Shown here one piece after another: positions 1 to 64,000 of a DNA stretch of 64,000 bases. This DNA is from Candidatus Cloacimonetes bacterium HGW-Cloacimonetes-3. Lineage in GTDB: Bacteria; Cloacimonadota; Cloacimonadia; Cloacimonadales; Cloacimonadaceae. The stretch covers positions 1 to 64,000 of the forward strand of contig PHBO01000005.1 in the NCBI GenBank assembly GCA_002840645.1, given 5' to 3'. The first letter of the stretch is position 1. Each line of letters starts with the position of its first letter. The notes beneath the pieces are model-generated. The model did not search any database, was not told the origin of the DNA, and saw only the letters and a list, made by a program, of their open reading frames with translations. The translations under genes were made by a program, and so were the position numbers.

Positions 1-62
1 GTGTAGTTAACTGCTTTCCTCGCTTTGCGTTTCATTATTCATCCTCACTTTAGCTGTCAACT

Positions 63-208
63 AAAATCAGGAAAGACCAGCCTATAATTGCTCTTTTCTT
101 CCATGCTTCACGGTGTTAATTACTTCTTCATCCCCTCTTAATCAAGCGTTAACAATTAACGCTTGATTAAGAGGGGATAAACACTTGATTAATGCTGTGG
201 ACTAAGGA
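63..208 (-). repeat. Palindromic element, family A copy 1
   Basis: A long imperfect palindrome (100-208) centred at 154. Its core is a perfect 23-bp inverted repeat, 130-152 against 156-178, separated by 3 nt. The similarity to a second copy at 46952-47096 continues past the palindrome: the 18-mer CTGGTCTTTCCTGATTTT (minus strand here, 63-80) is identical in both copies and lies 18-19 nt from the palindrome edge. The copies are in opposite orientations, so this is one defined element of about 145 bp rather than a chance hairpin. It lies just past the stop of the barrel gene and could also end its transcript. No coding capacity is seen. Positions 1-62 hold nothing I recognise. Confidence 0.8.
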
Positions 209-215
209 AGAAGCA

Positions 216-1553
216 TTAGAAGGGGATGGATAAATTTAGTGTGCAGCTCAAGCCACCCCATTGCTGTTTATGTAATTGTACATCAGGCTCCGGGGTAGAA
301 GGAGGAGCAGGGTTAAGATTAGACCATTTGACGGGGGCAATCTGTAGCAAGTGCAATTCCACCATGCCTTTTGGGAATCTGTATGAGGCAGATATAGGTA
401 TGCGAAAATAGCCGTTTACATCATCCTGCCAGTTATAATGGTTGGTGTCGTATGTGAACAAAAAGGGATAGAGCACTACTTTCCGATTTCTGATAATGAT
501 ATCTTCCTTGTGAAACAAGTGGTGATATGCGAGGCTTACTTGCCAGTTAAAGCCAGCTACTGGCAGGGGAGACGATCTGTATCCTGCCTCTATGCCGGGG
601 GTTAAGGATTCTATTGCCAATTGTTTAATGCGGGTACGATGCGAAAGGAAAGTATCCAGATAGGTGAAGGGCCAGATATCTACATAGGAATCACTGCCAA
701 TACCGCTGAAATATGCATCAAACAACAGGTCGTAATTGAAATGAGACAACTGTTTATGCAGCCCGGCATTTGCTATTAGCACCCGGAAGTTTTGGAAGTC
801 TCCATACTTCCCATCCTTATAGTACAATTCTGCATCTGTATCGGTGTAGGAAGCTGCTATGGAGGTATCTATGCCCAAGGGGGCACGGTAGCTAAGTTCT
901 GTCTTTACTGTGCTGCTGTGGATGGCATTATAAAACAATGAATCGCAGGAGCTTGGGCTGATGGTACTTGCCAGAAGCGAAGCGTTTAACCGTGAATTGC
1001 CGAAACTGATCTTCGCCAAGGAAGTGTTCCAGGCAAAGGGGATATTGCCGGTTTCTCCTTTGATATTGTAGCTTAGCTCAGCATTGCCCTCTTTAGTGGA
1101 GCTATCGAAAGTATAGAAAATGTTACTGTTACGGTGCGTTAGTTTCAGCCCTATACCCTTGTTGCTGCCAAGCTGCAAATAAGGTGCGATGGATAGCTTA
1201 TCAGGATGCCAGCTATAGCATATCAGCAGATGCTCATCCGGCATGCTAAGATCAATATAGTCCTTTGTATTGGGGTATTCGGAATACTTGCCGGACAGCC
1301 TGTAGTTACGGTATTCCGCTTTGTAGCTGCTGCCACGCTCCAGCCTTTCCCAACCTGCATGAAAGCTGGTGCTGTACAGATATTGATGGTAATCGCCCTC
1401 GGTGGCTAAGTGATAATAGTCCCAAGCCTGGAATCCACTGTAAGCCCTCTGGGTGGATAAGGAATCAGCACTTTCCCACCCATGCAAAAAAAGGGGGCAT
1501 ATAAAACAATATACCCCCAGGATAAGGCGTGCTAATTGGTGTGTTTTAGCCAA
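216..1553 (-). CDS. Predicted outer-membrane beta-barrel protein, function unknown
   Basis: 445 aa. Residues 1 to about 25 form a Sec signal peptide (basic start, hydrophobic core, small residues near the cut). The mature part is rich in Tyr, Trp and Ser, with short alternating hydrophobic/polar stretches such as TSFHAGWERL and VSLAYHHLFH, and the protein ends in Phe (NLSIPF), the usual last residue of barrels inserted by the BAM complex. No plug, OmpA or TonB-box motif is visible. The start overlaps the 3' end of the upstream lipoprotein gene by 8 nt, so the two are probably translated together and may form one envelope complex. I do not recognise the family; barrel topology is inferred from composition and termini only. 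Confidence 0.65.
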   Translation of the reverse strand: MAKTHQLARLILGVYCFICPLFLHGWESADSLSTQRAYSGFQAWDYYHLATEGDYHQYLYSTSFHAGWERLERGSSYKAEYRNYRLSGKYSEYPNTKDYIDLSMPDEHLLICYSWHPDKLSIAPYLQLGSNKGIGLKLTHRNSNIFYTFDSSTKEGNAELSYNIKGETGNIPFAWNTSLAKISFGNSRLNASLLASTISPSSCDSLFYNAIHSSTVKTELSYRAPLGIDTSIAASYTDTDAELYYKDGKYGDFQNFRVLIANAGLHKQLSHFNYDLLFDAYFSGIGSDSYVDIWPFTYLDTFLSHRTRIKQLAIESLTPGIEAGYRSSPLPVAGFNWQVSLAYHHLFHKEDIIIRNRKVVLYPFLFTYDTNHYNWQDDVNGYFRIPISASYRFPKGMVELHLLQIAPVKWSNLNPAPPSTPEPDVQLHKQQWGGLSCTLNLSIPF

Positions 1554-3132
1554 AGAGGTCTATAAGCTTTTGGCGGGTCATGCCGGGAAAGATACCACCA
1601 AAGGTGTAATCCGGGAAGTAAAGGAATTCACCATCACTTAAAGGATAACCGCTTGCATCAGTGTCGTATCCCCAATCCAGATCTACATCATGACGACGCA
1701 TAATCACATAATTAATGTTGGGAATTGTAATATAGCTTCCTTCATACCAGAAAGAGTATTCGTTGCCAAAGACAGGGTAGCTCCATTCATCATTAATGTC
1801 ATCAACAACCCATTCTAAGTTTACGTTATTCCAGTGAAGGTAGGGCAGTACTGCTTCAATATCAGATATGCCACCATTGAAGAAGGCACTTATGTTTATG
1901 TTGAAATCGATGTCATTCACAGTAAGGCTATAGCTGCCTGCCATAACTTCATTCGTAAGCCAATCTGCGATATCGTTCACATCCTGCCATTGTTGCATAA
2001 AAGCCGGAACATCTTCATCGGTGGGAGGGATATCGTTATTCAAAGAGATGATGTTTTCAATCTTTATAACATCGTTATCCTGAAGATCAATTTCGTCAAG
2101 AATATAGTCCACACCAAGTTTTACATCGGCAGCAGCACTGAGGATAGCAGCTTTGGCGGCGTTCAGATTTGCAATACCGTTGCTGGTAAGCTTAGCAAAA
2201 GTTGGGCTGTTGTCCAAATTGTGCTTCAAGATTTTCATCTGGTATTCTAATTGAAGATTTCTTTCTTTATCATTTTGGTAATTGTGTTCATAATAGTCCA
2301 GCGTTAATGTATTACCGTCCACTGAGTAATGATATGGATCGTAAGTATTGACAGGCTGGACTTCTATCTCATTCATCTCGTCTATCCATGTGTAGCCGCT
2401 ACCGGAAGTATCCGTCATATCCATATCATAAGCAACCATCATATTGAAGCCTGCTTTCACGACATTGGAAGCTGCACGGAAGGCATATATTTCACCACAA
2501 TCAATTTCCACTATTTCTTCATTATCCACTTCAATCATCAGCACAGTGCTATCTGCCATAGCCACAGCATTATCCAGGCGGGTTATAACAGTGTCTATCC
2601 TGGGAAGAATGTTGTTGCGGATGAAGTTCTGCACACGCATGATGGACATAGAATTGGCTTTGGTATTCTTGATTTGCTTCATTAAGGCAAGGGGTGAATT
2701 TGCCAAAAACTGGAATTGGTTATTGATGATGCGTTTATCGCCACCTTCGAAAGCACCGGCATCCTCCAGCATAGTCCATAGCTCGGCATCATAGTTAACT
2801 TCCATAACGCCCAGAATAGCCAAACCGAGATTTGCCATGGGGTTATTGGCATCAAGTGCTAACGCTCCGGTGAACTTGGATTTGATGTTATTGAAAGTTG
2901 CTTGCAGCATCAGATCCTCAGAATCGTTCACTTCAATCTCTGTATCAGAAAGGTCTATGATTGATTGATTCAAGAGGTTCATACCTTCTCTGGCGAGGGC
3001 ATTTGCGGCAGCAATATTGTTAGAAGATGGGGGAGGAGTCTCTGGTTCAGTGCTGCTATCTAAGCAGGAAGAAAGGAATAGCACTAATACCGCTATCAGG
3101 CAATATAGTACAGGCGTAATTCTTGGTTTCAT
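1546..3132 (-). CDS. Predicted lipoprotein, function unknown
   Basis: 528 aa with a clear lipoprotein signal peptide: basic residues, a hydrophobic run, then lipobox L-S-S-C with the lipidated Cys at position 23. A Ser/Pro/Glu/Thr linker (SSTEPETPPPSS) follows. The rest is acidic, predicted largely helical in its first half (NALAREGMNLLNQ, AKAAILSAAADVKLG) and Trp/Tyr-rich towards the C-terminus. A good ribosome site (GGAGGT) precedes the ATG. It is the first gene of a two-gene minus-strand unit with the barrel protein. The helical first half around residues 40-110 resembles TPR-like packing, but no repeat is clear enough to name. Likely membrane-anchored and facing the periplasm; role unknown. 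Confidence 0.7.
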   Translation of the reverse strand: MKPRITPVLYCLIAVLVLFLSSCLDSSTEPETPPPSSNNIAAANALAREGMNLLNQSIIDLSDTEIEVNDSEDLMLQATFNNIKSKFTGALALDANNPMANLGLAILGVMEVNYDAELWTMLEDAGAFEGGDKRIINNQFQFLANSPLALMKQIKNTKANSMSIMRVQNFIRNNILPRIDTVITRLDNAVAMADSTVLMIEVDNEEIVEIDCGEIYAFRAASNVVKAGFNMMVAYDMDMTDTSGSGYTWIDEMNEIEVQPVNTYDPYHYSVDGNTLTLDYYEHNYQNDKERNLQLEYQMKILKHNLDNSPTFAKLTSNGIANLNAAKAAILSAAADVKLGVDYILDEIDLQDNDVIKIENIISLNNDIPPTDEDVPAFMQQWQDVNDIADWLTNEVMAGSYSLTVNDIDFNINISAFFNGGISDIEAVLPYLHWNNVNLEWVVDDINDEWSYPVFGNEYSFWYEGSYITIPNINYVIMRRHDVDLDWGYDTDASGYPLSDGEFLYFPDYTFGGIFPGMTRQKLIDLFG

Positions 3133-3213
3133 CGGTTACCTCCATTTCCAAGATTTCTTAGGGGCTATTATTTGCACTGGTAAGAAGGTGTCAAGCAATA
3201 TTTCAAGTTTTTC

Positions 3214-3241
3214 TTGACTTGTGATAAGTGCTAAAGATTAT
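3214..3241 (+). promoter_or_regulatory. Possible sigma-70 promoter giving a leaderless dinB message
   Basis: TTGACT (3214-3219), a 16-nt spacer and GATTAT (3236-3241). A start point about 7 nt downstream would fall at or next to the ATG at 3249, which is where DinB proteins normally begin. No Shine-Dalgarno sequence precedes any of the candidate starts. Inference from spacing and motif match only. Confidence 0.35.
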
Positions 3242-3248
3242 GGACGTC

Positions 3249-4310
3249 ATGAAGAAGATTATTCACATAGATATGGATGCCTATTTTGCAGCTATTGAGA
3301 TAAGGGAAGACCCATCTCTAAAGGGCAAGTGCGTGGTTGTGGGTGGAGCTCCAAACAGCCGGGGAGTGGTGTCCACTTGCTCTTATGAAGCACGAAAATA
3401 TGGCATACATAGCGGAATGAGCAGCTATCAGGCGTGGAACCTATGCCCTCAGGCAGTATTTGTACATTCCAGCTTCAAGCTGTATAAGGAAGTATCGCAG
3501 CAGATACGCGAGATATTCTACAAATGGACAGAACTGGTGGAACCTATGTCCTTGGACGAGGCTTATCTGGATGTTACACAGAACAAGATGGGAGAAAACA
3601 ACCCGGAAAAGATAGCTATGCTGATAAAGCAGGATATCTTTGATACAACACGCCTAACCTGTTCCGCCGGAGTGTCCTACAATAAATTCCTGGCAAAAAT
3701 CGGTAGTGAGCTGCACAAGCCGGATGGATTAAGCATTATTACTCCCGATAACGCCCAAGACATCTTGTTTTCGCTGCCTATAGGCAAGTTTCATGGCATT
3801 GGCAAGGTAACTGCTGCCCGTATGCAGAAGCTGGGGATACACACCGGCAAAGAGCTTTACCAATGGGAGCTGAAGGACTTGATGAAGATATTTGGCAAGA
3901 CAGGGATGTTTTACTACCACGTGGTGCGGGGTATTGATGATAGGGAGATTATCACCGAATTCGAGCCAAAGTCCATAAGCTGCGAAAGCACTTTCGACAC
4001 GGATTTAGATAGTATGGACGAGCTGTTCGACGTACTGAGAAAGCTATCCGAACGGCTTAGCTCGCGCATGGCACAGAAATGCATCTCCGGGCAGAATGTG
4101 GTGCTTAAGCTGAAATACGACAATTTCGAATACATCACCCGCAGTTGCCCGATGAAAGGCTCTGGCAACGACCCTGCCACGCTTTACAAATATGGAGAAC
4201 AGCTCTTAGTGGCAAATTGGGAAAGCAGCCGAAAGGTTCGATTGTTGGGTCTGGGAGTGGGTAAACTGGATAAAAGCGGTGATTGCGAACAGCTAAGCAT
4301 TCCTCTTTGA
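3249..4310 (+). CDS. dinB: DNA polymerase IV (Y-family translesion polymerase)
   Basis: 353 aa from the ATG at 3249. In-frame GTG 3228 and ATG 3240 lie upstream, but family members begin M-(K)-KIIHIDMDAYF, which matches 3249. The catalytic acidic residues are in IHIDMDAYF and in SLDEAYLD; the helix-hairpin-helix (FHGIGKVTAARMQKLGI) and the little-finger domain follow. The protein ends EQLSIPL, which fits the Q-L-x-(L/I)-x-L pattern of sliding-clamp binding peptides. It copies past DNA lesions with low fidelity. Its last 18 nt overlap the end of the convergent permease gene. No LexA-type box was recognised upstream. Confidence 0.93.
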   Translation: MKKIIHIDMDAYFAAIEIREDPSLKGKCVVVGGAPNSRGVVSTCSYEARKYGIHSGMSSYQAWNLCPQAVFVHSSFKLYKEVSQQIREIFYKWTELVEPMSLDEAYLDVTQNKMGENNPEKIAMLIKQDIFDTTRLTCSAGVSYNKFLAKIGSELHKPDGLSIITPDNAQDILFSLPIGKFHGIGKVTAARMQKLGIHTGKELYQWELKDLMKIFGKTGMFYYHVVRGIDDREIITEFEPKSISCESTFDTDLDSMDELFDVLRKLSERLSSRMAQKCISGQNVVLKLKYDNFEYITRSCPMKGSGNDPATLYKYGEQLLVANWESSRKVRLLGLGVGKLDKSGDCEQLSIPL

Positions 4311-5201
4311 AAAGCTGAAAACCCCCTTCTGAATAAGATTGCTAAGCACAATCAGCATCAGCCCCGCCAAAGTAGCAGGATGAATGCTCTCATGCAGGAT
4401 TTGGGCGATAAACAGCAAAGATATAAAGGGAGTAAGGAAGATAAGATTCGCTATCTTTGCCGTGTTCTCGGTAAGCTCCAGGGCTTTGAACCACAGCAGG
4501 AAAGTTAAGCCCATTTCAAATATCCCCACATAAGCTCCCCCAAGCAAGGCAGGAACCAGCTTCGCAGCGGGAGTAAACAGCAGTACTTTAGTTAAAGATG
4601 CATACACGGCAATGGCAACAAAGCCAATCAGGAAGTTAAAAAACAGCTTCTGCAAAGCAGGACGCTTATCCTTCAAGCTTAGTATCCAGTAGGCAGCCCA
4701 GATGATAGAGCTAAACAGTGCAAAAAAAGAAGCCCAGCCATCATCGAAGCGGATACTTCCCAAGCTCCCTCTGGTGGATATTATCAGCACCCCCAGGAAA
4801 CTAAGCAACAATGAGCCAAGATCTATAATCCTGAACTTTTCCTTCAGCAGGAGAATACTGAACATCGCCAGCACTATCGCCCAAGTGTAATTTAGTGCCT
4901 GAGCTTCTTGCGCACGCAAGCGGGAATAGGCTTCAAACAGAATCAGGTAGTACACAAAAGGATTCAGCAAGCCGGGTAAAAGGGACTGCCGGATATTGCG
5001 GATGAATGTCTTTACAGATATTGCCTCGTGCTGCCTGAATACCCATGCGATGCCTAAAAAAATAGTGGCTGTCAGCGAGGCAATCAGCAGCAGCCCCACC
5101 GGAATTAAGTGATATAAGCTTAGCTTGAATGCCGTGCTGATGCTGGACCAGCACAGGATGGACATGATAGCAAAGAGATATGCTTTATGTTGCTTTTTCA
5201 T
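4293..5201 (-). CDS. EamA/DMT-family permease
   Basis: 302 aa, almost entirely hydrophobic, with about ten predicted membrane segments in two halves, the layout of the 10-TMS drug/metabolite transporter (EamA) family. The N-terminal motif MSILCWSSISTAFKL and the second-half segment ending in GLMLIVLSNLIQKG fit the family. Substrate cannot be told from sequence. A strong hairpin with a T-run lies immediately upstream of the ATG, and no Shine-Dalgarno sequence is visible between them. The gene therefore either has its own weak start or is reached by read-through of that hairpin. Confidence 0.8.
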   Translation of the reverse strand: MKKQHKAYLFAIMSILCWSSISTAFKLSLYHLIPVGLLLIASLTATIFLGIAWVFRQHEAISVKTFIRNIRQSLLPGLLNPFVYYLILFEAYSRLRAQEAQALNYTWAIVLAMFSILLLKEKFRIIDLGSLLLSFLGVLIISTRGSLGSIRFDDGWASFFALFSSIIWAAYWILSLKDKRPALQKLFFNFLIGFVAIAVYASLTKVLLFTPAAKLVPALLGGAYVGIFEMGLTFLLWFKALELTENTAKIANLIFLTPFISLLFIAQILHESIHPATLAGLMLIVLSNLIQKGVFSFSKRNA

Positions 5202-5204
5202 ACT

Positions 5205-5242
5205 AACAAAAACAGGCAGTCCATTTTGCTGGTCTGCCTGTT
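5205..5242 (-). terminator. Intrinsic terminator between TPR lipoprotein and EamA gene
   Basis: A perfect 9-bp stem (5211-5219 with 5234-5242) is followed on the minus strand by TTTTTG, the form of a Rho-independent terminator for the TPR lipoprotein gene. It ends about 9 nt before the EamA start codon, so it may also act as an attenuator. Confidence 0.75.
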
Positions 5243-5265
5243 AAAATCGTTAATCCGATCAGCAG

Positions 5266-6351
5266 TTATGGCATAGCCTTGTAAATAGCAGCATATTTGC
5301 TTTCAAGGGATTTGTTTTTCATCTTCTGCGCAGCAAGAATAAGGTATTGAACAGAGTATTTGTTGGTTTTGTCCCAATTATACCATTTCTCTGCATAGGT
5401 AATCATCTGCGGATAATCTTCTTTTTCCAAAAACAGACCTACGATAGACATGTAATCAGCTTCATTATCTCTACGTTCGATTAGCTGTTTCAGATATTTG
5501 ATACTGGTATCGGTATCTTTCTTACTGGCAGCGATATTACGTGCATTTTCGATAAGTTCAGTACTGGAAGGATCCAATTCCATCGCCACGTTTGTTGTTG
5601 CCATGGCTTTGTCATAATCTTTCAGCTCATAGTAACACGCTGAAATGTTCATTAAATTGTCCAAATCCAAGGGGATTTGCAATCTGGCTCTTTCGAAGTA
5701 TTTCACTGCTTCAGTGAAGTTATCTTTATTGTAGTAAAAAGCACCAAGCTCTTGCAGATATATCAGCTTCTCAGGATCATCTTCTATCAGGCTAAGGAGA
5801 ATTTGCTCTGCTTTAACATCATCTTTCAGCTCTTTAAGGTAGATGTTCTTAAGCTGTATCATTGGCTCGGGACGGTTCAAATCCAATTCGTGAACGAGCT
5901 CGAAGATATCCATGGCATCTTTGGTATTGCCGGCTTTCAATTCTGCATCACCCTTCTGAAAGATGCGTACCCAAGTACTTTCTTTGCGCTTCTTCATATC
6001 ACGGATGGCAAGCTTTTCTTCATCAGTTATTTCCGGGAAAGCTTCGGTAATTGCCAAAGCTTTAGTGTAATACTCGTTGGCAAGTTTATTGAATTCCACA
6101 GATTTACTCGCGAATATCTCGCCTTTATGTAGGTTAATATCACCCAGTCTGCGCAAGGCAATAGCATGATCCGGATTGGCAGTTAGCACTTTATTATAGT
6201 ATAATTCGGCTTTTTCCACATCTTTCTGGGCATAATATACATTGGCAGTTTTGAAATCCACATTACCCTGTGGATTAAGCTTCTGTCTGGCAGTGGAACA
6301 TGCAGAGAGTAGTATCAACAGTGTTACAGCTATGATTATCAGCTTTTTCAT
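5266..6351 (-). CDS. TPR-repeat lipoprotein
   Basis: 361 aa. Lipoprotein signal peptide with lipobox L-S-A-C, Cys at 18. The mature protein is a run of tetratricopeptide-like helical pairs: ANVYYAQKDVEKAELYYNKVL, IALRRLGDINLHKGE, LGAFYYNKDNFTEAVKYFERA and MNISACYYELKDYDKAMATTNVA all show the Gly/Ala/Tyr/Ala spacing of TPRs. Such proteins act as scaffolds at the inner face of the envelope; some (BamD, NlpI, PilF types) support outer-membrane assembly, but nothing ties this one to a given pathway. The ATG is preceded by AGGAG, a promoter-like pair lies about 40 bp upstream, and a terminator follows, so it is probably a single-gene unit. Confidence 0.8.
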   Translation of the reverse strand: MKKLIIIAVTLLILLSACSTARQKLNPQGNVDFKTANVYYAQKDVEKAELYYNKVLTANPDHAIALRRLGDINLHKGEIFASKSVEFNKLANEYYTKALAITEAFPEITDEEKLAIRDMKKRKESTWVRIFQKGDAELKAGNTKDAMDIFELVHELDLNRPEPMIQLKNIYLKELKDDVKAEQILLSLIEDDPEKLIYLQELGAFYYNKDNFTEAVKYFERARLQIPLDLDNLMNISACYYELKDYDKAMATTNVAMELDPSSTELIENARNIAASKKDTDTSIKYLKQLIERRDNEADYMSIVGLFLEKEDYPQMITYAEKWYNWDKTNKYSVQYLILAAQKMKNKSLESKYAAIYKAMP

Positions 6352-6385
6352 GCAAGTTTCTCCTGTTTACTTTATAGTTTTTTAC

Positions 6386-6413
6386 ACTTTATTACACCCT
6401 GCTTATCAGTCAA
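6386..6413 (-). promoter_or_regulatory. Candidate promoter of the TPR lipoprotein gene
   Basis: On the minus strand TTGACT (6408-6413), a 16-nt spacer and TAAAGT (6386-6391), about 35 nt before the start codon. A motif match only. Confidence 0.4.
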
Positions 6414-6565
6414 GAATTTTTCTCATACAAGGGCGGCTGCGCTACCAATTACTCTAACGCTGCTTCGGGAATTATGTAGCGAAAAAAGTACTTGACCAAA
6501 TCCACCGTGATATAGATTAGCACCATAACCTTTAATCTCAGCCAGAGAGCTGGAAAGGAGAAAGA

Positions 6566-7504
6566 ATGACACCAAGCCCTCAATTTATCGGACGCTCCAT
6601 GTTCGACCTTGATACCTATTCCCCTGAAGAGATCATGTATATTCTGGAAGCAGCAAAAGGCATGAAAGAAATCAATTTACGGGAATACAAGAAGATACCC
6701 ACCCTCCGTGGAAAAACTGTTTGCACCCTGTTCATCGAAAACAGCACCCGTACGCGCATGAGTTTCGAGCTGGCTGCCAACCGCCTAAGTGCAGATGTCG
6801 TAAGCTTTCAGGCAAGTATTTCCGCCTTGCAGAAAGGCGAAAGCCTGCAAGACACCGTTTACACCCTTGATGCCATGGGTATAGACCTCTATTGCATCCG
6901 TCACGGCAGTCCCGGCAGCCCCCAACTGGTAAACAAGTATTCCCACAAGCCCGTTATCAATGGGGGAGATGGACGTCATGCTCATCCTACCCAAGCCCTT
7001 TTGGATATTTACTCTATCTGGGAGAAACTCGGTGACCTTAAAGGACTAAAGATCACCATTGTCGGTGATATCCTGAACAGCCGTGTGGTTCGCAGTAACC
7101 TCATCGGCATGCAGAAGCTGGGAGCCAAAGTTACCGTATGCGGTCCTAAAACCCTGATGCCCGGCAACATGGAAAGCGTATATGGCTGCCGCGTGGAATA
7201 CGATCTCGCCCGTGCTCTGCACGATGCAGATGTCGTGATGGGCTTACGTATGCAGCTTGAACGCATGTCCGAAGGCTTGTTCCCCTCTCTGGAAGAATAC
7301 AGCAAACATTATGTACTCTCCAAAAACACCCTCAAACATGCCAAAAAGAACGCCCTCATCATGCACCCAGGACCTATGAACCGCGGTATCGAAATCCTCC
7401 CTGAGATAGCTGATGGCAGCCACAGTATCATCGTGGAACAGGTAGCCAACGGTGTTGCCATCCGCATGGCACTGATGTTCCTGATTATGGGAGGTAAAGC
7501 ATGA
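6566..7504 (+). CDS. pyrB: Aspartate carbamoyltransferase catalytic chain
   Basis: 312 aa, normal length. It joins carbamoyl phosphate and aspartate, the committed step of pyrimidine synthesis. The carbamoyl-phosphate loop S60-T-R-T-R, the lysine loop around K90 (ALQKGESLQD), H140-P-T-Q, and the C-terminal HPGPMNRGIEI loop are all present. Start: ATG with AAAGGAG 6-7 nt upstream. First gene of the pyr operon; a TTGACC at 6492 may mark the -35 box. No pyrI regulatory chain follows. Instead the ATGA at its end opens a 44-codon ORF leading to pyrC. The 214-bp leader shows no obvious PyrR-type anti-antiterminator. Confidence 0.96.
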   Translation: MTPSPQFIGRSMFDLDTYSPEEIMYILEAAKGMKEINLREYKKIPTLRGKTVCTLFIENSTRTRMSFELAANRLSADVVSFQASISALQKGESLQDTVYTLDAMGIDLYCIRHGSPGSPQLVNKYSHKPVINGGDGRHAHPTQALLDIYSIWEKLGDLKGLKITIVGDILNSRVVRSNLIGMQKLGAKVTVCGPKTLMPGNMESVYGCRVEYDLARALHDADVVMGLRMQLERMSEGLFPSLEEYSKHYVLSKNTLKHAKKNALIMHPGPMNRGIEILPEIADGSHSIIVEQVANGVAIRMALMFLIMGGKA

Positions 7505-7635
7505 AAAAGAGTGAGAGTATTCGACTACTTAGAGCTACGCAAGTGAGAGCTGCGCAGGTGAGTAACTCACTTACCTGTTCTCACTTACTTGTTCTCACTT
7601 ACCTGTTCTCACTTACCCAAGGAGGTTCCCAATGA
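7501..7635 (+). CDS. 44-codon ORF of short tandem repeats linking pyrB to pyrC
   Basis: This small frame starts in the ATGA at the end of pyrB (7501) and stops in the ATGA that opens pyrC (7632-7635), so it shares 4 nt with both neighbours. Translated: MKKSESIRLLRATQ..., ending SLTQGGSQ. Most of it is simple repeats: two 15-bp units at 7531-7560 and three and a half 14-bp units at 7566-7618. The pyrC ribosome site (GGAGG, 7621-7625) lies inside its last codons. Product function is doubtful; its value may be to carry ribosomes from pyrB to pyrC. The exact double coupling argues for translation, the low-complexity content against a folded protein. Confidence 0.4.
   Translation: MKKSESIRLLRATQVRAAQVSNSLTCSHLLVLTYLFSLTQGGSQ
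7566..7618 (+). repeat. 14-bp tandem repeat in the pyrB-pyrC junction
   Basis: Units CTCACTTACCTGTT at 7566, CTCACTTACTTGTT at 7580, CTCACTTACCTGTT at 7594 and a partial one at 7608. The unit has no stop codon in any forward frame and is not a multiple of three, so a change in copy number would shift the frame of the small ORF around it. GTGAG/CTCAC just before it can form a short hairpin. Confidence 0.85.
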
Positions 7636-8906
7636 AAATACTTATCCAAAACGCTAAAATCTACCAAAACAGTAAACTAATAAAGAGTGATATTTTAATA
7701 GACCGCAAGCGCATTGCCAAAATCGCCCCGAAGCTGGAAGTGAGCGCAGATAAAGTTATTGATGCAGCCGGAGCCTGCATCTTCCCAGGTTTCATAGATC
7801 TCCATGCCCACCTCCGCGATCCGGGTCAAACATACAAAGAAGATATCGTCACAGGCACCAAAGCAGCGGCACATGGCGGTTTTACGGCTATTTGTGCCAT
7901 GCCGAATACCGAACCTGTTACGGATAACATTGCCTCCGTGGAATATATCCAATTGCGCGCTAAAGAGCTTGGCTCCAGCCGCGTTTATGTGATAGGTGCC
8001 ATGACCAAAGGCTCTGCAGGCGAGGAAATCTCCGAGATGGCAACCATGAAATCCGGTGGAATCGTAGCTGTCAGCGATGACGGCAAATGTGTACAGAACG
8101 CTCGCTTAATGCTCTCCTGCATGCGTTATGCCTCAAATTTCGACATCCCTCTCATCATCCATGCCGAGGATTACAACCTCGCCGGCAAGGGACAGATTCA
8201 CGGCGGAAAAGTATCCACGCAGGTAGGTCTTTCCGGCATTCCCGGGCTTGCCGAAGAAGTTATCATAGCCCGCGACATCATGCTGGCAGAAAGCTCAGGA
8301 GCCAAGCTTCACATTGCCCACATATCCACCGCCAAGTCCCTTGAATTGGTGCGTCAAGCCAAAGCTAAGGGCATTCCCGTTACCTGCGAAGTTACCCCTC
8401 ACCATCTGGTGCTAACCGAGGAAGCTTGCGTAAACTTCGATACCAACACCAAGATGAAGCCGCCTCTCCGCTCCGAAACAGACCGTAAAGCATGCGTTCA
8501 AGCCCTAAAAGATGGCTTGATAGATTGCATTGCCACCGATCACGCTCCCCATGCGGATTTCGAGAAGGAAAAAGAGTTTGATTACGCACCATTCGGCATC
8601 ATCGGTCTGGAGACTGCTTTTCCCGTACTCTACAAGCATCTGGTGCAAACCAAGCAAATCTCCCTTGCCTGCCTGGTGGATGCTTTAACCTGCTCTCCTG
8701 CCCGTGTGCTGAACCTTCCGGGTGGCTCGCTTAGCGAAGGCAGTCCTGCCGATTTAACCATTATAGACCTTGATAAAGAAACCGTCTTCACCCCCCAAAA
8801 CATCCTCTCCAAAAGCAAAAACAGCCCCTGGTTAAACCAAAGTCTGCCGGGAACAATCCTCTGGACTATTTGCAATGGCACCATAACTTACCAGAACCAA
8901 GGATAA
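7632..8906 (+). CDS. pyrC: Dihydroorotase (class I)
   Basis: 424 aa, the length of class I (long) dihydroorotases. It closes carbamoyl aspartate to dihydroorotate. Metal ligands H58 and H60 are in GFIDLHAHLRDPG; further His ligands lie in the IIHAED and HIAHIST segments, and the catalytic Asp in ATDHAPH. Start: ATG with GGAGG 6 nt upstream, coupled by ATGA to the preceding small ORF. It is followed after 6 nt by pyrK. All active-site motifs are intact, so this is a working enzyme rather than the inactive dihydroorotase-like chain found with some PyrB proteins. Confidence 0.95.
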   Translation: MKILIQNAKIYQNSKLIKSDILIDRKRIAKIAPKLEVSADKVIDAAGACIFPGFIDLHAHLRDPGQTYKEDIVTGTKAAAHGGFTAICAMPNTEPVTDNIASVEYIQLRAKELGSSRVYVIGAMTKGSAGEEISEMATMKSGGIVAVSDDGKCVQNARLMLSCMRYASNFDIPLIIHAEDYNLAGKGQIHGGKVSTQVGLSGIPGLAEEVIIARDIMLAESSGAKLHIAHISTAKSLELVRQAKAKGIPVTCEVTPHHLVLTEEACVNFDTNTKMKPPLRSETDRKACVQALKDGLIDCIATDHAPHADFEKEKEFDYAPFGIIGLETAFPVLYKHLVQTKQISLACLVDALTCSPARVLNLPGGSLSEGSPADLTIIDLDKETVFTPQNILSKSKNSPWLNQSLPGTILWTICNGTITYQNQG

Positions 8907-8912
8907 AAACAA

Positions 8913-9701
8913 ATGAATCACAACCCCGAAAGACGCGAGATTGCCATTTACTCCCGCGAGGAGCTATGTGGCGATTACTTCATTCTGTGGATATGGGACG
9001 ATGAACTAAGCAAGATAAGCAACCCCGGTCAATTCTTCGAAATCCGTGCTCATTCCAGTCTGCACGATGCCTGGGATTCACAACGCATCCCCAAGCTCTT
9101 CAAGCCAATCTCTGTTTACGACAACAGCGGCGGCAGAATCGGCTTCTTCATCAAGAATGTAGGCCCCGGCACCAGCGCACTTGCAAGGCTGAAAGCAGGT
9201 GACACCCTGGAGCTAATCGGCCCTCTCGGCAATGGCTTTCCCATCGTGAAGGGCAGACGCGTGCTTTTCCTTTCCGGCGGAATCGGCTATCCTCCCCTTT
9301 CCTATTTGCAGAAAGAGCTTATCAACCACAACCTGATCTTCTGGTCACACGGCGGAGCCAGCTCTGCCGATGTATTCCCTTGCGACGAAGTGTGGACTGT
9401 GGACGGCTCTTTTGGCAAGCAAGGAATGGTTACGGAAGGCATGGCAGATTTACTGCTTAGCAAAAAGATAGACTTGGTATATAGCTGCGGACCCGGTTCC
9501 ATGCTTAAGCAAGCTGCCCAAATCGCTGCTGCACATGGCATAGAGCATTACACTTCCATGGAAGCCTATATGGCTTGCGGCATCGGTGTTTGCCATGGCT
9601 GTGCGGTTCCTGTGGGCACGGATGAAGACTGGACTTACCTGCGCGTATGCAAGGAAGGTCCCGTTTTTAATGCTGCGGATGTCCTCTGGAGCGAGTTATG
9701 A
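8913..9701 (+). CDS. pyrK: Dihydroorotate dehydrogenase B, electron-transfer subunit
   Basis: 262 aa, the usual PyrK length. N-terminal ferredoxin-reductase-like FAD domain, NAD-binding region starting at LFLSGGIGYPPLSYL, then a C-terminal [2Fe-2S] site formed by C222, C227, C230 and C246 (CGIGVCHGC plus a later Cys). It moves electrons from dihydroorotate, via the PyrD flavin, to NAD. The 4-nt ATGA overlap with pyrD matches the fixed stoichiometry of the PyrK2-PyrD2 complex. Confidence 0.94.
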   Translation: MNHNPERREIAIYSREELCGDYFILWIWDDELSKISNPGQFFEIRAHSSLHDAWDSQRIPKLFKPISVYDNSGGRIGFFIKNVGPGTSALARLKAGDTLELIGPLGNGFPIVKGRRVLFLSGGIGYPPLSYLQKELINHNLIFWSHGGASSADVFPCDEVWTVDGSFGKQGMVTEGMADLLLSKKIDLVYSCGPGSMLKQAAQIAAAHGIEHYTSMEAYMACGIGVCHGCAVPVGTDEDWTYLRVCKEGPVFNAADVLWSEL

Positions 9702-10603
9702 ACACTATGCAAACCGCGCTTGGCAAGCTGCACTTAGCCTCGCCTGTCACCGTAGCATCCGGCACATTCGATCTGGAAAACTTTAATTTCATCGCTCAGG
9801 ATTGTCTCGGTGCCTTCGTATGCAAAACCATTACCCGCCATCCAAAGGTGGGTAATCCACCTCCCAGACTCTTCGAGAGCGAGGCAGGACTAATCAACTC
9901 CATTGGCTTACAGAATCCTGGACTGGATAAGTTCGTCAGCGAATACCTGCCCCGGCTGCGGGATACCCTTAAGATCCCCCTGATAGTCAGCTTATCCGGC
10001 ACCAGCATCGCCGAGTTTGTAGAAATAATGCAAACTCTGGAAACACAGGAAGGCATCAGCGGCTACGAACTGAATGTCTCCTGTCCCAACGTGGAAAACG
10101 AAGGCATAGCCTTTGGCGTCCATCCGGATATCGTTTACAAGCTATGTTCTGCACTCTCACCCCTCACCCGGCGTGAGCTTATCATCAAGCTTAGCCCCAA
10201 TGTAACGGACATCGCATCCATCGCTAAAGCCGCAGAAGCAGGAGGCGCAGATAGCCTTGCCCTCATCAACACGGTTTACGGGATGGCAATAGACTATAAA
10301 ACCGGTAAATCCCTAATCAAACAAGGCATCGGCGGATACAGCGGCATAGGCATCAAACCCATCGCGCTGGCACTAACCTACAAAGCCTGCCAAGCCGTCA
10401 AAATACCTGTTCTTGCCATGGGTGGCATCTACACCTGGCAGGATGCGCTGGAGTTCTTCTGGGCTGGCGCATCCATGATAGCCCTCGGTACTGCCAATTT
10501 CATCGATCCTACGGCAGCCCAAAAGCTGTATGATGGATTAAACACACATTTGCAGGAGCACAATTTACAGCTAACCGACATCATCGGCAAGTGCGTAGTA
10601 TAA
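9698..10603 (+). CDS. pyrD: Dihydroorotate dehydrogenase B, catalytic subunit
   Basis: 301 aa FMN enzyme of class 1B. The catalytic base is C129 in LNVSCPNVENEG, as in NAD-linked 1B enzymes, in place of the Ser of class 2. Other FMN-barrel motifs: KTITRHP, NSIGLQNPG, IIKLSPN and MGGIYTWQDALEF. It oxidises dihydroorotate to orotate in the cytoplasm and needs PyrK, whose gene overlaps its start by 4 nt. Last gene of the operon; orotate is then handled by the PyrE fusion at 21.8 kb. No pyrF is in the window. Confidence 0.95.
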   Translation: MNTMQTALGKLHLASPVTVASGTFDLENFNFIAQDCLGAFVCKTITRHPKVGNPPPRLFESEAGLINSIGLQNPGLDKFVSEYLPRLRDTLKIPLIVSLSGTSIAEFVEIMQTLETQEGISGYELNVSCPNVENEGIAFGVHPDIVYKLCSALSPLTRRELIIKLSPNVTDIASIAKAAEAGGADSLALINTVYGMAIDYKTGKSLIKQGIGGYSGIGIKPIALALTYKACQAVKIPVLAMGGIYTWQDALEFFWAGASMIALGTANFIDPTAAQKLYDGLNTHLQEHNLQLTDIIGKCVV

Positions 10604-10636
10604 GGGGTAACATATAGGCATGAACCCAGCCCCTCA

Positions 10637-10669
10637 GGAGTTACATAAGCATCACATCCATGTAACTCC
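10637..10669. terminator. Hairpin between convergent pyrD and peroxiredoxin genes
   Basis: A perfect 10-bp inverted repeat (GGAGTTACAT / ATGTAACTCC) with a 13-nt loop between two converging genes. No long T-run follows on either strand, so it may be a weak bidirectional terminator or just a transcript-end hairpin. Confidence 0.5.
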
Positions 10670-10695
10670 AAAGTGACTGCTATGTGTCCGATATA

Positions 10696-11373
10696 TTACT
10701 TATTTGGTCTTTCTTTATGGGCAAACCACCAATCGTAGCCTTGCATGGTTCCGTTTTTAATCTTCTCTTTGCGTTCATTGGCAGATTTCACATCCTTGGC
10801 GGGCGGGATAATCACCCTATCGCCAATCAGCTCGTTCTTTGGCCAGTTTGCAGGCATGGCGCAGGCGTTATTATCGCTTATCTGCATTGCTTCCACAGCT
10901 CTCAGTATTTCTTCCATATTTCTCCCCAATTCTTGCGGGTAATAGAAGATTATGCGAATAATGCCATTGGCATCTACAATAAATACTGCACGCACGGTAT
11001 TGGTGCCTTTTCCGGGATGAATCAGTCCCATTCTTTCGGCAATTGCACCGGTATCGGCAATAATGGGGAATTCGATTAGCACTCCGATGTTTTCCTTGAT
11101 CCATTCTTCCCATTTAATATGCGCAAACACCTGATCCACGCTTAGCCCGATAAGCTGTGTGTTCAAAGCTTTAAACCTGGGATACAGGTTTTGAAATGCC
11201 ACAAATTCAGTGGTACATACGGGAGTAAAATCTGCCGGGTGGCTGAATAATACAAACCATTTGCCTGCCATATCGCCGGGTAAATTAATCACCCCTTGTG
11301 TGGTAACAACCTGCATCTGCGGGAATTGATCGCCCAATAAAGGCATTCCCGGCTTATCTTGTAAGTTTTCCAT
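10696..11373 (-). CDS. Peroxiredoxin, Prx6-like
   Basis: 225 aa. The peroxidatic Cys is C53 in DFTPVCTTE, the hallmark of AhpC/TSA thiol peroxidases. The length and the C-terminal extension ([18 protein letters not shown], ending near YDWWFAHKE) match the Prx6 type common in archaea and anaerobes. The only other Cys is C171, so a resolving role for it is possible; otherwise the protein works as a 1-Cys enzyme with an outside thiol. It reduces hydrogen peroxide and organic peroxides and protects an oxygen-sensitive cell. It stands alone, with AGGAG upstream of the ATG. Confidence 0.92.
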
Positions 11374-11535
11374 GATGTTCTCCTTTTTTTATCATCTAAT
11401 CATATATATATATTAGACGTATCACGCACAAAAGCAAATAAATGTTACATAAGCCGTTACTAATCTAACGCCTAATTTCTACCGCTCAATTACCCCAGCA
11501 TTCCAGTACTCCATCACCCCAGTACGCCGGCACAC

Positions 11536-11982
11536 CTACATCTCATGCGTGTACGCCTCATACCCATAAACCCGCGGCAACAATCCCGCATCCACCGCCT
11601 TTTTGATGCTGATGCAGGGTAGGTCATGCAAGTAGATATATTCCCGCGTTATCGTTAACAGGTCTATACTTGGGTTTTGCTTCGCCATATCCCGCATCAG
11701 CTTGGCGAACAGGATGCTCCAGGAACGGATGCGGATATTTGCCCCATAGCGCAAGGAACGGTAGCGGCACAGATACAGCTTCATATCGTCTATGTAGCCT
11801 TCCGATGGCTGGATTGCAAACAGATTCTTGCTTACATTGCCTATCTGGTGGTTATGCTCGCTCAAGCGGGGATAAACGTAGCGCCGCACATAAACGCGGT
11901 TTAGGGTTCTATCCAGACAATACACTATCTCCCCATTCCGTCCCGTCATACTGGCTAAGCCATATTGAAATTGTGCTTTCAT
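11536..11982 (-). CDS. Island-end protein, left copy (unknown family)
   Basis: 148 aa, no signal peptide, no family recognised. It is a diverged paralog of the 159-aa protein at 16239-16718. Shared positions run the whole length: MK-x2-F-x2-G, G-x3-E-(I/V)-VY, R-x4-R-x-Y-x-YP-x-L, NL, D-(M/L)-K-x-Y, D(L)-x-T-(I/V)-T, and the ending V-x-AG-x-L-x-RV-x-GY-x2-YTH. About a quarter to a third of residues match by eye. AAGGAG precedes the ATG. Its upstream DNA also matches that of the partner (35-nt block, heptamers, palindrome), in mirror image. The basic, Tyr/Arg-rich first half could bind nucleic acid, but that is a guess. Confidence 0.7.
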   Translation of the reverse strand: MKAQFQYGLASMTGRNGEIVYCLDRTLNRVYVRRYVYPRLSEHNHQIGNVSKNLFAIQPSEGYIDDMKLYLCRYRSLRYGANIRIRSWSILFAKLMRDMAKQNPSIDLLTITREYIYLHDLPCISIKKAVDAGLLPRVYGYEAYTHEM

Positions 11983-12014
11983 GTTAGACTCCTTATGTTA
12001 TAGTGTTCTAATAT

Positions 12015-12049
12015 CCCTATGGCTGTTTTAGGATGCTTTTTTGCTGTTG
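12015..12049 (-). repeat. Conserved upstream block, left copy
   Basis: Minus-strand 35-nt block starting CAACAGCAAAA and ending with the 18-mer CCTAAAACAGCCATAGGG. The same block, with about four mismatches and an identical 18-mer, is at 16090-16124 on the plus strand. Each lies upstream of one of the two paralogous island-end genes. It may be a shared promoter/operator, a 5' leader, or a recombination site. Confidence 0.8.
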
Positions 12050-12074
12050 CGGGTTCTTTTTTCTCCGCCTACCG

Positions 12075-12101
12075 CCTAACGTTTAACGTCTAACGTCTAA
12101 C
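12075..12101. repeat. Heptamer repeats (TTAGACG type)
   Basis: Tandem TAACGTC/TTAACGT units (minus strand TTAGACG). Similar runs are at 12434-12459, 15821-15853, 16036-16062 and, as a hairpin, 21731-21800. All lie between genes. Confidence 0.8.
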
Positions 12102-12115
12102 TGCCCCTAAAGTCT

Positions 12116-12133
12116 TTCCCGCGGAGGCGGGAA
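12116..12133. repeat. REP-like palindrome TTCCCGCGGAGGCGGGAA, copy 1
   Basis: An 18-nt quasi-palindrome, also at 15864-15881, 44306-44323 and 44378-44395. Flanks are conserved too (GTCT before, CCAG after, in one orientation). Here and at 15864 it sits on the inner side of the two island-end cassettes. Confidence 0.85.
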
Positions 12134-12201
12134 CCCAGACCATTAGTCCAATTCCGTCTTTCCTGCGGATGCTGCCCTATAGCACTGAAAGTGCGAAACT
12201 C

Positions 12202-12372
12202 CATAGCGAGGGCGTGAAGCGATAGCGAAACCCCTCGTAAACACGACCAATCCAATAAGCCCTTCATGGGCGATACATTCGGCATACACCCACTTTGTGT
12301 CGCCCCCGGGGGGCTTGCTTGCATATAAACACTCTCCAAGGGGTTCCGCTATCGCTGCACACCCTCGCTATG
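12202..12372. mobile_element. 171-bp element with 36-bp terminal inverted repeats
   Basis: Arms 12202-12237 and 12336-12372 are inverted copies with about four mismatches in 36 nt. Both begin CATAGCGAGGG and contain AGCGATAGCG. The 98-bp interior holds smaller hairpins and no convincing gene. The shape is that of a non-autonomous inverted-repeat element (MITE-like) or the stem of a large folded RNA. No target-site duplication is obvious and no related transposase is in the window. Confidence 0.65.
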
Positions 12373-12433
12373 TTATGACGCCTTAAAAGGCTAATTATGG
12401 CTGAGTATTTTCTATATATTACACGCACCACCA

Positions 12434-12700
12434 TTAACGTCTAACGTCTAACGTCTAACCAACCCAATAATTCTTAATTCTCAATTTTCAATTCTCCATT
12501 TCCTCATCCCCCTCTATACCCCGTTATCATGCGGAGGCAATTCCCTCGTGAATCCCTCGTCCCACCTCGGAATCACCCGGGATTTACCAGGGCATCACAT
12601 GGCATTAAACACAGGAAGCAGGGATAGATTAGTTTGGAAACCAGCACACCACAATTCTTAATTCATAATTCTTAATTCAAAACCTCCCCATCCTCCACCT
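12434..12700. other. Non-coding stretch with heptamers and AT-rich simple repeats
   Basis: Starts with three to four TAACGTC heptamers (12434-12459). Two runs built from TTCTTAATTC units follow (about 12464-12500 and 12650-12682). Between them is sequence with no recognisable gene or RNA. This is part of the 1-kb gap between the left island-end gene and the methyltransferase. Confidence 0.6.
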
Positions 12701-12725
12701 AACAAACGAACCAAGCAACTTCCGC

Positions 12726-12772
12726 ACAGCTACCGTGTATCCTGCGTATTACACAAGAAACACGGTAGCTGT
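12726..12772. repeat. Perfect 13-bp inverted repeat upstream of the methyltransferase
   Basis: ACAGCTACCGTGT (12726-12738) and its exact reverse complement (12760-12772) with a 21-nt loop; the flanking bases extend the pairing imperfectly. It lies 210 bp before the methyltransferase start. No T-run follows. Downstream of it a TTGACT at 12920 may be part of the restriction-modification promoter. Confidence 0.6.
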
Positions 12773-12981
12773 ACAGAGGGAGGTAGCAACAATTATTAGG
12801 TGGGAGAGGGCTTGATTATATATACAAACTGGATTTTACTGATGGCTAACAGTGACAGACATTTTATAGACACATTATGGGTATGGGCTTCTATCACAAA
12901 TATAAACTAATAAAATGAGTTGACTTAGAAAGCATAGTCTAAAGTGTTGTTTTTGAATAATGAATATCGGGAAGTACTAGT

Positions 12982-13875
12982 ATGGTTGTCGAAAGCAACG
13001 AATATCTGAAGAATGAACTTAAGACAGCTACCTTTAAAAGAACCTGTGGCTGTGGACCAACACACATAAACTGCATGACAGCTAAAGAATGGATGGTATC
13101 TCAGATAGGTGTATGGCAGTTCTTGTATGAAAAGAGAGATGTTAGAGATAAAAATAAGCATCCAGCTACTTTCCCTATCAGCCTTGCAAAAAAAGTAGTA
13201 TCTCTTTTCTCACATGAAGGTGAGTTAGTAGTTGATCCTTTTGTAGGAAGCGGAACAACTCTAGTTGCTGCACAAGATATGAATAGGAATTCCATCGGGT
13301 TTGATCTAAACGATCAATACATTGGGCTTTGCAATGAAAGATTAGCGCAACAAGATACATTTAATAAATGCAAGCAAATAGCAATTACTGAAGATGCGAG
13401 AAATATCAATCAGTACTTGAATGAAAATAGCATTAGCTTAATTTGGACATCGCCACCATATTCTAACCTTCTGAATAGGAAAAGGAAGAACAAGTCACGT
13501 AGAGATAGAGATAATGAGCAATTAGACAAAATTGAACAGTATTCGCAAGATGAGAGAGATCTCGGTACGTATTCAATTGAAAAATGGGCTATTGCTATGG
13601 GCGATATATTCGAAGGTATGCTTCCATTATTAAAACCTAAAGGGCATTGCGTAATAAATGTTCCTGACTTTTGGATGGACAATAAACGGATAACATTACA
13701 TATTTATTTGATCGATGAAATGCGCAAAAGAGGCTTTGAACTTCGCAACACAATTATATGGGATAGAACTAATATTGTAAATAATATAGGTATATTTGGT
13801 TGGCCAAGTAATTACATTACAATGGGAACTACATTCGAATATCTATTAGATTTCTGGAAACCACCAATTCAGTGA
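12982..13875 (+). CDS. DNA methyltransferase, probably N4-cytosine, of a type II R-M system
   Basis: 297 aa. SAM-binding motif I is DPFVGSGTTLVAA (residues 85-97), preceded by HPATFP (motif X-like). The catalytic motif IV is TSPPY (156-160), after motif I. SPPY is typical of N4-cytosine enzymes, and the partner endonuclease family (MvaI/BcnI) is known to pair with N4-cytosine methylases. The N-terminus has a CGCG-x8-C cluster (C22, C24, C31). The gene is clearly more AT-rich than the housekeeping genes around it (many AAA, ATA, AGA codons), a sign of transfer. The endonuclease gene follows after 15 nt. Weak ribosome site. Confidence 0.88.
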   Translation: MVVESNEYLKNELKTATFKRTCGCGPTHINCMTAKEWMVSQIGVWQFLYEKRDVRDKNKHPATFPISLAKKVVSLFSHEGELVVDPFVGSGTTLVAAQDMNRNSIGFDLNDQYIGLCNERLAQQDTFNKCKQIAITEDARNINQYLNENSISLIWTSPPYSNLLNRKRKNKSRRDRDNEQLDKIEQYSQDERDLGTYSIEKWAIAMGDIFEGMLPLLKPKGHCVINVPDFWMDNKRITLHIYLIDEMRKRGFELRNTIIWDRTNIVNNIGIFGWPSNYITMGTTFEYLLDFWKPPIQ

Positions 13876-13890
13876 ACTTAGGAAGCTATT

Positions 13891-14676
13891 ATGTTAAAAG
13901 TATTTACAAAAGAGGAACTCATTTCTAAATTGAAAGTTATAAAAGAAATGGGGTGGATCGAAAACTACAGAAAGGGTAATGACGGTTCTGCTGGTAATGT
14001 TCTTGAGGATCTATTAGATATTCCAGAAAACAATCTTGCTATTGCAAACTCAGGTGAGTGGGAATTCAAAACAAAGAGAAAGAATACTACTGCGTTGTCT
14101 ACTTTGTTACATAATGAGCCTTCACCAAGAAATGCATTTCTTGTCCCAAGGTTACTTTTACCATATTATGGTTGGAATCATCAGCTTGCTGGCTCAAAAT
14201 ATCCAGAAACGGAAATGAGTTTCAGGCAGACCATATATTGCAAGGGATATAGCGATAGAGGATTCACTGTACAATTAGACAGGGTTGAAGAAAAGATAGT
14301 TATCAATTTTGATGCTTCAAAAGTTGATAAAAGACATTCGGATTGGCTTAATTCAGTATCTGAACGTGTGGGTCTTGGCAGTCTTTCACCAGTACCTTAT
14401 TGGGGGTTTAGAGACGTTGCAGCTCATGTCGGAGCGAAGTTAATAAACTGTTTCTACGTATTTGTCGATGTAAAAAAAGAAAAAGGGATTGAGTACCTAC
14501 AATACAATGACATAATGATGTTAAGCACATTCTCTATGGATAGATTTATAGATGCCCTAGAAAACAATTTTATATATGTAGATTTTGATGCAAGAACCGG
14601 CCATAATCATGGTACGAAATTTAGGATTAAAGAAGCTAACATACATCAACTATATGAGAAAGTTACTCTGATTTGA
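13891..14676 (+). CDS. MvaI/BcnI-family restriction endonuclease
   Basis: 261 aa. The N-terminal part follows the MvaI/BcnI family closely: MGWIENYRKGNDGSAGNVLEDLL, then ENNL and the catalytic E58-F-K60 (EWEFK). Family members work as monomers and cut CCNGG-type sites (CCWGG for MvaI, CCSGG for BcnI); the exact site here is unknown. At the position I expect for the first catalytic acid, five residues before E58, there is N53 instead of Asp; I am unsure whether this is normal for the subfamily. AT-rich like its partner methylase, and followed by a strong hairpin. Together they form a two-gene type II system. Confidence 0.85.
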   Translation: MLKVFTKEELISKLKVIKEMGWIENYRKGNDGSAGNVLEDLLDIPENNLAIANSGEWEFKTKRKNTTALSTLLHNEPSPRNAFLVPRLLLPYYGWNHQLAGSKYPETEMSFRQTIYCKGYSDRGFTVQLDRVEEKIVINFDASKVDKRHSDWLNSVSERVGLGSLSPVPYWGFRDVAAHVGAKLINCFYVFVDVKKEKGIEYLQYNDIMMLSTFSMDRFIDALENNFIYVDFDARTGHNHGTKFRIKEANIHQLYEKVTLI

Positions 14677-14728
14677 CTATGTACATCGTATCTTGAATTT
14701 CTCTTTGTTTGCTTTGTGTAAAATGAAT

Positions 14729-14760
14729 ACCCCCGCGGGACATATAATCCCACGGGGGTT
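14729..14760. terminator. Bidirectional terminator after the R-M genes
   Basis: ACCCCCGCGGGA and TCCCACGGGGGT pair with one mismatch around a 7-nt loop, between the end of the endonuclease gene and the end of the convergent 202-aa gene. The upstream side is A-rich and the downstream side T-containing, so it can stop transcripts from both sides. Confidence 0.75.
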
Positions 14761-14774
14761 AATTGCATTAGGCT

Positions 14775-15383
14775 TTAGGTTGTTTTAGGTTTGGGTTTAT
14801 CTTTTACGGGGCTTTCGCTCCAGTAGCATTTAACGCCTATCACCACATGCTGTTTCAGGTAGTTTACCAGCTCGGGGTGTTTGGGCTGCAGGGCTTTGTA
14901 CAGGGCTTGCACGCTACGGTAGATAAGCAGGGAGAGGTCATGATCCAGATTGCTTATATAGCGGATGCGTTTGTGGCTGGTGATGCAGTCCTTCAGGTAG
15001 TCATGATACTTGGCGAGCTGCTGTTCACAATCTTCCACACAGGCGAGGTCGTTATTGTAACGGGCTTCATGCAGTTTGGTGCTTAGGGCGCTTACGGCTG
15101 CCTTCACCTGGGAAAGGGTCTGCGCATCGCAGATAGCGATAGGCAGTTCGGGTGGATAGTAATAGATAGTGTTCCCGTCCGGGCAGTAGAAACTGTGATA
15201 ATCAGTATCCATAGCCGCAGCTTGAACGTTATTATGCAAGTTGTAAAGGTGGGTAGCACTGATGCCTGTGCCGGGATGGCACCAGATTTCATCTATGTAC
15301 CCAAGAGCTTTGAAGCGCTGGAATTCAGCCATCAGTTGGCGAAATTCCCGGTAGTAGGGGGTGGGTATATATTCCTGTTTCAT
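14775..15383 (-). CDS. Island hypothetical protein, 202 aa
   Basis: Not recognised. No signal peptide or membrane segment. Features: an aromatic N-terminal third (YYREFRQLMAEFQRFKALGYID), a Cys/His pair in EIWCHPGTGIS, a middle helical region likely to form a coiled coil (QLAKYHDYLKD region, about residues 90-135), and a Lys/Pro-rich tail. The ATG has GGAGG upstream. Base use resembles the chromosome more than the AT-rich R-M pair. It faces the R-M genes and shares their terminator. It may be an older resident of the island, with the R-M genes inserted later; function unknown. Confidence 0.6.
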   Translation of the reverse strand: MKQEYIPTPYYREFRQLMAEFQRFKALGYIDEIWCHPGTGISATHLYNLHNNVQAAAMDTDYHSFYCPDGNTIYYYPPELPIAICDAQTLSQVKAAVSALSTKLHEARYNNDLACVEDCEQQLAKYHDYLKDCITSHKRIRYISNLDHDLSLLIYRSVQALYKALQPKHPELVNYLKQHVVIGVKCYWSESPVKDKPKPKTT

Positions 15384-15820
15384 GGTTTGCCTCCTAAGAG
15401 TAAAGCAGGAATTTGGGGCTACAGGTAGAGGATGCTTGCGCTATCCATCAGTAATTCGATATTCAGATACACGGTGGCAGAGCCTGGGCTCTGCAGGGTT
15501 CGATAGTTCAGCTTTCTTTTGTGTTTCTGCAATCTAACTGTATCGCTACAGCCTTGCCGGCATCATAACACGCTTAGCATAATCGACATTACTGATTTCA
15601 TGTTTTGGGTTTATACCTACACACTATCTTCATAGTGGTGCGCCATATGGCACACTGCGGCGAATCCTATATCCGCCATTATTATCACTATAACTTATGG
15701 TTAAAAGATAAGCTATTTTTGTGCCAATTATGAAGATATTTCTTGTTGTTATGTGTGGGCTTATACTATCCGAGTGGGACAATGTTGTTAGGTATGTACG
15801 TGGATGGCAAAGGGGTAGGT
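15384..15820. other. Non-coding stretch upstream of the 202-aa gene
   Basis: About 440 bp with stops in every frame. It holds a short hairpin (CAGAGCCTGGGCTCTG, near 15479) and presumably the promoter of the 202-aa gene. No RNA gene is recognised. Confidence 0.5.
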
Positions 15821-15863
15821 TTAGAAGTTAGAAGTTAGACGTTAAAGGTTAGATGGGGCTGGT

Positions 15864-15881
15864 TTCCCGCCTCCGCGGGAA
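15864..15881. repeat. REP-like palindrome, copy 2
   Basis: The same 18-nt palindrome as at 12116, in the other orientation. Its right half (GCGGGAAAGACAATG with flank) is also the start of each unit in the 22-bp array that follows directly. Confidence 0.85.
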
Positions 15882-16022
15882 AGACAATGGGGTTTAGCGG
15901 GAAAGGCAATGGGATTTTGCGGGAAAGGCAATGAGGGTTAGCGGGAAAGACAATGGGGGTTGTCGGGAAAGACAATGGGGGTTAGCGGGGAAGACAATGG
16001 GGGTTAGCGGGGAATACAGGGG
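15875..16022 (+). repeat. 22-bp tandem repeat, 6.7 copies
   Basis: Units start at 15875, 15897, 15919, 15941, 15963, 15985 and 16007 (last one partial). Each reads GCGGGAAAGACAATGGGG plus four variable bases, with one to four differences between units. The first unit overlaps the right half of the REP-like palindrome, so the array looks like an expansion of that half-site. No spacers, hence not a CRISPR. Confidence 0.92.
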
Positions 16023-16035
16023 TGGCTGAGTGGTA

Positions 16036-16062
16036 GTTAGAGGTTAGACGTTAGAGGTTAGG
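16036..16062. repeat. Heptamer repeats, right copy
   Basis: GTTAGAGGTTAGACGTTAG and following units, the mirror of the run at 12075-12101. A related run lies at 15821-15853. Together with the palindrome and the 35-nt block they complete the right-hand cassette. Confidence 0.75.
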
Positions 16063-16089
16063 CGGGGCGCGCAAAAAGAAAAATCCCCA

Positions 16090-16124
16090 CAACAGCAAAA
16101 TATCCTCCTAAAACAGCCATAGGG
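16090..16124 (+). repeat. Conserved upstream block, right copy
   Basis: Plus-strand 35-nt block, CAACAGCAAAA to CCTAAAACAGCCATAGGG, matching 12015-12049. It lies 115 nt before the start of the right island-end gene. The DNA between has a small GGCAGT/ACTGCC hairpin. Confidence 0.8.
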
Positions 16125-16238
16125 TTATAAGAAGCAAGTAACCGGTAATTCCGCAGCCGGGTGGCAGTGGCAAGGTCGGCAACTGCCAAGGCAAACGGAG
16201 GCTGGAAGAAGCTTCAATATCCATAGGAGGATAGACCC

Positions 16239-16718
16239 ATGAAAGTATCTTTTGAAAACGGCGTATCCACTTACAGTGGGAAGTACAAAGAAGTGGTGTA
16301 TCAAACATGGTTTCGCGGGCGGCTTTGCTATGCCCGTAAGTATGCGTATCCTGTGTTGGGTGTAACGCATCAGGAAATGAGGGAAATTGCACTTAATCTG
16401 AACACGCTCTACTTAGATGCAGATTCGCGGTATGTAAGCGACCTTAAAGCATACGCGGAGAAGAACAAGCGGGAAAACCTTCCCAAAGTAACCCTTGAAC
16501 TGCACAAAATGCCTTCCTCGAAAGCCTTGTTCATTCATTGTATGTGGGATTGGTATAAGAGCGATCCTACCCATGTGGATTTGAAGACGGTTACGCTTTC
16601 GGATATTGTGACTCTGGATTCACCGGTGCAGACGGTAGCCAAATGCGTGAATGCAGGCTATTTGAAGCGGGTGACGGGTTATGCGGATTACACTCATCCG
16701 ATAGTGGATACTCCCTAA
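16239..16718 (+). CDS. Island-end protein, right copy (unknown family)
   Basis: 159 aa, paralog of the 148-aa protein at 11536-11982 (see there for shared positions). It carries a few more residues in the middle (KNKRENLPKV) and a short PIVDTP tail. Cytoplasmic by prediction. Strong ribosome site AGGAGG 8 nt before the ATG, so it is probably expressed. It is pointed out of the island, as its partner is, and the two enclose the R-M pair. No enzymatic motif is visible. Candidate roles would be a DNA-binding or maintenance protein of the island; I have no sequence proof of either. Confidence 0.7.
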   Translation: MKVSFENGVSTYSGKYKEVVYQTWFRGRLCYARKYAYPVLGVTHQEMREIALNLNTLYLDADSRYVSDLKAYAEKNKRENLPKVTLELHKMPSSKALFIHCMWDWYKSDPTHVDLKTVTLSDIVTLDSPVQTVAKCVNAGYLKRVTGYADYTHPIVDTP

Positions 16719-16734
16719 TTAGCGCGGAAAAACA

Positions 16735-16768
16735 AACAGGGTGCAGAGGGATTGTTCTGCACCCTGTT
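16735..16768. terminator. Bidirectional terminator at the right island edge
   Basis: A perfect 12-bp stem, AACAGGGTGCAG / CTGCACCCTGTT, with a 10-nt loop, between convergent genes. It separates the island from the ABC transporter operon. Confidence 0.8.
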
Positions 16769-16787
16769 ATGTGTTTATGTGATATTG

Positions 16788-17642
16788 TTAACTAAGCTCT
16801 CTGTTGCGATACAGCCAGCCGCCTGCGATGAAGAAGATCACACTGTAGATGCATCTCATCAGCGTATCAAGATCAAACAAGTTTGACCATTGACTTTCGA
16901 TAATGGCGTTCAATTGGGATACTCCCAGCGTCATAGTGTTAACGTTCATCTCGGGAGAGATTGTGGCAAGGCGCAGGATATATGCAAGCAGAGATGGAAT
17001 ATGCAATCCGGCAGTGTAATTCAAAATGCTTATTGCGGCTTGGATGGCGATGATCAGCAGCGTTCCCATGAAAAAGGATTTGCGCTTGAATAAACCAGCA
17101 AAGAACCAGTACATGGAGCTAACAAATAATAGGGTGAATATCAGCTTGATAAGCGTTTGTGCCCAGGCGGTTATGCCGAAATACATATGCGCACCAGTGT
17201 AGTAACCTATGATTAAGGATATGCCGATGCTGTTTATAAGGGAGATTAGGCTTAGCAGAATTATCGTGCCTAAGGTCATGAACAGGTATTTTGAGATCAG
17301 GATTTTCCCGATGCAAACGGGCTGTGATAGATGCAGAATCTCGCATTTGCGTTTGAATCCTCCGTTAAGTAAGCTGTCTGCAAGAATCATGGCAGAAATC
17401 ATGGCTACACTTCCAAGTGCTGCCAAAGAACCGGCAGAGGCGGTGTATAATATCATGCTTTCCAAGCCTGCGGGGACGTTGTGAGCCGTGAATTGCGCTT
17501 GCAAGGGATTGCCTTTGATGAGGTTTATGATAAGTCCTATTAAGCCAATAGCGTAAACTCCGCCGGCAAACCACAGGGGAGTAAGCAGTGTTATCCGGTT
17601 TGTGTACCATTCTTTCTTTAGTAATGCGTGGAATTGCTTCAT
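16788..17642 (-). CDS. ABC transporter permease (ABC-2 type, YtrA-linked)
   Basis: 284 aa with about six predicted membrane segments and no ATPase motif. The N-terminus (MKQFHALLKKEWYTNR) is the usual start of ABC-2 permeases that sit next to GntR/ATPase pairs. The segment LADSLLNGGFKRKCEILHLSQP resembles the loop found before the third helix in this class. Last gene of the three-gene unit, with a 4-nt ATGA overlap with the ATPase. Such systems usually respond to envelope stress or antimicrobial peptides; the substrate here is unknown. Confidence 0.82.
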   Translation of the reverse strand: MKQFHALLKKEWYTNRITLLTPLWFAGGVYAIGLIGLIINLIKGNPLQAQFTAHNVPAGLESMILYTASAGSLAALGSVAMISAMILADSLLNGGFKRKCEILHLSQPVCIGKILISKYLFMTLGTIILLSLISLINSIGISLIIGYYTGAHMYFGITAWAQTLIKLIFTLLFVSSMYWFFAGLFKRKSFFMGTLLIIAIQAAISILNYTAGLHIPSLLAYILRLATISPEMNVNTMTLGVSQLNAIIESQWSNLFDLDTLMRCIYSVIFFIAGGWLYRNRELS

Positions 17643-18487
17643 TTGTTACCTCCTACCACAGCTAAGAATATATCTGCAAGATTAGCCCTGCTGTATGTTG
17701 CTCCCTCAATTTCCACGGTGGAAGGCAGCACGGCACTGATGAATCCCAGGGTTTTGGATGTTACTTTGGGCTGATGTGCGTTTAGCTCTTCTGCACGGTC
17801 AATAGGCAGAGTAAGGATGCGAAAGCGGGATTTTAAGGTTTCCACTTCTTCGTGGAGAAGGATGCGCCCTTCGTCTATGAAGATAATTTCCTGCAGTAGG
17901 TCTTCCACTTCCTCTACCTGATGTGTGGAGATAAGGATGCTTTTATTTTCGTCGAAGAACTCACCCAGTATGGTGCTGAAGAATTCCTTGCGGAATGCTA
18001 TGTCCAAACCGAGAGTGGGTTCATCCAGCAGCAGAAAGTTTACATCCAGGGAAAGTGTGATCAGCAGGTATAATTTGGTCTTCATGCCCTTGGAGAGCTT
18101 GGAGACTTTCTTATTCAGGGGAAGGTTGCTTATGCTGAACAGTTTATCGGCAAGAACGTCATTCCAGCGGGAGTTTACGTTCTTGATGTATTCCATTGTC
18201 TGTTGCACGGTAAGCCTATCATCTAAACCACTTACATCCGGGATGAAGGCAACATGCTCGAATATACGGTGATCGCGGTGCTTCAGCAGGGTGTCGTCTA
18301 ACAATACTTCGCCTTCGTGAGCCAGGAACCCGAGCATACAGCGCATTAAGGTACTCTTGCCTGCACCGTTCTTGCCGAGTAAGCCGATGATTTTGCCGGG
18401 AGCAAGGCTGAGGCTCACCCTGTCCAATGCCTTGAATTTTCCATAATACTTGGTTACATTTCGTATTTCGTAGCTGGGATTATTCAT
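17639..18487 (-). CDS. ABC transporter ATP-binding protein
   Basis: 282 aa from the ATG at 18487, chosen because GGAGG lies 4-5 nt upstream; the ATG at 18499 has no such site. Walker A GLLGKNGAGKST, signature LSKGM (in place of LSGGQ), Walker B FLLLDEPTLGLD and switch His (ISTHQ) are present. The LSKGM form is common in this exporter subfamily. It powers the permease encoded downstream. Its start overlaps the repressor gene by 8 nt. Confidence 0.9.
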   Translation of the reverse strand: MNNPSYEIRNVTKYYGKFKALDRVSLSLAPGKIIGLLGKNGAGKSTLMRCMLGFLAHEGEVLLDDTLLKHRDHRIFEHVAFIPDVSGLDDRLTVQQTMEYIKNVNSRWNDVLADKLFSISNLPLNKKVSKLSKGMKTKLYLLITLSLDVNFLLLDEPTLGLDIAFRKEFFSTILGEFFDENKSILISTHQVEEVEDLLQEIIFIDEGRILLHEEVETLKSRFRILTLPIDRAEELNAHQPKVTSKTLGFISAVLPSTVEIEGATYSRANLADIFLAVVGGNK

Positions 18488-18854
18488 CTTTTCCTCCATA
18501 AATGGTATCGATGATAGTAGTTATTTGCTGTTTGGGCAGATCGAGCTGCTTCGCCATAAGAATGGTGGGTTGCAGGGTCTCGGTGATAAAATCCTTGCTG
18601 CGGGTGCTGATGATTAGCTTCCTTGCACCGGGAGATACATAGATTCCTACGCCGCGCTTCTTGTAGAGAATAGCTTCATCTACCAGCGCACCGATGGCAT
18701 TGCTCACGGTGATAGGATTCAGGCTGTAATCTTTAGCCATGTTTCTTAGCGAAGGCATGGCATCATTATCACATAGCACACCGCTTAAGATTAGCTCTTC
18801 AATGTGCTTACGCAATTGAAGATAGAGGGGCGAGTCTTCGTTGAACATCTTCAT
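18480..18854 (-). CDS. GntR-family regulator, YtrA type
   Basis: 124 aa: winged helix-turn-helix (about residues 8-75, with PSLRNMAKDYSLNPITVSNAIGAL as the recognition part and GVGIYV as the wing), then a short helical tail of about 45 residues for dimerisation. The small tail is diagnostic of the YtrA subfamily, which controls linked ABC exporters. First gene of the operon; probably represses it. GAGGT precedes the ATG. Confidence 0.88.
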   Translation of the reverse strand: MKMFNEDSPLYLQLRKHIEELILSGVLCDNDAMPSLRNMAKDYSLNPITVSNAIGALVDEAILYKKRGVGIYVSPGARKLIISTRSKDFITETLQPTILMAKQLDLPKQQITTIIDTIYGGKDE

Positions 18855-18884
18855 TATTACCTCTTTTCTGAATGAGTGTTAGTG

Positions 18885-18935
18885 ATTACCGTCATGGTGT
18901 AGTGGTCATGTAATACAGTGGCACATATCTGTCAA
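18885..18935 (-). promoter_or_regulatory. Candidate promoter and operator of the GntR/ABC operon
   Basis: On the minus strand TTGACA (18930-18935), a 17-nt spacer and TACATG (18907-18912). An inverted repeat with ATTAC (18885-18889) and GTAAT (18910-18914) at its ends, and CATG in each arm, covers the -10 region and start, a sensible place for autorepression by the GntR protein. Confidence 0.4.
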
Positions 18936-19060
18936 GAAGAATCTGCTAAATTTGGTAAATTGGTTCCGGTAGTGGATGCTTAAACCTTTAATAATGTGAT
19001 AATTGACGGGTTTGATGTGTGTATGCAGCAAATAAAGTGGATTTTAGCTCAAGAAATAGT

Positions 19061-19090
19061 TTGACAGAATAGCAAGAATAAAAGCTTTAT
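19061..19090 (+). promoter_or_regulatory. Candidate promoter of the vor operon
   Basis: TTGACA (19061-19066), an 18-nt spacer and CTTTAT (19085-19090), about 40 nt before the ferredoxin start. A motif match only. Confidence 0.35.
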
Positions 19091-19128
19091 CACGTTAGTC
19101 GAAAATCAACAAAAAAAGGAGTACAACC

Positions 19129-19332
19129 ATGCCCAGAATGACGGTTGACCCAAACTATTGTAAAGGCTGTGGTCTTTGCATTGCTGCTTGCCCCAAGAAG
19201 ATAATTCGCTTCTCGGAAAACATCAATGCCAAAGGCTATAACTATGCCGAATGTTTCGAGCAGGATAAGTGCATCGCCTGCAAAATGTGTTACGTTACTT
19301 GCCCGGATGTGGCAATAACAATCGAGAAGTGA
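19129..19332 (+). CDS. 2-oxoacid:ferredoxin oxidoreductase, ferredoxin (delta) subunit
   Basis: 67 aa with two [4Fe-4S] motifs, CKGCGLCIAACP and CIACKMCYVTCP. It is the small iron-sulfur subunit of the four-subunit oxidoreductase whose other chains follow within 7, 12 and 0 nt. It passes electrons from the thiamine centre to soluble ferredoxin. A strong AAAGGAG site precedes the ATG. Confidence 0.93.
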   Translation: MPRMTVDPNYCKGCGLCIAACPKKIIRFSENINAKGYNYAECFEQDKCIACKMCYVTCPDVAITIEK

Positions 19333-19339
19333 GGAAAGA

Positions 19340-20422
19340 ATGGCGAAGATACTAATGAAAGGTAATGAAGCAGTAGCAGAAGCAGCCATCCGATCCGGAT
19401 GCAGATTGTATTTTGCCTATCCGATTACTCCTCAAAGTGAGTTGATCGAATACATGGCAAAAATGATGCCCAAGGTAGGCGGAACATTCTTACAAGCAGA
19501 AAGCGAAGTAGCAGCCATAAATATGGTTTACGGAGCAGCGGGCTGTGGGAAAAGAGTAATGACATCCTCCTCCTCACCGGGTATATCTCTTAAAATGGAA
19601 GGGATATCTTACATAGCAGGTGCAGAACTACCTTGCGTGATTGTTAATGTGCAGCGTGGCGGACCCGGCTTAGGAGATATTCAACCCGCACAAGGTGATT
19701 ATTTTCAGGCTACAAAAGGTGGGGGACATGGTGATTATCGTACTATCGTTCTTGCACCTAATTCCGTGCAGGAATTTGCCGATATGGCAAGCGAGGCTTT
19801 TGAGCTTGCAGATAAATACCGCACCCCTGTAATGATACTGGCAGACGGTATGCTGGGACAGATGATGGAACCAGTGGAATTCAAAACTCCTAAAACTCAG
19901 GAGGAAATGGACGAGCTTGGTAATCAGCATAACTCCTGGTGTATTCGCCCTAACGAAGACGGGGATAAAAAACATCATCATGAGATAAACTCTCTGGAAA
20001 TTGATCCGCATGTGCTGGAGCAACATGTGAACGAGTTATACGAAAAATATGCCGTGATAGAAGATAAAGAAATCCGCTACGAAAGCTATAATGTATGTGA
20101 TGATAATGAAGTTCTTTGTGTAGCCTGGGGAACATCCAGCCGGATAGTGAAATCTGCCATAAACGAGCTAAAGGCAGAAGGAAAGAATGTTGGTTTGATA
20201 AGACCTATCACTGTATGGCCCTACCCCTACGAAGCTGTGAAGAATGCCCTGGGTAAAAAGGTGAAGAGCGTATATGTATTCGAACTGAATACAGGACAGA
20301 TGCTGGATGACGTGAAGATCGCCGTGGAAGGAAAAGTCCCGGTGGAATTCTGGGGAAAAGTGGGCGGAATTGTATTCACCCCAGCAGAGATAAAAGCCAA
20401 GCTGGAAGCTTGTTTTAAGTAA
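19340..20422 (+). CDS. vorB: 2-oxoisovalerate-type 2-oxoacid:ferredoxin oxidoreductase, alpha subunit
   Basis: 360 aa. The opening MAKILMKGNEAVAEAAIRSGCRLYFAYPITPQ is the VorB pattern (3-methyl-2-oxobutanoate dehydrogenase). Further family motifs: AESEVAAINMVYGAAGCGKRVMTSSSSPG and VQRGGPGLGDIQPAQGDY. Vor enzymes oxidise branched-chain 2-oxoacids with CoA to acyl-CoA, CO2 and reduced ferredoxin, as in amino-acid fermentation. The closely related 2-oxoglutarate (Kor) enzymes cannot be fully ruled out by eye, so the substrate is a family-level call. Confidence 0.9.
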   Translation: MAKILMKGNEAVAEAAIRSGCRLYFAYPITPQSELIEYMAKMMPKVGGTFLQAESEVAAINMVYGAAGCGKRVMTSSSSPGISLKMEGISYIAGAELPCVIVNVQRGGPGLGDIQPAQGDYFQATKGGGHGDYRTIVLAPNSVQEFADMASEAFELADKYRTPVMILADGMLGQMMEPVEFKTPKTQEEMDELGNQHNSWCIRPNEDGDKKHHHEINSLEIDPHVLEQHVNELYEKYAVIEDKEIRYESYNVCDDNEVLCVAWGTSSRIVKSAINELKAEGKNVGLIRPITVWPYPYEAVKNALGKKVKSVYVFELNTGQMLDDVKIAVEGKVPVEFWGKVGGIVFTPAEIKAKLEACFK

Positions 20423-20434
20423 GGAGGAAAAGAA

Positions 20435-21184
20435 ATGGAAATAATCGCAAAAAGACCGGAATCGCTTACTAAAACTCCCTTCACATACTGTCCAGGCTGC
20501 CTGCATGGTGTGGCACACCGTTTGATTGCAGAAGCAATAGAAGAATTTGGCATGACTAATCAAATGACTGGGGTAGCGCCTGTTGGCTGCTCTGTATTTG
20601 CTTATAAGTTCTTCAATTTCGATATGGCTCAGGCAGCGCATGGACGTGCTCCTGCTGTAGCAACCGGAATGAAACGGGCAAGACCTGATATGAATGTATT
20701 CACCTATCAGGGTGATGGTGATCTCGCTGCTATTGGTACTGCCGAAATAGTGCATGCTGCCAACCGTGGTGAGCATATCAGTGTGTTCTTTGTGAACAAT
20801 GCTATATATGGTATGACCGGTGGTCAGATGGCTCCTACCACGCTACCCAATATGAAAACAACTACCAGTCCCTATGGCAGAAATACGGACGATATCGGCT
20901 TCCCAATCCGAGTAAGTGAGCTGATTGCTACTTTGATTGCGCCCTATTATATTGAACGTGTGTCCCTGCTTAGCCCGGCAGATATTCTTAAGGCAAAGAA
21001 AGCTGTTACAAAAGCTATCAAATATAACAAGGAAGGAAGGGGCTTTACGTTTGTGGAGCTAATCAGCACCTGTCCCACTAACTGGGGCATAGACCCGCTG
21101 AAATCCAGAGATTGGGCTAAAGAGAACATGCTTCCCTTCTTCAAAGTAGGTTGTCTGCGCGATAAGGGCGAGGGAGTGGAATAA
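20435..21184 (+). CDS. 2-oxoacid:ferredoxin oxidoreductase, beta (TPP) subunit
   Basis: 249 aa. Thiamine-diphosphate chain: CPGC near residue 25, TPP/Mg motif GDGDLAAIG followed by NNAIYGMTGGQ. Works as the catalytic partner of the alpha subunit. GGAGG precedes the ATG; its last base is shared with the first of the gamma gene (stop TAA-TG). Typical length for Vor/Kor beta chains. Confidence 0.92.
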   Translation: MEIIAKRPESLTKTPFTYCPGCLHGVAHRLIAEAIEEFGMTNQMTGVAPVGCSVFAYKFFNFDMAQAAHGRAPAVATGMKRARPDMNVFTYQGDGDLAAIGTAEIVHAANRGEHISVFFVNNAIYGMTGGQMAPTTLPNMKTTTSPYGRNTDDIGFPIRVSELIATLIAPYYIERVSLLSPADILKAKKAVTKAIKYNKEGRGFTFVELISTCPTNWGIDPLKSRDWAKENMLPFFKVGCLRDKGEGVE

Positions 21185-21723
21185 TGAAGACAGAACTTAT
21201 TTGTGCCGGATTCGGAGGACAAGGTGTCCTCACTATTGGTAAATTTATCGCCAAAGCAGGAATGAAAGAAGGCAAGAATGTATCCTGGTTGCCTTCCTAC
21301 GGACCGGAAATGAGAGGCGGTACTGCTAATGTTTCCACAGTTGTTGCCGACGAACCGATTGCTTCTCCCATTGTAAGTTATCCCGATATCTTGGTTGCTC
21401 TTAACCAACCTTCCATAGATAAATTTGGTGATAGCGTACGAGAAAACGGAGTTATGATTATTAACACCAATATGTGTCCGCATGGCTGCAAGCGTACTGA
21501 CATTCAGATTATCTCTGCTCCGATGAGCGATATTGCCACAGAGATAGGCAGTCCCATGGTGCTTAATATGATAGCTATCGGAATCATAATCGGTAAAACA
21601 GGCTTGATCAAGTATGAGACCATGGAAGAAGACCTTACGTCTTTCATGAAAGCCAAGAACCCGGAGCTGTTAGAGAAGAACCTGATTGCCATTAAACATG
21701 GCATGGAGATTGGTAAACAGTAG
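21184..21723 (+). CDS. 2-oxoacid:ferredoxin oxidoreductase, gamma subunit
   Basis: 179 aa. Starts TELICAGFGGQGVLTIGK, the gamma-subunit nucleotide/CoA-side loop, and carries the usual PSYGPEMRGGTAN motif. It completes the four-subunit enzyme. Last gene of the vor cluster; a repeat-rich 97-bp spacer separates it from the PyrE fusion. Confidence 0.92.
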   Translation: MKTELICAGFGGQGVLTIGKFIAKAGMKEGKNVSWLPSYGPEMRGGTANVSTVVADEPIASPIVSYPDILVALNQPSIDKFGDSVRENGVMIINTNMCPHGCKRTDIQIISAPMSDIATEIGSPMVLNMIAIGIIIGKTGLIKYETMEEDLTSFMKAKNPELLEKNLIAIKHGMEIGKQ

Positions 21724-21730
21724 GTATTTG

Positions 21731-21800
21731 CGTTAGACGTTAGAGGTTAAACGTTTGGCGGTTATATTAGCTACTAACGTTTGACATCTAACGTCTAACC
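21731..21800. repeat. Heptamer hairpin between vor and pyrE genes
   Basis: CGTTAGACGTTAGAGG... on the left and ...CATCTAACGTCTAACC on the right form an imperfect inverted repeat about 70 bp long around an AT-rich loop. It is built from the TTAGACG heptamers seen in the 12-16 kb island. It fills the vor-pyrE spacer and could end vor transcripts. Confidence 0.7.
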
Positions 21801-21820
21801 TACAAGAACGGAGTTGAAAA

Positions 21821-22621
21821 ATGACTGATAACACAATGGTAACCATCGCTAATTACACTAATCCCTTTGAAGCGGAGATTGCAAAAAGCCTCTTGGAGGA
21901 TTTCGGCTTTGAAGTTGTATTGCTAAACGAGCGGATGATGTCCATGTATTCTTCAATTGCCGGGGATATGTATATGATAGAGCTTCAGGTTACTTCCGAT
22001 AAGGAAGCAGAAGCCAAACGTATCTTAACCGAGCTGGAAGATTCGGACTATCTAAACCGCATCCTGACCAGTGAATCAGCATTGTTAGATGGTCATTTTC
22101 AGCTTACTTCCGGTAAGCACAGCAGCAAATATATAGAAAAGATTAAGCTGCTTCAGAATCCCGATGCTACCCATAACATTTGTAAGCGTATGGCAGAGAG
22201 GCTGGCAGATTACGATTTCGATTGTGTGGTTGGTCCGGCTTATGGTGGCATAGTACTTGCTTTCCAGACTGCCTATGTGATGGGTAAATCCTTCCTCTTT
22301 ACACAGCGTATAGATGGGGAAATGAGCATCCGCAGCGGGTTTGATCTCTCCCAGGTAAAGAAAGTAGCCATAATAGAAGATATTCTTTCCACCGGCGGAA
22401 GTGTGAACGAGGTGCTTACCTGTCTGCAAGCCAAAGGTGTGGAAGTTGCAGTTATCGGTGTTATCGTGGATAGAAGCGGAGGCAAGCTGCAGTTTGACGT
22501 CCCTCTTGAAAGCTTACTGTCTGTCGATATTCCTGCCTGGGAAGCCGAAGACTGTGAGCTGTGCAAGGCTGGCGTTCCTCTATACCGCCCCGGGAGCAGC
22601 GACAAACCAATAGACAAATAA
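21821..22621 (+). CDS. pyrE: DUF2007 domain - orotate phosphoribosyltransferase fusion
   Basis: 266 aa, about 70 longer than usual PyrE. Residues 1-70 (VTIANYTNPFEAEIAKSLLEDFGFEVVLLNE... LQVTSDKEAEAKRIL) match the DUF2007 fold, a small alpha/beta domain called putative signal-transducing. From about residue 80 the protein is PyrE: DGHFQLTSGKHSSKYIEK, GPAYGGIVLA, and the PRPP loop VAIIEDILSTGGS. It turns orotate and PRPP into OMP, the step after PyrD. The fused domain may sense something or aid assembly; unknown. A single unbroken frame, start with a plausible site (ACGGAG). Confidence 0.9.
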   Translation: MTDNTMVTIANYTNPFEAEIAKSLLEDFGFEVVLLNERMMSMYSSIAGDMYMIELQVTSDKEAEAKRILTELEDSDYLNRILTSESALLDGHFQLTSGKHSSKYIEKIKLLQNPDATHNICKRMAERLADYDFDCVVGPAYGGIVLAFQTAYVMGKSFLFTQRIDGEMSIRSGFDLSQVKKVAIIEDILSTGGSVNEVLTCLQAKGVEVAVIGVIVDRSGGKLQFDVPLESLLSVDIPAWEAEDCELCKAGVPLYRPGSSDKPIDK

Positions 22622-24075
22622 TGCCAGCAATCAGGATTGTTTCTCTATCACAGCAAGAGACAGAGCATATCCTTGCTGCGTTTAAGTTCTTCCCATTTAC
22701 AAGTGATTGTTCAGTATCTCTACACTTTGTTGCAGGGGATATTGCACCAGAAAGCCATGCGTTACAGCTAAACTTGGTTCCTGCGCAAAGTATCGAAGAG
22801 ATATGCTTGTGTAGTTTTGCACCGGATGACCGCTTAGTTTTTAGCAGCTTGTCAGCTTATAGTGCCTATTGTGAACATAAGAACCTTTCTAAGCATACTC
22901 TGTATGTGCATCCTGAGATGGCAATTTTGGAAGGAAATCCCTTAATAAAAGTGCCCGGCATAGAACTTTGTGTTTTACAAGGAGATGCAGCCCAAGATAC
23001 TATCCCCAAGGACACTGCAATTCACGTTTACCGGGACATGATTCAGTTCAGTAAGAACAAGCAAGCAAACGAGCTGCTAATTACTGCTAATCACAACTTA
23101 AGCTACACTCTTATAAGCATAGATAAAGTGAATTGGGAGATATTTCACCCGGAGCTAAACGCCATAAACCTCGCACTCGAGCTATGGGAAAAACCATTCT
23201 GCCATATTCAATATACTCTGGAGCATGTTCAAAACTTGCTTTCTAATCCTTCCCTATTGCTCAGCCATCCTTATGACATAAAAGGGATTCGGTTTGCCCA
23301 TAAAGCGGATAAACATGCATATTCTTTTTTTGCCATGCATTACGATGAATACATGGCACATGTGGGTTATGACCAATGGGCTAAGAACATAATCGGCTGG
23401 TATAAGCAGTACACGAACATAGCACTGAAGCGCATCCTGGAGCTTGCCTGTGGAACAGCTAATGTGTCCAATCGTTTTGTGTTCCAGGGCTATCATGTGG
23501 ATGCCTGTGATCTGTCTGCTGAAATGCTGCATGTGGCAGATCAGAAAGCAATGAAGCCACACTTGTACCGGGCTTCGTTAACCGACCCCATTCCCGGCAG
23601 GGATTATGAGCTTGTGTTGTGCATGTTCGACAGCGTGAACTACCTTCTGAAGCCTTCTCAGATAACCCAAATGCTGGAGCAGGTTTATACTGCTCTCGCA
23701 GATAAAGGTTTGTTTATTTTTGATATCTCTACGCTGTTCAACAGTGAGGAGAACTTTGCTGATGTATGCAGCTTAAGCCATAATAAAGATAGCTATCTGC
23801 TACATCAGGCATGGTTCGAACCCGTTAAAACCAGACAAAACTCCAGTTTAACCAGTTTTCACAGAGATTTCATTGGCTACAGCTATCAATATGAATTGCA
23901 TAAACAAAGAGTTTACATGTGCACAGACTTGGTTTCTATAATCCACAATTCGCCACTGAAGCTTAAGGCAATTCATAACGCTGAAAGCAAGATTAATTAC
24001 TACCCGCGTCACATAAACGGTATTGATGACAAATACTCCAGATTGTTCTTTATCTTGCAAAAGGAACAGGTTTGA
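22621..24075 (+). CDS. SAM-dependent methyltransferase with unknown N-terminal half
   Basis: 484 aa from the ATG that overlaps the pyrE stop (TAATG). The C-terminal half is a class I methyltransferase: motif I ILELACGTANVSNRF, acidic D after beta-2 (DACDLS), motif YELVLCMFDSVNYL and motif ALADKGLFIFDIST. It resembles the small-molecule methylases of the YdfC/SmtA type. Residues 1 to about 230 are not recognised; no membrane segment. The gene overlaps both neighbours (pyrE by 1 nt, rnhB by 4 nt), so it is firmly in the same transcript. The substrate is unknown. Confidence 0.72.
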   Translation: MPAIRIVSLSQQETEHILAAFKFFPFTSDCSVSLHFVAGDIAPESHALQLNLVPAQSIEEICLCSFAPDDRLVFSSLSAYSAYCEHKNLSKHTLYVHPEMAILEGNPLIKVPGIELCVLQGDAAQDTIPKDTAIHVYRDMIQFSKNKQANELLITANHNLSYTLISIDKVNWEIFHPELNAINLALELWEKPFCHIQYTLEHVQNLLSNPSLLLSHPYDIKGIRFAHKADKHAYSFFAMHYDEYMAHVGYDQWAKNIIGWYKQYTNIALKRILELACGTANVSNRFVFQGYHVDACDLSAEMLHVADQKAMKPHLYRASLTDPIPGRDYELVLCMFDSVNYLLKPSQITQMLEQVYTALADKGLFIFDISTLFNSEENFADVCSLSHNKDSYLLHQAWFEPVKTRQNSSLTSFHRDFIGYSYQYELHKQRVYMCTDLVSIIHNSPLKLKAIHNAESKINYYPRHINGIDDKYSRLFFILQKEQV

Positions 24076-24689
24076 TCCCGGATAATCAGCTAAGCTCGCT
24101 TTATGTAAGAGATATCGATTACTACCAACAGCATGGTATCTTTGCCGGTATTGATGAAGCAGGCAGAGGTGCATTAGCCGGACCGGTTGTTATCGCTGCC
24201 GTCGTTTTGGACTACATGAACCCTATTGACGGCTTGAACGATTCCAAAACTATCAAACCCCTTAGACGTGAACAACTATACGAGCAGATTATTGCCAGTG
24301 CTTTGGATTATGCAATCGTAGAAATCAGTGCCAAAGTAATAGACGAGATAAATATCCTGCAAGCTTCCATAAAGGGCTTCGAACTTGCATTTAACAAGCT
24401 AAAACCAGCTCCGGACTTTTGCCTTATTGATGGCAGAGATGTTCCCAAAAGCCTGAAAGGAACTGCCAAAGCCGTGATAAAAGGCGATCAGTTACATGCA
24501 GCCATAGCTGCTGCCTCTATCTTGGCTAAAGTGTACCGCGACAATCTTATGAGAGAGTTAGATACCGTATATCCTGCTTATGGCTTTGCTCAACACAAAG
24601 GCTATGGCACAAAGCTTCATTGTAGGGCAATCCACAGTATCGGCATGTGCTGTATTCACCGCAGAACCTACAATGTTCCACAGTTGTAG
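24072..24689 (+). CDS. rnhB: Ribonuclease HII
   Basis: 205 aa starting with TTG at 24072 (AGGA 6 nt upstream), overlapping the stop of the methyltransferase gene. Motifs: GIDEAGRGALAGPVV (catalytic D, E), LNDSK, DGRDVPK, AAASILAKVYRD. Removes ribonucleotides from DNA and RNA primers. Ordinary length; no oddities. Confidence 0.95.
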   Translation: MIPDNQLSSLYVRDIDYYQQHGIFAGIDEAGRGALAGPVVIAAVVLDYMNPIDGLNDSKTIKPLRREQLYEQIIASALDYAIVEISAKVIDEINILQASIKGFELAFNKLKPAPDFCLIDGRDVPKSLKGTAKAVIKGDQLHAAIAAASILAKVYRDNLMRELDTVYPAYGFAQHKGYGTKLHCRAIHSIGMCCIHRRTYNVPQL

Positions 24690-24729
24690 GCGATTCAGTT
24701 AGTCCTTTAGTATCTGCTTCATATCACAT

Positions 24730-24820
24730 CTTTCTTGTTCGTATTGCTATACCATTACGCATGAATTACGCATCGCATCCGTAATTCATGCGTAATGCTT
24801 CCGTAATTTTAGCAAGAAAG
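24730..24820. repeat. Palindromic element, family B copy 1
   Basis: Centred at 24775. Perfect 17-bp inverted repeat ATTACGCATGAATTACG (24754-24770) with its complement (24780-24796); weaker pairing continues out to CTTTCTTG (24730-24737) and CAAGAAAG (24813-24820). A related element with the same core words lies at 36878-36956. Both are just upstream of a gene (hydF here, ahcY there). Confidence 0.8.
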
Positions 24821-24882
24821 AGCTTGACTAATTGCTTGTGCTTTGTGGCTATGAATTCAAATTGATTAGATAAGGAGGGATA

Positions 24883-26097
24883 ATGAGTTCCACTCCCCGA
24901 GGCGAAAGACTGATAATCGCCCTTATTGGTAAAAGAAATGCCGGTAAGTCCAGCCTGATAAATGCTTTAACCGGGCAGGAAATAGCCATTGTTTCCAACA
25001 TTGCGGGTACTACAACCGATCCTGTAGATAAACACTATGAACTGCTCCCGCTTGGTCCCGTTACTTTCTATGACACAGCGGGTGTTGATGATACCGGTGA
25101 ACTTGGTGATAAACGGGTGAAAGCCACTCGCAAGATATTGTATCGGGCTGATATAGTTATCTTTGTGAACGATGGAGATGCGTTTGTAGCTCCCGAAACT
25201 GAGATGCTGGAGCGCATCATGGAAATGGAAATCCCCACAGTAGTGGTATTTAATAAAAGCGACATCACGCAAGTTAGCACGGAAAACACCGGCTATTGCG
25301 AGCGGCATAAGCTCCCTTGGGTGAAGGTCTCCTCCATAACCAAAGACGGGGTGTTAGCATGCAAGGAACAAATTATCCACCTTGCCCCCAAATACCTGAA
25401 GGAAAACCGCATTTTATGCGGTGATCTGGTGTCCCCTTTCGATCATGTGATACTGGTAGCTCCTATTGATTCCGCTGCTCCCAAGGGAAGGCTGATATTG
25501 CCTCAGGTGCAGGTATTGCGCGATCTGATGGATCATGATGCAATTGTAACTGTGGTAAAAGAAACTGAGCTGCTTGCATCCTTGGCGATGACGAAGCAGC
25601 TTCCCAAACTGGCAATAACTGATTCTCAGGCAATTGAACAAGTTAACCATGAAGTCCCCCCGGAAGTGCAGGTAACCACTTTCTCTATCCTCTTTGCCCG
25701 TTACAAGGGCGAATTGGATATCCTGCTTTCAGGCATTGACAAGATAAATCATTTGCAAGATGGAGATAAAGTCTTAATAGCAGAAGCATGCTCGCATCAC
25801 GTACAAAAAGATGATATCGGCAGATTTAAGCTGCCCAAATGGATAAAAGAATTTACCGGGAAAGACCTTATATTCGAGAATTACGCAGGACACGACTTCC
25901 CCGAGAACCTTGAAGAATATGCTGTATGTGTTCATTGCGGGGCATGCATGATAAACCCCATGGAAATGAACCGCAGGATAATAGAATGCCACCGCCGCGG
26001 AGTGCCTATCACCAATTATGGTATGTGTATCTCACTGGTGCAAGGTGTTTTAGACAGAGTTATCTATCCCCTGATGCAGGCAAAACAAAAAGCCTAA
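24883..26097 (+). CDS. hydF: [FeFe]-hydrogenase maturation GTPase HydF
   Basis: 404 aa. GTPase domain with P-loop GKRNAGKSS (16-24), T in GTTTDP, DTAG (switch II), and NKSD. A dimerisation domain follows, then the iron-sulfur site: C-x-H in EACSHHV and HCGAC near residue 350, the HydF pattern CxH...HCxxC. HydF is the scaffold on which HydE and HydG build the diiron cofactor, so the organism has an [FeFe]-hydrogenase. hydE, hydG and the hydrogenase are not in this window. GGAGG precedes the ATG. The nitrilase gene follows after 3 nt. Confidence 0.95.
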   Translation: MSSTPRGERLIIALIGKRNAGKSSLINALTGQEIAIVSNIAGTTTDPVDKHYELLPLGPVTFYDTAGVDDTGELGDKRVKATRKILYRADIVIFVNDGDAFVAPETEMLERIMEMEIPTVVVFNKSDITQVSTENTGYCERHKLPWVKVSSITKDGVLACKEQIIHLAPKYLKENRILCGDLVSPFDHVILVAPIDSAAPKGRLILPQVQVLRDLMDHDAIVTVVKETELLASLAMTKQLPKLAITDSQAIEQVNHEVPPEVQVTTFSILFARYKGELDILLSGIDKINHLQDGDKVLIAEACSHHVQKDDIGRFKLPKWIKEFTGKDLIFENYAGHDFPENLEEYAVCVHCGACMINPMEMNRRIIECHRRGVPITNYGMCISLVQGVLDRVIYPLMQAKQKA

Positions 26098-26100
26098 ATA

Positions 26101-30220
<4,120 letters not shown>

Positions 30221-30227
30221 TGGGTGT

Positions 30228-31319
30228 ATGATGCGTATTCTCGATCGTTATGTAATAAAAGAATTTCTGAAGACTTATCTTATCATCTTCTTCTCGTTTG
30301 CAGTGGTCTTTATTGTGATAGACGTGGTGGATAATCTCCCCCGGCTTATTCGCAATGGAGCTACAACCCAGCAAGCTACTATCTACTACTTGCTCCGCCT
30401 TCCATACTTGGTGGTGCTAACGTCTCCGGTAACAGTGCTGCTAACCGGTCTTTTCATGATGAATGCACTGTCCAAGCACAACGAAAGCATCGCCATCCGT
30501 GCAGCCGGGGTAAGCATAAAGCGTGCCATGTTACCCTTGTTTGCTATAGGACTGCTTATCAGCATCGGCATTTCAGCAATGGGTGAATACCTGTTACCGT
30601 GGGCAGAAACGCAGCGTAACTATGTTTATGATGTTCAGATAAAAGGCGAACAACCGGATGATGTGATGCTAAAAGCCAGCGTACACTATCAGGGTAAATC
30701 CAACGACTTTTATTATTTCGGCTTCTTTGATGGTTATAAGAATAACCTGAAGATAATCGATTTGACGCGTATAGATTATGGCAGCAAGGAGATAATCGAG
30801 CATATCACCGCTTCTTCCGCAGACTGGAATGGTAGCAGGTGGATACTGCGTGATTGCGAGATCAGGCGTTTCAGGGCTGGTAAACAAGTCCTGCACCAGT
30901 ACTATCCGGAAACAAATCTTGCAATTCTGGATGTTCAGCCTCAGGATTTCATCCGCATAACTAAGAAAACATTATCCTTAAGTTTTTGGCAATTGAAGGA
31001 TTACATACGTAGAATACGAAAGTTGGGGGATAACCCCGCCAAAGAAATAGTAGATTTACACATGAAGCTTGCCTTCCCGCTTACCAATCTGATAGTGATC
31101 TTTTTCTTTATGCCTATCGCCACTTCCAACACTCGCTCTAAGGGAAGGGGTTGGGTTATCATGCTTGGTTTGGTGGTGTGTTTTGCCTATCTGATCGTGG
31201 TTCGTATCATCCAAAGCCTGGGCTATACCGGAGTAATTCATCCTGTTTGGGCTGCCTGGCTACCCAATGCTGCATTCACTATACTGGGTTTCGCGTTTCT
31301 GAAAAAAGCCGAAATATAG
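30228..31319 (+). CDS. lptG: LPS export ABC permease LptG
   Basis: 363 aa from ATG 30228, with a second ATG directly after it; an in-frame TTG at 30210 inside lptF is a less likely start. Begins RILDRYVIKEFLKTYLIIFFS, the usual LptG opening. Six membrane segments around a periplasmic jellyroll. Partner of LptF. A short hairpin (AGCAGT/ACTGCT, 31318-31334) lies between its end and the convergent AI-2E gene. Confidence 0.9.
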   Translation: MMRILDRYVIKEFLKTYLIIFFSFAVVFIVIDVVDNLPRLIRNGATTQQATIYYLLRLPYLVVLTSPVTVLLTGLFMMNALSKHNESIAIRAAGVSIKRAMLPLFAIGLLISIGISAMGEYLLPWAETQRNYVYDVQIKGEQPDDVMLKASVHYQGKSNDFYYFGFFDGYKNNLKIIDLTRIDYGSKEIIEHITASSADWNGSRWILRDCEIRRFRAGKQVLHQYYPETNLAILDVQPQDFIRITKKTLSLSFWQLKDYIRRIRKLGDNPAKEIVDLHMKLAFPLTNLIVIFFFMPIATSNTRSKGRGWVIMLGLVVCFAYLIVVRIIQSLGYTGVIHPVWAAWLPNAAFTILGFAFLKKAEI

Positions 31320-31325
31320 CAGTGA

Positions 31326-32384
31326 TTAACTGCTGATCAGAGCTGAAAACATATTATCCTGATCTACCTGTTTCAGGATGATATTGATAGCAGAGGTAAG
31401 CGGGACGCAGATCAATAAACCAACGAAACCCCATAACCAACCCCAGAATATTAATGAAATCAGTACGATTATGGGAGTTAAATTCAATCTATTACCTTGC
31501 AGCCTGGGTTCAAGAATGTTTCCGAAGAACATCTGTGTAGCTACTATCAGGATGCTAAACAAGGCTAATTGGTAACATAATCCGTATTGCAAAAAAAGGA
31601 TCAGAATTGGAATACCTGAAGCAAGCACTGAACCGATATTAGGGATGTAGTTAAGACAAAAAAGCAGTATTCCACATACTAACACAAAATCTACTCCGTA
31701 AATCAGCATCAGCCCCATACCAATTAGAGATGTAACAAAACTAATCAGAGTTTTAACCGTGAGGTAGTTTTGTATCTGCTTTTGCATTGTTTTGAAGCTC
31801 CCTGTTGTTTTATCCCGGCTTTCAGGGCTCATATCCTTAGTCAGGCGGGGTTCAAATTTATCCGCCTCCAGCAGCATAAAGATCATGAAGATGAGAATCA
31901 AAAACAGATTCCACATCACAGCCATTAATGAATTCATGGTGTTTTTTATTGCGTTGGTTAGGGAAAATGTAGAGCCGGAAAGTAGTGTGTTCAAGTCTAA
32001 CAAGGGAAAGCTTTTACTGGCTACATCCATTCTGGCGGACAATCCCTCAAGCATGGCTGCGCCATCAACAACAAGGTTTTGAAACCGTTCCTGATACTTT
32101 GGTAGCCCGGAGATTAAACTGTTCGAAGCTGCATATAAAATCATAACAACAATGCTGAAGACTCCTGCTATAATTATCAGAGTAATCAGTATTATCAGCC
32201 ATAAAGGAACATGCTTCTTCTTGAGATATGATGTAAGAGGAGCAAACACAAAAGTAAGGAATATCGCAAAGATCAATGGAATGAATATGGCTTTCAGAGT
32301 CTTGAGAATTAATACTACAATCGGCAAAGCGATAATGGTAAGCAATATCCTTATCCAGCGCAATTCCTTACTTGTTTCTATCAT
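31326..32384 (-). CDS. AI-2E family transporter (PerM-like)
   Basis: 352 aa with seven to eight predicted membrane segments. N-terminal pair of helices, a soluble stretch around residues 90-150 (LSARMDVASKSFPLLD), then the family block ending NILEPRLQGNRLNLTPIIVLISLIFWGWLWGFVG. Members export diverse small molecules or Na+/H+ exchange; a role in AI-2 export is shown for few of them, so no substrate is assigned. Minus strand, possibly co-transcribed with the membrane protein upstream (14-nt gap). Confidence 0.88.
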   Translation of the reverse strand: MIETSKELRWIRILLTIIALPIVVLILKTLKAIFIPLIFAIFLTFVFAPLTSYLKKKHVPLWLIILITLIIIAGVFSIVVMILYAASNSLISGLPKYQERFQNLVVDGAAMLEGLSARMDVASKSFPLLDLNTLLSGSTFSLTNAIKNTMNSLMAVMWNLFLILIFMIFMLLEADKFEPRLTKDMSPESRDKTTGSFKTMQKQIQNYLTVKTLISFVTSLIGMGLMLIYGVDFVLVCGILLFCLNYIPNIGSVLASGIPILILFLQYGLCYQLALFSILIVATQMFFGNILEPRLQGNRLNLTPIIVLISLIFWGWLWGFVGLLICVPLTSAINIILKQVDQDNMFSALISS

Positions 32385-32398
32385 TAGATAGCCTCTAT

Positions 32399-33058
32399 TT
32401 AAACATCGTCTTTCGTTTCAGTTTCTATGGGTTCTTCCGACTCTTCATCAGAATCGCTACTAATATACTCAGGTTCAGCAATATAATCTTCCTGCCCAAT
32501 TGCCATTGGATCACTGAATTCATTCCCATCCATAACAGTTGATAGAATGGGCATGGGTTTCTTCACCATACCGGCAAAAAGTGAAGTAACGGCTGCTGCA
32601 AGAAAGGCAACATCTGCTAACCAGAAACCGTATAGGGTTTTGATATTTAATATTTTTGTAAGGTCAAAGGCAGAACCCATACCGGAATCGGCTTTATTAA
32701 GAAGGGCTGGCATTCCATTTTTCAGCAAATGCAGGCTCAATATCCCGCCAATGCTTAGCAACAAAGGAATAAAGTATAATTTGCGAGGAAGGAATAGAGA
32801 GGCAAACAAAGCTATCACGGCTATAGCGATTGCAAGAATTGCCATAGGATGAGGGCTAATTTTCTGAGGCTTCTGTTCACTTTTGGGCTCGCTACCCATT
32901 CCGGCAAAGATGTTGTCCATCTGAAGCTTTGATTCACCACCCATAACAAGCTGAACCCCATTGATAGTAAGCAATTCAGTTTGTTCGCAACTCACCATAA
33001 AAAAGGGCATAAAAAACGCTATGATTACTACTGCATATAGCACTGCGGATATCTTCAT
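32399..33058 (-). CDS. Membrane protein, unknown
   Basis: 219 aa from ATG 33058, chosen because GGAGG lies 5 nt upstream; an ATG at 33082 lacks such a site. Four predicted membrane segments: one at the N-terminus ending in FMVSC, two in the middle (AILAIAIAVIALFASLFL, LYFIPLLLSIGGILSLHLL) and one later (ADVAFLAAAVTSLFAG). The C-terminal 50 residues are very acidic (SSDSDEESEEPIETETKDD). No family recognised. The acidic tail might bind a basic partner or metal, which is a guess. Confidence 0.7.
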   Translation of the reverse strand: MKISAVLYAVVIIAFFMPFFMVSCEQTELLTINGVQLVMGGESKLQMDNIFAGMGSEPKSEQKPQKISPHPMAILAIAIAVIALFASLFLPRKLYFIPLLLSIGGILSLHLLKNGMPALLNKADSGMGSAFDLTKILNIKTLYGFWLADVAFLAAAVTSLFAGMVKKPMPILSTVMDGNEFSDPMAIGQEDYIAEPEYISSDSDEESEEPIETETKDDV

Positions 33059-33137
33059 GTATCCTCCTATTCTTTGATACATAGATTTCCTCAGCTTGCT
33101 TAGATGTCAAGATAAATCAATTCACGATAGATTTTTA

Positions 33138-33165
33138 TTGACAAATGAGGTTTTCGGATTATCAT
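33138..33165 (+). promoter_or_regulatory. Promoter of the tmRNA gene
   Basis: TTGACA (33138-33143), a 16-nt spacer and TATCAT (33160-33165). Transcription would start near 33172, about 23 nt before the mature 5' end, as expected for a processed tmRNA. Confidence 0.65.
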
Positions 33166-33194
33166 GACCTAACAAGTTCTTTTATCAGTATATA

Positions 33195-33548
33195 GGGGGT
33201 GAAATGGTTTCGACAGGGAACCAGGGTGTGAGTAATGCATGTCGGAGACGCTTTTCTGCTCCGTTAACAAGAAAGCAAAACAAAATTAATTGCAAATAAC
33301 AATTACTCCTTAGCAGCATAAGCTGCTTTCGTTCAACCTCTTCGTGCCGTCGGAAGGGGATTGGGCGTCGAAACAGTACGGCCGCTGCGGAAAGGACTGC
33401 CGATAATTTCCGCCTAAGACTATTGGCTGGGCTTAGGGGGTCTGATTGTCTTCCACCCCGATAGCTGAGACTTAAATGACAACTAAACATGTAGATTTGC
33501 TTGCAATCGGTTTTTTGGACGCGGGTTCGATCCCCGCCACCTCCACCA
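33195..33548 (+). ncRNA. ssrA: Transfer-messenger RNA (tmRNA)
   Basis: The 5' end GGGGGTGAAATGGTTTCGAC and the 3' end GACGCGGGTTCGATCCCCGCC...CACCTCCACCA are the conserved tmRNA ends; GGGGGTG pairs with CACCTCC as the acceptor stem. The gene is one piece (not permuted). The tag frame reads GCA AAT AAC AAT TAC TCC TTA GCA GCA TAA, giving ANNYSLAA after the tRNA-borne Ala. It ends in the usual L-A-A. tmRNA frees stalled ribosomes and marks the products for proteolysis. The CCA is encoded. Confidence 0.97.
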
Positions 33549-33549
33549 G

Positions 33550-34022
33550 CTTTGGTTAGCGGGTTAATGGTTAACAGGTTAAACCCGTTGCTTATCGTGG
33601 ATGTTTGTTTATGGGAGGTAGGTATGATGCATACTGATTTGGAAGTTTATAAGGCGAGTATGCTGTTGGTGAAACATGTTTATGAGCTTGCGAAGGATTT
33701 TCCCCATGACGAGCTTTGGGGGCTTACATCACAAATGAAGCGCGCGGCTACTTCAATCCCTACCAATATTGCCGAAGGCGCGGGTAGAAAATCCAAGAAA
33801 GAATTGCTCTACTTCTTGAACGTGTCTTTGGGCTCTTTATCAGAACTGCAAACCCAGCTCGATATTGCAGTTATGCTTGATTTTGTTAAGGACAAACAGA
33901 AACTGGAAGCAACCGTAAACATCTCTCAATCCGTAAAACGACAACTGCTTTCCCTGATAAAAGCCAATGACAAACCAGACTCGACGGTCTAACCAGTTAA
34001 CCTACTAACCATTAACCAAAGA
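33550..34022. mobile_element. Four-helix-bundle cassette framed by inverted repeats
   Basis: DNA at 33550-33588 (CTTTGGTTAGCGGG...) and the reverse complement of 33987-34022 (CTTTGGTTAATGG...) align as imperfect inverted repeats of about 37 nt made of GGTTAA words. They enclose the four-helix-bundle gene; the right arm overlaps its last codons. The cassette lies 2 nt behind the tmRNA CCA end, a common landing site for inserts. Confidence 0.5.
33624..33992 (+). CDS. Four-helix bundle protein (23S rRNA IVS/S23 family)
   Basis: 122 aa from ATG 33624 (GGGAGG 5 nt upstream). Pattern VYKASMLLVKHVYELAKDFP, then RAATSIPTNIAEGAGRKSKKELLYFLNVSLGSLSELQTQLDIA, is the family signature. Relatives are encoded in intervening sequences of 23S rRNA or as free genes; they form pentamers and have no proven biochemical role. 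Here the gene follows tmRNA and is framed by inverted repeats, which suggests it moves or is carried. Confidence 0.88.
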   Translation: MMHTDLEVYKASMLLVKHVYELAKDFPHDELWGLTSQMKRAATSIPTNIAEGAGRKSKKELLYFLNVSLGSLSELQTQLDIAVMLDFVKDKQKLEATVNISQSVKRQLLSLIKANDKPDSTV

Positions 34023-34084
34023 AAACCCTTTACAAATTCCCCCCTTCCTAAATCATGACAACATAAAATCATCTGGAGGATGAA

Positions 34085-34354
34085 ATGCCGTTAACACCTG
34101 AGGCTAAAACAGCTATCATGGTAGAGTTTAAACTCCATGAATCAGACACTGGCTCGCCGGAAGTGCAAGTAGCAATGCTCACCCGTAGAATCAAAGATAT
34201 TACTGAGCATTTGAAAGTGCACGCGAAAGACTTCTCAACCCGGCGCGGTCTGTTGAAACTGATCGGGCAACGCAGACGCCTTCTTGATTATCTTAAACGT
34301 AAAGACATCAGTCGTTACCGTAGCATAATCAAGGCGCTTGGTATCAGAAAGTAA
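34085..34354 (+). CDS. rpsO: 30S ribosomal protein S15
   Basis: 89 aa, standard length. Motifs: [42 protein letters not shown]. Binds 16S rRNA early in assembly. GGAGG before the ATG. Followed by pnp, the classic rpsO-pnp order, with a hairpin between them. Confidence 0.98.
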
Positions 34355-34380
34355 ACTCACCAAGATATTATGACTAACAA

Positions 34381-34427
34381 GGAAAAGTGGATCAGCAGTA
34401 TTGGTGATCCACTTTCCTTATTTTAAC
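34381..34427 (+). terminator. Hairpin/terminator between rpsO and pnp
   Basis: Stem GTGGATCA (34387-34394) with TGATCCAC (34405-34412), extended by GGAAA and TTTCC, then TTATTTTA. It lies in the place where E. coli has a terminator and RNase III site controlling pnp. Confidence 0.75.
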
Positions 34428-34534
34428 TAAAAAAATATCCCTCCGGGAGTAATTAGCAATAAGCTAAGCGGTTCGAATAAACCATTCAGCCTATTGCTTC
34501 TTCTCCCGCAGAGTAAACCAACAAAGGAGAAGTT

Positions 34535-36757
34535 ATGCATAACTTCAATATTACCCGCCGCGAAATGGAATTTTGCGGACGCCCCCTGATCGTAGAAACA
34601 GGGAAAATGGCAAAACAAGCAAACGGTAGCGTATATATTCAGCATGGTGACACATCAGTGCTGGTAACTGCCACTATGTCCAAAGATGCTGCTCTGAATC
34701 AGGATTTCTTTCCTTTAACCGTGGATTACATTGAGAAGATGTATGCCGCAGGCAAAATCCCCGGTGGTTTCTTCAAGCGTGAAGCCAAACCTACCACCGA
34801 TGCAACCCTGATGGCACGCGTTATAGATCGCTCCATTCGTCCTCTCTTTCCGGAAGGTTTCCGTAATCAGGTGCATGTTGTCTTAAATGTGTTATCTTTT
34901 GACGGCATTACCGATCCCGCTACACTTGGTGTGTTTGCAGCTTCATTGGCATTATCCATTTCCGACATACCTTTCCATGGTCCCATTGCCGGCGTAACAG
35001 TTGGCTATATCGATGGAGAGTATGTGGTGAACCCAAATTTCAGTGAGATAGACGAGAAATCCAAAATGAACCTCACTGTTGCCGGCGGTCGCAAGTCCAT
35101 AGTAATGGTGGAATCCTCAGCTCATGAGCTTAGTGAAGAGATCATGCTGGATGGCGTTTACACCGGACACGAAGAGATTAAAAAACTTGTAGCCTTGCAA
35201 GACGATTTTGTAGCTACCTGTGGAAAAGAAAAAGTTGATGTGATTCTTCCCATCATGCCCAAAGAGATCATGGACAAAGTGGAAGCCCTTTGCGGTGCCA
35301 AAATCGCTGCTGCTGCCATCATCTTTGGTAAGCAGGAACGCCAGGATGCTTTCGATGCTGCAGAAGCAGAGATGGTAGAGAAGTTTACTGCCGAAAACGA
35401 AGAAGAGTTTACTACCAACGAGAAGACCTATAAAGACGCTTTCGAAGAGATTATCCGTCGCTATGTGCGCGAATCTATCCTTACTAAGCATCATCGCGTT
35501 GATGGGCGTGGTTTGGATGATATTCGTGACATCACCTGCGAGATTGACATCCTTCCCCGTGTGCACGGCTCTGCCTTATTCACGCGTGGCGAAACCCAAT
35601 CCCTCGGTACCATCACACTTGGTGGTGGTAAAGATGAACAAGTGATAGACGGTCTGAAAGCTGAACACAAGAAAAGCTTCTATCTTCATTACAATTTCCC
35701 GCCTTTCAGCGTTGGCGAAGCCGGACGTATGGGTCCTACAGGACGTAGAGAACTTGGACACGGCAACCTTGCTGAACGTGCCTTAAAAGCCATTCTTCCA
35801 GATAACGAGCTTTTCCCCTACACCATGCGTATCGTAGCCGATACTTTGGAATCTAACGGTTCCTCATCCATGGCTTCCATATGCAGTGGATGCCTTGCCA
35901 TGATGGCTGGTGGTGTTCCCATCAAAGCCCCTGTAGCAGGTATTGCAAATGGCTTGATTATGGAAGGTGAAAACTTCGTAGTCCTTACCGACATCATGGG
36001 CTTGGAAGATCACCTTGGCGATATGGATTTCAAGTGCGCAGGCAGCAGAGATGGCATCACCGCCATGCAAATGGATATTAAAGTGGAAGGCATTACTAAG
36101 GACATCATGCGTATTGCACTTGAGAAAGCCAGAGTTGCCCGCAACAGCATCCTGGATATAATGGAAGAGTGTATCGCTGCACCGCGAGCCGATCTTGCCG
36201 CCAGTGCTCCCAGAATCGAAAGCTTCAAGGTGCCCATCGAGAAGATAGGCGAGATCATAGGGCCTGCAGGCAAGATGATCAAATCCATCATCGAAAGCTG
36301 CCAGGTGCAGATAGACATTCAAGATGATGGTACAGTGCGTATATTATCGCCCGATAAGGAATCCATCACCAAAGCCAGAGATATCATCAAAGGCATTGCT
36401 ATCGATCCCGAAGTTGGGGAGTTATTTGAAGGTCCCGTTACCAGAATAGAACCTTACGGAGTGTTTGTAAAGATCAGTGGGAACAAAGAAGGCATGGTTC
36501 ATGTTTCTCAGATGCATACCAGCCGTATTAACCATCCTCTGGATATGGTAAAAATGGGCGATATCGTCCATGTGAAATCACTGGGTATGGATAAAGGCAA
36601 GCTTTCCCTCACTATGAAAGGTGTGGAAGGCAACCCCGAGCCGGATCCCAATGCACCAAAAGATCGCCCCCAGACTTCATTCCCTCCACGTCGTGATGAC
36701 CGTGGTGGTGACCGTGGACGCCATGATGGTGGCAGAAACGATCGTTACCGTCGCTAA
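34535..36757 (+). CDS. pnp: Polynucleotide phosphorylase
   Basis: 740 aa. Two RNase PH domains (second with the catalytic region around ESNGSSSMASICSGCLAMM and DHLGDMDFKCAGS), then KH (IGEIIGPAGKMIKSI) and S1 (FEGPVTRIEPYGVFVKI) domains. The C-terminal tail is unusually rich in Asp, Arg and Gly (RRDDRGGDRGRHDGGRNDRYRR), a basic/acidic disordered end that may bind RNA or a partner. Degrades RNA phosphorolytically from the 3' end. GGAG before the ATG. Confidence 0.97.
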   Translation: MHNFNITRREMEFCGRPLIVETGKMAKQANGSVYIQHGDTSVLVTATMSKDAALNQDFFPLTVDYIEKMYAAGKIPGGFFKREAKPTTDATLMARVIDRSIRPLFPEGFRNQVHVVLNVLSFDGITDPATLGVFAASLALSISDIPFHGPIAGVTVGYIDGEYVVNPNFSEIDEKSKMNLTVAGGRKSIVMVESSAHELSEEIMLDGVYTGHEEIKKLVALQDDFVATCGKEKVDVILPIMPKEIMDKVEALCGAKIAAAAIIFGKQERQDAFDAAEAEMVEKFTAENEEEFTTNEKTYKDAFEEIIRRYVRESILTKHHRVDGRGLDDIRDITCEIDILPRVHGSALFTRGETQSLGTITLGGGKDEQVIDGLKAEHKKSFYLHYNFPPFSVGEAGRMGPTGRRELGHGNLAERALKAILPDNELFPYTMRIVADTLESNGSSSMASICSGCLAMMAGGVPIKAPVAGIANGLIMEGENFVVLTDIMGLEDHLGDMDFKCAGSRDGITAMQMDIKVEGITKDIMRIALEKARVARNSILDIMEECIAAPRADLAASAPRIESFKVPIEKIGEIIGPAGKMIKSIIESCQVQIDIQDDGTVRILSPDKESITKARDIIKGIAIDPEVGELFEGPVTRIEPYGVFVKISGNKEGMVHVSQMHTSRINHPLDMVKMGDIVHVKSLGMDKGKLSLTMKGVEGNPEPDPNAPKDRPQTSFPPRRDDRGGDRGRHDGGRNDRYRR

Positions 36758-36768
36758 TAAATAGTACT

Positions 36769-36811
36769 ATTGGGGTCATGAGCATTGCTTGTGACCCCAA
36801 TTCACTTTTTT
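36769..36811 (+). terminator. Intrinsic terminator after pnp
   Basis: Perfect 10-bp stem ATTGGGGTCA / TGACCCCAAT (36769-36778, 36792-36801), followed by a T6 run ending at 36811. Confidence 0.88.
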
Positions 36812-36877
36812 GCCCTAAACATTGCCTTGATAGTTGTGATAACTGGAATCAGGTAAATATCTTACCTGTTTCTCCCT

Positions 36878-36956
36878 TGCTTGAATTGCTTAAGAAATAC
36901 GCATGAATTACGGATGGGATGCGTAATTCATCCGTAATGCTACCGCAATCCAAGCA
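36878..36956. repeat. Palindromic element, family B copy 2
   Basis: Centred at 36917. Shares the words GCATGAATTACG and CGTAATTCAT with the copy at 24730-24820, and its outer arms TGCTTGAATTGC (36878-36889) and GCAATCCAAGCA (36945-36956) also pair. A second, overlapping stem (ATTACGGATG/CATCCGTAAT) is possible, so two folds compete. Ends 57 bp before ahcY. Confidence 0.75.
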
Positions 36957-37013
36957 CGAAAACATGAGGCTTTCAGTAAGTATGATACTTTTAACTTTAC
37001 GCAGGAGACACAC

Positions 37014-38414
37014 ATGGATTACAAGATAGCAGATATCGCGCTTGCCCCTTGGGGACGCAAAGAGATTGAACTGGCAGAGATTGAAATGCCCGGTTTGGTA
37101 GCACTGCGTGAAAGATATCGTGATGACAAACCACTTAAGGGTGCCAGGATAACCGGAAGCTTGCATATGACCATCCAAACGGCAGTGCTTATAGAGACAT
37201 TAGCAGAGCTGGGAGCTTCAGTACGCTGGGCAAGCTGTAACATCTTCTCTACTCAGGATCATGCCGCAGCCGCAATGGTTGCAGCAGGTATTCCTACCTT
37301 TGCCTGGAAGGGTGAAAGCCTGGCAGAATACTGGTGGTGCACCTTGCAGGCATTAACCTGGGAAGACGCACCTGATCTCATTGTTGACGATGGGGGAGAT
37401 GCAACTCTGATGGTTCATGAAGGCTACCGTCTGGAGAACCTCTATAAAGAATGCGGAACGCTCCCGATGGCTGATTCCACCATAGAAGAAATGCGTCTTG
37501 TTCAGGAACTTCTTATTTCAGGCTTAGAGGCAGATCCAAACAAATGGCACCGGGCAGCGCAGAAATTGAAAGGCGTTAGCGAAGAAACTACCACCGGCGT
37601 GCACCGTTTATACCAAATGTTTTCCGTGGGCGAACTGCTGTTCCCTGCTATCAATGTGAACGATTCCGTTACCAAATCCAAGTTTGATAATCTGTATGGA
37701 TGCCGTGAATCCCTTGCTGATGGCATCAAGCGCGGTACAGACATTATGGTTGCCGGCAAAGTTGTACATATTTGCGGCTATGGCGATGTAGGAAAAGGTT
37801 GTGCCCAGTCCATGCGCGGCTTTGGCGCAAGAGTTATCATAAGCGAGATTGATCCCATCTGTGCCTTGCAAGCAGCCATGGAAGGCTTTGAAGTAAACAC
37901 CATAGACAATGTGATAGATGAGGCAGATATATTTGTTACTGCCACTGGAAACTGCGATGTTATCCGCGTGGATCACATGCTTAAGATGAAGTCTAACGCC
38001 ATAGTGTGTAACATTGGTCACTTCGATAACGAAATCCAGGTAACCAAGCTATACGAAATGGAAGGCGTGGAAAAGGTTAATATCAAACCTCAGGTGGATT
38101 TGATTAAGCTTCCCAATGATAAAGCCATCATCTTACTGTCGGAAGGCAGGTTGGTAAATCTTGGTAATGCCACCGGACATCCGTCTTTTGTAATGAGCTG
38201 TTCTTTTAGCAACCAAGTTCTTGCCCAGATGGAATTATGGGCTACCAACCACGCAATTGGCGTTTATACACTTCCCAAAAATCTGGATGAAGAAGTGGCA
38301 CGCTTACACTTAGACAAGCTTGGTGTGCAGCTAACCCAGCTCTCCAAGAAGCAAGCGGCTTACATCGGAGTTCCCATCGAAGGTCCTTACAAAACAGAGC
38401 ATTATCGCTACTAA
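37014..38414 (+). CDS. ahcY: Adenosylhomocysteinase
   Basis: 466 aa. Family landmarks: [28 protein letters not shown], the NAD-binding [19 protein letters not shown], and the C-terminal [32 protein letters not shown] with the essential Lys and Tyr. Splits S-adenosylhomocysteine to homocysteine and adenosine, keeping methyltransferases active; several methyltransferases are in the window. AGGAG precedes the ATG. The NusG-like gene starts 3 nt after its stop, so it heads a four-gene run. Confidence 0.96.
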
Positions 38415-38417
38415 AAT

Positions 38418-38993
38418 ATGGCTACCCACACCCCTGTCCTGATAGACGAATTATTTGGTGAATTGATCCTCCCCACCGGGGAATTCCGCTGGGCTGTGGT
38501 TCACACAAAGCCCCGCTGTGAAAAGAAACTTGCCACTTATGCCAAACAAAATGGCATAAGCTATTACCTGCCTCAGTTCACCGCCACCAGAATCTACCAA
38601 CGCCGCAAGATAAACTTTGCAAATGTGATGTTTCCCGGCTATCTTTTTGTGGTGATTAGTCTTTCTCAGCGGCAGATATTAACCCTCTCAGGCTATGTGG
38701 TGAGTTACATAAAGGTTATAGATCAAAATGAACTTCTGCACGATCTGATAAACCTAAACCGGGGCAGTGCCAAGAAAGAGGATTTAAAAGCCGGACTTTG
38801 GCTTTCCAAAGGGCTGGAAGTGGAGATTACGGGCGGTGCCTTCAAAGGTACAAAAGGTGTGGTGGAAAGCCATGACAAGCTTTCTGAGGTGCATTTGCAG
38901 GTAAATATGCTGCATCAGTCTGTGATAATTAAAATCGATCCCAAGCATGTAAAAGTACTGGGTGAATTTGAAATTGTGGAGCAAGAGACATGA
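38418..38993 (+). CDS. NusG-like specialised antiterminator (RfaH/UpxY type)
   Basis: 191 aa. NGN domain from about residue 22 (FRWAVVHTKPRCEKKLATYAKQNGISYYLPQF, VMFPGYLFVVI) and a C-terminal KOW domain (GLEVEITGGAFKGTKGVVES). It is not the housekeeping NusG, which lies in the secE-rpl cluster. Paralogs of this sort control long polysaccharide operons by binding RNA polymerase. Its place directly before an epimerase and UDP-glucose dehydrogenase fits that role. The 4-nt overlap with the epimerase gene supports co-expression. Confidence 0.85.
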   Translation: MATHTPVLIDELFGELILPTGEFRWAVVHTKPRCEKKLATYAKQNGISYYLPQFTATRIYQRRKINFANVMFPGYLFVVISLSQRQILTLSGYVVSYIKVIDQNELLHDLINLNRGSAKKEDLKAGLWLSKGLEVEITGGAFKGTKGVVESHDKLSEVHLQVNMLHQSVIIKIDPKHVKVLGEFEIVEQET

Positions 38994-39949
38994 AGGTTCT
39001 AATTACCGGAGCAGCAGGATTTATCGCCTCGCATGTGGCAGATGCATACCTGAAAGCCGGGCACGAAGTAGTGATCATAGACAATCTGGTAAGCGGATAC
39101 CAACGCAATATAAATCCCCAAGCCACTTTCTATCATATGGATATCTGCGACCCGGCATTAGAGCAGGTGTTTGCCAAAGAACAGCCTGATATAGTGAATC
39201 ATCACGCAGCCCAAGTAAGCGTTCCGCGCTCTATCAGCAATCCTTTGTATGATGTCGAAGTGAATGTGAAAGGGCTGATTAATATTCTTGAATGCTGTGT
39301 GAAGTATAGTGTTAAGAAAGTTATCTTTATCTCTTCCGGCGGAGCAATATACGGTGAGGCAACAGAGTATCCCACCACAGAGAATTATGCACCTAAGCCC
39401 CTTTCGGTGTATGCCATAAACAAAATGGTGGGGGAGAGCTATCTTTATTTCTATCACCACCAATACGGCTTAAATTACACAGTTTTGCGCTATGCAAATG
39501 TATATGGTCCGCGTCAGGTTTCGCATGGAGAAGCCGGTGTGGTGTCGCTATTTACAGAGCAAATGCTTGCCGGTGTTACACCCACGATATTCCGTTATCC
39601 AGATCAACCGGAAGGCATGATCAGAGATTATGTGTATGTGGGAGATGTGGTGCAAGCAAATCTGTTAGCACTGGAGCATGGTGAGGGACAAGCCTTTAAC
39701 ATTGGAACTTGCACGCCCACCTCCACACTGAAATTGTACCAGGAATTAGTACGCCTCTTTACCTCATTACATCTTCCCCTCGTCACCTCCTTACCCCTTT
39801 TTGGTATCGCCAGACAGGGTGATCTTCGCAACTCGATGTTAGACTTCAGCAAAGCCAGACGAAACCTTGGTTGGGAACCCAAAGTAAACCTCGCAGAAGG
39901 TTTGGCAAATGTTATCAGCTACTTCAGCCAGCTAAGGTCTAACGCTTAA
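38990..39949 (+). CDS. NAD-dependent sugar-nucleotide epimerase (UDP-glucose 4-epimerase-like)
   Basis: 319 aa extended SDR. Rossmann motif GAAGFIASH (the canonical G-x-x-G-x-x-G has its last Gly changed to Ala), DNLVSGYQRNI, HHAAQVSVPRS, and catalytic Y-x3-K in SVYAINK with the Ser in ISSGGAIYG. Substrate could be UDP-glucose/galactose or an N-acetyl form. Works with the following ugd gene in making sugar nucleotides for surface polysaccharide. Overlaps the NusG-like gene by 4 nt. Confidence 0.88.
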   Translation: MKVLITGAAGFIASHVADAYLKAGHEVVIIDNLVSGYQRNINPQATFYHMDICDPALEQVFAKEQPDIVNHHAAQVSVPRSISNPLYDVEVNVKGLINILECCVKYSVKKVIFISSGGAIYGEATEYPTTENYAPKPLSVYAINKMVGESYLYFYHHQYGLNYTVLRYANVYGPRQVSHGEAGVVSLFTEQMLAGVTPTIFRYPDQPEGMIRDYVYVGDVVQANLLALEHGEGQAFNIGTCTPTSTLKLYQELVRLFTSLHLPLVTSLPLFGIARQGDLRNSMLDFSKARRNLGWEPKVNLAEGLANVISYFSQLRSNA

Positions 39950-39985
39950 CTTTTAACGTTATAAACTAACCCCAAAGGATTTACC

Positions 39986-41314
39986 ATGAAATTATCAGTA
40001 ATTGGCAGTGGATACGTAGGCTTAACAAGTGGCGCATGCTTTGCAGAGATGGGCAGCAATGTGATATGTGTAGATAAGGATGCTACTAAGATTGGCATGC
40101 TTAACCAGGGCATAATTCCAATTCACGAACCCGGGCTGGAAGAGATGGTTCACCGCAATACGCAAGCTGGCAGAATATCTTTTACCACAGACCTTAAGGC
40201 TGCTGTGGAACAATCCGGCATTATCTTTATCGCGGTGGGTACTCCCCCGGATGAAGACGGCTCTGCTGATCTGCAATATGTTATTGCTGCCGCTGCCGAA
40301 ATCGCTTCATATATGGATAGCCCCAAGATTATTGTAAATAAGTCCACAGTTCCCGTTGGTACAGCGGACATGGTGCGCGATAAAATAGCTTCCGTACTGT
40401 TTAGCAGGGGCATAAGCATTAGCTTCGATGTGGTATCTAATCCTGAATTCTTAAAAGAAGGCACGGCGATAGACGATTTTATGAGCCCGGACAGAGTGGT
40501 GATCGGCACAGATAATCCCCAAGCTGGAGAGACCATGAAAACCCTTTATGCTCCCTTCTGCCGTACCCACGATAGAGTGCTGATTATGAACATCCGCAGT
40601 GCCGAAATGACCAAATACGCCGCCAATGCCCTGCTTGCCACCAAAATAAGCTTTATAAACGAGATATCCCGTCTGTGCGACGAATATGGTGCGGATGTGG
40701 CGGAAGTGCGTAATGGCATAGGCAGTGATACCCGTATCGGCTACAAATTCATCTACCCCGGAGTTGGCTATGGCGGAAGCTGCTTCCCTAAGGATATCAA
40801 AGCCCTTATCCATATGGCAAACCAAAAAGGCTACGATTCCCCCATCCTGAAAGCCGTGGAAGAAGTGAATGCCGCTCAGAAACGCATCCTTGTGCAAAAA
40901 GTGCAGAAGCATTATGGCAATGACCTCTCCGGTAAAAGCTTTGCTATCTGGGGCTTGGCTTTCAAACCTCAGACAGACGATATGCGCGAAGCACCCTCCA
41001 TTGTTATTATTAACGCCTTGATAGAGCTTGGAGCAAGCGTAAAAGCCTACGATCCAGTTGCCATGCAGGAAGCAAAACGCATCTTTGGCGATAATCCCCA
41101 CATTGAACTCTGTGAAGACGAATACAGTACCCTGAAAGGCTCTGATGCCATGCTGCTGATCACCGAATGGCGGCAGTTCCGCTACCCCGATTTTGCCCGT
41201 ATCGCCAGCCTGCTAAAGCAACCGGTTATCTTCGACGGACGCAACCTCTACAATCCCACAGCGGTGCGCGAAATGGGCTTTTCCTATTACGCCATTGGCA
41301 GACCGGGGGTTTAG
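39986..41314 (+). CDS. ugd: UDP-glucose 6-dehydrogenase
   Basis: 442 aa. N-terminal NAD domain SVIGSGYVGLTSGACFAEMG, then STVPVGTAD, NPEFLKEGTAIDDF and the catalytic Cys in GVGYGGSCFPKD; C-terminal UDP-binding domain (WGLAFKPQTDDMREAPS). Makes UDP-glucuronate in two NAD-linked oxidations. Separated from the epimerase by 36 bp containing one TAACG-type repeat. A UDP-ManNAc dehydrogenase is a less likely alternative. Confidence 0.93.
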   Translation: MKLSVIGSGYVGLTSGACFAEMGSNVICVDKDATKIGMLNQGIIPIHEPGLEEMVHRNTQAGRISFTTDLKAAVEQSGIIFIAVGTPPDEDGSADLQYVIAAAAEIASYMDSPKIIVNKSTVPVGTADMVRDKIASVLFSRGISISFDVVSNPEFLKEGTAIDDFMSPDRVVIGTDNPQAGETMKTLYAPFCRTHDRVLIMNIRSAEMTKYAANALLATKISFINEISRLCDEYGADVAEVRNGIGSDTRIGYKFIYPGVGYGGSCFPKDIKALIHMANQKGYDSPILKAVEEVNAAQKRILVQKVQKHYGNDLSGKSFAIWGLAFKPQTDDMREAPSIVIINALIELGASVKAYDPVAMQEAKRIFGDNPHIELCEDEYSTLKGSDAMLLITEWRQFRYPDFARIASLLKQPVIFDGRNLYNPTAVREMGFSYYAIGRPGV

Positions 41315-41409
41315 GTTACAGGTTATAGGTGGCAGTGTTTTGCCTGATGCTACCCGTTGCCTTCCTTGTTATGCCGTGTTTGCGGGCAGACACAGTGGCT
41401 ACAAGCTTA

Positions 41410-42378
41410 CTAAATCACACCGGCTTTAATTAGGTCGTGCATGTGGAGCATACCAACGGGGAGGTCAGCACTATTCACCACCGGTAGCATGGTTATATTG
41501 AAAGTTTCCATCAGGTTAAGAGCATCCACGGCAAGTTCTTCGGGGTGCAGGTGTTTGGGTTCCTTTGTCATGCAGTCTGTAGCGCTGAAATTCAGCAGTG
41601 TGTTTCCTTTGAAGGTTAGCTGACGGCGCAGGTCGCCATCGGTTATCATTCCGCAAAGGGTTCCCTTGCTATTGGTTACAGCGGTGCAACCCAGCTTCTT
41701 GGATGTCATTTCCACTATCACGGCAGACATCGGCGCATCACTTGCCACAATCGGTAGCTCGTCTCCGCTATGCATCAGGTCGCAAACCCTAAGCAGCAGT
41801 TTCCTGCCGATGGTGCCCCCGGGATGAAAGCGGGCAAAATCCTTCAGCTGAAAATCCTTATGCCGCAGCAAGGCAATAGAAAGCGCATCACCCACCGCCA
41901 AAGCTACGGTAGTGGAAGAGGTAGGCACAATGCCCAGAGGTTCGTATTCGGGCGGGACACTGCAATCCAGCACCACATCCGCACTTTTCGCAAGCTGAGA
42001 AATAAGCGAACCTGTGAGAGCAATGATAGGCACTTTGTTAAACTTCAGAAAGGGGATAATGGAGATAAGCTCCTGCGTGTTACCGCTATTGGACACAGCG
42101 ATCACCACATCCTCCGCACTTATCATGCCCAAGTCGCCATGAATGCCTTCAGCGGCATGCAGAAAGATGGAAGTGGTACCGGTGGATGCAAGGGTGGCAC
42201 TAATCTTACGGGCTATGATACCTGTTTTACCGATACCGGTAAGCACTACCTTACCCTTGCAGGCAGAAAGAAGCCGGAAAGCATGCTCTATCGCAGTGGG
42301 ATTAAGCTGCTCCGCCACTTTTAGGATGGCGGAGGCTTCCAGCTTCAGTTCGCTTATAACTATATCTACAATGTTCAT
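41410..42378 (-). CDS. kdsD: D-arabinose 5-phosphate isomerase
   Basis: 322 aa: SIS domain (VVLTGIGKTGIIARKISATLASTGT, AVSNSGNTQE) followed by two CBS domains (from about residue 205). Interconverts ribulose 5-phosphate and arabinose 5-phosphate, the first step to Kdo for LPS. This agrees with the lptFG genes in the window. Start overlaps the thrS stop by 4 nt (ATGA). All expected His/Glu positions of the SIS site are kept as far as can be seen. Confidence 0.93.
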   Translation of the reverse strand: MNIVDIVISELKLEASAILKVAEQLNPTAIEHAFRLLSACKGKVVLTGIGKTGIIARKISATLASTGTTSIFLHAAEGIHGDLGMISAEDVVIAVSNSGNTQELISIIPFLKFNKVPIIALTGSLISQLAKSADVVLDCSVPPEYEPLGIVPTSSTTVALAVGDALSIALLRHKDFQLKDFARFHPGGTIGRKLLLRVCDLMHSGDELPIVASDAPMSAVIVEMTSKKLGCTAVTNSKGTLCGMITDGDLRRQLTFKGNTLLNFSATDCMTKEPKHLHPEELAVDALNLMETFNITMLPVVNSADLPVGMLHMHDLIKAGVI

Positions 42379-44279
42379 GCGTGGCTGTTAATAGTGGCTA
42401 TGGCGGTATCCAAATCCATGGTGCCAAGATCGCCTTTGGTGTGCTGACGCAGGGTTACTTGTCCGTTGGCAGCCTCGTTCTTACCTACGATGCACATAAA
42501 GGGTATTTTCTTAAGTTCGGCTTCGCGTATCTTATAGCCCATCTTCTCACTACGGGGGTCTATCTCGCAGCGTAAGCCACTTTGTTGCATTCTTTCCATT
42601 AGCTCATTCGCATAATCCAGCTGTCCATCGGTGATAGGAATCAGCATCACCTGGGTGGGAGCAAGCCAGATAGGAAGGTTGCCACCGTGATACTCCAATA
42701 AGGTGGCAAAGAATCGCTCCACAGAGCCAAGCACGGCGCGATGAATCATAAAGGGCTGATGAGCGGTGTTATCTGCACCTATATACTGCATATTGAAGCG
42801 CTTAGGCAGGTTGAAATCGAACTGAATAGTGGTGCACTGCCAGGCACGCCCGATAGCATCCTTTATCTTGATATCTATCTTAGGACCGTAGAAAGCACCT
42901 CCGCCTTCATCCACGCTGTATTCCAAGCCAAGCTTGGTGAGTGAAGCAGCAAGGCTGTTTGTGGCTTTGTCCCAATCCTCTTTCTCGCCCACGGAGCCTT
43001 CCGGCTGAGTGGAAAGATAGATCATAAAATCCTTGAAACCAAAGTGTTTAAGCATATCCAGCGAGAACACAATCAGCTTCTCCACTTCGTTATCCAGCTG
43101 TTCGGGTGTGCAGATGATATGCGCATCATCCTGAGTAAAGCCACGTACCCGCATCAAGCCGTGCAAAACGCCGCTGCGCTCAAAGCGGTAAACGGTGCCA
43201 AGCTCTGCCAAGCGGATGGGAAGCTCGCGGTAGCTGTGATGATTGGCATTATAGATGTGGATATGGAAGGGGCAGTTCATGGGCTTAATATAGTAATCCT
43301 GACCTTCCACTTCCATTGGGCTATACATGCTTTCATTGTAAAAACCAAGGTGCCCGGAGGTTTCCCACAGGTTGCTGCGTCCCACATGCGGGGTATAAAC
43401 CAGTTTGTAGCCTTTGCGAAGGTGTTCTTCCTTCCAATAGCTTTCGATTAAGTGGCGGATCATTGCGCCGTTGGGATGCCAAAGCACCAATCCGGGACCT
43501 ACTTCATCATTCATGGAAAAGAGATCGAGGTCTTTACCCAGTTTGCGGTGATCACGTTTCGCTGCTTCTTCCAGAAACAACATGTATTCGTTCAGCTCTT
43601 TATTAGTAGGGAAGCTGATGCCATAAATGCGTTTAAGCATCTTGTTCTTTTCATCGCCACGCCAGTATGCACCGGAGGTCTTAAGCAGTTTAATTGCTTT
43701 TATCTTGGTGGTGTTATGCACATGAGGTCCGCGGCAGAGATCAACAAAATCACCCTGACGGTAGCTGCTAATGATATCAGCATCGGGTATGGCATCCAGA
43801 AGCTCCAGTTTATAGCTTTCGCCCATGTCGCTAAAAAGCTTTATTGCTTCGGCTTTGCTAAGCTCAGTGCGGGTGTAGGGGAGAGCTTGTGCGCATAGTT
43901 CATGCATGCGCTTTTCTATTTGAAGCAGTTCTTCATCGGTGAAGGAAGCATCGCGGTCAAAATCGTAATAAAAGCCTTGTTCGATAGCCGGACCGATGGT
44001 GACCAACACATCCGGGAAAAGCTGTTTTACTGCCTGAGCCATCAGGTGAGCAGTGCTGTGCCAGTATGTTTCTTTACCGGCTTCGCTTTTGAAGGTGTGC
44101 AGCACTAAGGTGGCATCGTGATCTATGATGTGGTTCAGGTCGATTAACTTGCCATCCAGTTCGGCACAAACGGAAGCATCCGCCAGGCGGGGGCTTATGT
44201 CCTCGGCAACTGCCAAAGCGCTTACAGGTTTATCATATTCTCTGATACTGCCATCGGGCAGGGTTACTGATATATTCAT
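42375..44279 (-). CDS. thrS: Threonyl-tRNA synthetase
   Basis: 634 aa from the ATG at 44279, which has GGAGAT 4 nt upstream; the ATG at 44291 four codons earlier lacks a site. TGS domain, editing domain (HSTAHLMAQAVKQLF, DLCRGPHV), class II core with zinc ligands in MNCPFHIHIY and the later His, motif 2 (YRFERSGVLHGLMRVRGFTQDDAHI), motif 3 (VLGSVERFFATLLEYHGG) and the anticodon-binding domain. Charges tRNA-Thr. The unit thrS-kdsD is bound by ATGA coupling. No T-box leader was recognised. Confidence 0.97.
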   Translation of the reverse strand: MNISVTLPDGSIREYDKPVSALAVAEDISPRLADASVCAELDGKLIDLNHIIDHDATLVLHTFKSEAGKETYWHSTAHLMAQAVKQLFPDVLVTIGPAIEQGFYYDFDRDASFTDEELLQIEKRMHELCAQALPYTRTELSKAEAIKLFSDMGESYKLELLDAIPDADIISSYRQGDFVDLCRGPHVHNTTKIKAIKLLKTSGAYWRGDEKNKMLKRIYGISFPTNKELNEYMLFLEEAAKRDHRKLGKDLDLFSMNDEVGPGLVLWHPNGAMIRHLIESYWKEEHLRKGYKLVYTPHVGRSNLWETSGHLGFYNESMYSPMEVEGQDYYIKPMNCPFHIHIYNANHHSYRELPIRLAELGTVYRFERSGVLHGLMRVRGFTQDDAHIICTPEQLDNEVEKLIVFSLDMLKHFGFKDFMIYLSTQPEGSVGEKEDWDKATNSLAASLTKLGLEYSVDEGGGAFYGPKIDIKIKDAIGRAWQCTTIQFDFNLPKRFNMQYIGADNTAHQPFMIHRAVLGSVERFFATLLEYHGGNLPIWLAPTQVMLIPITDGQLDYANELMERMQQSGLRCEIDPRSEKMGYKIREAELKKIPFMCIVGKNEAANGQVTLRQHTKGDLGTMDLDTAIATINSHA

Positions 44280-44300
44280 AATTATCTCCATTTATTTCAT

Positions 44301-44401
44301 TGTCATTCCCGCGGAGGCGGGAATCCAGATAGTATTGTAGCTGTAAAAGCCAGATAAACAAAGCATTCAGGGCTGGATTCCCGCCTCCGCGGGAAAGACA
44401 A
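44301..44401. mobile_element. Paired REP-like palindromes forming a 100-bp inverted repeat
   Basis: Two inverted copies of TTCCCGCGGAGGCGGGAA (44306-44323 and 44378-44395). The flanks pair too (TTGTC outside, CCAG inside), so arms of about 29 nt enclose about 43 nt. This is the arrangement of a bacterial interspersed mosaic/REPIN-like unit. It lies between the thrS start and the end of the ATPase gene. The same palindrome occurs singly at 12116 and 15864. Confidence 0.75.
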
Positions 44402-44459
44402 CGTGAATGGCATTTAACTACAATACTTCTTGATAAGATACTCTAAAACTAAGATTAGC

Positions 44460-46532
44460 CTATTTGTCAAGTTTATCGTGCTTATTCATCATCCTAAGCG
44501 AATGGAAGATAACAAGCAGCGTAACGCCCACATCAGCAATAATGGCTTCCCAAAGCCCGCTGACACCCGCCAAACCGGTGCTCATAACCAGTACTTTCAC
44601 TCCCAGTGCCAGGCAGATATTTTGCCATACAAGGCGATTGGTCTTTTGGGAGAGGACAAAAGCGGAAACGAGCTGTTCGGGACGGTCATTCAGCAGTACT
44701 ACATCGGCAGATTCTATTGATGCCTGAGCACCGATTTTACCCATAGCAATCCCCACATCGGCGCGGGCAAGTACGGGAGCATCGTTCAAGCCATCGCCGC
44801 AATAGGCAACCTTACCTTTAGCGGAGGCAATAATCTCTTCCAGTTTCTCCATTTTTTGCTCCGGCAACAAACCTGCGTAGAAGCTATCCAGCCCCAGTTC
44901 GTTTGCCACTTGTTCTGCTTTTTGAGGGCGGTCACCGGAAAGCATGCTGAGGTGTTTTATACCATAGTGCCTCAGCAGAGCGAGGTTCTCTTTCATGCGT
45001 GGTTTTATCGCATCATCAAAGGTTACGCAGCCTAAGTAAGTATCGTTCCTGGCGGCATGCACGGCACTCTGGCTGCCTGAGTCCATAAAGCTAAGAAAGC
45101 CGTAGCTGCGCAGGAAGGCTTCGCTGCCGGCTATCAGTCGGTCGCCATTATACTGTAGCAACACGCCTTTACCGGGAAATTCGGAAGTGGCTTGTAAATC
45201 AGCAGGATGAAAACTACCTGTAAAGCTTGCTTTCACAGCATTGGCGAAGGGGTGTGAAGATGTATATTCGCAGGTATATAGCACAGAGGACAGTTCTTCT
45301 TTTTTTATACCATCTGCGCTAAGTACATTGCTTACTTTCAGTTCGCCGGTGGTTAATGTGCCTGTTTTGTCGAACACCAGCGTATGCACATTTCGCAGCA
45401 CATCCAGATAGGTGCTGCCCTTAAAGATGATCCCCCGTTTGGCTGCCAGACCGATGCCGATGTAATAGCTTAGGGGAATGGAAATCACCAAAGCGCAGGG
45501 ACAGGAAACTATCAGGAATACCAGCGCACGCTTGAACCACACTTCTCCGGGGAAACCAAGCAACAAGGGGATAAGATACACCAATGACGCCGCACCTACC
45601 ACCGCAGGGGTATAGTATCTGGCAAAACGGGTGATAAACTTTTCTGTGGTAGATTTCTTTGCGCTGGCATTTTCTATCAAGCCAAGGATGCGGGAGATCA
45701 TGCTTTCCGCTTCGTTGCTGCTTACTTCTATTTCTAAACCTGCGTTGCTGTTCATAAAGCCGGCATATACGAGCGAACCGGGAATCACCAAAACTGGCTC
45801 TGCTTCGCCGGTGAGGGAGGATGTATCGACTGTGGATTCGCCTTTTAGCACCTGCCCGTCCAGAGGAATGCGTTCTCCGGGGTAAACGAGGATGTTGGCA
45901 CCTTTCTTCACTTGGGCAAGCCTTACTTCCTGTATGCCTTTGGGGGTGTTGAGATGAGCAAATTCGGGTTTTAGGGACAGCATGGCTTTCACCATACCAC
46001 GGCTGCGATTTACGGCTCTGCCTTCCAGATACTGCCCCGCTTCGAATAATATCATAACCGCTGCTGCTTCGGTGTATTCACCTAAGTACAAAGCACCAAT
46101 GGTGGCGATTGTCATTAAAAAATGCTCGGCAAATAGCTGGCGGGAAAAGAGTTCCTTGATAGCAGTGCGGATCACCCTGTGGCTAACTATGGCATAGGCA
46201 AGCAAACCCATTACTACAGATGGGATACCATGCAGAAACAACGATATGCCAAGCAGCACAACGGATAGTACTACAAACCAGGGTTTCTTCTCCGAACTTT
46301 CCTCTTCGCTTCCCTTATAGGTAAGCAGCACACCCGGCTCGATTTTACCGGCGATGGCATTAAGGCGGTCCAGAGGCATTTCCACTTTGTCATTATATTG
46401 CACTACCAAGCGTTTATTGATGAAATCCAGATGCACAGTACTCACTTCCTGCAGTTTACCTATCTCGCTCTCTATCTTTGCGCTACAGCCGGCACAATCC
46501 AAGTTCTTGATGTCGTATTCTTCTATAATCAT
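44460..46532 (-). CDS. Zinc/cadmium/lead-type P1B ATPase
   Basis: 690 aa. N-terminal heavy-metal domain with LDCAGC (C13, C16), CPC at 344-346, phosphorylation site D388-KTGT, SHP motif in TSSHPFANA and hinge GDGLNDAPVLARAD. The last membrane helix carries ADVGVTLLVI, with the Asp typical of the P1B-2 (Zn/Cd/Pb) group; copper pumps differ there. Exports divalent soft metals from the cytoplasm. Paired with the ArsR repressor upstream, sharing one base at the junction (TAATG). Confidence 0.93.
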   Translation of the reverse strand: MIIEEYDIKNLDCAGCSAKIESEIGKLQEVSTVHLDFINKRLVVQYNDKVEMPLDRLNAIAGKIEPGVLLTYKGSEEESSEKKPWFVVLSVVLLGISLFLHGIPSVVMGLLAYAIVSHRVIRTAIKELFSRQLFAEHFLMTIATIGALYLGEYTEAAAVMILFEAGQYLEGRAVNRSRGMVKAMLSLKPEFAHLNTPKGIQEVRLAQVKKGANILVYPGERIPLDGQVLKGESTVDTSSLTGEAEPVLVIPGSLVYAGFMNSNAGLEIEVSSNEAESMISRILGLIENASAKKSTTEKFITRFARYYTPAVVGAASLVYLIPLLLGFPGEVWFKRALVFLIVSCPCALVISIPLSYYIGIGLAAKRGIIFKGSTYLDVLRNVHTLVFDKTGTLTTGELKVSNVLSADGIKKEELSSVLYTCEYTSSHPFANAVKASFTGSFHPADLQATSEFPGKGVLLQYNGDRLIAGSEAFLRSYGFLSFMDSGSQSAVHAARNDTYLGCVTFDDAIKPRMKENLALLRHYGIKHLSMLSGDRPQKAEQVANELGLDSFYAGLLPEQKMEKLEEIIASAKGKVAYCGDGLNDAPVLARADVGIAMGKIGAQASIESADVVLLNDRPEQLVSAFVLSQKTNRLVWQNICLALGVKVLVMSTGLAGVSGLWEAIIADVGVTLLVIFHSLRMMNKHDKLDK

Positions 46533-46885
46533 TATTGCTCCTGAAGATGAAGCAGTGCCATGGCAAAGATGGATTCCACATGGCTGTCATCAAGAGAATA
46601 ATACACTGTGGTTCCGTCCTTACGAAGCTTAACAAGTCGGTTTAATCTAAGCAGCTTAAGTTGATGCGAAACAGCAGATTGCTGCATCTCCACTAATGAA
46701 GCTATATCTGCCACACACAGCTCGTGACGCGAGAGGAAATACAGTATTTTTAGCCTGGTACCATCTCCAAATACTTTAAAGAACTCTGCCATGTGGCTGA
46801 TGGTGAGAGCAGAGGGTAATTCAGCCTGGATACTTTGCATCTCCTCTGCAGCGATATTCTTGCATAAGCATACTTTATCTTCCAT
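46532..46885 (-). CDS. ArsR/SmtB-family metal-sensing repressor
   Basis: 117 aa from the ATG at 46885, which has GGAGAT 5 nt upstream; longer readings back to 46945 would cover the operator. Winged helix with recognition helix in SLVEMQQSAVSHQLKLLR. Metal-site candidates: C-x-C near the N-terminus (CLCKN), C in HELCVAD, and an alpha-5 site D-x-H...H (DDSHVESIFAMALLHLQE). Having both an alpha-3N-like and an alpha-5-like set resembles CadC/ZiaR proteins. Represses itself and the ATPase until Zn or Cd binds. Confidence 0.92.
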   Translation of the reverse strand: MEDKVCLCKNIAAEEMQSIQAELPSALTISHMAEFFKVFGDGTRLKILYFLSRHELCVADIASLVEMQQSAVSHQLKLLRLNRLVKLRKDGTTVYYSLDDSHVESIFAMALLHLQEQ

Positions 46886-46897
46886 GTCATCTCCAGT

Positions 46898-46919
46898 ATA
46901 TGAGTATGTGTTCACATAT
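46898..46919 (-). promoter_or_regulatory. ArsR/SmtB operator
   Basis: On the minus strand ATGTGAACACATACTCATAT, with TGAACA-N2-TACTCA. This fits the 12-2-12 SmtB-type operator (TGAACA-N2-TATTCA) with one change. It lies 12 nt before the repressor start. Confidence 0.65.
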
Positions 46920-46951
46920 TGTAAGGACTCGCTTTCTGTCAACATTTATCT

Positions 46952-47096
46952 TCCTTAGTCCACAGCGTTAATCAAGTGACCATCCCCTCTTAATCAAGCG
47001 TTAATTATTAACGCTTGATTAAGGGTAGATAAAGAAGTGATTAACGCTGTGATGTAAGGAAGCTGCATTGGTCTATCCTGGTCTTTCCTGATTTTT
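46952..47096 (+). repeat. Palindromic element, family A copy 2
   Basis: Palindrome 46952-47060 centred at 47006, with perfect 17-bp core arms (46989-47005, 47007-47023) and matching outer arms (46952-46974, 47038-47060). The 18-mer CTGGTCTTTCCTGATTTT follows at 47079-47096. See copy 1 at 63-208. It lies between the divergent arsR and giant-protein genes. The rest of this 450-bp gap holds two TTGACA words (47242, 47267) that may be promoter parts of the next gene, with poor -10 matches. Confidence 0.8.
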
Positions 47097-47333
47097 ACAT
47101 TGTGGAGAGTCACCCTTTTAAGTATACTGGCTGTAGCTAAGAAGCTATTGAAAGAGCTTAAGAGAATATCATAGTAAGTGATGCAATAGATTGGTTAGTA
47201 AAGGGCTTAATAACTACGACAAGTTTAGAGATTAAGCGGGTTTGACATGGCTGTTAAAAAAAATTGTTGACACAAAAGCGATTCTATTGCAAGTACAAAA
47301 AACTGAGATTATTGAACAAAATGAGGTTATGTG

Positions 47334-50300
47334 ATGAAACTGGAAGAGCTGAATTACTACTATAATAAATTCAAGTTTGGTGAGGATATATTCCATCAGT
47401 TAATGCAGAAGCGGGTGCGGGACATTCTGTTGGTATCCACCTTTTACGATGCATTTATCTTCGAGCAGGACGGCAGGCTTTCGGAACAGATATTCGGCGA
47501 ATACAGGCAACTGAACTTAACTACCACACCGCGCATTACCTCTGTACCTACAGGCGAAGAAGCGCTTGCAAAGATGAAAGACCAGAACTTTGACCTGGTG
47601 ATTACCATGATGCGCATAGGGGAAGTTGGTCCTTTTCAGCTTGCCAAGGAGATCAAGGAAGAAAATCCTGATTTGCCGGTGCTGTTGCTGCTGAATGTGG
47701 CTTCGGACTACATTATCTGGGAAAATCATCCCAACGAAAAGCAGTATATAGATGATGTCTTTTTGTGGAACGGGGATACGAAGCTGTTCCTTGCGATGGT
47801 GAAAAGCGTGGAAGACAAGATGAACGTGGAGTATGACACTGCGCATGGACTGGTGAGGGTTATCCTGTTAGTGGAAGATTCTGTGCACTATTACTCCCTG
47901 TTCTTGCCCTCGCTGTATGCTGTGGTGATGAAGCAGACGCAAAAGCTGATAGAAGAGGAAGTTAGCGATATAAATAAGCGCTTAAGGATGCGGATCCGGC
48001 CTAAGGTGCTGATGGTGCACGATTATGATGAAGCACTGGCTTTGTACGAGAAATACAGCGATTATCTGCTGTGCCTGATATCGGATGTGCGTTACAAGGT
48101 TGGCGGTGAGGTGGATGCCAAAGCAGGGATAAAGCTGATTAAGCATATCATGAAGAAGAACAAAGACTTACCTATGATATTGCAATCCTCTGAAAGCGAA
48201 AACGAAAAGACGGCGAATGATCTGGGCGTGTTCTATTTGAATAAGAATTCTAAGCATTTGTTTGCGGACTTGCGCAGTTATATGGTGTATAATCTGGGCT
48301 TTGGCAACTTCTGTTTTCGGGATGATGATGGAAAAATAATTGAGGAAGCTGCCAATATCGCAGAGTTCGAGAATAAGATATTGCAGATTCCGGAAGAAAC
48401 GTTGCTCTTTCATAGTAAGTTTAACCATTTCTCAAACTGGTTGATAGCGCATGGAGAGGTACAGATCGCCAAGAAAATACGCCCTATGAAGGTGGAGGAT
48501 TTTGGCAGTAGGGAAGAGCTGCGGGACTTTTTGTATCATGTGTTCCGTACCGTGCGCATAGACAAGAACCGGGGGAAGATTATAAACTTTGATGCGATTT
48601 CTCTAAGTGAGATGAATCAGATAATCAGGCTTACAGAGGGTTCTCTTGGTGGAAAAGGACGCGGGCTGGCTTTTCTGAATGCCCTGCTGTGTACCATGGA
48701 TTATGAGAAGAAGTTTGAGTCCATTTCCATTTCTCTGCCAAGTACAGCAATAATCGGTACTGCGGAGTTTGATCAGTTTGTGGAGCGGAACGAGATTTTA
48801 CAGCAAATAGCGGGAAAAAGCGATGAAGAAATAGACCGTGTATTCATTGAGGGCAAGCTTTCGGATCAGTTGGTGGGGCGGTTGGAAGTTTATCTGGATA
48901 TGGTTACGTATCCTATAGCAGTCCGCTCATCCAGTCTGTTGGAAGATTCTCAGGCACAACCGCTGGCGGGGGTGTATCGCACTTTTATGCTGCCGAATAA
49001 TCATCCCGATAAGATGTACCGCTTAAGGCAGTTGATGGATGCTATCAAGCTGGTTTTTGCTTCTGTTTATCTCTCTGATGCAAGGTCTTTCCTGGAAGCC
49101 TTGAATTTCAAAGCTGAAGAAGAAAAGATGGCGGTGATAATTCAGGAGATAGTTGGTAGTGTGAAGGGCGAACACTATTACTACCCACACTTCTCGGGCG
49201 TGGCGCAGTCTTATAACTTTTACCCCACAGCCCATATGCTGCACACGGATGGCATTGCCAATATCGCCTTGGGATTAGGAAAATCAGTGGTGGAAGGCAA
49301 GCTGAACTTCCGCTTTTGCCCACGTTATCCACAGACGGATATGCTGCCTCAACAAGAGATGATGCGCTCTTCACAAAAAGAATTCTACGCTCTGGATTTA
49401 GCGCTGAACGATTCGGATTTGACCAAAGGTGAAGAGATCACCCTTGCCAAGCTGAATATAAAAGACGCAGATAAACATGATAGCTTGAGGTACATTGCCT
49501 CAGTTTGGGATTATGAGAACTTTCGCCTTACAGATAACTTGGCGGAACGCGGGATGAAGGTGATAACCTTTTCCAATATCTTGAAATATAACTACTTTCC
49601 TCTGGCTAAGATTGTGGAAGAGCTGCTGGAAATTGGAGAAATTGCACTTGGAATACCCGTGGAGATAGAGTTTGCCGTGAATCTGGAGTATGACCAGCGC
49701 TATAAGTATAAACCCACCTTTTACATCCTTCAGATACGCCCTCTAAGCGTGAGTGCCGATGCATACCGGATCGATGCTGAACAATTGGACAAAAAAGAAC
49801 TGATTATGTACACCGAACACGGTATGGGAAACGGGATTATTAACGATCTGACGGATATAATATATCTTGATCCCAAGAGCTTTGATAAAACCAGAACTCA
49901 GGAAATGCAGGAAGAAGTGGAGCTTTATAACAAAAAAATGGCAGATGCGGGGAAACGCTATATCCTGATAGGTCCGGGTAGATGGGGTTCGCGGGATAGA
50001 TTCCTTGGTATTCCGGTGCGCTGGCCACAGATAAACCGTGCAAAGGTGATACTGGAAACGGGCTTGAGTGATTTTATTGTTGAGGCTTCGCAGGGAACAC
50101 ATTTCTTCCATAACTTGGTGGCGATGAATGTGGGGTATTTCACCATTCCCTATGTTTCGGAGACAGATTTCGTGGATATGGATTGGCTTTTGGCACAACC
50201 AATTAAGGAGAGGGGAGATTTCTTTGTACATCTGGAGTTCCCGCGTCCATTGGTGGTGAGGATGGATGGTAAAACCGGTTTGGCAGTGATACACAAATAG
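47334..50300 (+). CDS. Receiver-PEP/pyruvate-binding giant protein 1 (intact second receiver)
   Basis: 988 aa from ATG 47334 (GAGG 7 nt upstream; GTG 47331 is also possible). Order: a receiver-like domain (30-160) whose phospho-Asp position reads ITMMRI and so cannot be phosphorylated; a second receiver (175-320) with E181-D182, D251 (LISDVRY), S285 and K304, an intact set; a linker; then the PEP/pyruvate-binding N-domain of PPDK type: GGKGRG (K441), IAVRSSSLLED (R531), EEKMAVIIQEI, and EIEFA...YILQIRP (800-804). The last 180 residues carry GPGRWGSRDRFLGIP and EASQGTHFFH. The swivelling His domain and PEP barrel of PEP synthase are absent. Function unknown; probably a phosphorylation-controlled ATP-using protein. 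Confidence 0.8.
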   Translation: MKLEELNYYYNKFKFGEDIFHQLMQKRVRDILLVSTFYDAFIFEQDGRLSEQIFGEYRQLNLTTTPRITSVPTGEEALAKMKDQNFDLVITMMRIGEVGPFQLAKEIKEENPDLPVLLLLNVASDYIIWENHPNEKQYIDDVFLWNGDTKLFLAMVKSVEDKMNVEYDTAHGLVRVILLVEDSVHYYSLFLPSLYAVVMKQTQKLIEEEVSDINKRLRMRIRPKVLMVHDYDEALALYEKYSDYLLCLISDVRYKVGGEVDAKAGIKLIKHIMKKNKDLPMILQSSESENEKTANDLGVFYLNKNSKHLFADLRSYMVYNLGFGNFCFRDDDGKIIEEAANIAEFENKILQIPEETLLFHSKFNHFSNWLIAHGEVQIAKKIRPMKVEDFGSREELRDFLYHVFRTVRIDKNRGKIINFDAISLSEMNQIIRLTEGSLGGKGRGLAFLNALLCTMDYEKKFESISISLPSTAIIGTAEFDQFVERNEILQQIAGKSDEEIDRVFIEGKLSDQLVGRLEVYLDMVTYPIAVRSSSLLEDSQAQPLAGVYRTFMLPNNHPDKMYRLRQLMDAIKLVFASVYLSDARSFLEALNFKAEEEKMAVIIQEIVGSVKGEHYYYPHFSGVAQSYNFYPTAHMLHTDGIANIALGLGKSVVEGKLNFRFCPRYPQTDMLPQQEMMRSSQKEFYALDLALNDSDLTKGEEITLAKLNIKDADKHDSLRYIASVWDYENFRLTDNLAERGMKVITFSNILKYNYFPLAKIVEELLEIGEIALGIPVEIEFAVNLEYDQRYKYKPTFYILQIRPLSVSADAYRIDAEQLDKKELIMYTEHGMGNGIINDLTDIIYLDPKSFDKTRTQEMQEEVELYNKKMADAGKRYILIGPGRWGSRDRFLGIPVRWPQINRAKVILETGLSDFIVEASQGTHFFHNLVAMNVGYFTIPYVSETDFVDMDWLLAQPIKERGDFFVHLEFPRPLVVRMDGKTGLAVIHK

Positions 50301-50308
50301 GTTCAGAG

Positions 50309-53239
50309 GTGATACACACTAATTTTTGGGCGCAGGAAACAGCGCTGCTTGAATCCCTCATGCCGCGTAAGGTGGAGCGTATTCTGATGATTGCCTCTCT
50401 TTACGATTCTTTTGTATTCGAAGTGGATGGCTTTCTGGCAGAGCAGGTAACTGAGGATTTTCATCTGTTGAACCTCAGCACTCAGCCAAACATCTTTCAT
50501 GCTTCCTCTCTGGAAAGTGCATTGAAGCTGCTGGAGCAAGAGCAGATAGATATCATTATCATCCATTTGCCCTCTATGCGGCAGATTGTGTTGAAGCTGT
50601 TGAACCTAATTAAACAGAGCAATCCGGAGCTTCCGGTATTCTTCCTCTTAGGCGCACCACAGGATTTGATGTTCATAGAAAACCACACAGAGGAGTTGCA
50701 GGGTGTGCAGGATTTCTTTTACTGGAATGGAGATTCGAAGCTTTTTCTGGCGGTGATCAAGCTGTGGGAAGAATTGTTGAACATACAGCACGACATGTTA
50801 GCATACGATGTTCCCGTGATCCTCGTGGTGGAAACCTTTATTCCATACTACTCTCAATTCCTGCCCTTGCTTTATGAACAGATTATGCAGCTATCTATTG
50901 GCTTGATTCGAAGCGAGCATCAAAGCATGAATAAGAATCTATACCTCAATGCCAGACCCCGGATAGTTTTGCTCCACGATCACAATAGTGCAGTACAATT
51001 CTATGAGAATCATACAAATTCCATTGTGGGAATTGTAAGTAACATAAACTACCATTACTTGGGAGAGAGCCATTACAACGGTGGTTTGGAATTGCTTCAA
51101 TACATTCGTAAACATAATCCCGGCTTACCCTTTTTAATGCAATCGTTTAATCCCATGTATCGGGATGTTGTGTCCAGCAATGAAGGCGAGTTTCTTTATA
51201 AAGACCTACCGGGCTTAAGTAGTCAGATTAGACGCTGGCTACAAACGGAAATTGGCTTTGGCAAGTTCACTTTTCGTGAGCCGAATGACAGCAAAATAGG
51301 CGAAGCAAATTCGCTGATTGGGTTTCATAGGAATATCAAGAGTCTTTCTCCTACTTCAGTAAGCTATCATATCAAGAATCGGCACTTCCATGCCTGGTTG
51401 GCTATCCATGCTGAGGCTGCATTATGTCTCTATTTAAAAGATGTTGATCCATCTCAAGACCCAATTGAGATTCGTGATTCTTTTGAAGAAGCACTTGCTT
51501 CATTGATAGCTTATAGAAGGCGGGAAAAAATACAGGATTTCACAGATGAAGCGGATTTTGACCTTAGCCTTATTTACAAAATAGGGGATGACTCTATTGG
51601 TGGCAAGGGAAGAGGTTTGGCATTCCTGAATGTGGTTCTTAACCGCTATAGTTTTGTGGCAGAGAAGTATCCGCAAGTGAAGATATCTGTACCGGTGGCT
51701 GCGGTGCTGGCAACAGGGATATTTGATGAGTTTATCAGCTTTAACCCCCAGCTTAACAATATGGATGTGGTGGAAAGCCTAAGTGATGCAGAGATAGATA
51801 AACTTTTTCTGGCAGCCCAATTACCTCAGCGGAGTATATCACAGCTCAGCAGTTTATTGTCCAAGACATCAGCTCCGTTAGCCGTACGATCCTCTTCTAT
51901 CCTGGAAGATCATATTGCCAATCCCTTTGCAGGTGTGTTCAGAACCTTTTTGATCCCTAATAGCCATTCGGATGCACGCATAAGGCTGGGACAATTGATA
52001 ACTGCCGTGAAGCTGGTATATTCTTCCATGTTCCTGAAAAACGCAAGAGCATATCGAGAGTCTTTGAATATACCTGCAAGAGAAGAAAAGATGGCTGTAA
52101 TTATTCAGAAGGTTGCCGGTTCACAAAGAGGTGATGCTTTTTACCCCTTGCTATCAGGAGTAGCACAGTCCTATAATTACTATCCTGCGGTAAACATGAG
52201 CCACGAAGATGGTATCGTAACGCTCTCTACTGGTCTTGGTAAAACAGCAGTGGAAAGAGAGCGAACCTTTGCTTTCTGCCCGTCTTTCCCCAATTTGGAT
52301 ATGTTCCCCCCGGAGGATATTGTTAAAGGTGCGCAGAGGAGTTTCTACGGACTTGATGTAGCGCGTCGTGATTTTCAGCTGATTGATGGAGAAGATAGTA
52401 CTTTGTCCCGCATAAGGGTTAATCAGACGATGCTGGAAGAAGAACTGCTTGTGTTAAGCTCTGTTTGGGATTATGATAACCGTGAGTTCCTAAGTGGCAA
52501 ATTTACCAAAGGACCACGAGTTATTACTTACCGAAACATTCTTCATTACAATGAAGCTCCCTTAGCTGATTTATTGAAGGATTTTCTTAGCTTAGGACGG
52601 GAAGTATTGGGTTGTGAAGTAGAGATGGAGTTTGCCTTTGATATAGACTCCGAAACAGGTCAACAAAGCTTCCACCTGCTGCAAATAAGACCGATAACCG
52701 TGAGAAAACACCTCTATAGTGAGGATCTGAAGAATTGGTTGGATAATAAGGACGAGCTTTTACTGTACTCATCATATGCTTTGGGTAATACCCTGGAAGA
52801 GAATCTGGATACAATTGTATATCTTAAACCAGAACGATTTGATATTGTTAAGACTGAGGCTATGGCACAGGAACTGGATGAGATTAATCAAAGCTTGAAA
52901 CCAAACAAATACTTGCTAATCGGTCCCGGGCGGTGGGGTACGAGTGACCGGTTTTTGGGTATCCCAGTTGCATGGAGCCAAATAACCAATGTGGCTACCA
53001 TAGTAGAAGTCCTGCTTCCTAACATGTCCATCGAGGCAAGCCAGGGCAGCCACTTCTTTCACAATCTTTTCAGCATGAGCGTAGCCTATCTAACAGTGAA
53101 AGACGAAGTTGATTATGTAGCATGGGATTGGCTCGATTCTTTGCCCTCGCTTAGGGAAGGAATATTCTTCGAAGTGAAAAAAACTCCCAAGAATTTAAAG
53201 ATTTTGTTTGACGGAAAAAACGCTGCTATTATTAGGTGA
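50309..53239 (+). CDS. Receiver-PEP/pyruvate-binding giant protein 2 (degenerate receivers)
   Basis: 976 aa from GTG 50309, 8 nt after its paralog; the GTG start keeps the N-terminal alignment with the paralog. Same architecture. Both receivers look dead: the first reads IIHLPS at the acceptor site and the second reads GIVSNINY (N245 for Asp) with VVETF for VVEDS. The ATP-grasp-like motifs are kept: GGKGRG (K432), LAVRSSSILED, EEKMAVIIQKV, MEFAFDID...LLQIRPI; so is the tail (GPGRWGTSDRFLGIP, EASQGSHFFHN). A tandem duplication followed by loss of phosphorylation in one copy is the simplest reading. Perhaps it forms a heterocomplex with protein 1. Confidence 0.8.
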   Translation: MIHTNFWAQETALLESLMPRKVERILMIASLYDSFVFEVDGFLAEQVTEDFHLLNLSTQPNIFHASSLESALKLLEQEQIDIIIIHLPSMRQIVLKLLNLIKQSNPELPVFFLLGAPQDLMFIENHTEELQGVQDFFYWNGDSKLFLAVIKLWEELLNIQHDMLAYDVPVILVVETFIPYYSQFLPLLYEQIMQLSIGLIRSEHQSMNKNLYLNARPRIVLLHDHNSAVQFYENHTNSIVGIVSNINYHYLGESHYNGGLELLQYIRKHNPGLPFLMQSFNPMYRDVVSSNEGEFLYKDLPGLSSQIRRWLQTEIGFGKFTFREPNDSKIGEANSLIGFHRNIKSLSPTSVSYHIKNRHFHAWLAIHAEAALCLYLKDVDPSQDPIEIRDSFEEALASLIAYRRREKIQDFTDEADFDLSLIYKIGDDSIGGKGRGLAFLNVVLNRYSFVAEKYPQVKISVPVAAVLATGIFDEFISFNPQLNNMDVVESLSDAEIDKLFLAAQLPQRSISQLSSLLSKTSAPLAVRSSSILEDHIANPFAGVFRTFLIPNSHSDARIRLGQLITAVKLVYSSMFLKNARAYRESLNIPAREEKMAVIIQKVAGSQRGDAFYPLLSGVAQSYNYYPAVNMSHEDGIVTLSTGLGKTAVERERTFAFCPSFPNLDMFPPEDIVKGAQRSFYGLDVARRDFQLIDGEDSTLSRIRVNQTMLEEELLVLSSVWDYDNREFLSGKFTKGPRVITYRNILHYNEAPLADLLKDFLSLGREVLGCEVEMEFAFDIDSETGQQSFHLLQIRPITVRKHLYSEDLKNWLDNKDELLLYSSYALGNTLEENLDTIVYLKPERFDIVKTEAMAQELDEINQSLKPNKYLLIGPGRWGTSDRFLGIPVAWSQITNVATIVEVLLPNMSIEASQGSHFFHNLFSMSVAYLTVKDEVDYVAWDWLDSLPSLREGIFFEVKKTPKNLKILFDGKNAAIIR

Positions 53240-53306
53240 TTCTATCGCAAGAGACTTATGAGAGTATGTTAATTTTAAACCATATAAGACGTGTATGACA
53301 AAATAA

Positions 53307-54656
<1,350 letters not shown>

Positions 54657-54669
54657 TAACCTGGTATCA

Positions 54670-54706
54670 GCCGGGAGCTTATGTATATGGGCTTCCGGCT
54701 TTTTTG
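54670..54706 (+). terminator. Intrinsic terminator after gdhA
   Basis: AGCCGGGAGC and GCTTCCGGCT pair around a short loop, followed by T6. It ends about 9 nt before the kinase TTG start. Confidence 0.85.
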
Positions 54707-54714
54707 TAACCGAA

Positions 54715-55830
54715 TTGACTAACCACGTTAGTTTAGAAGATAGTGTTTTTGCTCTAAAAGAGCGAATTAAGGAGCTTAGCTGCCTGTATAGAATTGCTGA
54801 GCTTGCCAGTCTTCCGGAACTTGAACCTGCTGCATTGCTCCAACAAGCCCTGAATTTAGTTCCTCCAGCCATGCAATATCCGGAACATGCTTGTGCCCAC
54901 CTGATGGTGAATGGAGTAAGCTATTACAGCGAGAGATTTCAAGCCAGCACAAACTGTCTCACAGCAGGGATAAGCACTCAGATATCTTCATTAGGCTGCC
55001 TCGAAGTATTTTATCCCGATAAGCAGAATCTTAAGTTTCTCCCAGAAGAGGAAAAACTGATAGACACTCTGGCTCAGCATATATCCCTCATTATGGAGCG
55101 CAGGAGCATACAGGAAAACAATGCCAAGCTACAGGAACAGCTGCGTCATGCCGACAGGCTGGCTACTATCGGGCAGTTATCCGCCGGGATTGCTCACGAG
55201 ATTAATGAACCATTATCGGCAATTCTGGGCTTTGCTCAATTAGTTTTAGCTGAGAATCCACTTACTGATAATGCAACAGCAGACCTGCAAAAGATAGTTA
55301 ATGCCTCACTTCATGCACGGGAAGTAGTGCGCAAACTTATGCTATTCTCCCGGCAGGTTCCCCCCAAGATGGTGCCAGTGGACATAAACAAGCTGATAGA
55401 GGATGGCTTCTATTTTCTGGAGAACCGCTGTGCCAAGCAAGGGGTGCAGATTATCCGCGATTTGGATCCCTCTGTGCCAAGTGTTATCGCAGACCCCAGC
55501 CAGATGCATCAGGTGCTGGTGAATTTAAGCGTAAATTCCATGCAGGCAATGCCGAATGGAGGGCTTATACAGATTTCCACCCGCCGCATAGATAATGACG
55601 TTCAGATTTGCATCAGAGACACAGGTGAGGGCATGAATGCAGAGGTAATGCAGCGGATATTTATCCCCTTTTTTACTACCAAGGATATTGACCAGGGAAC
55701 AGGATTAGGTTTAAGCGTTGTTCATGGTATAATCAGTGCCCACAACGCTTCCATAAAGGTTGAAAGCGAACCGGGAAAGGGATCGGTATTTAAAATTCTA
55801 ATGAAGGTAAACAGTGAAGAAAGCTCCTGA
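54715..55830 (+). CDS. Sensor histidine kinase, NtrB-like, cytosolic with GAF-like domain
   Basis: 371 aa, start TTG 54715 (weak site; no better start downstream that keeps the N-domain). Residues 10-130 look like a GAF sensor (LKERIKELSCLYRIAEL..., FLPEEEKLIDTLAQHISLIMERR). HisKA with H161 (SAGIAHEINEPLSAI). ATPase: N-box VNLSVNSMQAMP, G1 IRDTGEGM, G2 GTGLGLSVV. No membrane helix, so it reads a cytoplasmic signal. Partner regulator overlaps by 17 nt. Confidence 0.9.
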   Translation: MTNHVSLEDSVFALKERIKELSCLYRIAELASLPELEPAALLQQALNLVPPAMQYPEHACAHLMVNGVSYYSERFQASTNCLTAGISTQISSLGCLEVFYPDKQNLKFLPEEEKLIDTLAQHISLIMERRSIQENNAKLQEQLRHADRLATIGQLSAGIAHEINEPLSAILGFAQLVLAENPLTDNATADLQKIVNASLHAREVVRKLMLFSRQVPPKMVPVDINKLIEDGFYFLENRCAKQGVQIIRDLDPSVPSVIADPSQMHQVLVNLSVNSMQAMPNGGLIQISTRRIDNDVQICIRDTGEGMNAEVMQRIFIPFFTTKDIDQGTGLGLSVVHGIISAHNASIKVESEPGKGSVFKILMKVNSEESS

Positions 55831-57142
55831 ACAGATTCTAATCGTTGATGATAATACAGACACCCTCCAAATGCTTAGCAGGAAGATAGTATCCAAGGGC
55901 TGGAGTTCGCTTCTTGCCACAGACGTAAGCCAGGCATTGCAACTGCTGGACGCAGGTGGAATAGATTTAGTGTTAACCGATTATAAGATGCCGAAGATTA
56001 CCGGGCTGGAGCTAATACGCCATCTAAATAGCCATTATCCAAACATCCCGGTAATAATGATTACCGGATATCCCAGTATTGAAGGCGCAGTAGAAGCCGT
56101 GAAAGTAGGCGCAGAAGAATATTTAAGCAAACCTTTCACAGATGAAGAGCTATTCAAAGCGATTGATGCTGCGATAGTTAAGGTTAGACAACGAAAGACC
56201 AGAACACAGGAAATCCCCACCAATCCTTATGGACTTATCGGCAATTCTGAACAGATGCAGGAACTTTACCGCAAAATCCATAAGTCCACAACCAATAATG
56301 CCACTGTTCTTATTCATGGAGAAAGCGGTACCGGCAAAGAACTGGTGGCACGTGCCATACATTATCATTCGCATCACAGCAAAGCTCCATTTGTCCCTGT
56401 AAATTGCGGTGCCATTCCGGAAACCCTGCTTGAAGCTGAGCTATTTGGATATCTGAAGGGTTCTTTTACCGGTGCTAACGAAACCAGAGCCGGGTATTTT
56501 TTAACAGCAGATGGCGGAAGTATTTTTCTGGACGAGATCAGCGAGACATCTCTATCTATGCAGGTGAAGCTTCTGCGCGTGTTACAGGATAGACAAGTTT
56601 ACATGATAGGCTCAAAAACTCCCCGCAAGGTTAATGTCCGCATTATTGCTGCTACCAACAAAGACCTTCCTCTTTTAGTGAAACAAGGCGGTTTCCGGGA
56701 CGACTTGTTTTTCAGGCTGAATGTGCTTCCCATCTACATTCCACCCCTACGTGAGCACCCTGAAGATATCTCCATGCTTATCAATCATTTTCTAAAGAAG
56801 TACTCGAGCGAGAATTCGCTTCCCATCCCAAGTATCAGCGATGATACTATAAACTCCATGCTGACATACACCTGGCCCGGTAACGTACGTGAGCTTGAGA
56901 ACCTCATATATCGCATGGTTATATTGTGTGAAGGGCAGCAGATAGGTATATCCGATTTACCGGAGCATATGAAGTTTTCCATTAACCAGACACCTAATTT
57001 ACTAAGATCTTTAGCAGAAGTGGAGCAGGAATATATCAGCGCTGTCTTAGCATCGGTAAACGACAACAAATCTCTCGCAGCAAACATCTTGGGGATTGAC
57101 AGGAAGACATTGTATAATAAACTGAAAGACTTTGAGAACTAA
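55814..57142 (+). CDS. Sigma-54-dependent response regulator, NtrC family
   Basis: 442 aa from GTG 55814. Receiver with D56 (LTDYKMP) and K in LSKPF; AAA+ domain with Walker A GESGTGKE (169-176), the sigma-54 loop GSFTGA (216-221, Ser for the usual Ala), Walker B GGSIFLDE; Fis-type HTH at the end (NKSLAANILGIDRKTLYNKL). Activates sigma-54 promoters when phosphorylated by the linked kinase. Targets unknown; no clear -24/-12 site was seen upstream of gdhA or the giant genes. Confidence 0.94.
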   Translation: MKKAPEQILIVDDNTDTLQMLSRKIVSKGWSSLLATDVSQALQLLDAGGIDLVLTDYKMPKITGLELIRHLNSHYPNIPVIMITGYPSIEGAVEAVKVGAEEYLSKPFTDEELFKAIDAAIVKVRQRKTRTQEIPTNPYGLIGNSEQMQELYRKIHKSTTNNATVLIHGESGTGKELVARAIHYHSHHSKAPFVPVNCGAIPETLLEAELFGYLKGSFTGANETRAGYFLTADGGSIFLDEISETSLSMQVKLLRVLQDRQVYMIGSKTPRKVNVRIIAATNKDLPLLVKQGGFRDDLFFRLNVLPIYIPPLREHPEDISMLINHFLKKYSSENSLPIPSISDDTINSMLTYTWPGNVRELENLIYRMVILCEGQQIGISDLPEHMKFSINQTPNLLRSLAEVEQEYISAVLASVNDNKSLAANILGIDRKTLYNKLKDFEN

Positions 57143-57162
57143 ACAACATACGGAGGAACATC

Positions 57163-57735
57163 ATGATTTATGACCTTGTAGAGCGCAACAGAAGCTATAG
57201 ACGCTTTCACGAATCGCAACGGATAACGCATCAAGAACTTACTGAGTTAGTTGGTCTGGCAAGGATTACTCCCAGTGCGGCAAATCTCCAGAACGTTCGC
57301 TATTATCTGATAAATGAAAAAAGTGATTGTGATGCCATTTTCCCCCATCTGAAATGGGCGAGTTACCTGCGATATTGGGAAGGTCCGGTTTCCGGAGAGC
57401 GTCCTTCTGCCTACATTATTATCCTCGTGCCGGCTCACACCACAAAGTTCCACCATATCGATACCGGCATTGCTGCTCAGACCATTATGTTGGGAGCAGT
57501 GGACAGAGGGTTGGGGGGATGCATGTTGGCATCCGTGGATAAACCTGCTGTGCAGCATACGTTTAACCTTCCAATTGACATGGATGTTGCCTTGGTGCTT
57601 GCCATAGGGTATCCCGCAGAAACAGTGATAATAGATAGCATAGAAGATCCTGATGATGTAGAGTACTGGCGGGACGATGAAGGCTGCCACCATGTTCCCA
57701 AACGCCGCTTGGAAGAGCTTATCCTAAATTACTGA
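57163..57735 (+). CDS. Nitroreductase-family flavoprotein
   Basis: 190 aa. FMN-binding pattern: RNRSYRRFHESQ at the start, ITPSAANLQNVRYYL, and DTGIAAQTIMLGAVDRGLGGCMLASVD. Uses NAD(P)H and FMN; native substrate unknown. The C-terminal tail (DDVEYWRDDEGCHHVPKR) carries a Cys-His-His cluster often found in clostridial-type members. AGGAG precedes the ATG; the gene follows the response regulator by 20 nt. Confidence 0.9.
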   Translation: MIYDLVERNRSYRRFHESQRITHQELTELVGLARITPSAANLQNVRYYLINEKSDCDAIFPHLKWASYLRYWEGPVSGERPSAYIIILVPAHTTKFHHIDTGIAAQTIMLGAVDRGLGGCMLASVDKPAVQHTFNLPIDMDVALVLAIGYPAETVIIDSIEDPDDVEYWRDDEGCHHVPKRRLEELILNY

Positions 57736-57935
57736 GCAATAGATTTTACCCGCTTTTACTTTCACCTTGGTTACTGCAATTATTACTGCGCATTGCATGA
57801 TTGAAATCTGACAGGTGTTTCTTCAATAAATATCTACTTAGCATAACAAGTATCCTTGCTGGATAATGCATTCAGTCTGGCACTCAGGATAAAACTGGGA
57901 GACTACTTGCAGTGAATTTGCCTTTTTGCTAACGG

Positions 57936-57988
57936 TAACCCACCCATAACCCTCCCGTATCGGATATGGGAGGGTTATGGGTAGGTTA
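57936..57988. repeat. Strong palindrome in the nitroreductase-sppA gap
   Basis: Arms of 25 nt (57936-57960, 57964-57988) match at 23 positions around CGG; the core word is ACCCATAACCCTCCC. No T-run. The 435-bp gap also contains TTGACA at 58028 and TTGACT at 58071, possible -35 boxes of sppA. Nothing else is recognised in it. Confidence 0.7.
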
Positions 57989-58170
57989 CGGAGAAGATAC
58001 ACGCTTCAAGAAGGGTTGAAGGGGATATTGACAATTTTGGTAAAAAAGCTACCCACCAAAGAGATTTCTCTTGACTTTTAAGTGTGAATTGATAAACAAG
58101 CACGATATGTGTTGCTTACAAATTGCAGATGTTTACAGGCTAAAGAAAAACTGATACAATAGGAGAGATT

Positions 58171-60612
58171 ATGAAGATCTTAACAAAACTGGGTATCCTA
58201 ATCATGGTATTGTGCGTTGGTGGCGTTTTGAAAGCGCAATCAAGTGCATACGGTTTGGATGAGTTTGATTTTCCAATTGCCGGGATAGATAACTTGTTTA
58301 TCCCCATCAGCAATCCGTCTCTGTTGGGCACGGGTAATGCCAATGGATTCGGAATTGCCCACCTTAACATAGAAGAAAAGTGGCAAAAGCACTATTGGCT
58401 GTTATTTAACTCCGATAGCTTCAGCTACATCTATGAGCGTAACAATGGTGAGAGCTTTCACACTCTTGCTACAGGCGGAGAAATGCTTCCTAAGTATGTA
58501 CTTCCCAATCTTTATGCCGGTACCAACTACCGTTGGCATGATGGCGATTTCAAGGAAGGACATTTCCGTAGTGGCGTAAGTTACCGTCCTGCTGATTTTG
58601 CGTCTCTTGCCCTTACCTGGGACAATCCATACAAGGATTCCCCTTATTACCGGGCAGGATTGGCTCTGCGTCCTTTTGCCGTAACCGATGCAGTTGCAGA
58701 TTACCGTTTGGAACTTAGCGCAGATATGAATTATGCCAAGGAAGCCGGTGATTACAAAGCACAGAAACCGGTGCTCGGAATACAAACTCAGGTGTTAAAC
58801 GGATTGATGCTGGGTGCAAGCTATAACATGGAAAGTGAAAGCACCATGCTGAACTTTAGCATTGGAGCTAAGACTACTTCTGCCGGAACCTCCATGCACA
58901 GTAAAAACGATGACAATTATGGAATTGCCTGGGCACATTTTACCGAAGAAAACTTCAAGCCGTTTTTGGGTATTACGCCCAAAACCTGGTACAGTATGAA
59001 GCTGAGTGGTAATATTATTAGCTACAAATCCCCCAAGTACAAGTTTGGTCCTTTCAGTATCTTTGATTCTAAGGACAAATCGGTGGAAGATGTGATAAAT
59101 GAGATAAACAAAGCCAAGAACGATCCTGCGGTTCACGGTATCTTCCTAAAGAATCCTTCTTTCAGTACTTCCTTTGCTCTTCAGCAGGAATTGTTAGATG
59201 CCTTTGCCGGATTCAAATCCACCGGTAAAAAAGTAAGCTTCTATTTCGATAACATCAGCAATGGTGGCTACATATTTGCTGCCTCGATAGCAGATGAGAT
59301 TTACCTTAATCCTATGGGGAGCGTAGATTTGCGGGGATTATCAATCACCAGTCCCTATCTAAAAGATCTGCTTAGCACACTTGGTATCGAAACCTTAAAC
59401 TTCCGCAGCCATAAATATAAAAACGCTGGAAACATGTTTTCTGAAACAGAAATGACTGCTCCGGAGCGTGAAGTGTACGAGTCTATTCTTCAGAGCTTCT
59501 ACTCCCAAATCACCGACAGGATAAACTTGGGCAGAGGCAAAAGACTTAACGATACCGTAGAGAACATTATAGATCAAGGTCCCTATTTTCAGGCTACTGA
59601 TGCTTTAGATAAAGGCTTGGTGGACGGCTTAGTTTATGCTGACGAAGTGAATAAAAAGCTGAAAGAGGATTCCAAATTCTCTATGAAAACCTCCACCCTA
59701 GTAAACTATCGCAATTATGACTGGTCAAGCCCCAAGGAAAACCAGATTGCGGTGATCTATACCAGTGGAAATATAGTAATGGGGAAAGGCACTCCCGGAC
59801 AGAAAATAGCCCACGAAACCACAGTGAACTTAATCCGCAAAGCGCGTAAGAACAAAAGCTATAAAGGCATAATCCTGCGTGTAGATAGCGGTGGTGGCAG
59901 TGCCCAAGCCAGCGATATAATACTTCGTGAACTGGAACTTGCACAAACCGAAGATAAAAAACCCGTGGTGGTATCAATGGCAGGCGTAGCAGCAAGCGGC
60001 GGATACTACATCGCCTGTAAAGCGGATCGCATTGTGGCTGATCCAGCTACTATCACAGGCTCTATCGGAGTAATTGGCTTGGTGTTCAATGCCACGGAGA
60101 TGTTCAAGAAAATCAAAGTAAATTGGTCAACAGTCAAAAAGGGTGAAAACGCCGATATGGGTTCTCTTTATCGACCCTGGAAAGATGGCGAAAAAGACAT
60201 GCTAACCAGGTCTATAGAAAGGACTTACGAGGACTTTGTTAAGAAAGTTGATCAAGGACGTAAGACCATGAATTTGGAACAAGTGCACCAACATGCTCAA
60301 GGCAGAGTGTGGACAGGCGCACAGGCTTTGGAAATTGGACTGATAGACGATCTTGGTGGATTGGATGTCGCAGTGGACAACATGCGTGAAGTAAGCGGTA
60401 TCAAAGGGAAAATCAGGCTCGTTGATGCCACTACCAGTGATCAGGGTTTGAGTGTAACCATGAGTTCAAGCCCACTTATGAAGCTGCTTCCGATCAAAGC
60501 ACTGGAAGTAATGAGTGCAGATTATATTCAGCTATACGAGTTGTGGGAAGATTTTGCTTCCGATAAAGCTCTGATGCTGTGCCCCTATGTCCCTGAGACA
60601 ATAGAATTCTAA
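58171..60612 (+). CDS. sppA: Signal peptide peptidase SppA (long form with beta-rich N-terminal domain)
   Basis: 813 aa. Signal peptide 1-23. Residues about 25-270 form an extra domain rich in aromatic, alternating segments (WLLFNSDSFSYIYERNNG, LALTWDNPYKDSPYYRAGLALRPF, MLNFSIGAKTTS), barrel-like in composition. From about 290 the double S49 protease: catalytic K417 in HKYKNAGNMF of the first repeat and S609 in AASGGYYIACKADRI of the second, the SppA Ser/Lys dyad. Cuts remnant signal peptides at the membrane. The extra domain may anchor it to a membrane. AGGAGAG precedes the ATG. Confidence 0.88.
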   Translation: MKILTKLGILIMVLCVGGVLKAQSSAYGLDEFDFPIAGIDNLFIPISNPSLLGTGNANGFGIAHLNIEEKWQKHYWLLFNSDSFSYIYERNNGESFHTLATGGEMLPKYVLPNLYAGTNYRWHDGDFKEGHFRSGVSYRPADFASLALTWDNPYKDSPYYRAGLALRPFAVTDAVADYRLELSADMNYAKEAGDYKAQKPVLGIQTQVLNGLMLGASYNMESESTMLNFSIGAKTTSAGTSMHSKNDDNYGIAWAHFTEENFKPFLGITPKTWYSMKLSGNIISYKSPKYKFGPFSIFDSKDKSVEDVINEINKAKNDPAVHGIFLKNPSFSTSFALQQELLDAFAGFKSTGKKVSFYFDNISNGGYIFAASIADEIYLNPMGSVDLRGLSITSPYLKDLLSTLGIETLNFRSHKYKNAGNMFSETEMTAPEREVYESILQSFYSQITDRINLGRGKRLNDTVENIIDQGPYFQATDALDKGLVDGLVYADEVNKKLKEDSKFSMKTSTLVNYRNYDWSSPKENQIAVIYTSGNIVMGKGTPGQKIAHETTVNLIRKARKNKSYKGIILRVDSGGGSAQASDIILRELELAQTEDKKPVVVSMAGVAASGGYYIACKADRIVADPATITGSIGVIGLVFNATEMFKKIKVNWSTVKKGENADMGSLYRPWKDGEKDMLTRSIERTYEDFVKKVDQGRKTMNLEQVHQHAQGRVWTGAQALEIGLIDDLGGLDVAVDNMREVSGIKGKIRLVDATTSDQGLSVTMSSSPLMKLLPIKALEVMSADYIQLYELWEDFASDKALMLCPYVPETIEF

Positions 60613-60636
60613 ATACAATACAAATCTATACAAACA

Positions 60637-60670
60637 AATGCGGGGAAGAGAGATATCTTTTCCCCGCATT
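60637..60670. terminator. Bidirectional terminator after sppA
   Basis: Perfect 11-bp stem AATGCGGGGAA / TTCCCCGCATT with a 12-nt loop between two convergent genes. Confidence 0.8.
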
Positions 60671-60692
60671 GTTATATTCAAAACAGCCTGCT

Positions 60693-61472
60693 TTATGGCT
60701 TTTGGGCAACGATCAAGATTCCTGTACCGCTTTCATTGGAACGATGCATATCCATTTGCATAAATAGCTCTGCTACCGGATACACCACAGCATAGTATGG
60801 GAACAGCAGAAGGCTAAGCTTCTTGCGCGATAATAACATAGGTAATTTCATCAGCAGACGCCAGGCAAGGCTACCCCATTTTCCATATGTGTATATGCTC
60901 TTCACAAGTATAAAACCTGCTTTATGCAGTTTGTCCTCGAGTTCTGCTTTGGCATAACCGGGACGCACATGTTCGGAAGTGAATTTAGCTGCTTCATCAG
61001 TATCGGAAGGAGTGGAGATAATCAGGATACCCTCTGGTGCAAGTGCAGAATAGAAGTTGCGAAGAGCTGCGTTATCATCTTCTATATGCTCCAGTATATC
61101 TATAGCAATGGCAAGATTATACTGGCTTGCCGGGATGAAGCTTTGTATATCTGCACTTTTGTAGCTGAATCTATCGGAAGCAAAGCCCATGGCATAAGCT
61201 CCGAATGAAGCAAGGTAATCGGTCTTGAGGTCAGTAGCAAAAACCCTGGAATTATGCCAGTGCTTCAGTACAAACCAGGAGTATTGGCAGAAACCCGCTC
61301 CGGCATCGTAAAAGAGGAAACTCTCATTGGGGCGGAAGTATGTAAGTATCTCTCTTTTCACATAACGCTGCCTGAGCAGCAACATATCCATTGCTTTGTA
61401 CATTAGTACCCTGATAGCGGGGAAAAGCTGAACTGCCTTAGCTATGCGATCTTTAATGGGATCGTATTCCAT
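60693..61472 (-). CDS. Class I SAM-dependent methyltransferase
   Basis: 259 aa. Motif I FYDAGAGFCQYSWFVL, D after beta-2 (ATDLKTDYL), LAIAIDILEHIEDD and post-motif GILIISTPSD. Resembles ubiquinone/SAM methylases of the UbiE/Methyltransf_11 group. C-terminal third basic and hydrophobic (LAWRLLMKLPMLLSRKKLSLLLFPYYAVVYP), perhaps membrane-associated, which suggests a lipid or glycan substrate. GGAG before the ATG. Divergent from the PHP gene. Confidence 0.82.
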   Translation of the reverse strand: MEYDPIKDRIAKAVQLFPAIRVLMYKAMDMLLLRQRYVKREILTYFRPNESFLFYDAGAGFCQYSWFVLKHWHNSRVFATDLKTDYLASFGAYAMGFASDRFSYKSADIQSFIPASQYNLAIAIDILEHIEDDNAALRNFYSALAPEGILIISTPSDTDEAAKFTSEHVRPGYAKAELEDKLHKAGFILVKSIYTYGKWGSLAWRLLMKLPMLLSRKKLSLLLFPYYAVVYPVAELFMQMDMHRSNESGTGILIVAQKP

Positions 61473-61606
61473 ATAGTCTCCTTATTTGTCCTTATCGTTC
61501 CGCAACATTGGTATGTGTCTCAAGCCTAAAAAATGCATTTACCGCAAGGCTACATAAAATATCCATTGACGATTTTCAGCATCACCAGAATAAGTCAACG
61601 AGAATA

Positions 61607-62476
61607 ATGGATATGATAGTAAAAGAGATAAAGACCATTAAGCGAATCAACTTACATCTGCACTCAAATGTTTCCGATGGTGCCTTAACCCCTGCACGTC
61701 TAATAAAGCGTTCGCAGGAAATAGGATTGGATTTAATATCCATTACAGATCATGACACATCGGACGGATACAAGCAGTTGCCCCCAAGTTTATCGCCTCT
61801 TCGCATCCTACCCGGGATGGAGATTAGCTCCAACCACCAGGGTACTGACGTGCACATTTTAGCCTATGGCTACGATTTTGATAACCCCAAACTGATAGAA
61901 ATGACCGAAATGTATCTTATCGGCAGACGCGAAAGAGCGATTAAAATGATCTCTCTGCTTGCGGGGCTTGGGATTGATATTGATCTGCAAGATGTTATTG
62001 CTGTTGCAGGATCAAGGGAACTAATTGTCCGTCCACATGTAGCGCAAATACTGGTGAACAAAGGTTATTGCCAAACAAAGAATGAAGCCTTTGATAAGTA
62101 TATTGGTAATTACAAACCTGCTTTTGTGGCAAAACCGGAGGTTAGCGTAACTGATGCCATCAAAGTGATACATAGTGCCGGTGGATTTGCTGTGATTGCA
62201 CACCCCGGTAAGCTGGCAAAGGCATCTTACCTGGAGGAGTTTATTCCTATGGGTATAGACGGGATAGAGGTCTGGCACCCGGATCATTATCAATGGGAAA
62301 TAGATAACTTCATTGCGATTGCCCAGAAAAACGGATTATACATGACAGGGGGAAGTGATTTCCATGGCGAACAGGACAGGCATAACCTTTTTGATGTTGT
62401 CCCTGCCCCACAAGTTGTACTGGATAGCGTTAACAAGCTATGGCAGGAATACCAATGCCGGCTGAACCAAAAGTAG
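61607..62476 (+). CDS. PHP-domain phosphoesterase
   Basis: 289 aa from ATG 61607; upstream in-frame TTG 61508 would add 33 residues that do not fit the family. Metal motif HLHSNVSDG, then SITDHDTSDGY, HILAYGYDF, AVIAHPGKL and GSDFHGE give the PHP ligand set. Similar to the RNase AM/YciV or 3',5'-nucleoside bisphosphate phosphatase group. Acts on small nucleotides or short RNA. No clear ribosome site. Confidence 0.87.
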   Translation: MDMIVKEIKTIKRINLHLHSNVSDGALTPARLIKRSQEIGLDLISITDHDTSDGYKQLPPSLSPLRILPGMEISSNHQGTDVHILAYGYDFDNPKLIEMTEMYLIGRRERAIKMISLLAGLGIDIDLQDVIAVAGSRELIVRPHVAQILVNKGYCQTKNEAFDKYIGNYKPAFVAKPEVSVTDAIKVIHSAGGFAVIAHPGKLAKASYLEEFIPMGIDGIEVWHPDHYQWEIDNFIAIAQKNGLYMTGGSDFHGEQDRHNLFDVVPAPQVVLDSVNKLWQEYQCRLNQK

Positions 62477-62973
62477 ATCCTACCTACCCGCAGCAGCCTA
62501 TCCATTTCCGGTATTCCCCTTTTGTAAGGGCGATTATGGTTACCTTTGCAGTACTGGTTTGTTTATACTCGCTTTATTTCCTGATTGTGGTAGTAAATGC
62601 GGATACACCCACTTTTTTTAAAATGCTACCGCTGATCATTATGGTTGTTTCGCTTAATTCAGCACTGAAACATCTCACCTCTCTAAACTGCGTCACTTTT
62701 TTTGTAGACCGAATTCGCTATAGCTATATCATAAAGCGTAACGTGGAAATAAAGTATTCCGATGTTCTGTATATGGAGCTAAGAAAACAGATAACTTACA
62801 CGGTGCAGATTCGTTACCGTAATGAAAAGGGCGAGGAAAAGCTGTTTATCACACCTGCTTCTTTCCCTAAGACCCTGGAGATTATGCTTATCATTGCCGA
62901 TTTGTGCCCAAATATAAAGCTTAGTGAAAAGCTTAGTAATGCCGTAGAAAACCTGCGTACAAAAGCGGAGTAA
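62455..62973 (+). CDS. Small membrane protein with PH-like domain
   Basis: 172 aa from ATG 62455 (AGGA 6 nt upstream; ATG 62440 also possible). Two membrane segments (about 25-50 and 60-80), then a soluble part (VTFFVDRIRYSYIIKRNVEIKYSDVLYMELRKQ...YTVQIRYRNEKGEEKLFI) that looks like a bacterial PH fold. No known partner; overlaps the PHP gene. Confidence 0.6.
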   Translation: MPAEPKVDPTYPQQPIHFRYSPFVRAIMVTFAVLVCLYSLYFLIVVVNADTPTFFKMLPLIIMVVSLNSALKHLTSLNCVTFFVDRIRYSYIIKRNVEIKYSDVLYMELRKQITYTVQIRYRNEKGEEKLFITPASFPKTLEIMLIIADLCPNIKLSEKLSNAVENLRTKAE

Positions 62974-62976
62974 GAT

Positions 62977-64000
62977 TTGTCAGAAAGATTTGATACAGTG
63001 ATAGACCGCAGAAACAGCGGTTGTTTCAGATACGATGCATTAAACATGATTTATGGACGTAGCGACCTGCTATCATTGTGGGTAGCTGATATGGACTTTG
63101 CTGTTTCGGATGAGATTCAGCAAGCACTGGCAAAACGTGCGCAGCATCCGGTTTATGGTTACAATCTACGTTTACCGGACTTCTATCAAGCTGTAATACA
63201 GTGGCAGCAAAAAAGGTTTGGCTGGAATACCAAGGAGGACTGGATATTAGCAGTTCCCGGGATAGTCCCTGGTTTATCACTAACTGTTTTAAGCCTTACC
63301 GAACCGGGTGATGGGGTTCTAATCCTAAGCCCTGTATATACGCCCTTTTATAATGCCGCAACAGACCATGGCAGGATGCTTTTAACTTCTTCCCTGATAA
63401 GTGCTGAGGGTGTATATAGCATAGATTGGGACGATTTTGAAGCTAAACTAAAGCAATCCAAGCTCTTTATTCTATGCACTCCGCACAACCCAGTAGGGCG
63501 TGTTTGGAGCGAGGAAGAGCTGTGCAAAATTGGGCATCTATGCCTGAAACACAAAGTAACTGTGTTTTCTGACGAGATACATGAAGACCTCATTTTCACC
63601 GGCAATAAACACATTCCTTTCGCTTCCCTCGAAAACTTCGCGGAGATCACCATTACAGGGATATCTCCCGCAAAGAGTTTCAATATAGCCGGACTTGCAA
63701 CCGCTGTGCTGATGATATCCAATCCTAATCTCCGCAACCCAGTAAAGGAGCTTAGCGAGAAGCTTCATCTCTTCATGGGAAACAGCTTTGGGATAGTAGC
63801 ATTGATTGCTGCATACAAGGATTCAGAAGCCTGGCTGGAGGAACTGCTTGGTTATCTTCATGGAAATCGCAAGTTGATAATAGATTATGTAGATAAAGAG
63901 CTTACCGGTGTACAAGTAAGCCCCATTGAGGGAACTTATCTGGCTTGGTTGGATTTCAGGGAATGGAATTTAACTGCAAAAGAACTGCAGGACACGATGG
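62977..64000 (+). CDS. PatB/MalY-type PLP-dependent C-S lyase (3' end outside window)
   Basis: At least 341 codons, no stop before the window edge. Start is TTG 62977 with GGAG 6 nt upstream, 3 nt after the previous stop. Begins SERFDTVIDRRNSGCFRYDAL, then LWVADMDFA, CTPHNPVGRVW, SDEIHEDLIF and the PLP lysine in SPAKSFNIAG. Typical of aminotransferase-fold cystathionine beta-lyases (MalY/PatB). Cleaves cystathionine or cysteine conjugates, linking to the ahcY methyl cycle in a broad sense. Partial: C-terminus lost. Confidence 0.9.
   Translation, partial: MSERFDTVIDRRNSGCFRYDALNMIYGRSDLLSLWVADMDFAVSDEIQQALAKRAQHPVYGYNLRLPDFYQAVIQWQQKRFGWNTKEDWILAVPGIVPGLSLTVLSLTEPGDGVLILSPVYTPFYNAATDHGRMLLTSSLISAEGVYSIDWDDFEAKLKQSKLFILCTPHNPVGRVWSEEELCKIGHLCLKHKVTVFSDEIHEDLIFTGNKHIPFASLENFAEITITGISPAKSFNIAGLATAVLMISNPNLRNPVKELSEKLHLFMGNSFGIVALIAAYKDSEAWLEELLGYLHGNRKLIIDYVDKELTGVQVSPIEGTYLAWLDFREWNLTAKELQDTM

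Follow-up and report, generated by a model that had tools for sequence, protein, structure and literature searches.

The two adjacent genes at 47334..50300 and 50309..53239 (both forward strand) of the window, the whole 64,000-nt stretch of DNA analysed here from Candidatus Cloacimonetes bacterium HGW-Cloacimonetes-3, encoded two paralogous proteins composed of receivers, a PPDK_N ATP-grasp domain, and a conserved tail. On balance, we read proteins 1 and 2 as ATP-dependent regulators dedicated to the adjacent glutamate dehydrogenase (GDH) and gated by receiver phosphorylation. The conserved GDH neighbour, missed by an earlier note made from the letters of this DNA, likely points to the target of the pair.

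Domain organization of the tandem proteins

Protein 1 (P0001; 988 aa, ATG at 47334, stop codon ending at 50300, with an alternative GTG start at 47331 adding one residue) and protein 2 (P0002; 976 aa, 50309-53239) had intact frames separated by an 8-nt gap and aligned end to end with 37% identity across 970 columns, in agreement with the adjacent paralogs of this size and spacing described in the earlier note; they were the sole two family members in the genome of the window. Protein 1 displayed the structure receiver-like domain 1–receiver 2–helical linker–PPDK_N ATP-grasp–conserved tail, and protein 2 had the same layout. The domain order was borne out by Pfam, which matched PPDK_N in both proteins and the receiver clearly in protein 1 (E 4e-8) and weakly in protein 2, and the motifs named by the earlier note were present and conserved across phyla. 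A fold search with the predicted model of protein 1 (pLDDT 84) matched the tandem receivers to PleD and the ATP-grasp to PPDK; structure prediction, which had been proposed as a check, thus upheld both folds in this protein.

The receiver-like domain 1 of protein 1 (47415..47828, forward strand; residues about 28-165; Pfam match at residues 64-119) had a PleD-like tandem receiver fold and carried Met92 in place of the phospho-Asp; position 92 was M or T in 70 protein 1-type orthologs and mostly Met or Thr in all relatives examined, none of which had a phospho-Asp in receiver 1. Receiver 2 of protein 1 (47853..48296, forward strand; residues about 174-321) contained the acidic pair, phospho-Asp, Ser/Thr, and Lys of response regulators, namely E181, D182, the predicted phospho-acceptor D251 (codon 48084..48086, forward strand, conserved in orthologs), S285, and K304: E181, D182, D251, and K304 were unchanged in 70/70 protein 1-type orthologs with S or T at position 285, and the EDD(S/T)K set was found in 107 of 111 genuine sequences of a wider alignment (16 rows being antisense frames had been set aside before counting), the remainder having ENDSK. 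Receiver 2 of protein 2 was degenerate, with Thr at the D182 position and Asn245 at the D251 position, and all 23 protein 2-type paralogs had T/S/N and N/S/T, respectively, at these two positions; one acidic-pair residue and the phospho-Asp were gone. Only in Cloacimonadota was the gene seen as a tandem pair in which the second copy had a dead receiver. Of the two receivers claimed for each protein, therefore, receiver 2 of protein 1 was intact, but receiver 1 lacked the Asp and receiver 2 of protein 2 was dead.

The PPDK_N domain characteristic of PEP synthase and PPDK was found in protein 1 at 48642..49781 (forward strand; residues 437-816; E 5.3e-37), where it contained GGKGRG with K441, R531SSSLLED, E779, and Q800-I-R802, and in protein 2 at 51590..52714 (forward strand; residues 428-802; E 9.6e-32) with the catalytic-type residues kept. 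K441, R531, E537-D538, E779, Q800, and R802 were common to all architectures of the family (R802 was Lys in a few), and K441, R531, E779, Q800, and R802 were retained also in the receiver-dead paralog. As judged from these residues, the two paralogs are not equivalent because receiver 2 of protein 2 is dead, and the ATP-grasp residues are kept in both. Going by motif, K441 and R531 are the likely counterparts of Lys22 and Arg117 of rifampin phosphotransferase, both of which are needed for resistance, with Lys22 needed for all activity (PMC4844700). The NCBIfam equivalogs (PEP synthase, rifampin phosphotransferase, PigC) matched only the ATP-grasp part and far under their cut-offs (16-44 bits for rifampin phosphotransferase and PigC-RedH versus cut-offs of 999-1350).

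The tail of protein 1 (49800..50297, forward strand; residues 823-988) contained GPGRWG and EASQGTHFFH, with H923 encoded at 50100..50102 (forward strand), and its counterpart in protein 2 carried H915 (codon 53051..53053, forward strand) within EASQGSHFFH. The residues G882-R-W-G, D888, G892, E908, S919, G921, and H923-F were common to all architectures, and the invariant H923 stood at the N-terminus of a helix in the predicted tail model. Modelled alone (AF2), the tail formed an alpha/beta domain (pLDDT 91.8, pTM 0.90); a PDB fold search with this model gave no significant match (best E 0.0066, probability 0.41), a PDB sequence search with the tail profile gave no credible match, and hhalign of the tail against 19 real swivels, taken from this genome and its relatives, gave a probability of 1.5% and no alignment. 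Pfam matched neither the PEP-utilizers swivel nor the PEP/pyruvate barrel in either protein. Both parts had been reported absent by the earlier note, for which a TSH swivel or PEP barrel elsewhere in the chains would have told against its reading; none was found. The tail of only ~165 aa was thus neither a swivel nor the C-terminal barrel of PEP synthase and PPDK, and the proteins had neither the swivel plus substrate-binding domain of rifampin phosphotransferase and PigC-RedH nor a swivel with an autophosphorylating His as in VadK-type dikinase. On the modelled structure, the tail is a separate domain, because it had no significant PDB fold match and no alignment with swivels. By eye, EASQGTHFFHNLVAMNVGYFTI looked like TSHAAIVAR...GIPAVV of a cryptic swivel, with H923 starting a helix; this candidate was rejected, since swivel-profile and fold searches gave nothing.

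Family architectures and linkage to glutamate dehydrogenase

Whole-genome searches were run in four phylum samples and gave matches in 92/118 genomes of Cloacimonadota, 81/100 of Neomarinimicrobiota, 69/395 of Bacteroidota, and 61/237 of Myxococcota, about 23 of these 61 having short receiver or ATP-grasp matches only; viral contigs encoded no relatives, no phage relatives were found, and a comparison with defence families gave nothing beyond one chance-level match. Two further forms were found besides the receiver type: (i) form S (~580 aa), which was receiver-less, and (ii) form N (~1050 aa), in which PPDK_N and the same tail were preceded by a sensor-like N-terminus and followed by a nucleotidyltransferase at the C-terminus; a GS...SDID motif was present in 19 of 25 N proteins. 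Forms S and N were organized with a 427-aa GDH in the operon GDH427–S–N, often plus a phosphoesterase-like gene; S–N pairs occurred in the Cloacimonadota, Neomarinimicrobiota, Bacteroidota, and Myxococcota samples, and shorter N forms without the nucleotidyltransferase stood directly beside GDH427. The N protein at L083:9902-13051 and similar ones in L081-L094 and L256-L268 carried GSxKNxxxGPxSDID and adjoined the 427-aa GDH. A ~285-aa phosphoesterase-like protein (SDLHG...GND; L083:13048-13905) without a Pfam match above cut-off adjoined 12 of 25 N proteins, and it is possibly a reversing enzyme. The earlier note knew of no characterised system with this layout, and no close characterised homolog turned up in the PDB or the literature searched; an incomplete literature search found no published account of the family or of its GDH link, a provisional result.

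The neighbour of the tandem pair was an NADP-specific GDH (445 aa; 53319..54656, forward strand; PRK09414, E 1.4e-225, above cut-off), the proposed target, which started 79 nt downstream of protein 2 and was followed by a strong intrinsic terminator (54669..54706, forward strand; 14-pair stem and T run). Given this spacing and terminator, the genes of protein 1, protein 2, and GDH probably make up one transcription unit ending at 54669..54706; sigma54 promoter consensus matches occurred at chance frequency only.

A single scan of species genomes gave 78 loci; all locus counts given here are approximate, because a few loci of the two collections may stem from one genome. When neighbour genes were clustered, the GDH family came first with 51 loci, and the next family (kinase) had 19. 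GDH lay beside the gene in 59 of 75 informative loci (those having GDH or sufficient sequence on both flanks), across six phylum-level lineages and in four arrangements: (i) downstream on the same strand in Cloacimonadota and Bdellovibrionales; (ii) downstream and convergent in Neomarinimicrobiota; (iii) upstream on the same strand in Ignavibacteria/Melioribacter (Bacteroidota) and part of Myxococcota; and (iv) upstream and divergent in other Myxococcota and Spirochaetales. The corresponding counts were 20/28 in the Bacteroidota-phylum sample and 14/27 in the Neomarinimicrobiota-phylum sample, and several family lineages had no GDH nearby; from distance and genome size, chance proximity of a given gene was estimated at well under 1% of loci. 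The survey of genomes that the earlier note had proposed for the pair and its neighbours thus gave GDH as the commonest neighbour across phyla, but the tandem pair itself in Cloacimonadota only.

The two GDH classes were matched to the architectures: the receiver type paired with the 445-aa GDH in 12 of 13 cases and the S and N types with the 427-aa GDH in 38 of 40, the sequences in both counts being related and not independent draws. Several Bacteroidota-phylum genomes harbored two GDH/receiver-ATP-grasp pairs close together, and the partners split into the same two groups, with identities of 81-92% within and 67-72% between groups for GDH and of 67-86% within (except one outlier) and 56-63% between groups for the ATP-grasp proteins. 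In the Bacteroidota-phylum loci L251-L255, two such pairs were accompanied by a third GDH, which belonged to the other class, and most of these clusters had a kinase-like gene and a 210-aa response regulator between the pairs. Within the family of the window, the protein 2 type occurred together with its GDH in 23 of 24 genomes (the one without GDH being a fragmented assembly), and this GDH occurred in 0 of 25 genomes without protein 2 (Fisher 4e-13, for linked genes in related genomes). A second GDH, 69% identical and without a PPDK_N gene alongside, was located at 116851-118185 of contig C3 (G000 C3:116851-118185; L191) with neighbours resembling phosphofructokinase and DnaX genes; this second type was the only copy kept in most family genomes without proteins 1 and 2.

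The linked GDHs were scattered over the GDH tree, and the link was therefore kept or remade repeatedly. No residue separated 63 linked from 20 unlinked GDHs, and thus no modification site stands out. Taken over gene order in all these lineages, the GDH linkage of the family is well supported. GDH is present in nearly all Cloacimonadota digester genomes according to the available text of PMC13082233, in which no mention of PPDK or response regulators was found.

Adjacent kinase and proposed mechanism

The order after GDH was a cytoplasmic histidine kinase (54715..55830, forward strand; HisKA plus HATPase_c) and then a sigma54-dependent NtrC-type response regulator (55814..57142, forward strand); in many relatives, too, the two genes co-occurred. 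The first 150 residues of the kinase showed homology to the start of the N proteins in phmmer (E mostly 1e-9 to 1e-15, down to 6.6e-15); one sensor domain thus appeared in two settings, fused to the ATP-grasp or in the kinase beside the receiver-ATP-grasp proteins, and this sharing suggests that the adjacent kinase feeds receiver 2. The kinase pair was non-adjacent in most lineages outside Cloacimonadota. The sensor domain of the kinase (54715-55164), common to PPDK_N-nucleotidyltransferase proteins, had no Pfam match and is an unnamed domain. A nitroreductase-family gene (57163-57735) lay directly after the sigma54 regulator and in the same place in several relatives.

We infer GDH as the target, the adjacent kinase as cognate, the direction of control, and the chemistry, in a scheme that would run as follows: the cytoplasmic histidine kinase would sense a cytosolic signal via its N-terminal domain and phosphorylate D251 in receiver 2 of protein 1; the phosphorylated receiver would alter the ATP-grasp/tail module; and this module, at the expense of ATP, would gate the GDH hexamer or modify it. 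Protein 2, apparently ATP-competent but deaf to phosphorylation, is best read as a constitutive partner subunit or as an opposing activity. Since the swivel is absent, a single chain cannot carry out the two-step reaction known from PPDK, and the phosphoryl acceptor might be GDH itself or the tail His; phosphoryl transfer to GDH would be the likeliest chemistry, put forward tentatively, and ATP-driven gating without covalent change is a possible alternative within the same explanation. The receiver-controlled ATP-using kinase or phosphotransferase conceived by the earlier note would be a reasonable reading, and the intact ATP-grasp site and a protein 1 receiver able to exert control were borne out; the note missed the GDH neighbour and the dead receiver of protein 2.

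Gene linkage is no proof that GDH is the physical target, and cassette inheritance explains part of the co-occurrence. That linkage reflects mere shared transcription or cassette transfer, with the proteins acting on another cell target, would agree with the probable single transcription unit of the Cloacimonadota genes and with the missing linkage in some lineages; we regard it as very unlikely, since genes in convergent or divergent order cannot share a transcript and the tie to GDH is found again with both GDH classes and in several architectures. A metabolic function beside GDH is also rather unlikely: in this reading, a small molecule such as 2-oxoglutarate, glutamate, or one of their derivatives would be phosphorylated or ligated by the ATP-grasp and tail together, and only the rate would be set by the receiver. 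Small molecules are the usual substrates of PPDK_N enzymes, the intact ATP-grasp with the tail (G882-R-W-G, D888, E908, S919, and H923) conserved in all architectures resembles a second active site, and a shared pathway would fit the GDH linkage as well; however, GDH was the sole constant partner with no other pathway enzymes, the fusions to receivers, sensor domain, and nucleotidyltransferase are regulatory-type parts, and the duplicated matched pairs suit protein-protein specificity better.

As a non-catalytic energy sensor, the ATP-grasp would simply bind ATP/ADP, and the protein would attach to GDH in stoichiometric amounts as an allosteric subunit gated by the receiver; this role would suit the absence of a swivel acceptor and the energy-charge dependence known for GDH activity in other organisms. 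It is unlikely, because K441, R531, E779, Q800, and R802 are retained also by the paralog with the dead receiver, and a sensor could do without them. In rifampin phosphotransferase, moreover, their likely counterparts Lys22 and Arg117 matter for function (PMC4844700). PPDK_N has homologs in PEP synthase and rifampin phosphotransferase, and two-component kinases of the PPDK superfamily exist as far as the available text of PMC12167813 goes; a PEP synthase or PPDK with swivel and PEP domains supplied in trans is nevertheless scarcely tenable here, because the swivels of the window genome lay only within 907-aa PPDK-sized and 588-aa PtsI-sized frames, none being free, and the conserved neighbours included no swivel gene.

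Comparison with known systems

Regulation of the adjacent GDH, our preferred reading, has a precedent in VadK (Rv1127c), a PPDK-derived histidine dikinase of mycobacteria. This truncated PPDK undergoes autophosphorylation and interacts with enzymes of the methylcitrate cycle (PMC12636432), which shows that such a protein can be a regulatory kinase with metabolic enzymes as partners. VadK and the pair are both PPDK-derived and without the PEP domain, and VadK serves to regulate metabolic-cycle enzymes, not to make PEP (PMC12636432); VadK keeps a swivel with phospho-His422, while the pair has an unrelated tail instead, receivers fused in front, and GDH as presumed partner. The GDH linkage suggests a VadK-like action of the pair on central-metabolism enzymes. 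PEP synthase and PPDK share the ATP-grasp PPDK_N and the ATP-site residues with the pair, but the pair lacks both swivel and barrel. Rifampin phosphotransferase and PigC/RedH were the best-scoring solved or curated relatives of its ATP-grasp; they carry a swivel and a substrate domain, and homology with the pair ends at the ATP-grasp. PleD, the top fold match, has the tandem receiver-receiver arrangement of protein 1 but GGDEF as output in place of the ATP-grasp, and the first receiver of the pair lacks the Asp.

GlnD and GlnE are nucleotidyltransferases controlling PII and glutamine synthetase. The likeness lies in a dedicated modifying enzyme for a neighbouring ammonium-assimilation step, relatives of the pair carrying a nucleotidyltransferase beside GDH; the difference lies in the ATP-grasp core of the pair, which has no sequence relation to GlnD/GlnE, and in a GDH target that is only proposed here. 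It is possible, if doubtful, that the family represents an undescribed, widespread class of swivel-less PPDK-type ATP-grasp proteins that covalently modify a partner GDH under the control of a phospho-receiver or of a fused sensor plus nucleotidyltransferase. GDH, a meeting point of carbon and nitrogen metabolism, would then resemble glutamine synthetase in having a modifying enzyme of its own as a switch. To our knowledge, a dedicated switch on GDH is known in few bacteria; the family paired with GDH in Cloacimonadota, Neomarinimicrobiota, Bacteroidota (Ignavibacteria and Melioribacter), Myxococcota, Bdellovibrionales, and Spirochaetales would supply one, and it would extend the PPDK ATP-grasp to signalling without a swivel.

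Elsewhere in the window, a second ARAGORN tmRNA call (33452-33971) overlapped the true tmRNA and looked spurious; the only RNA family in the window was this tmRNA at 33195-33548, confirmed by Rfam.
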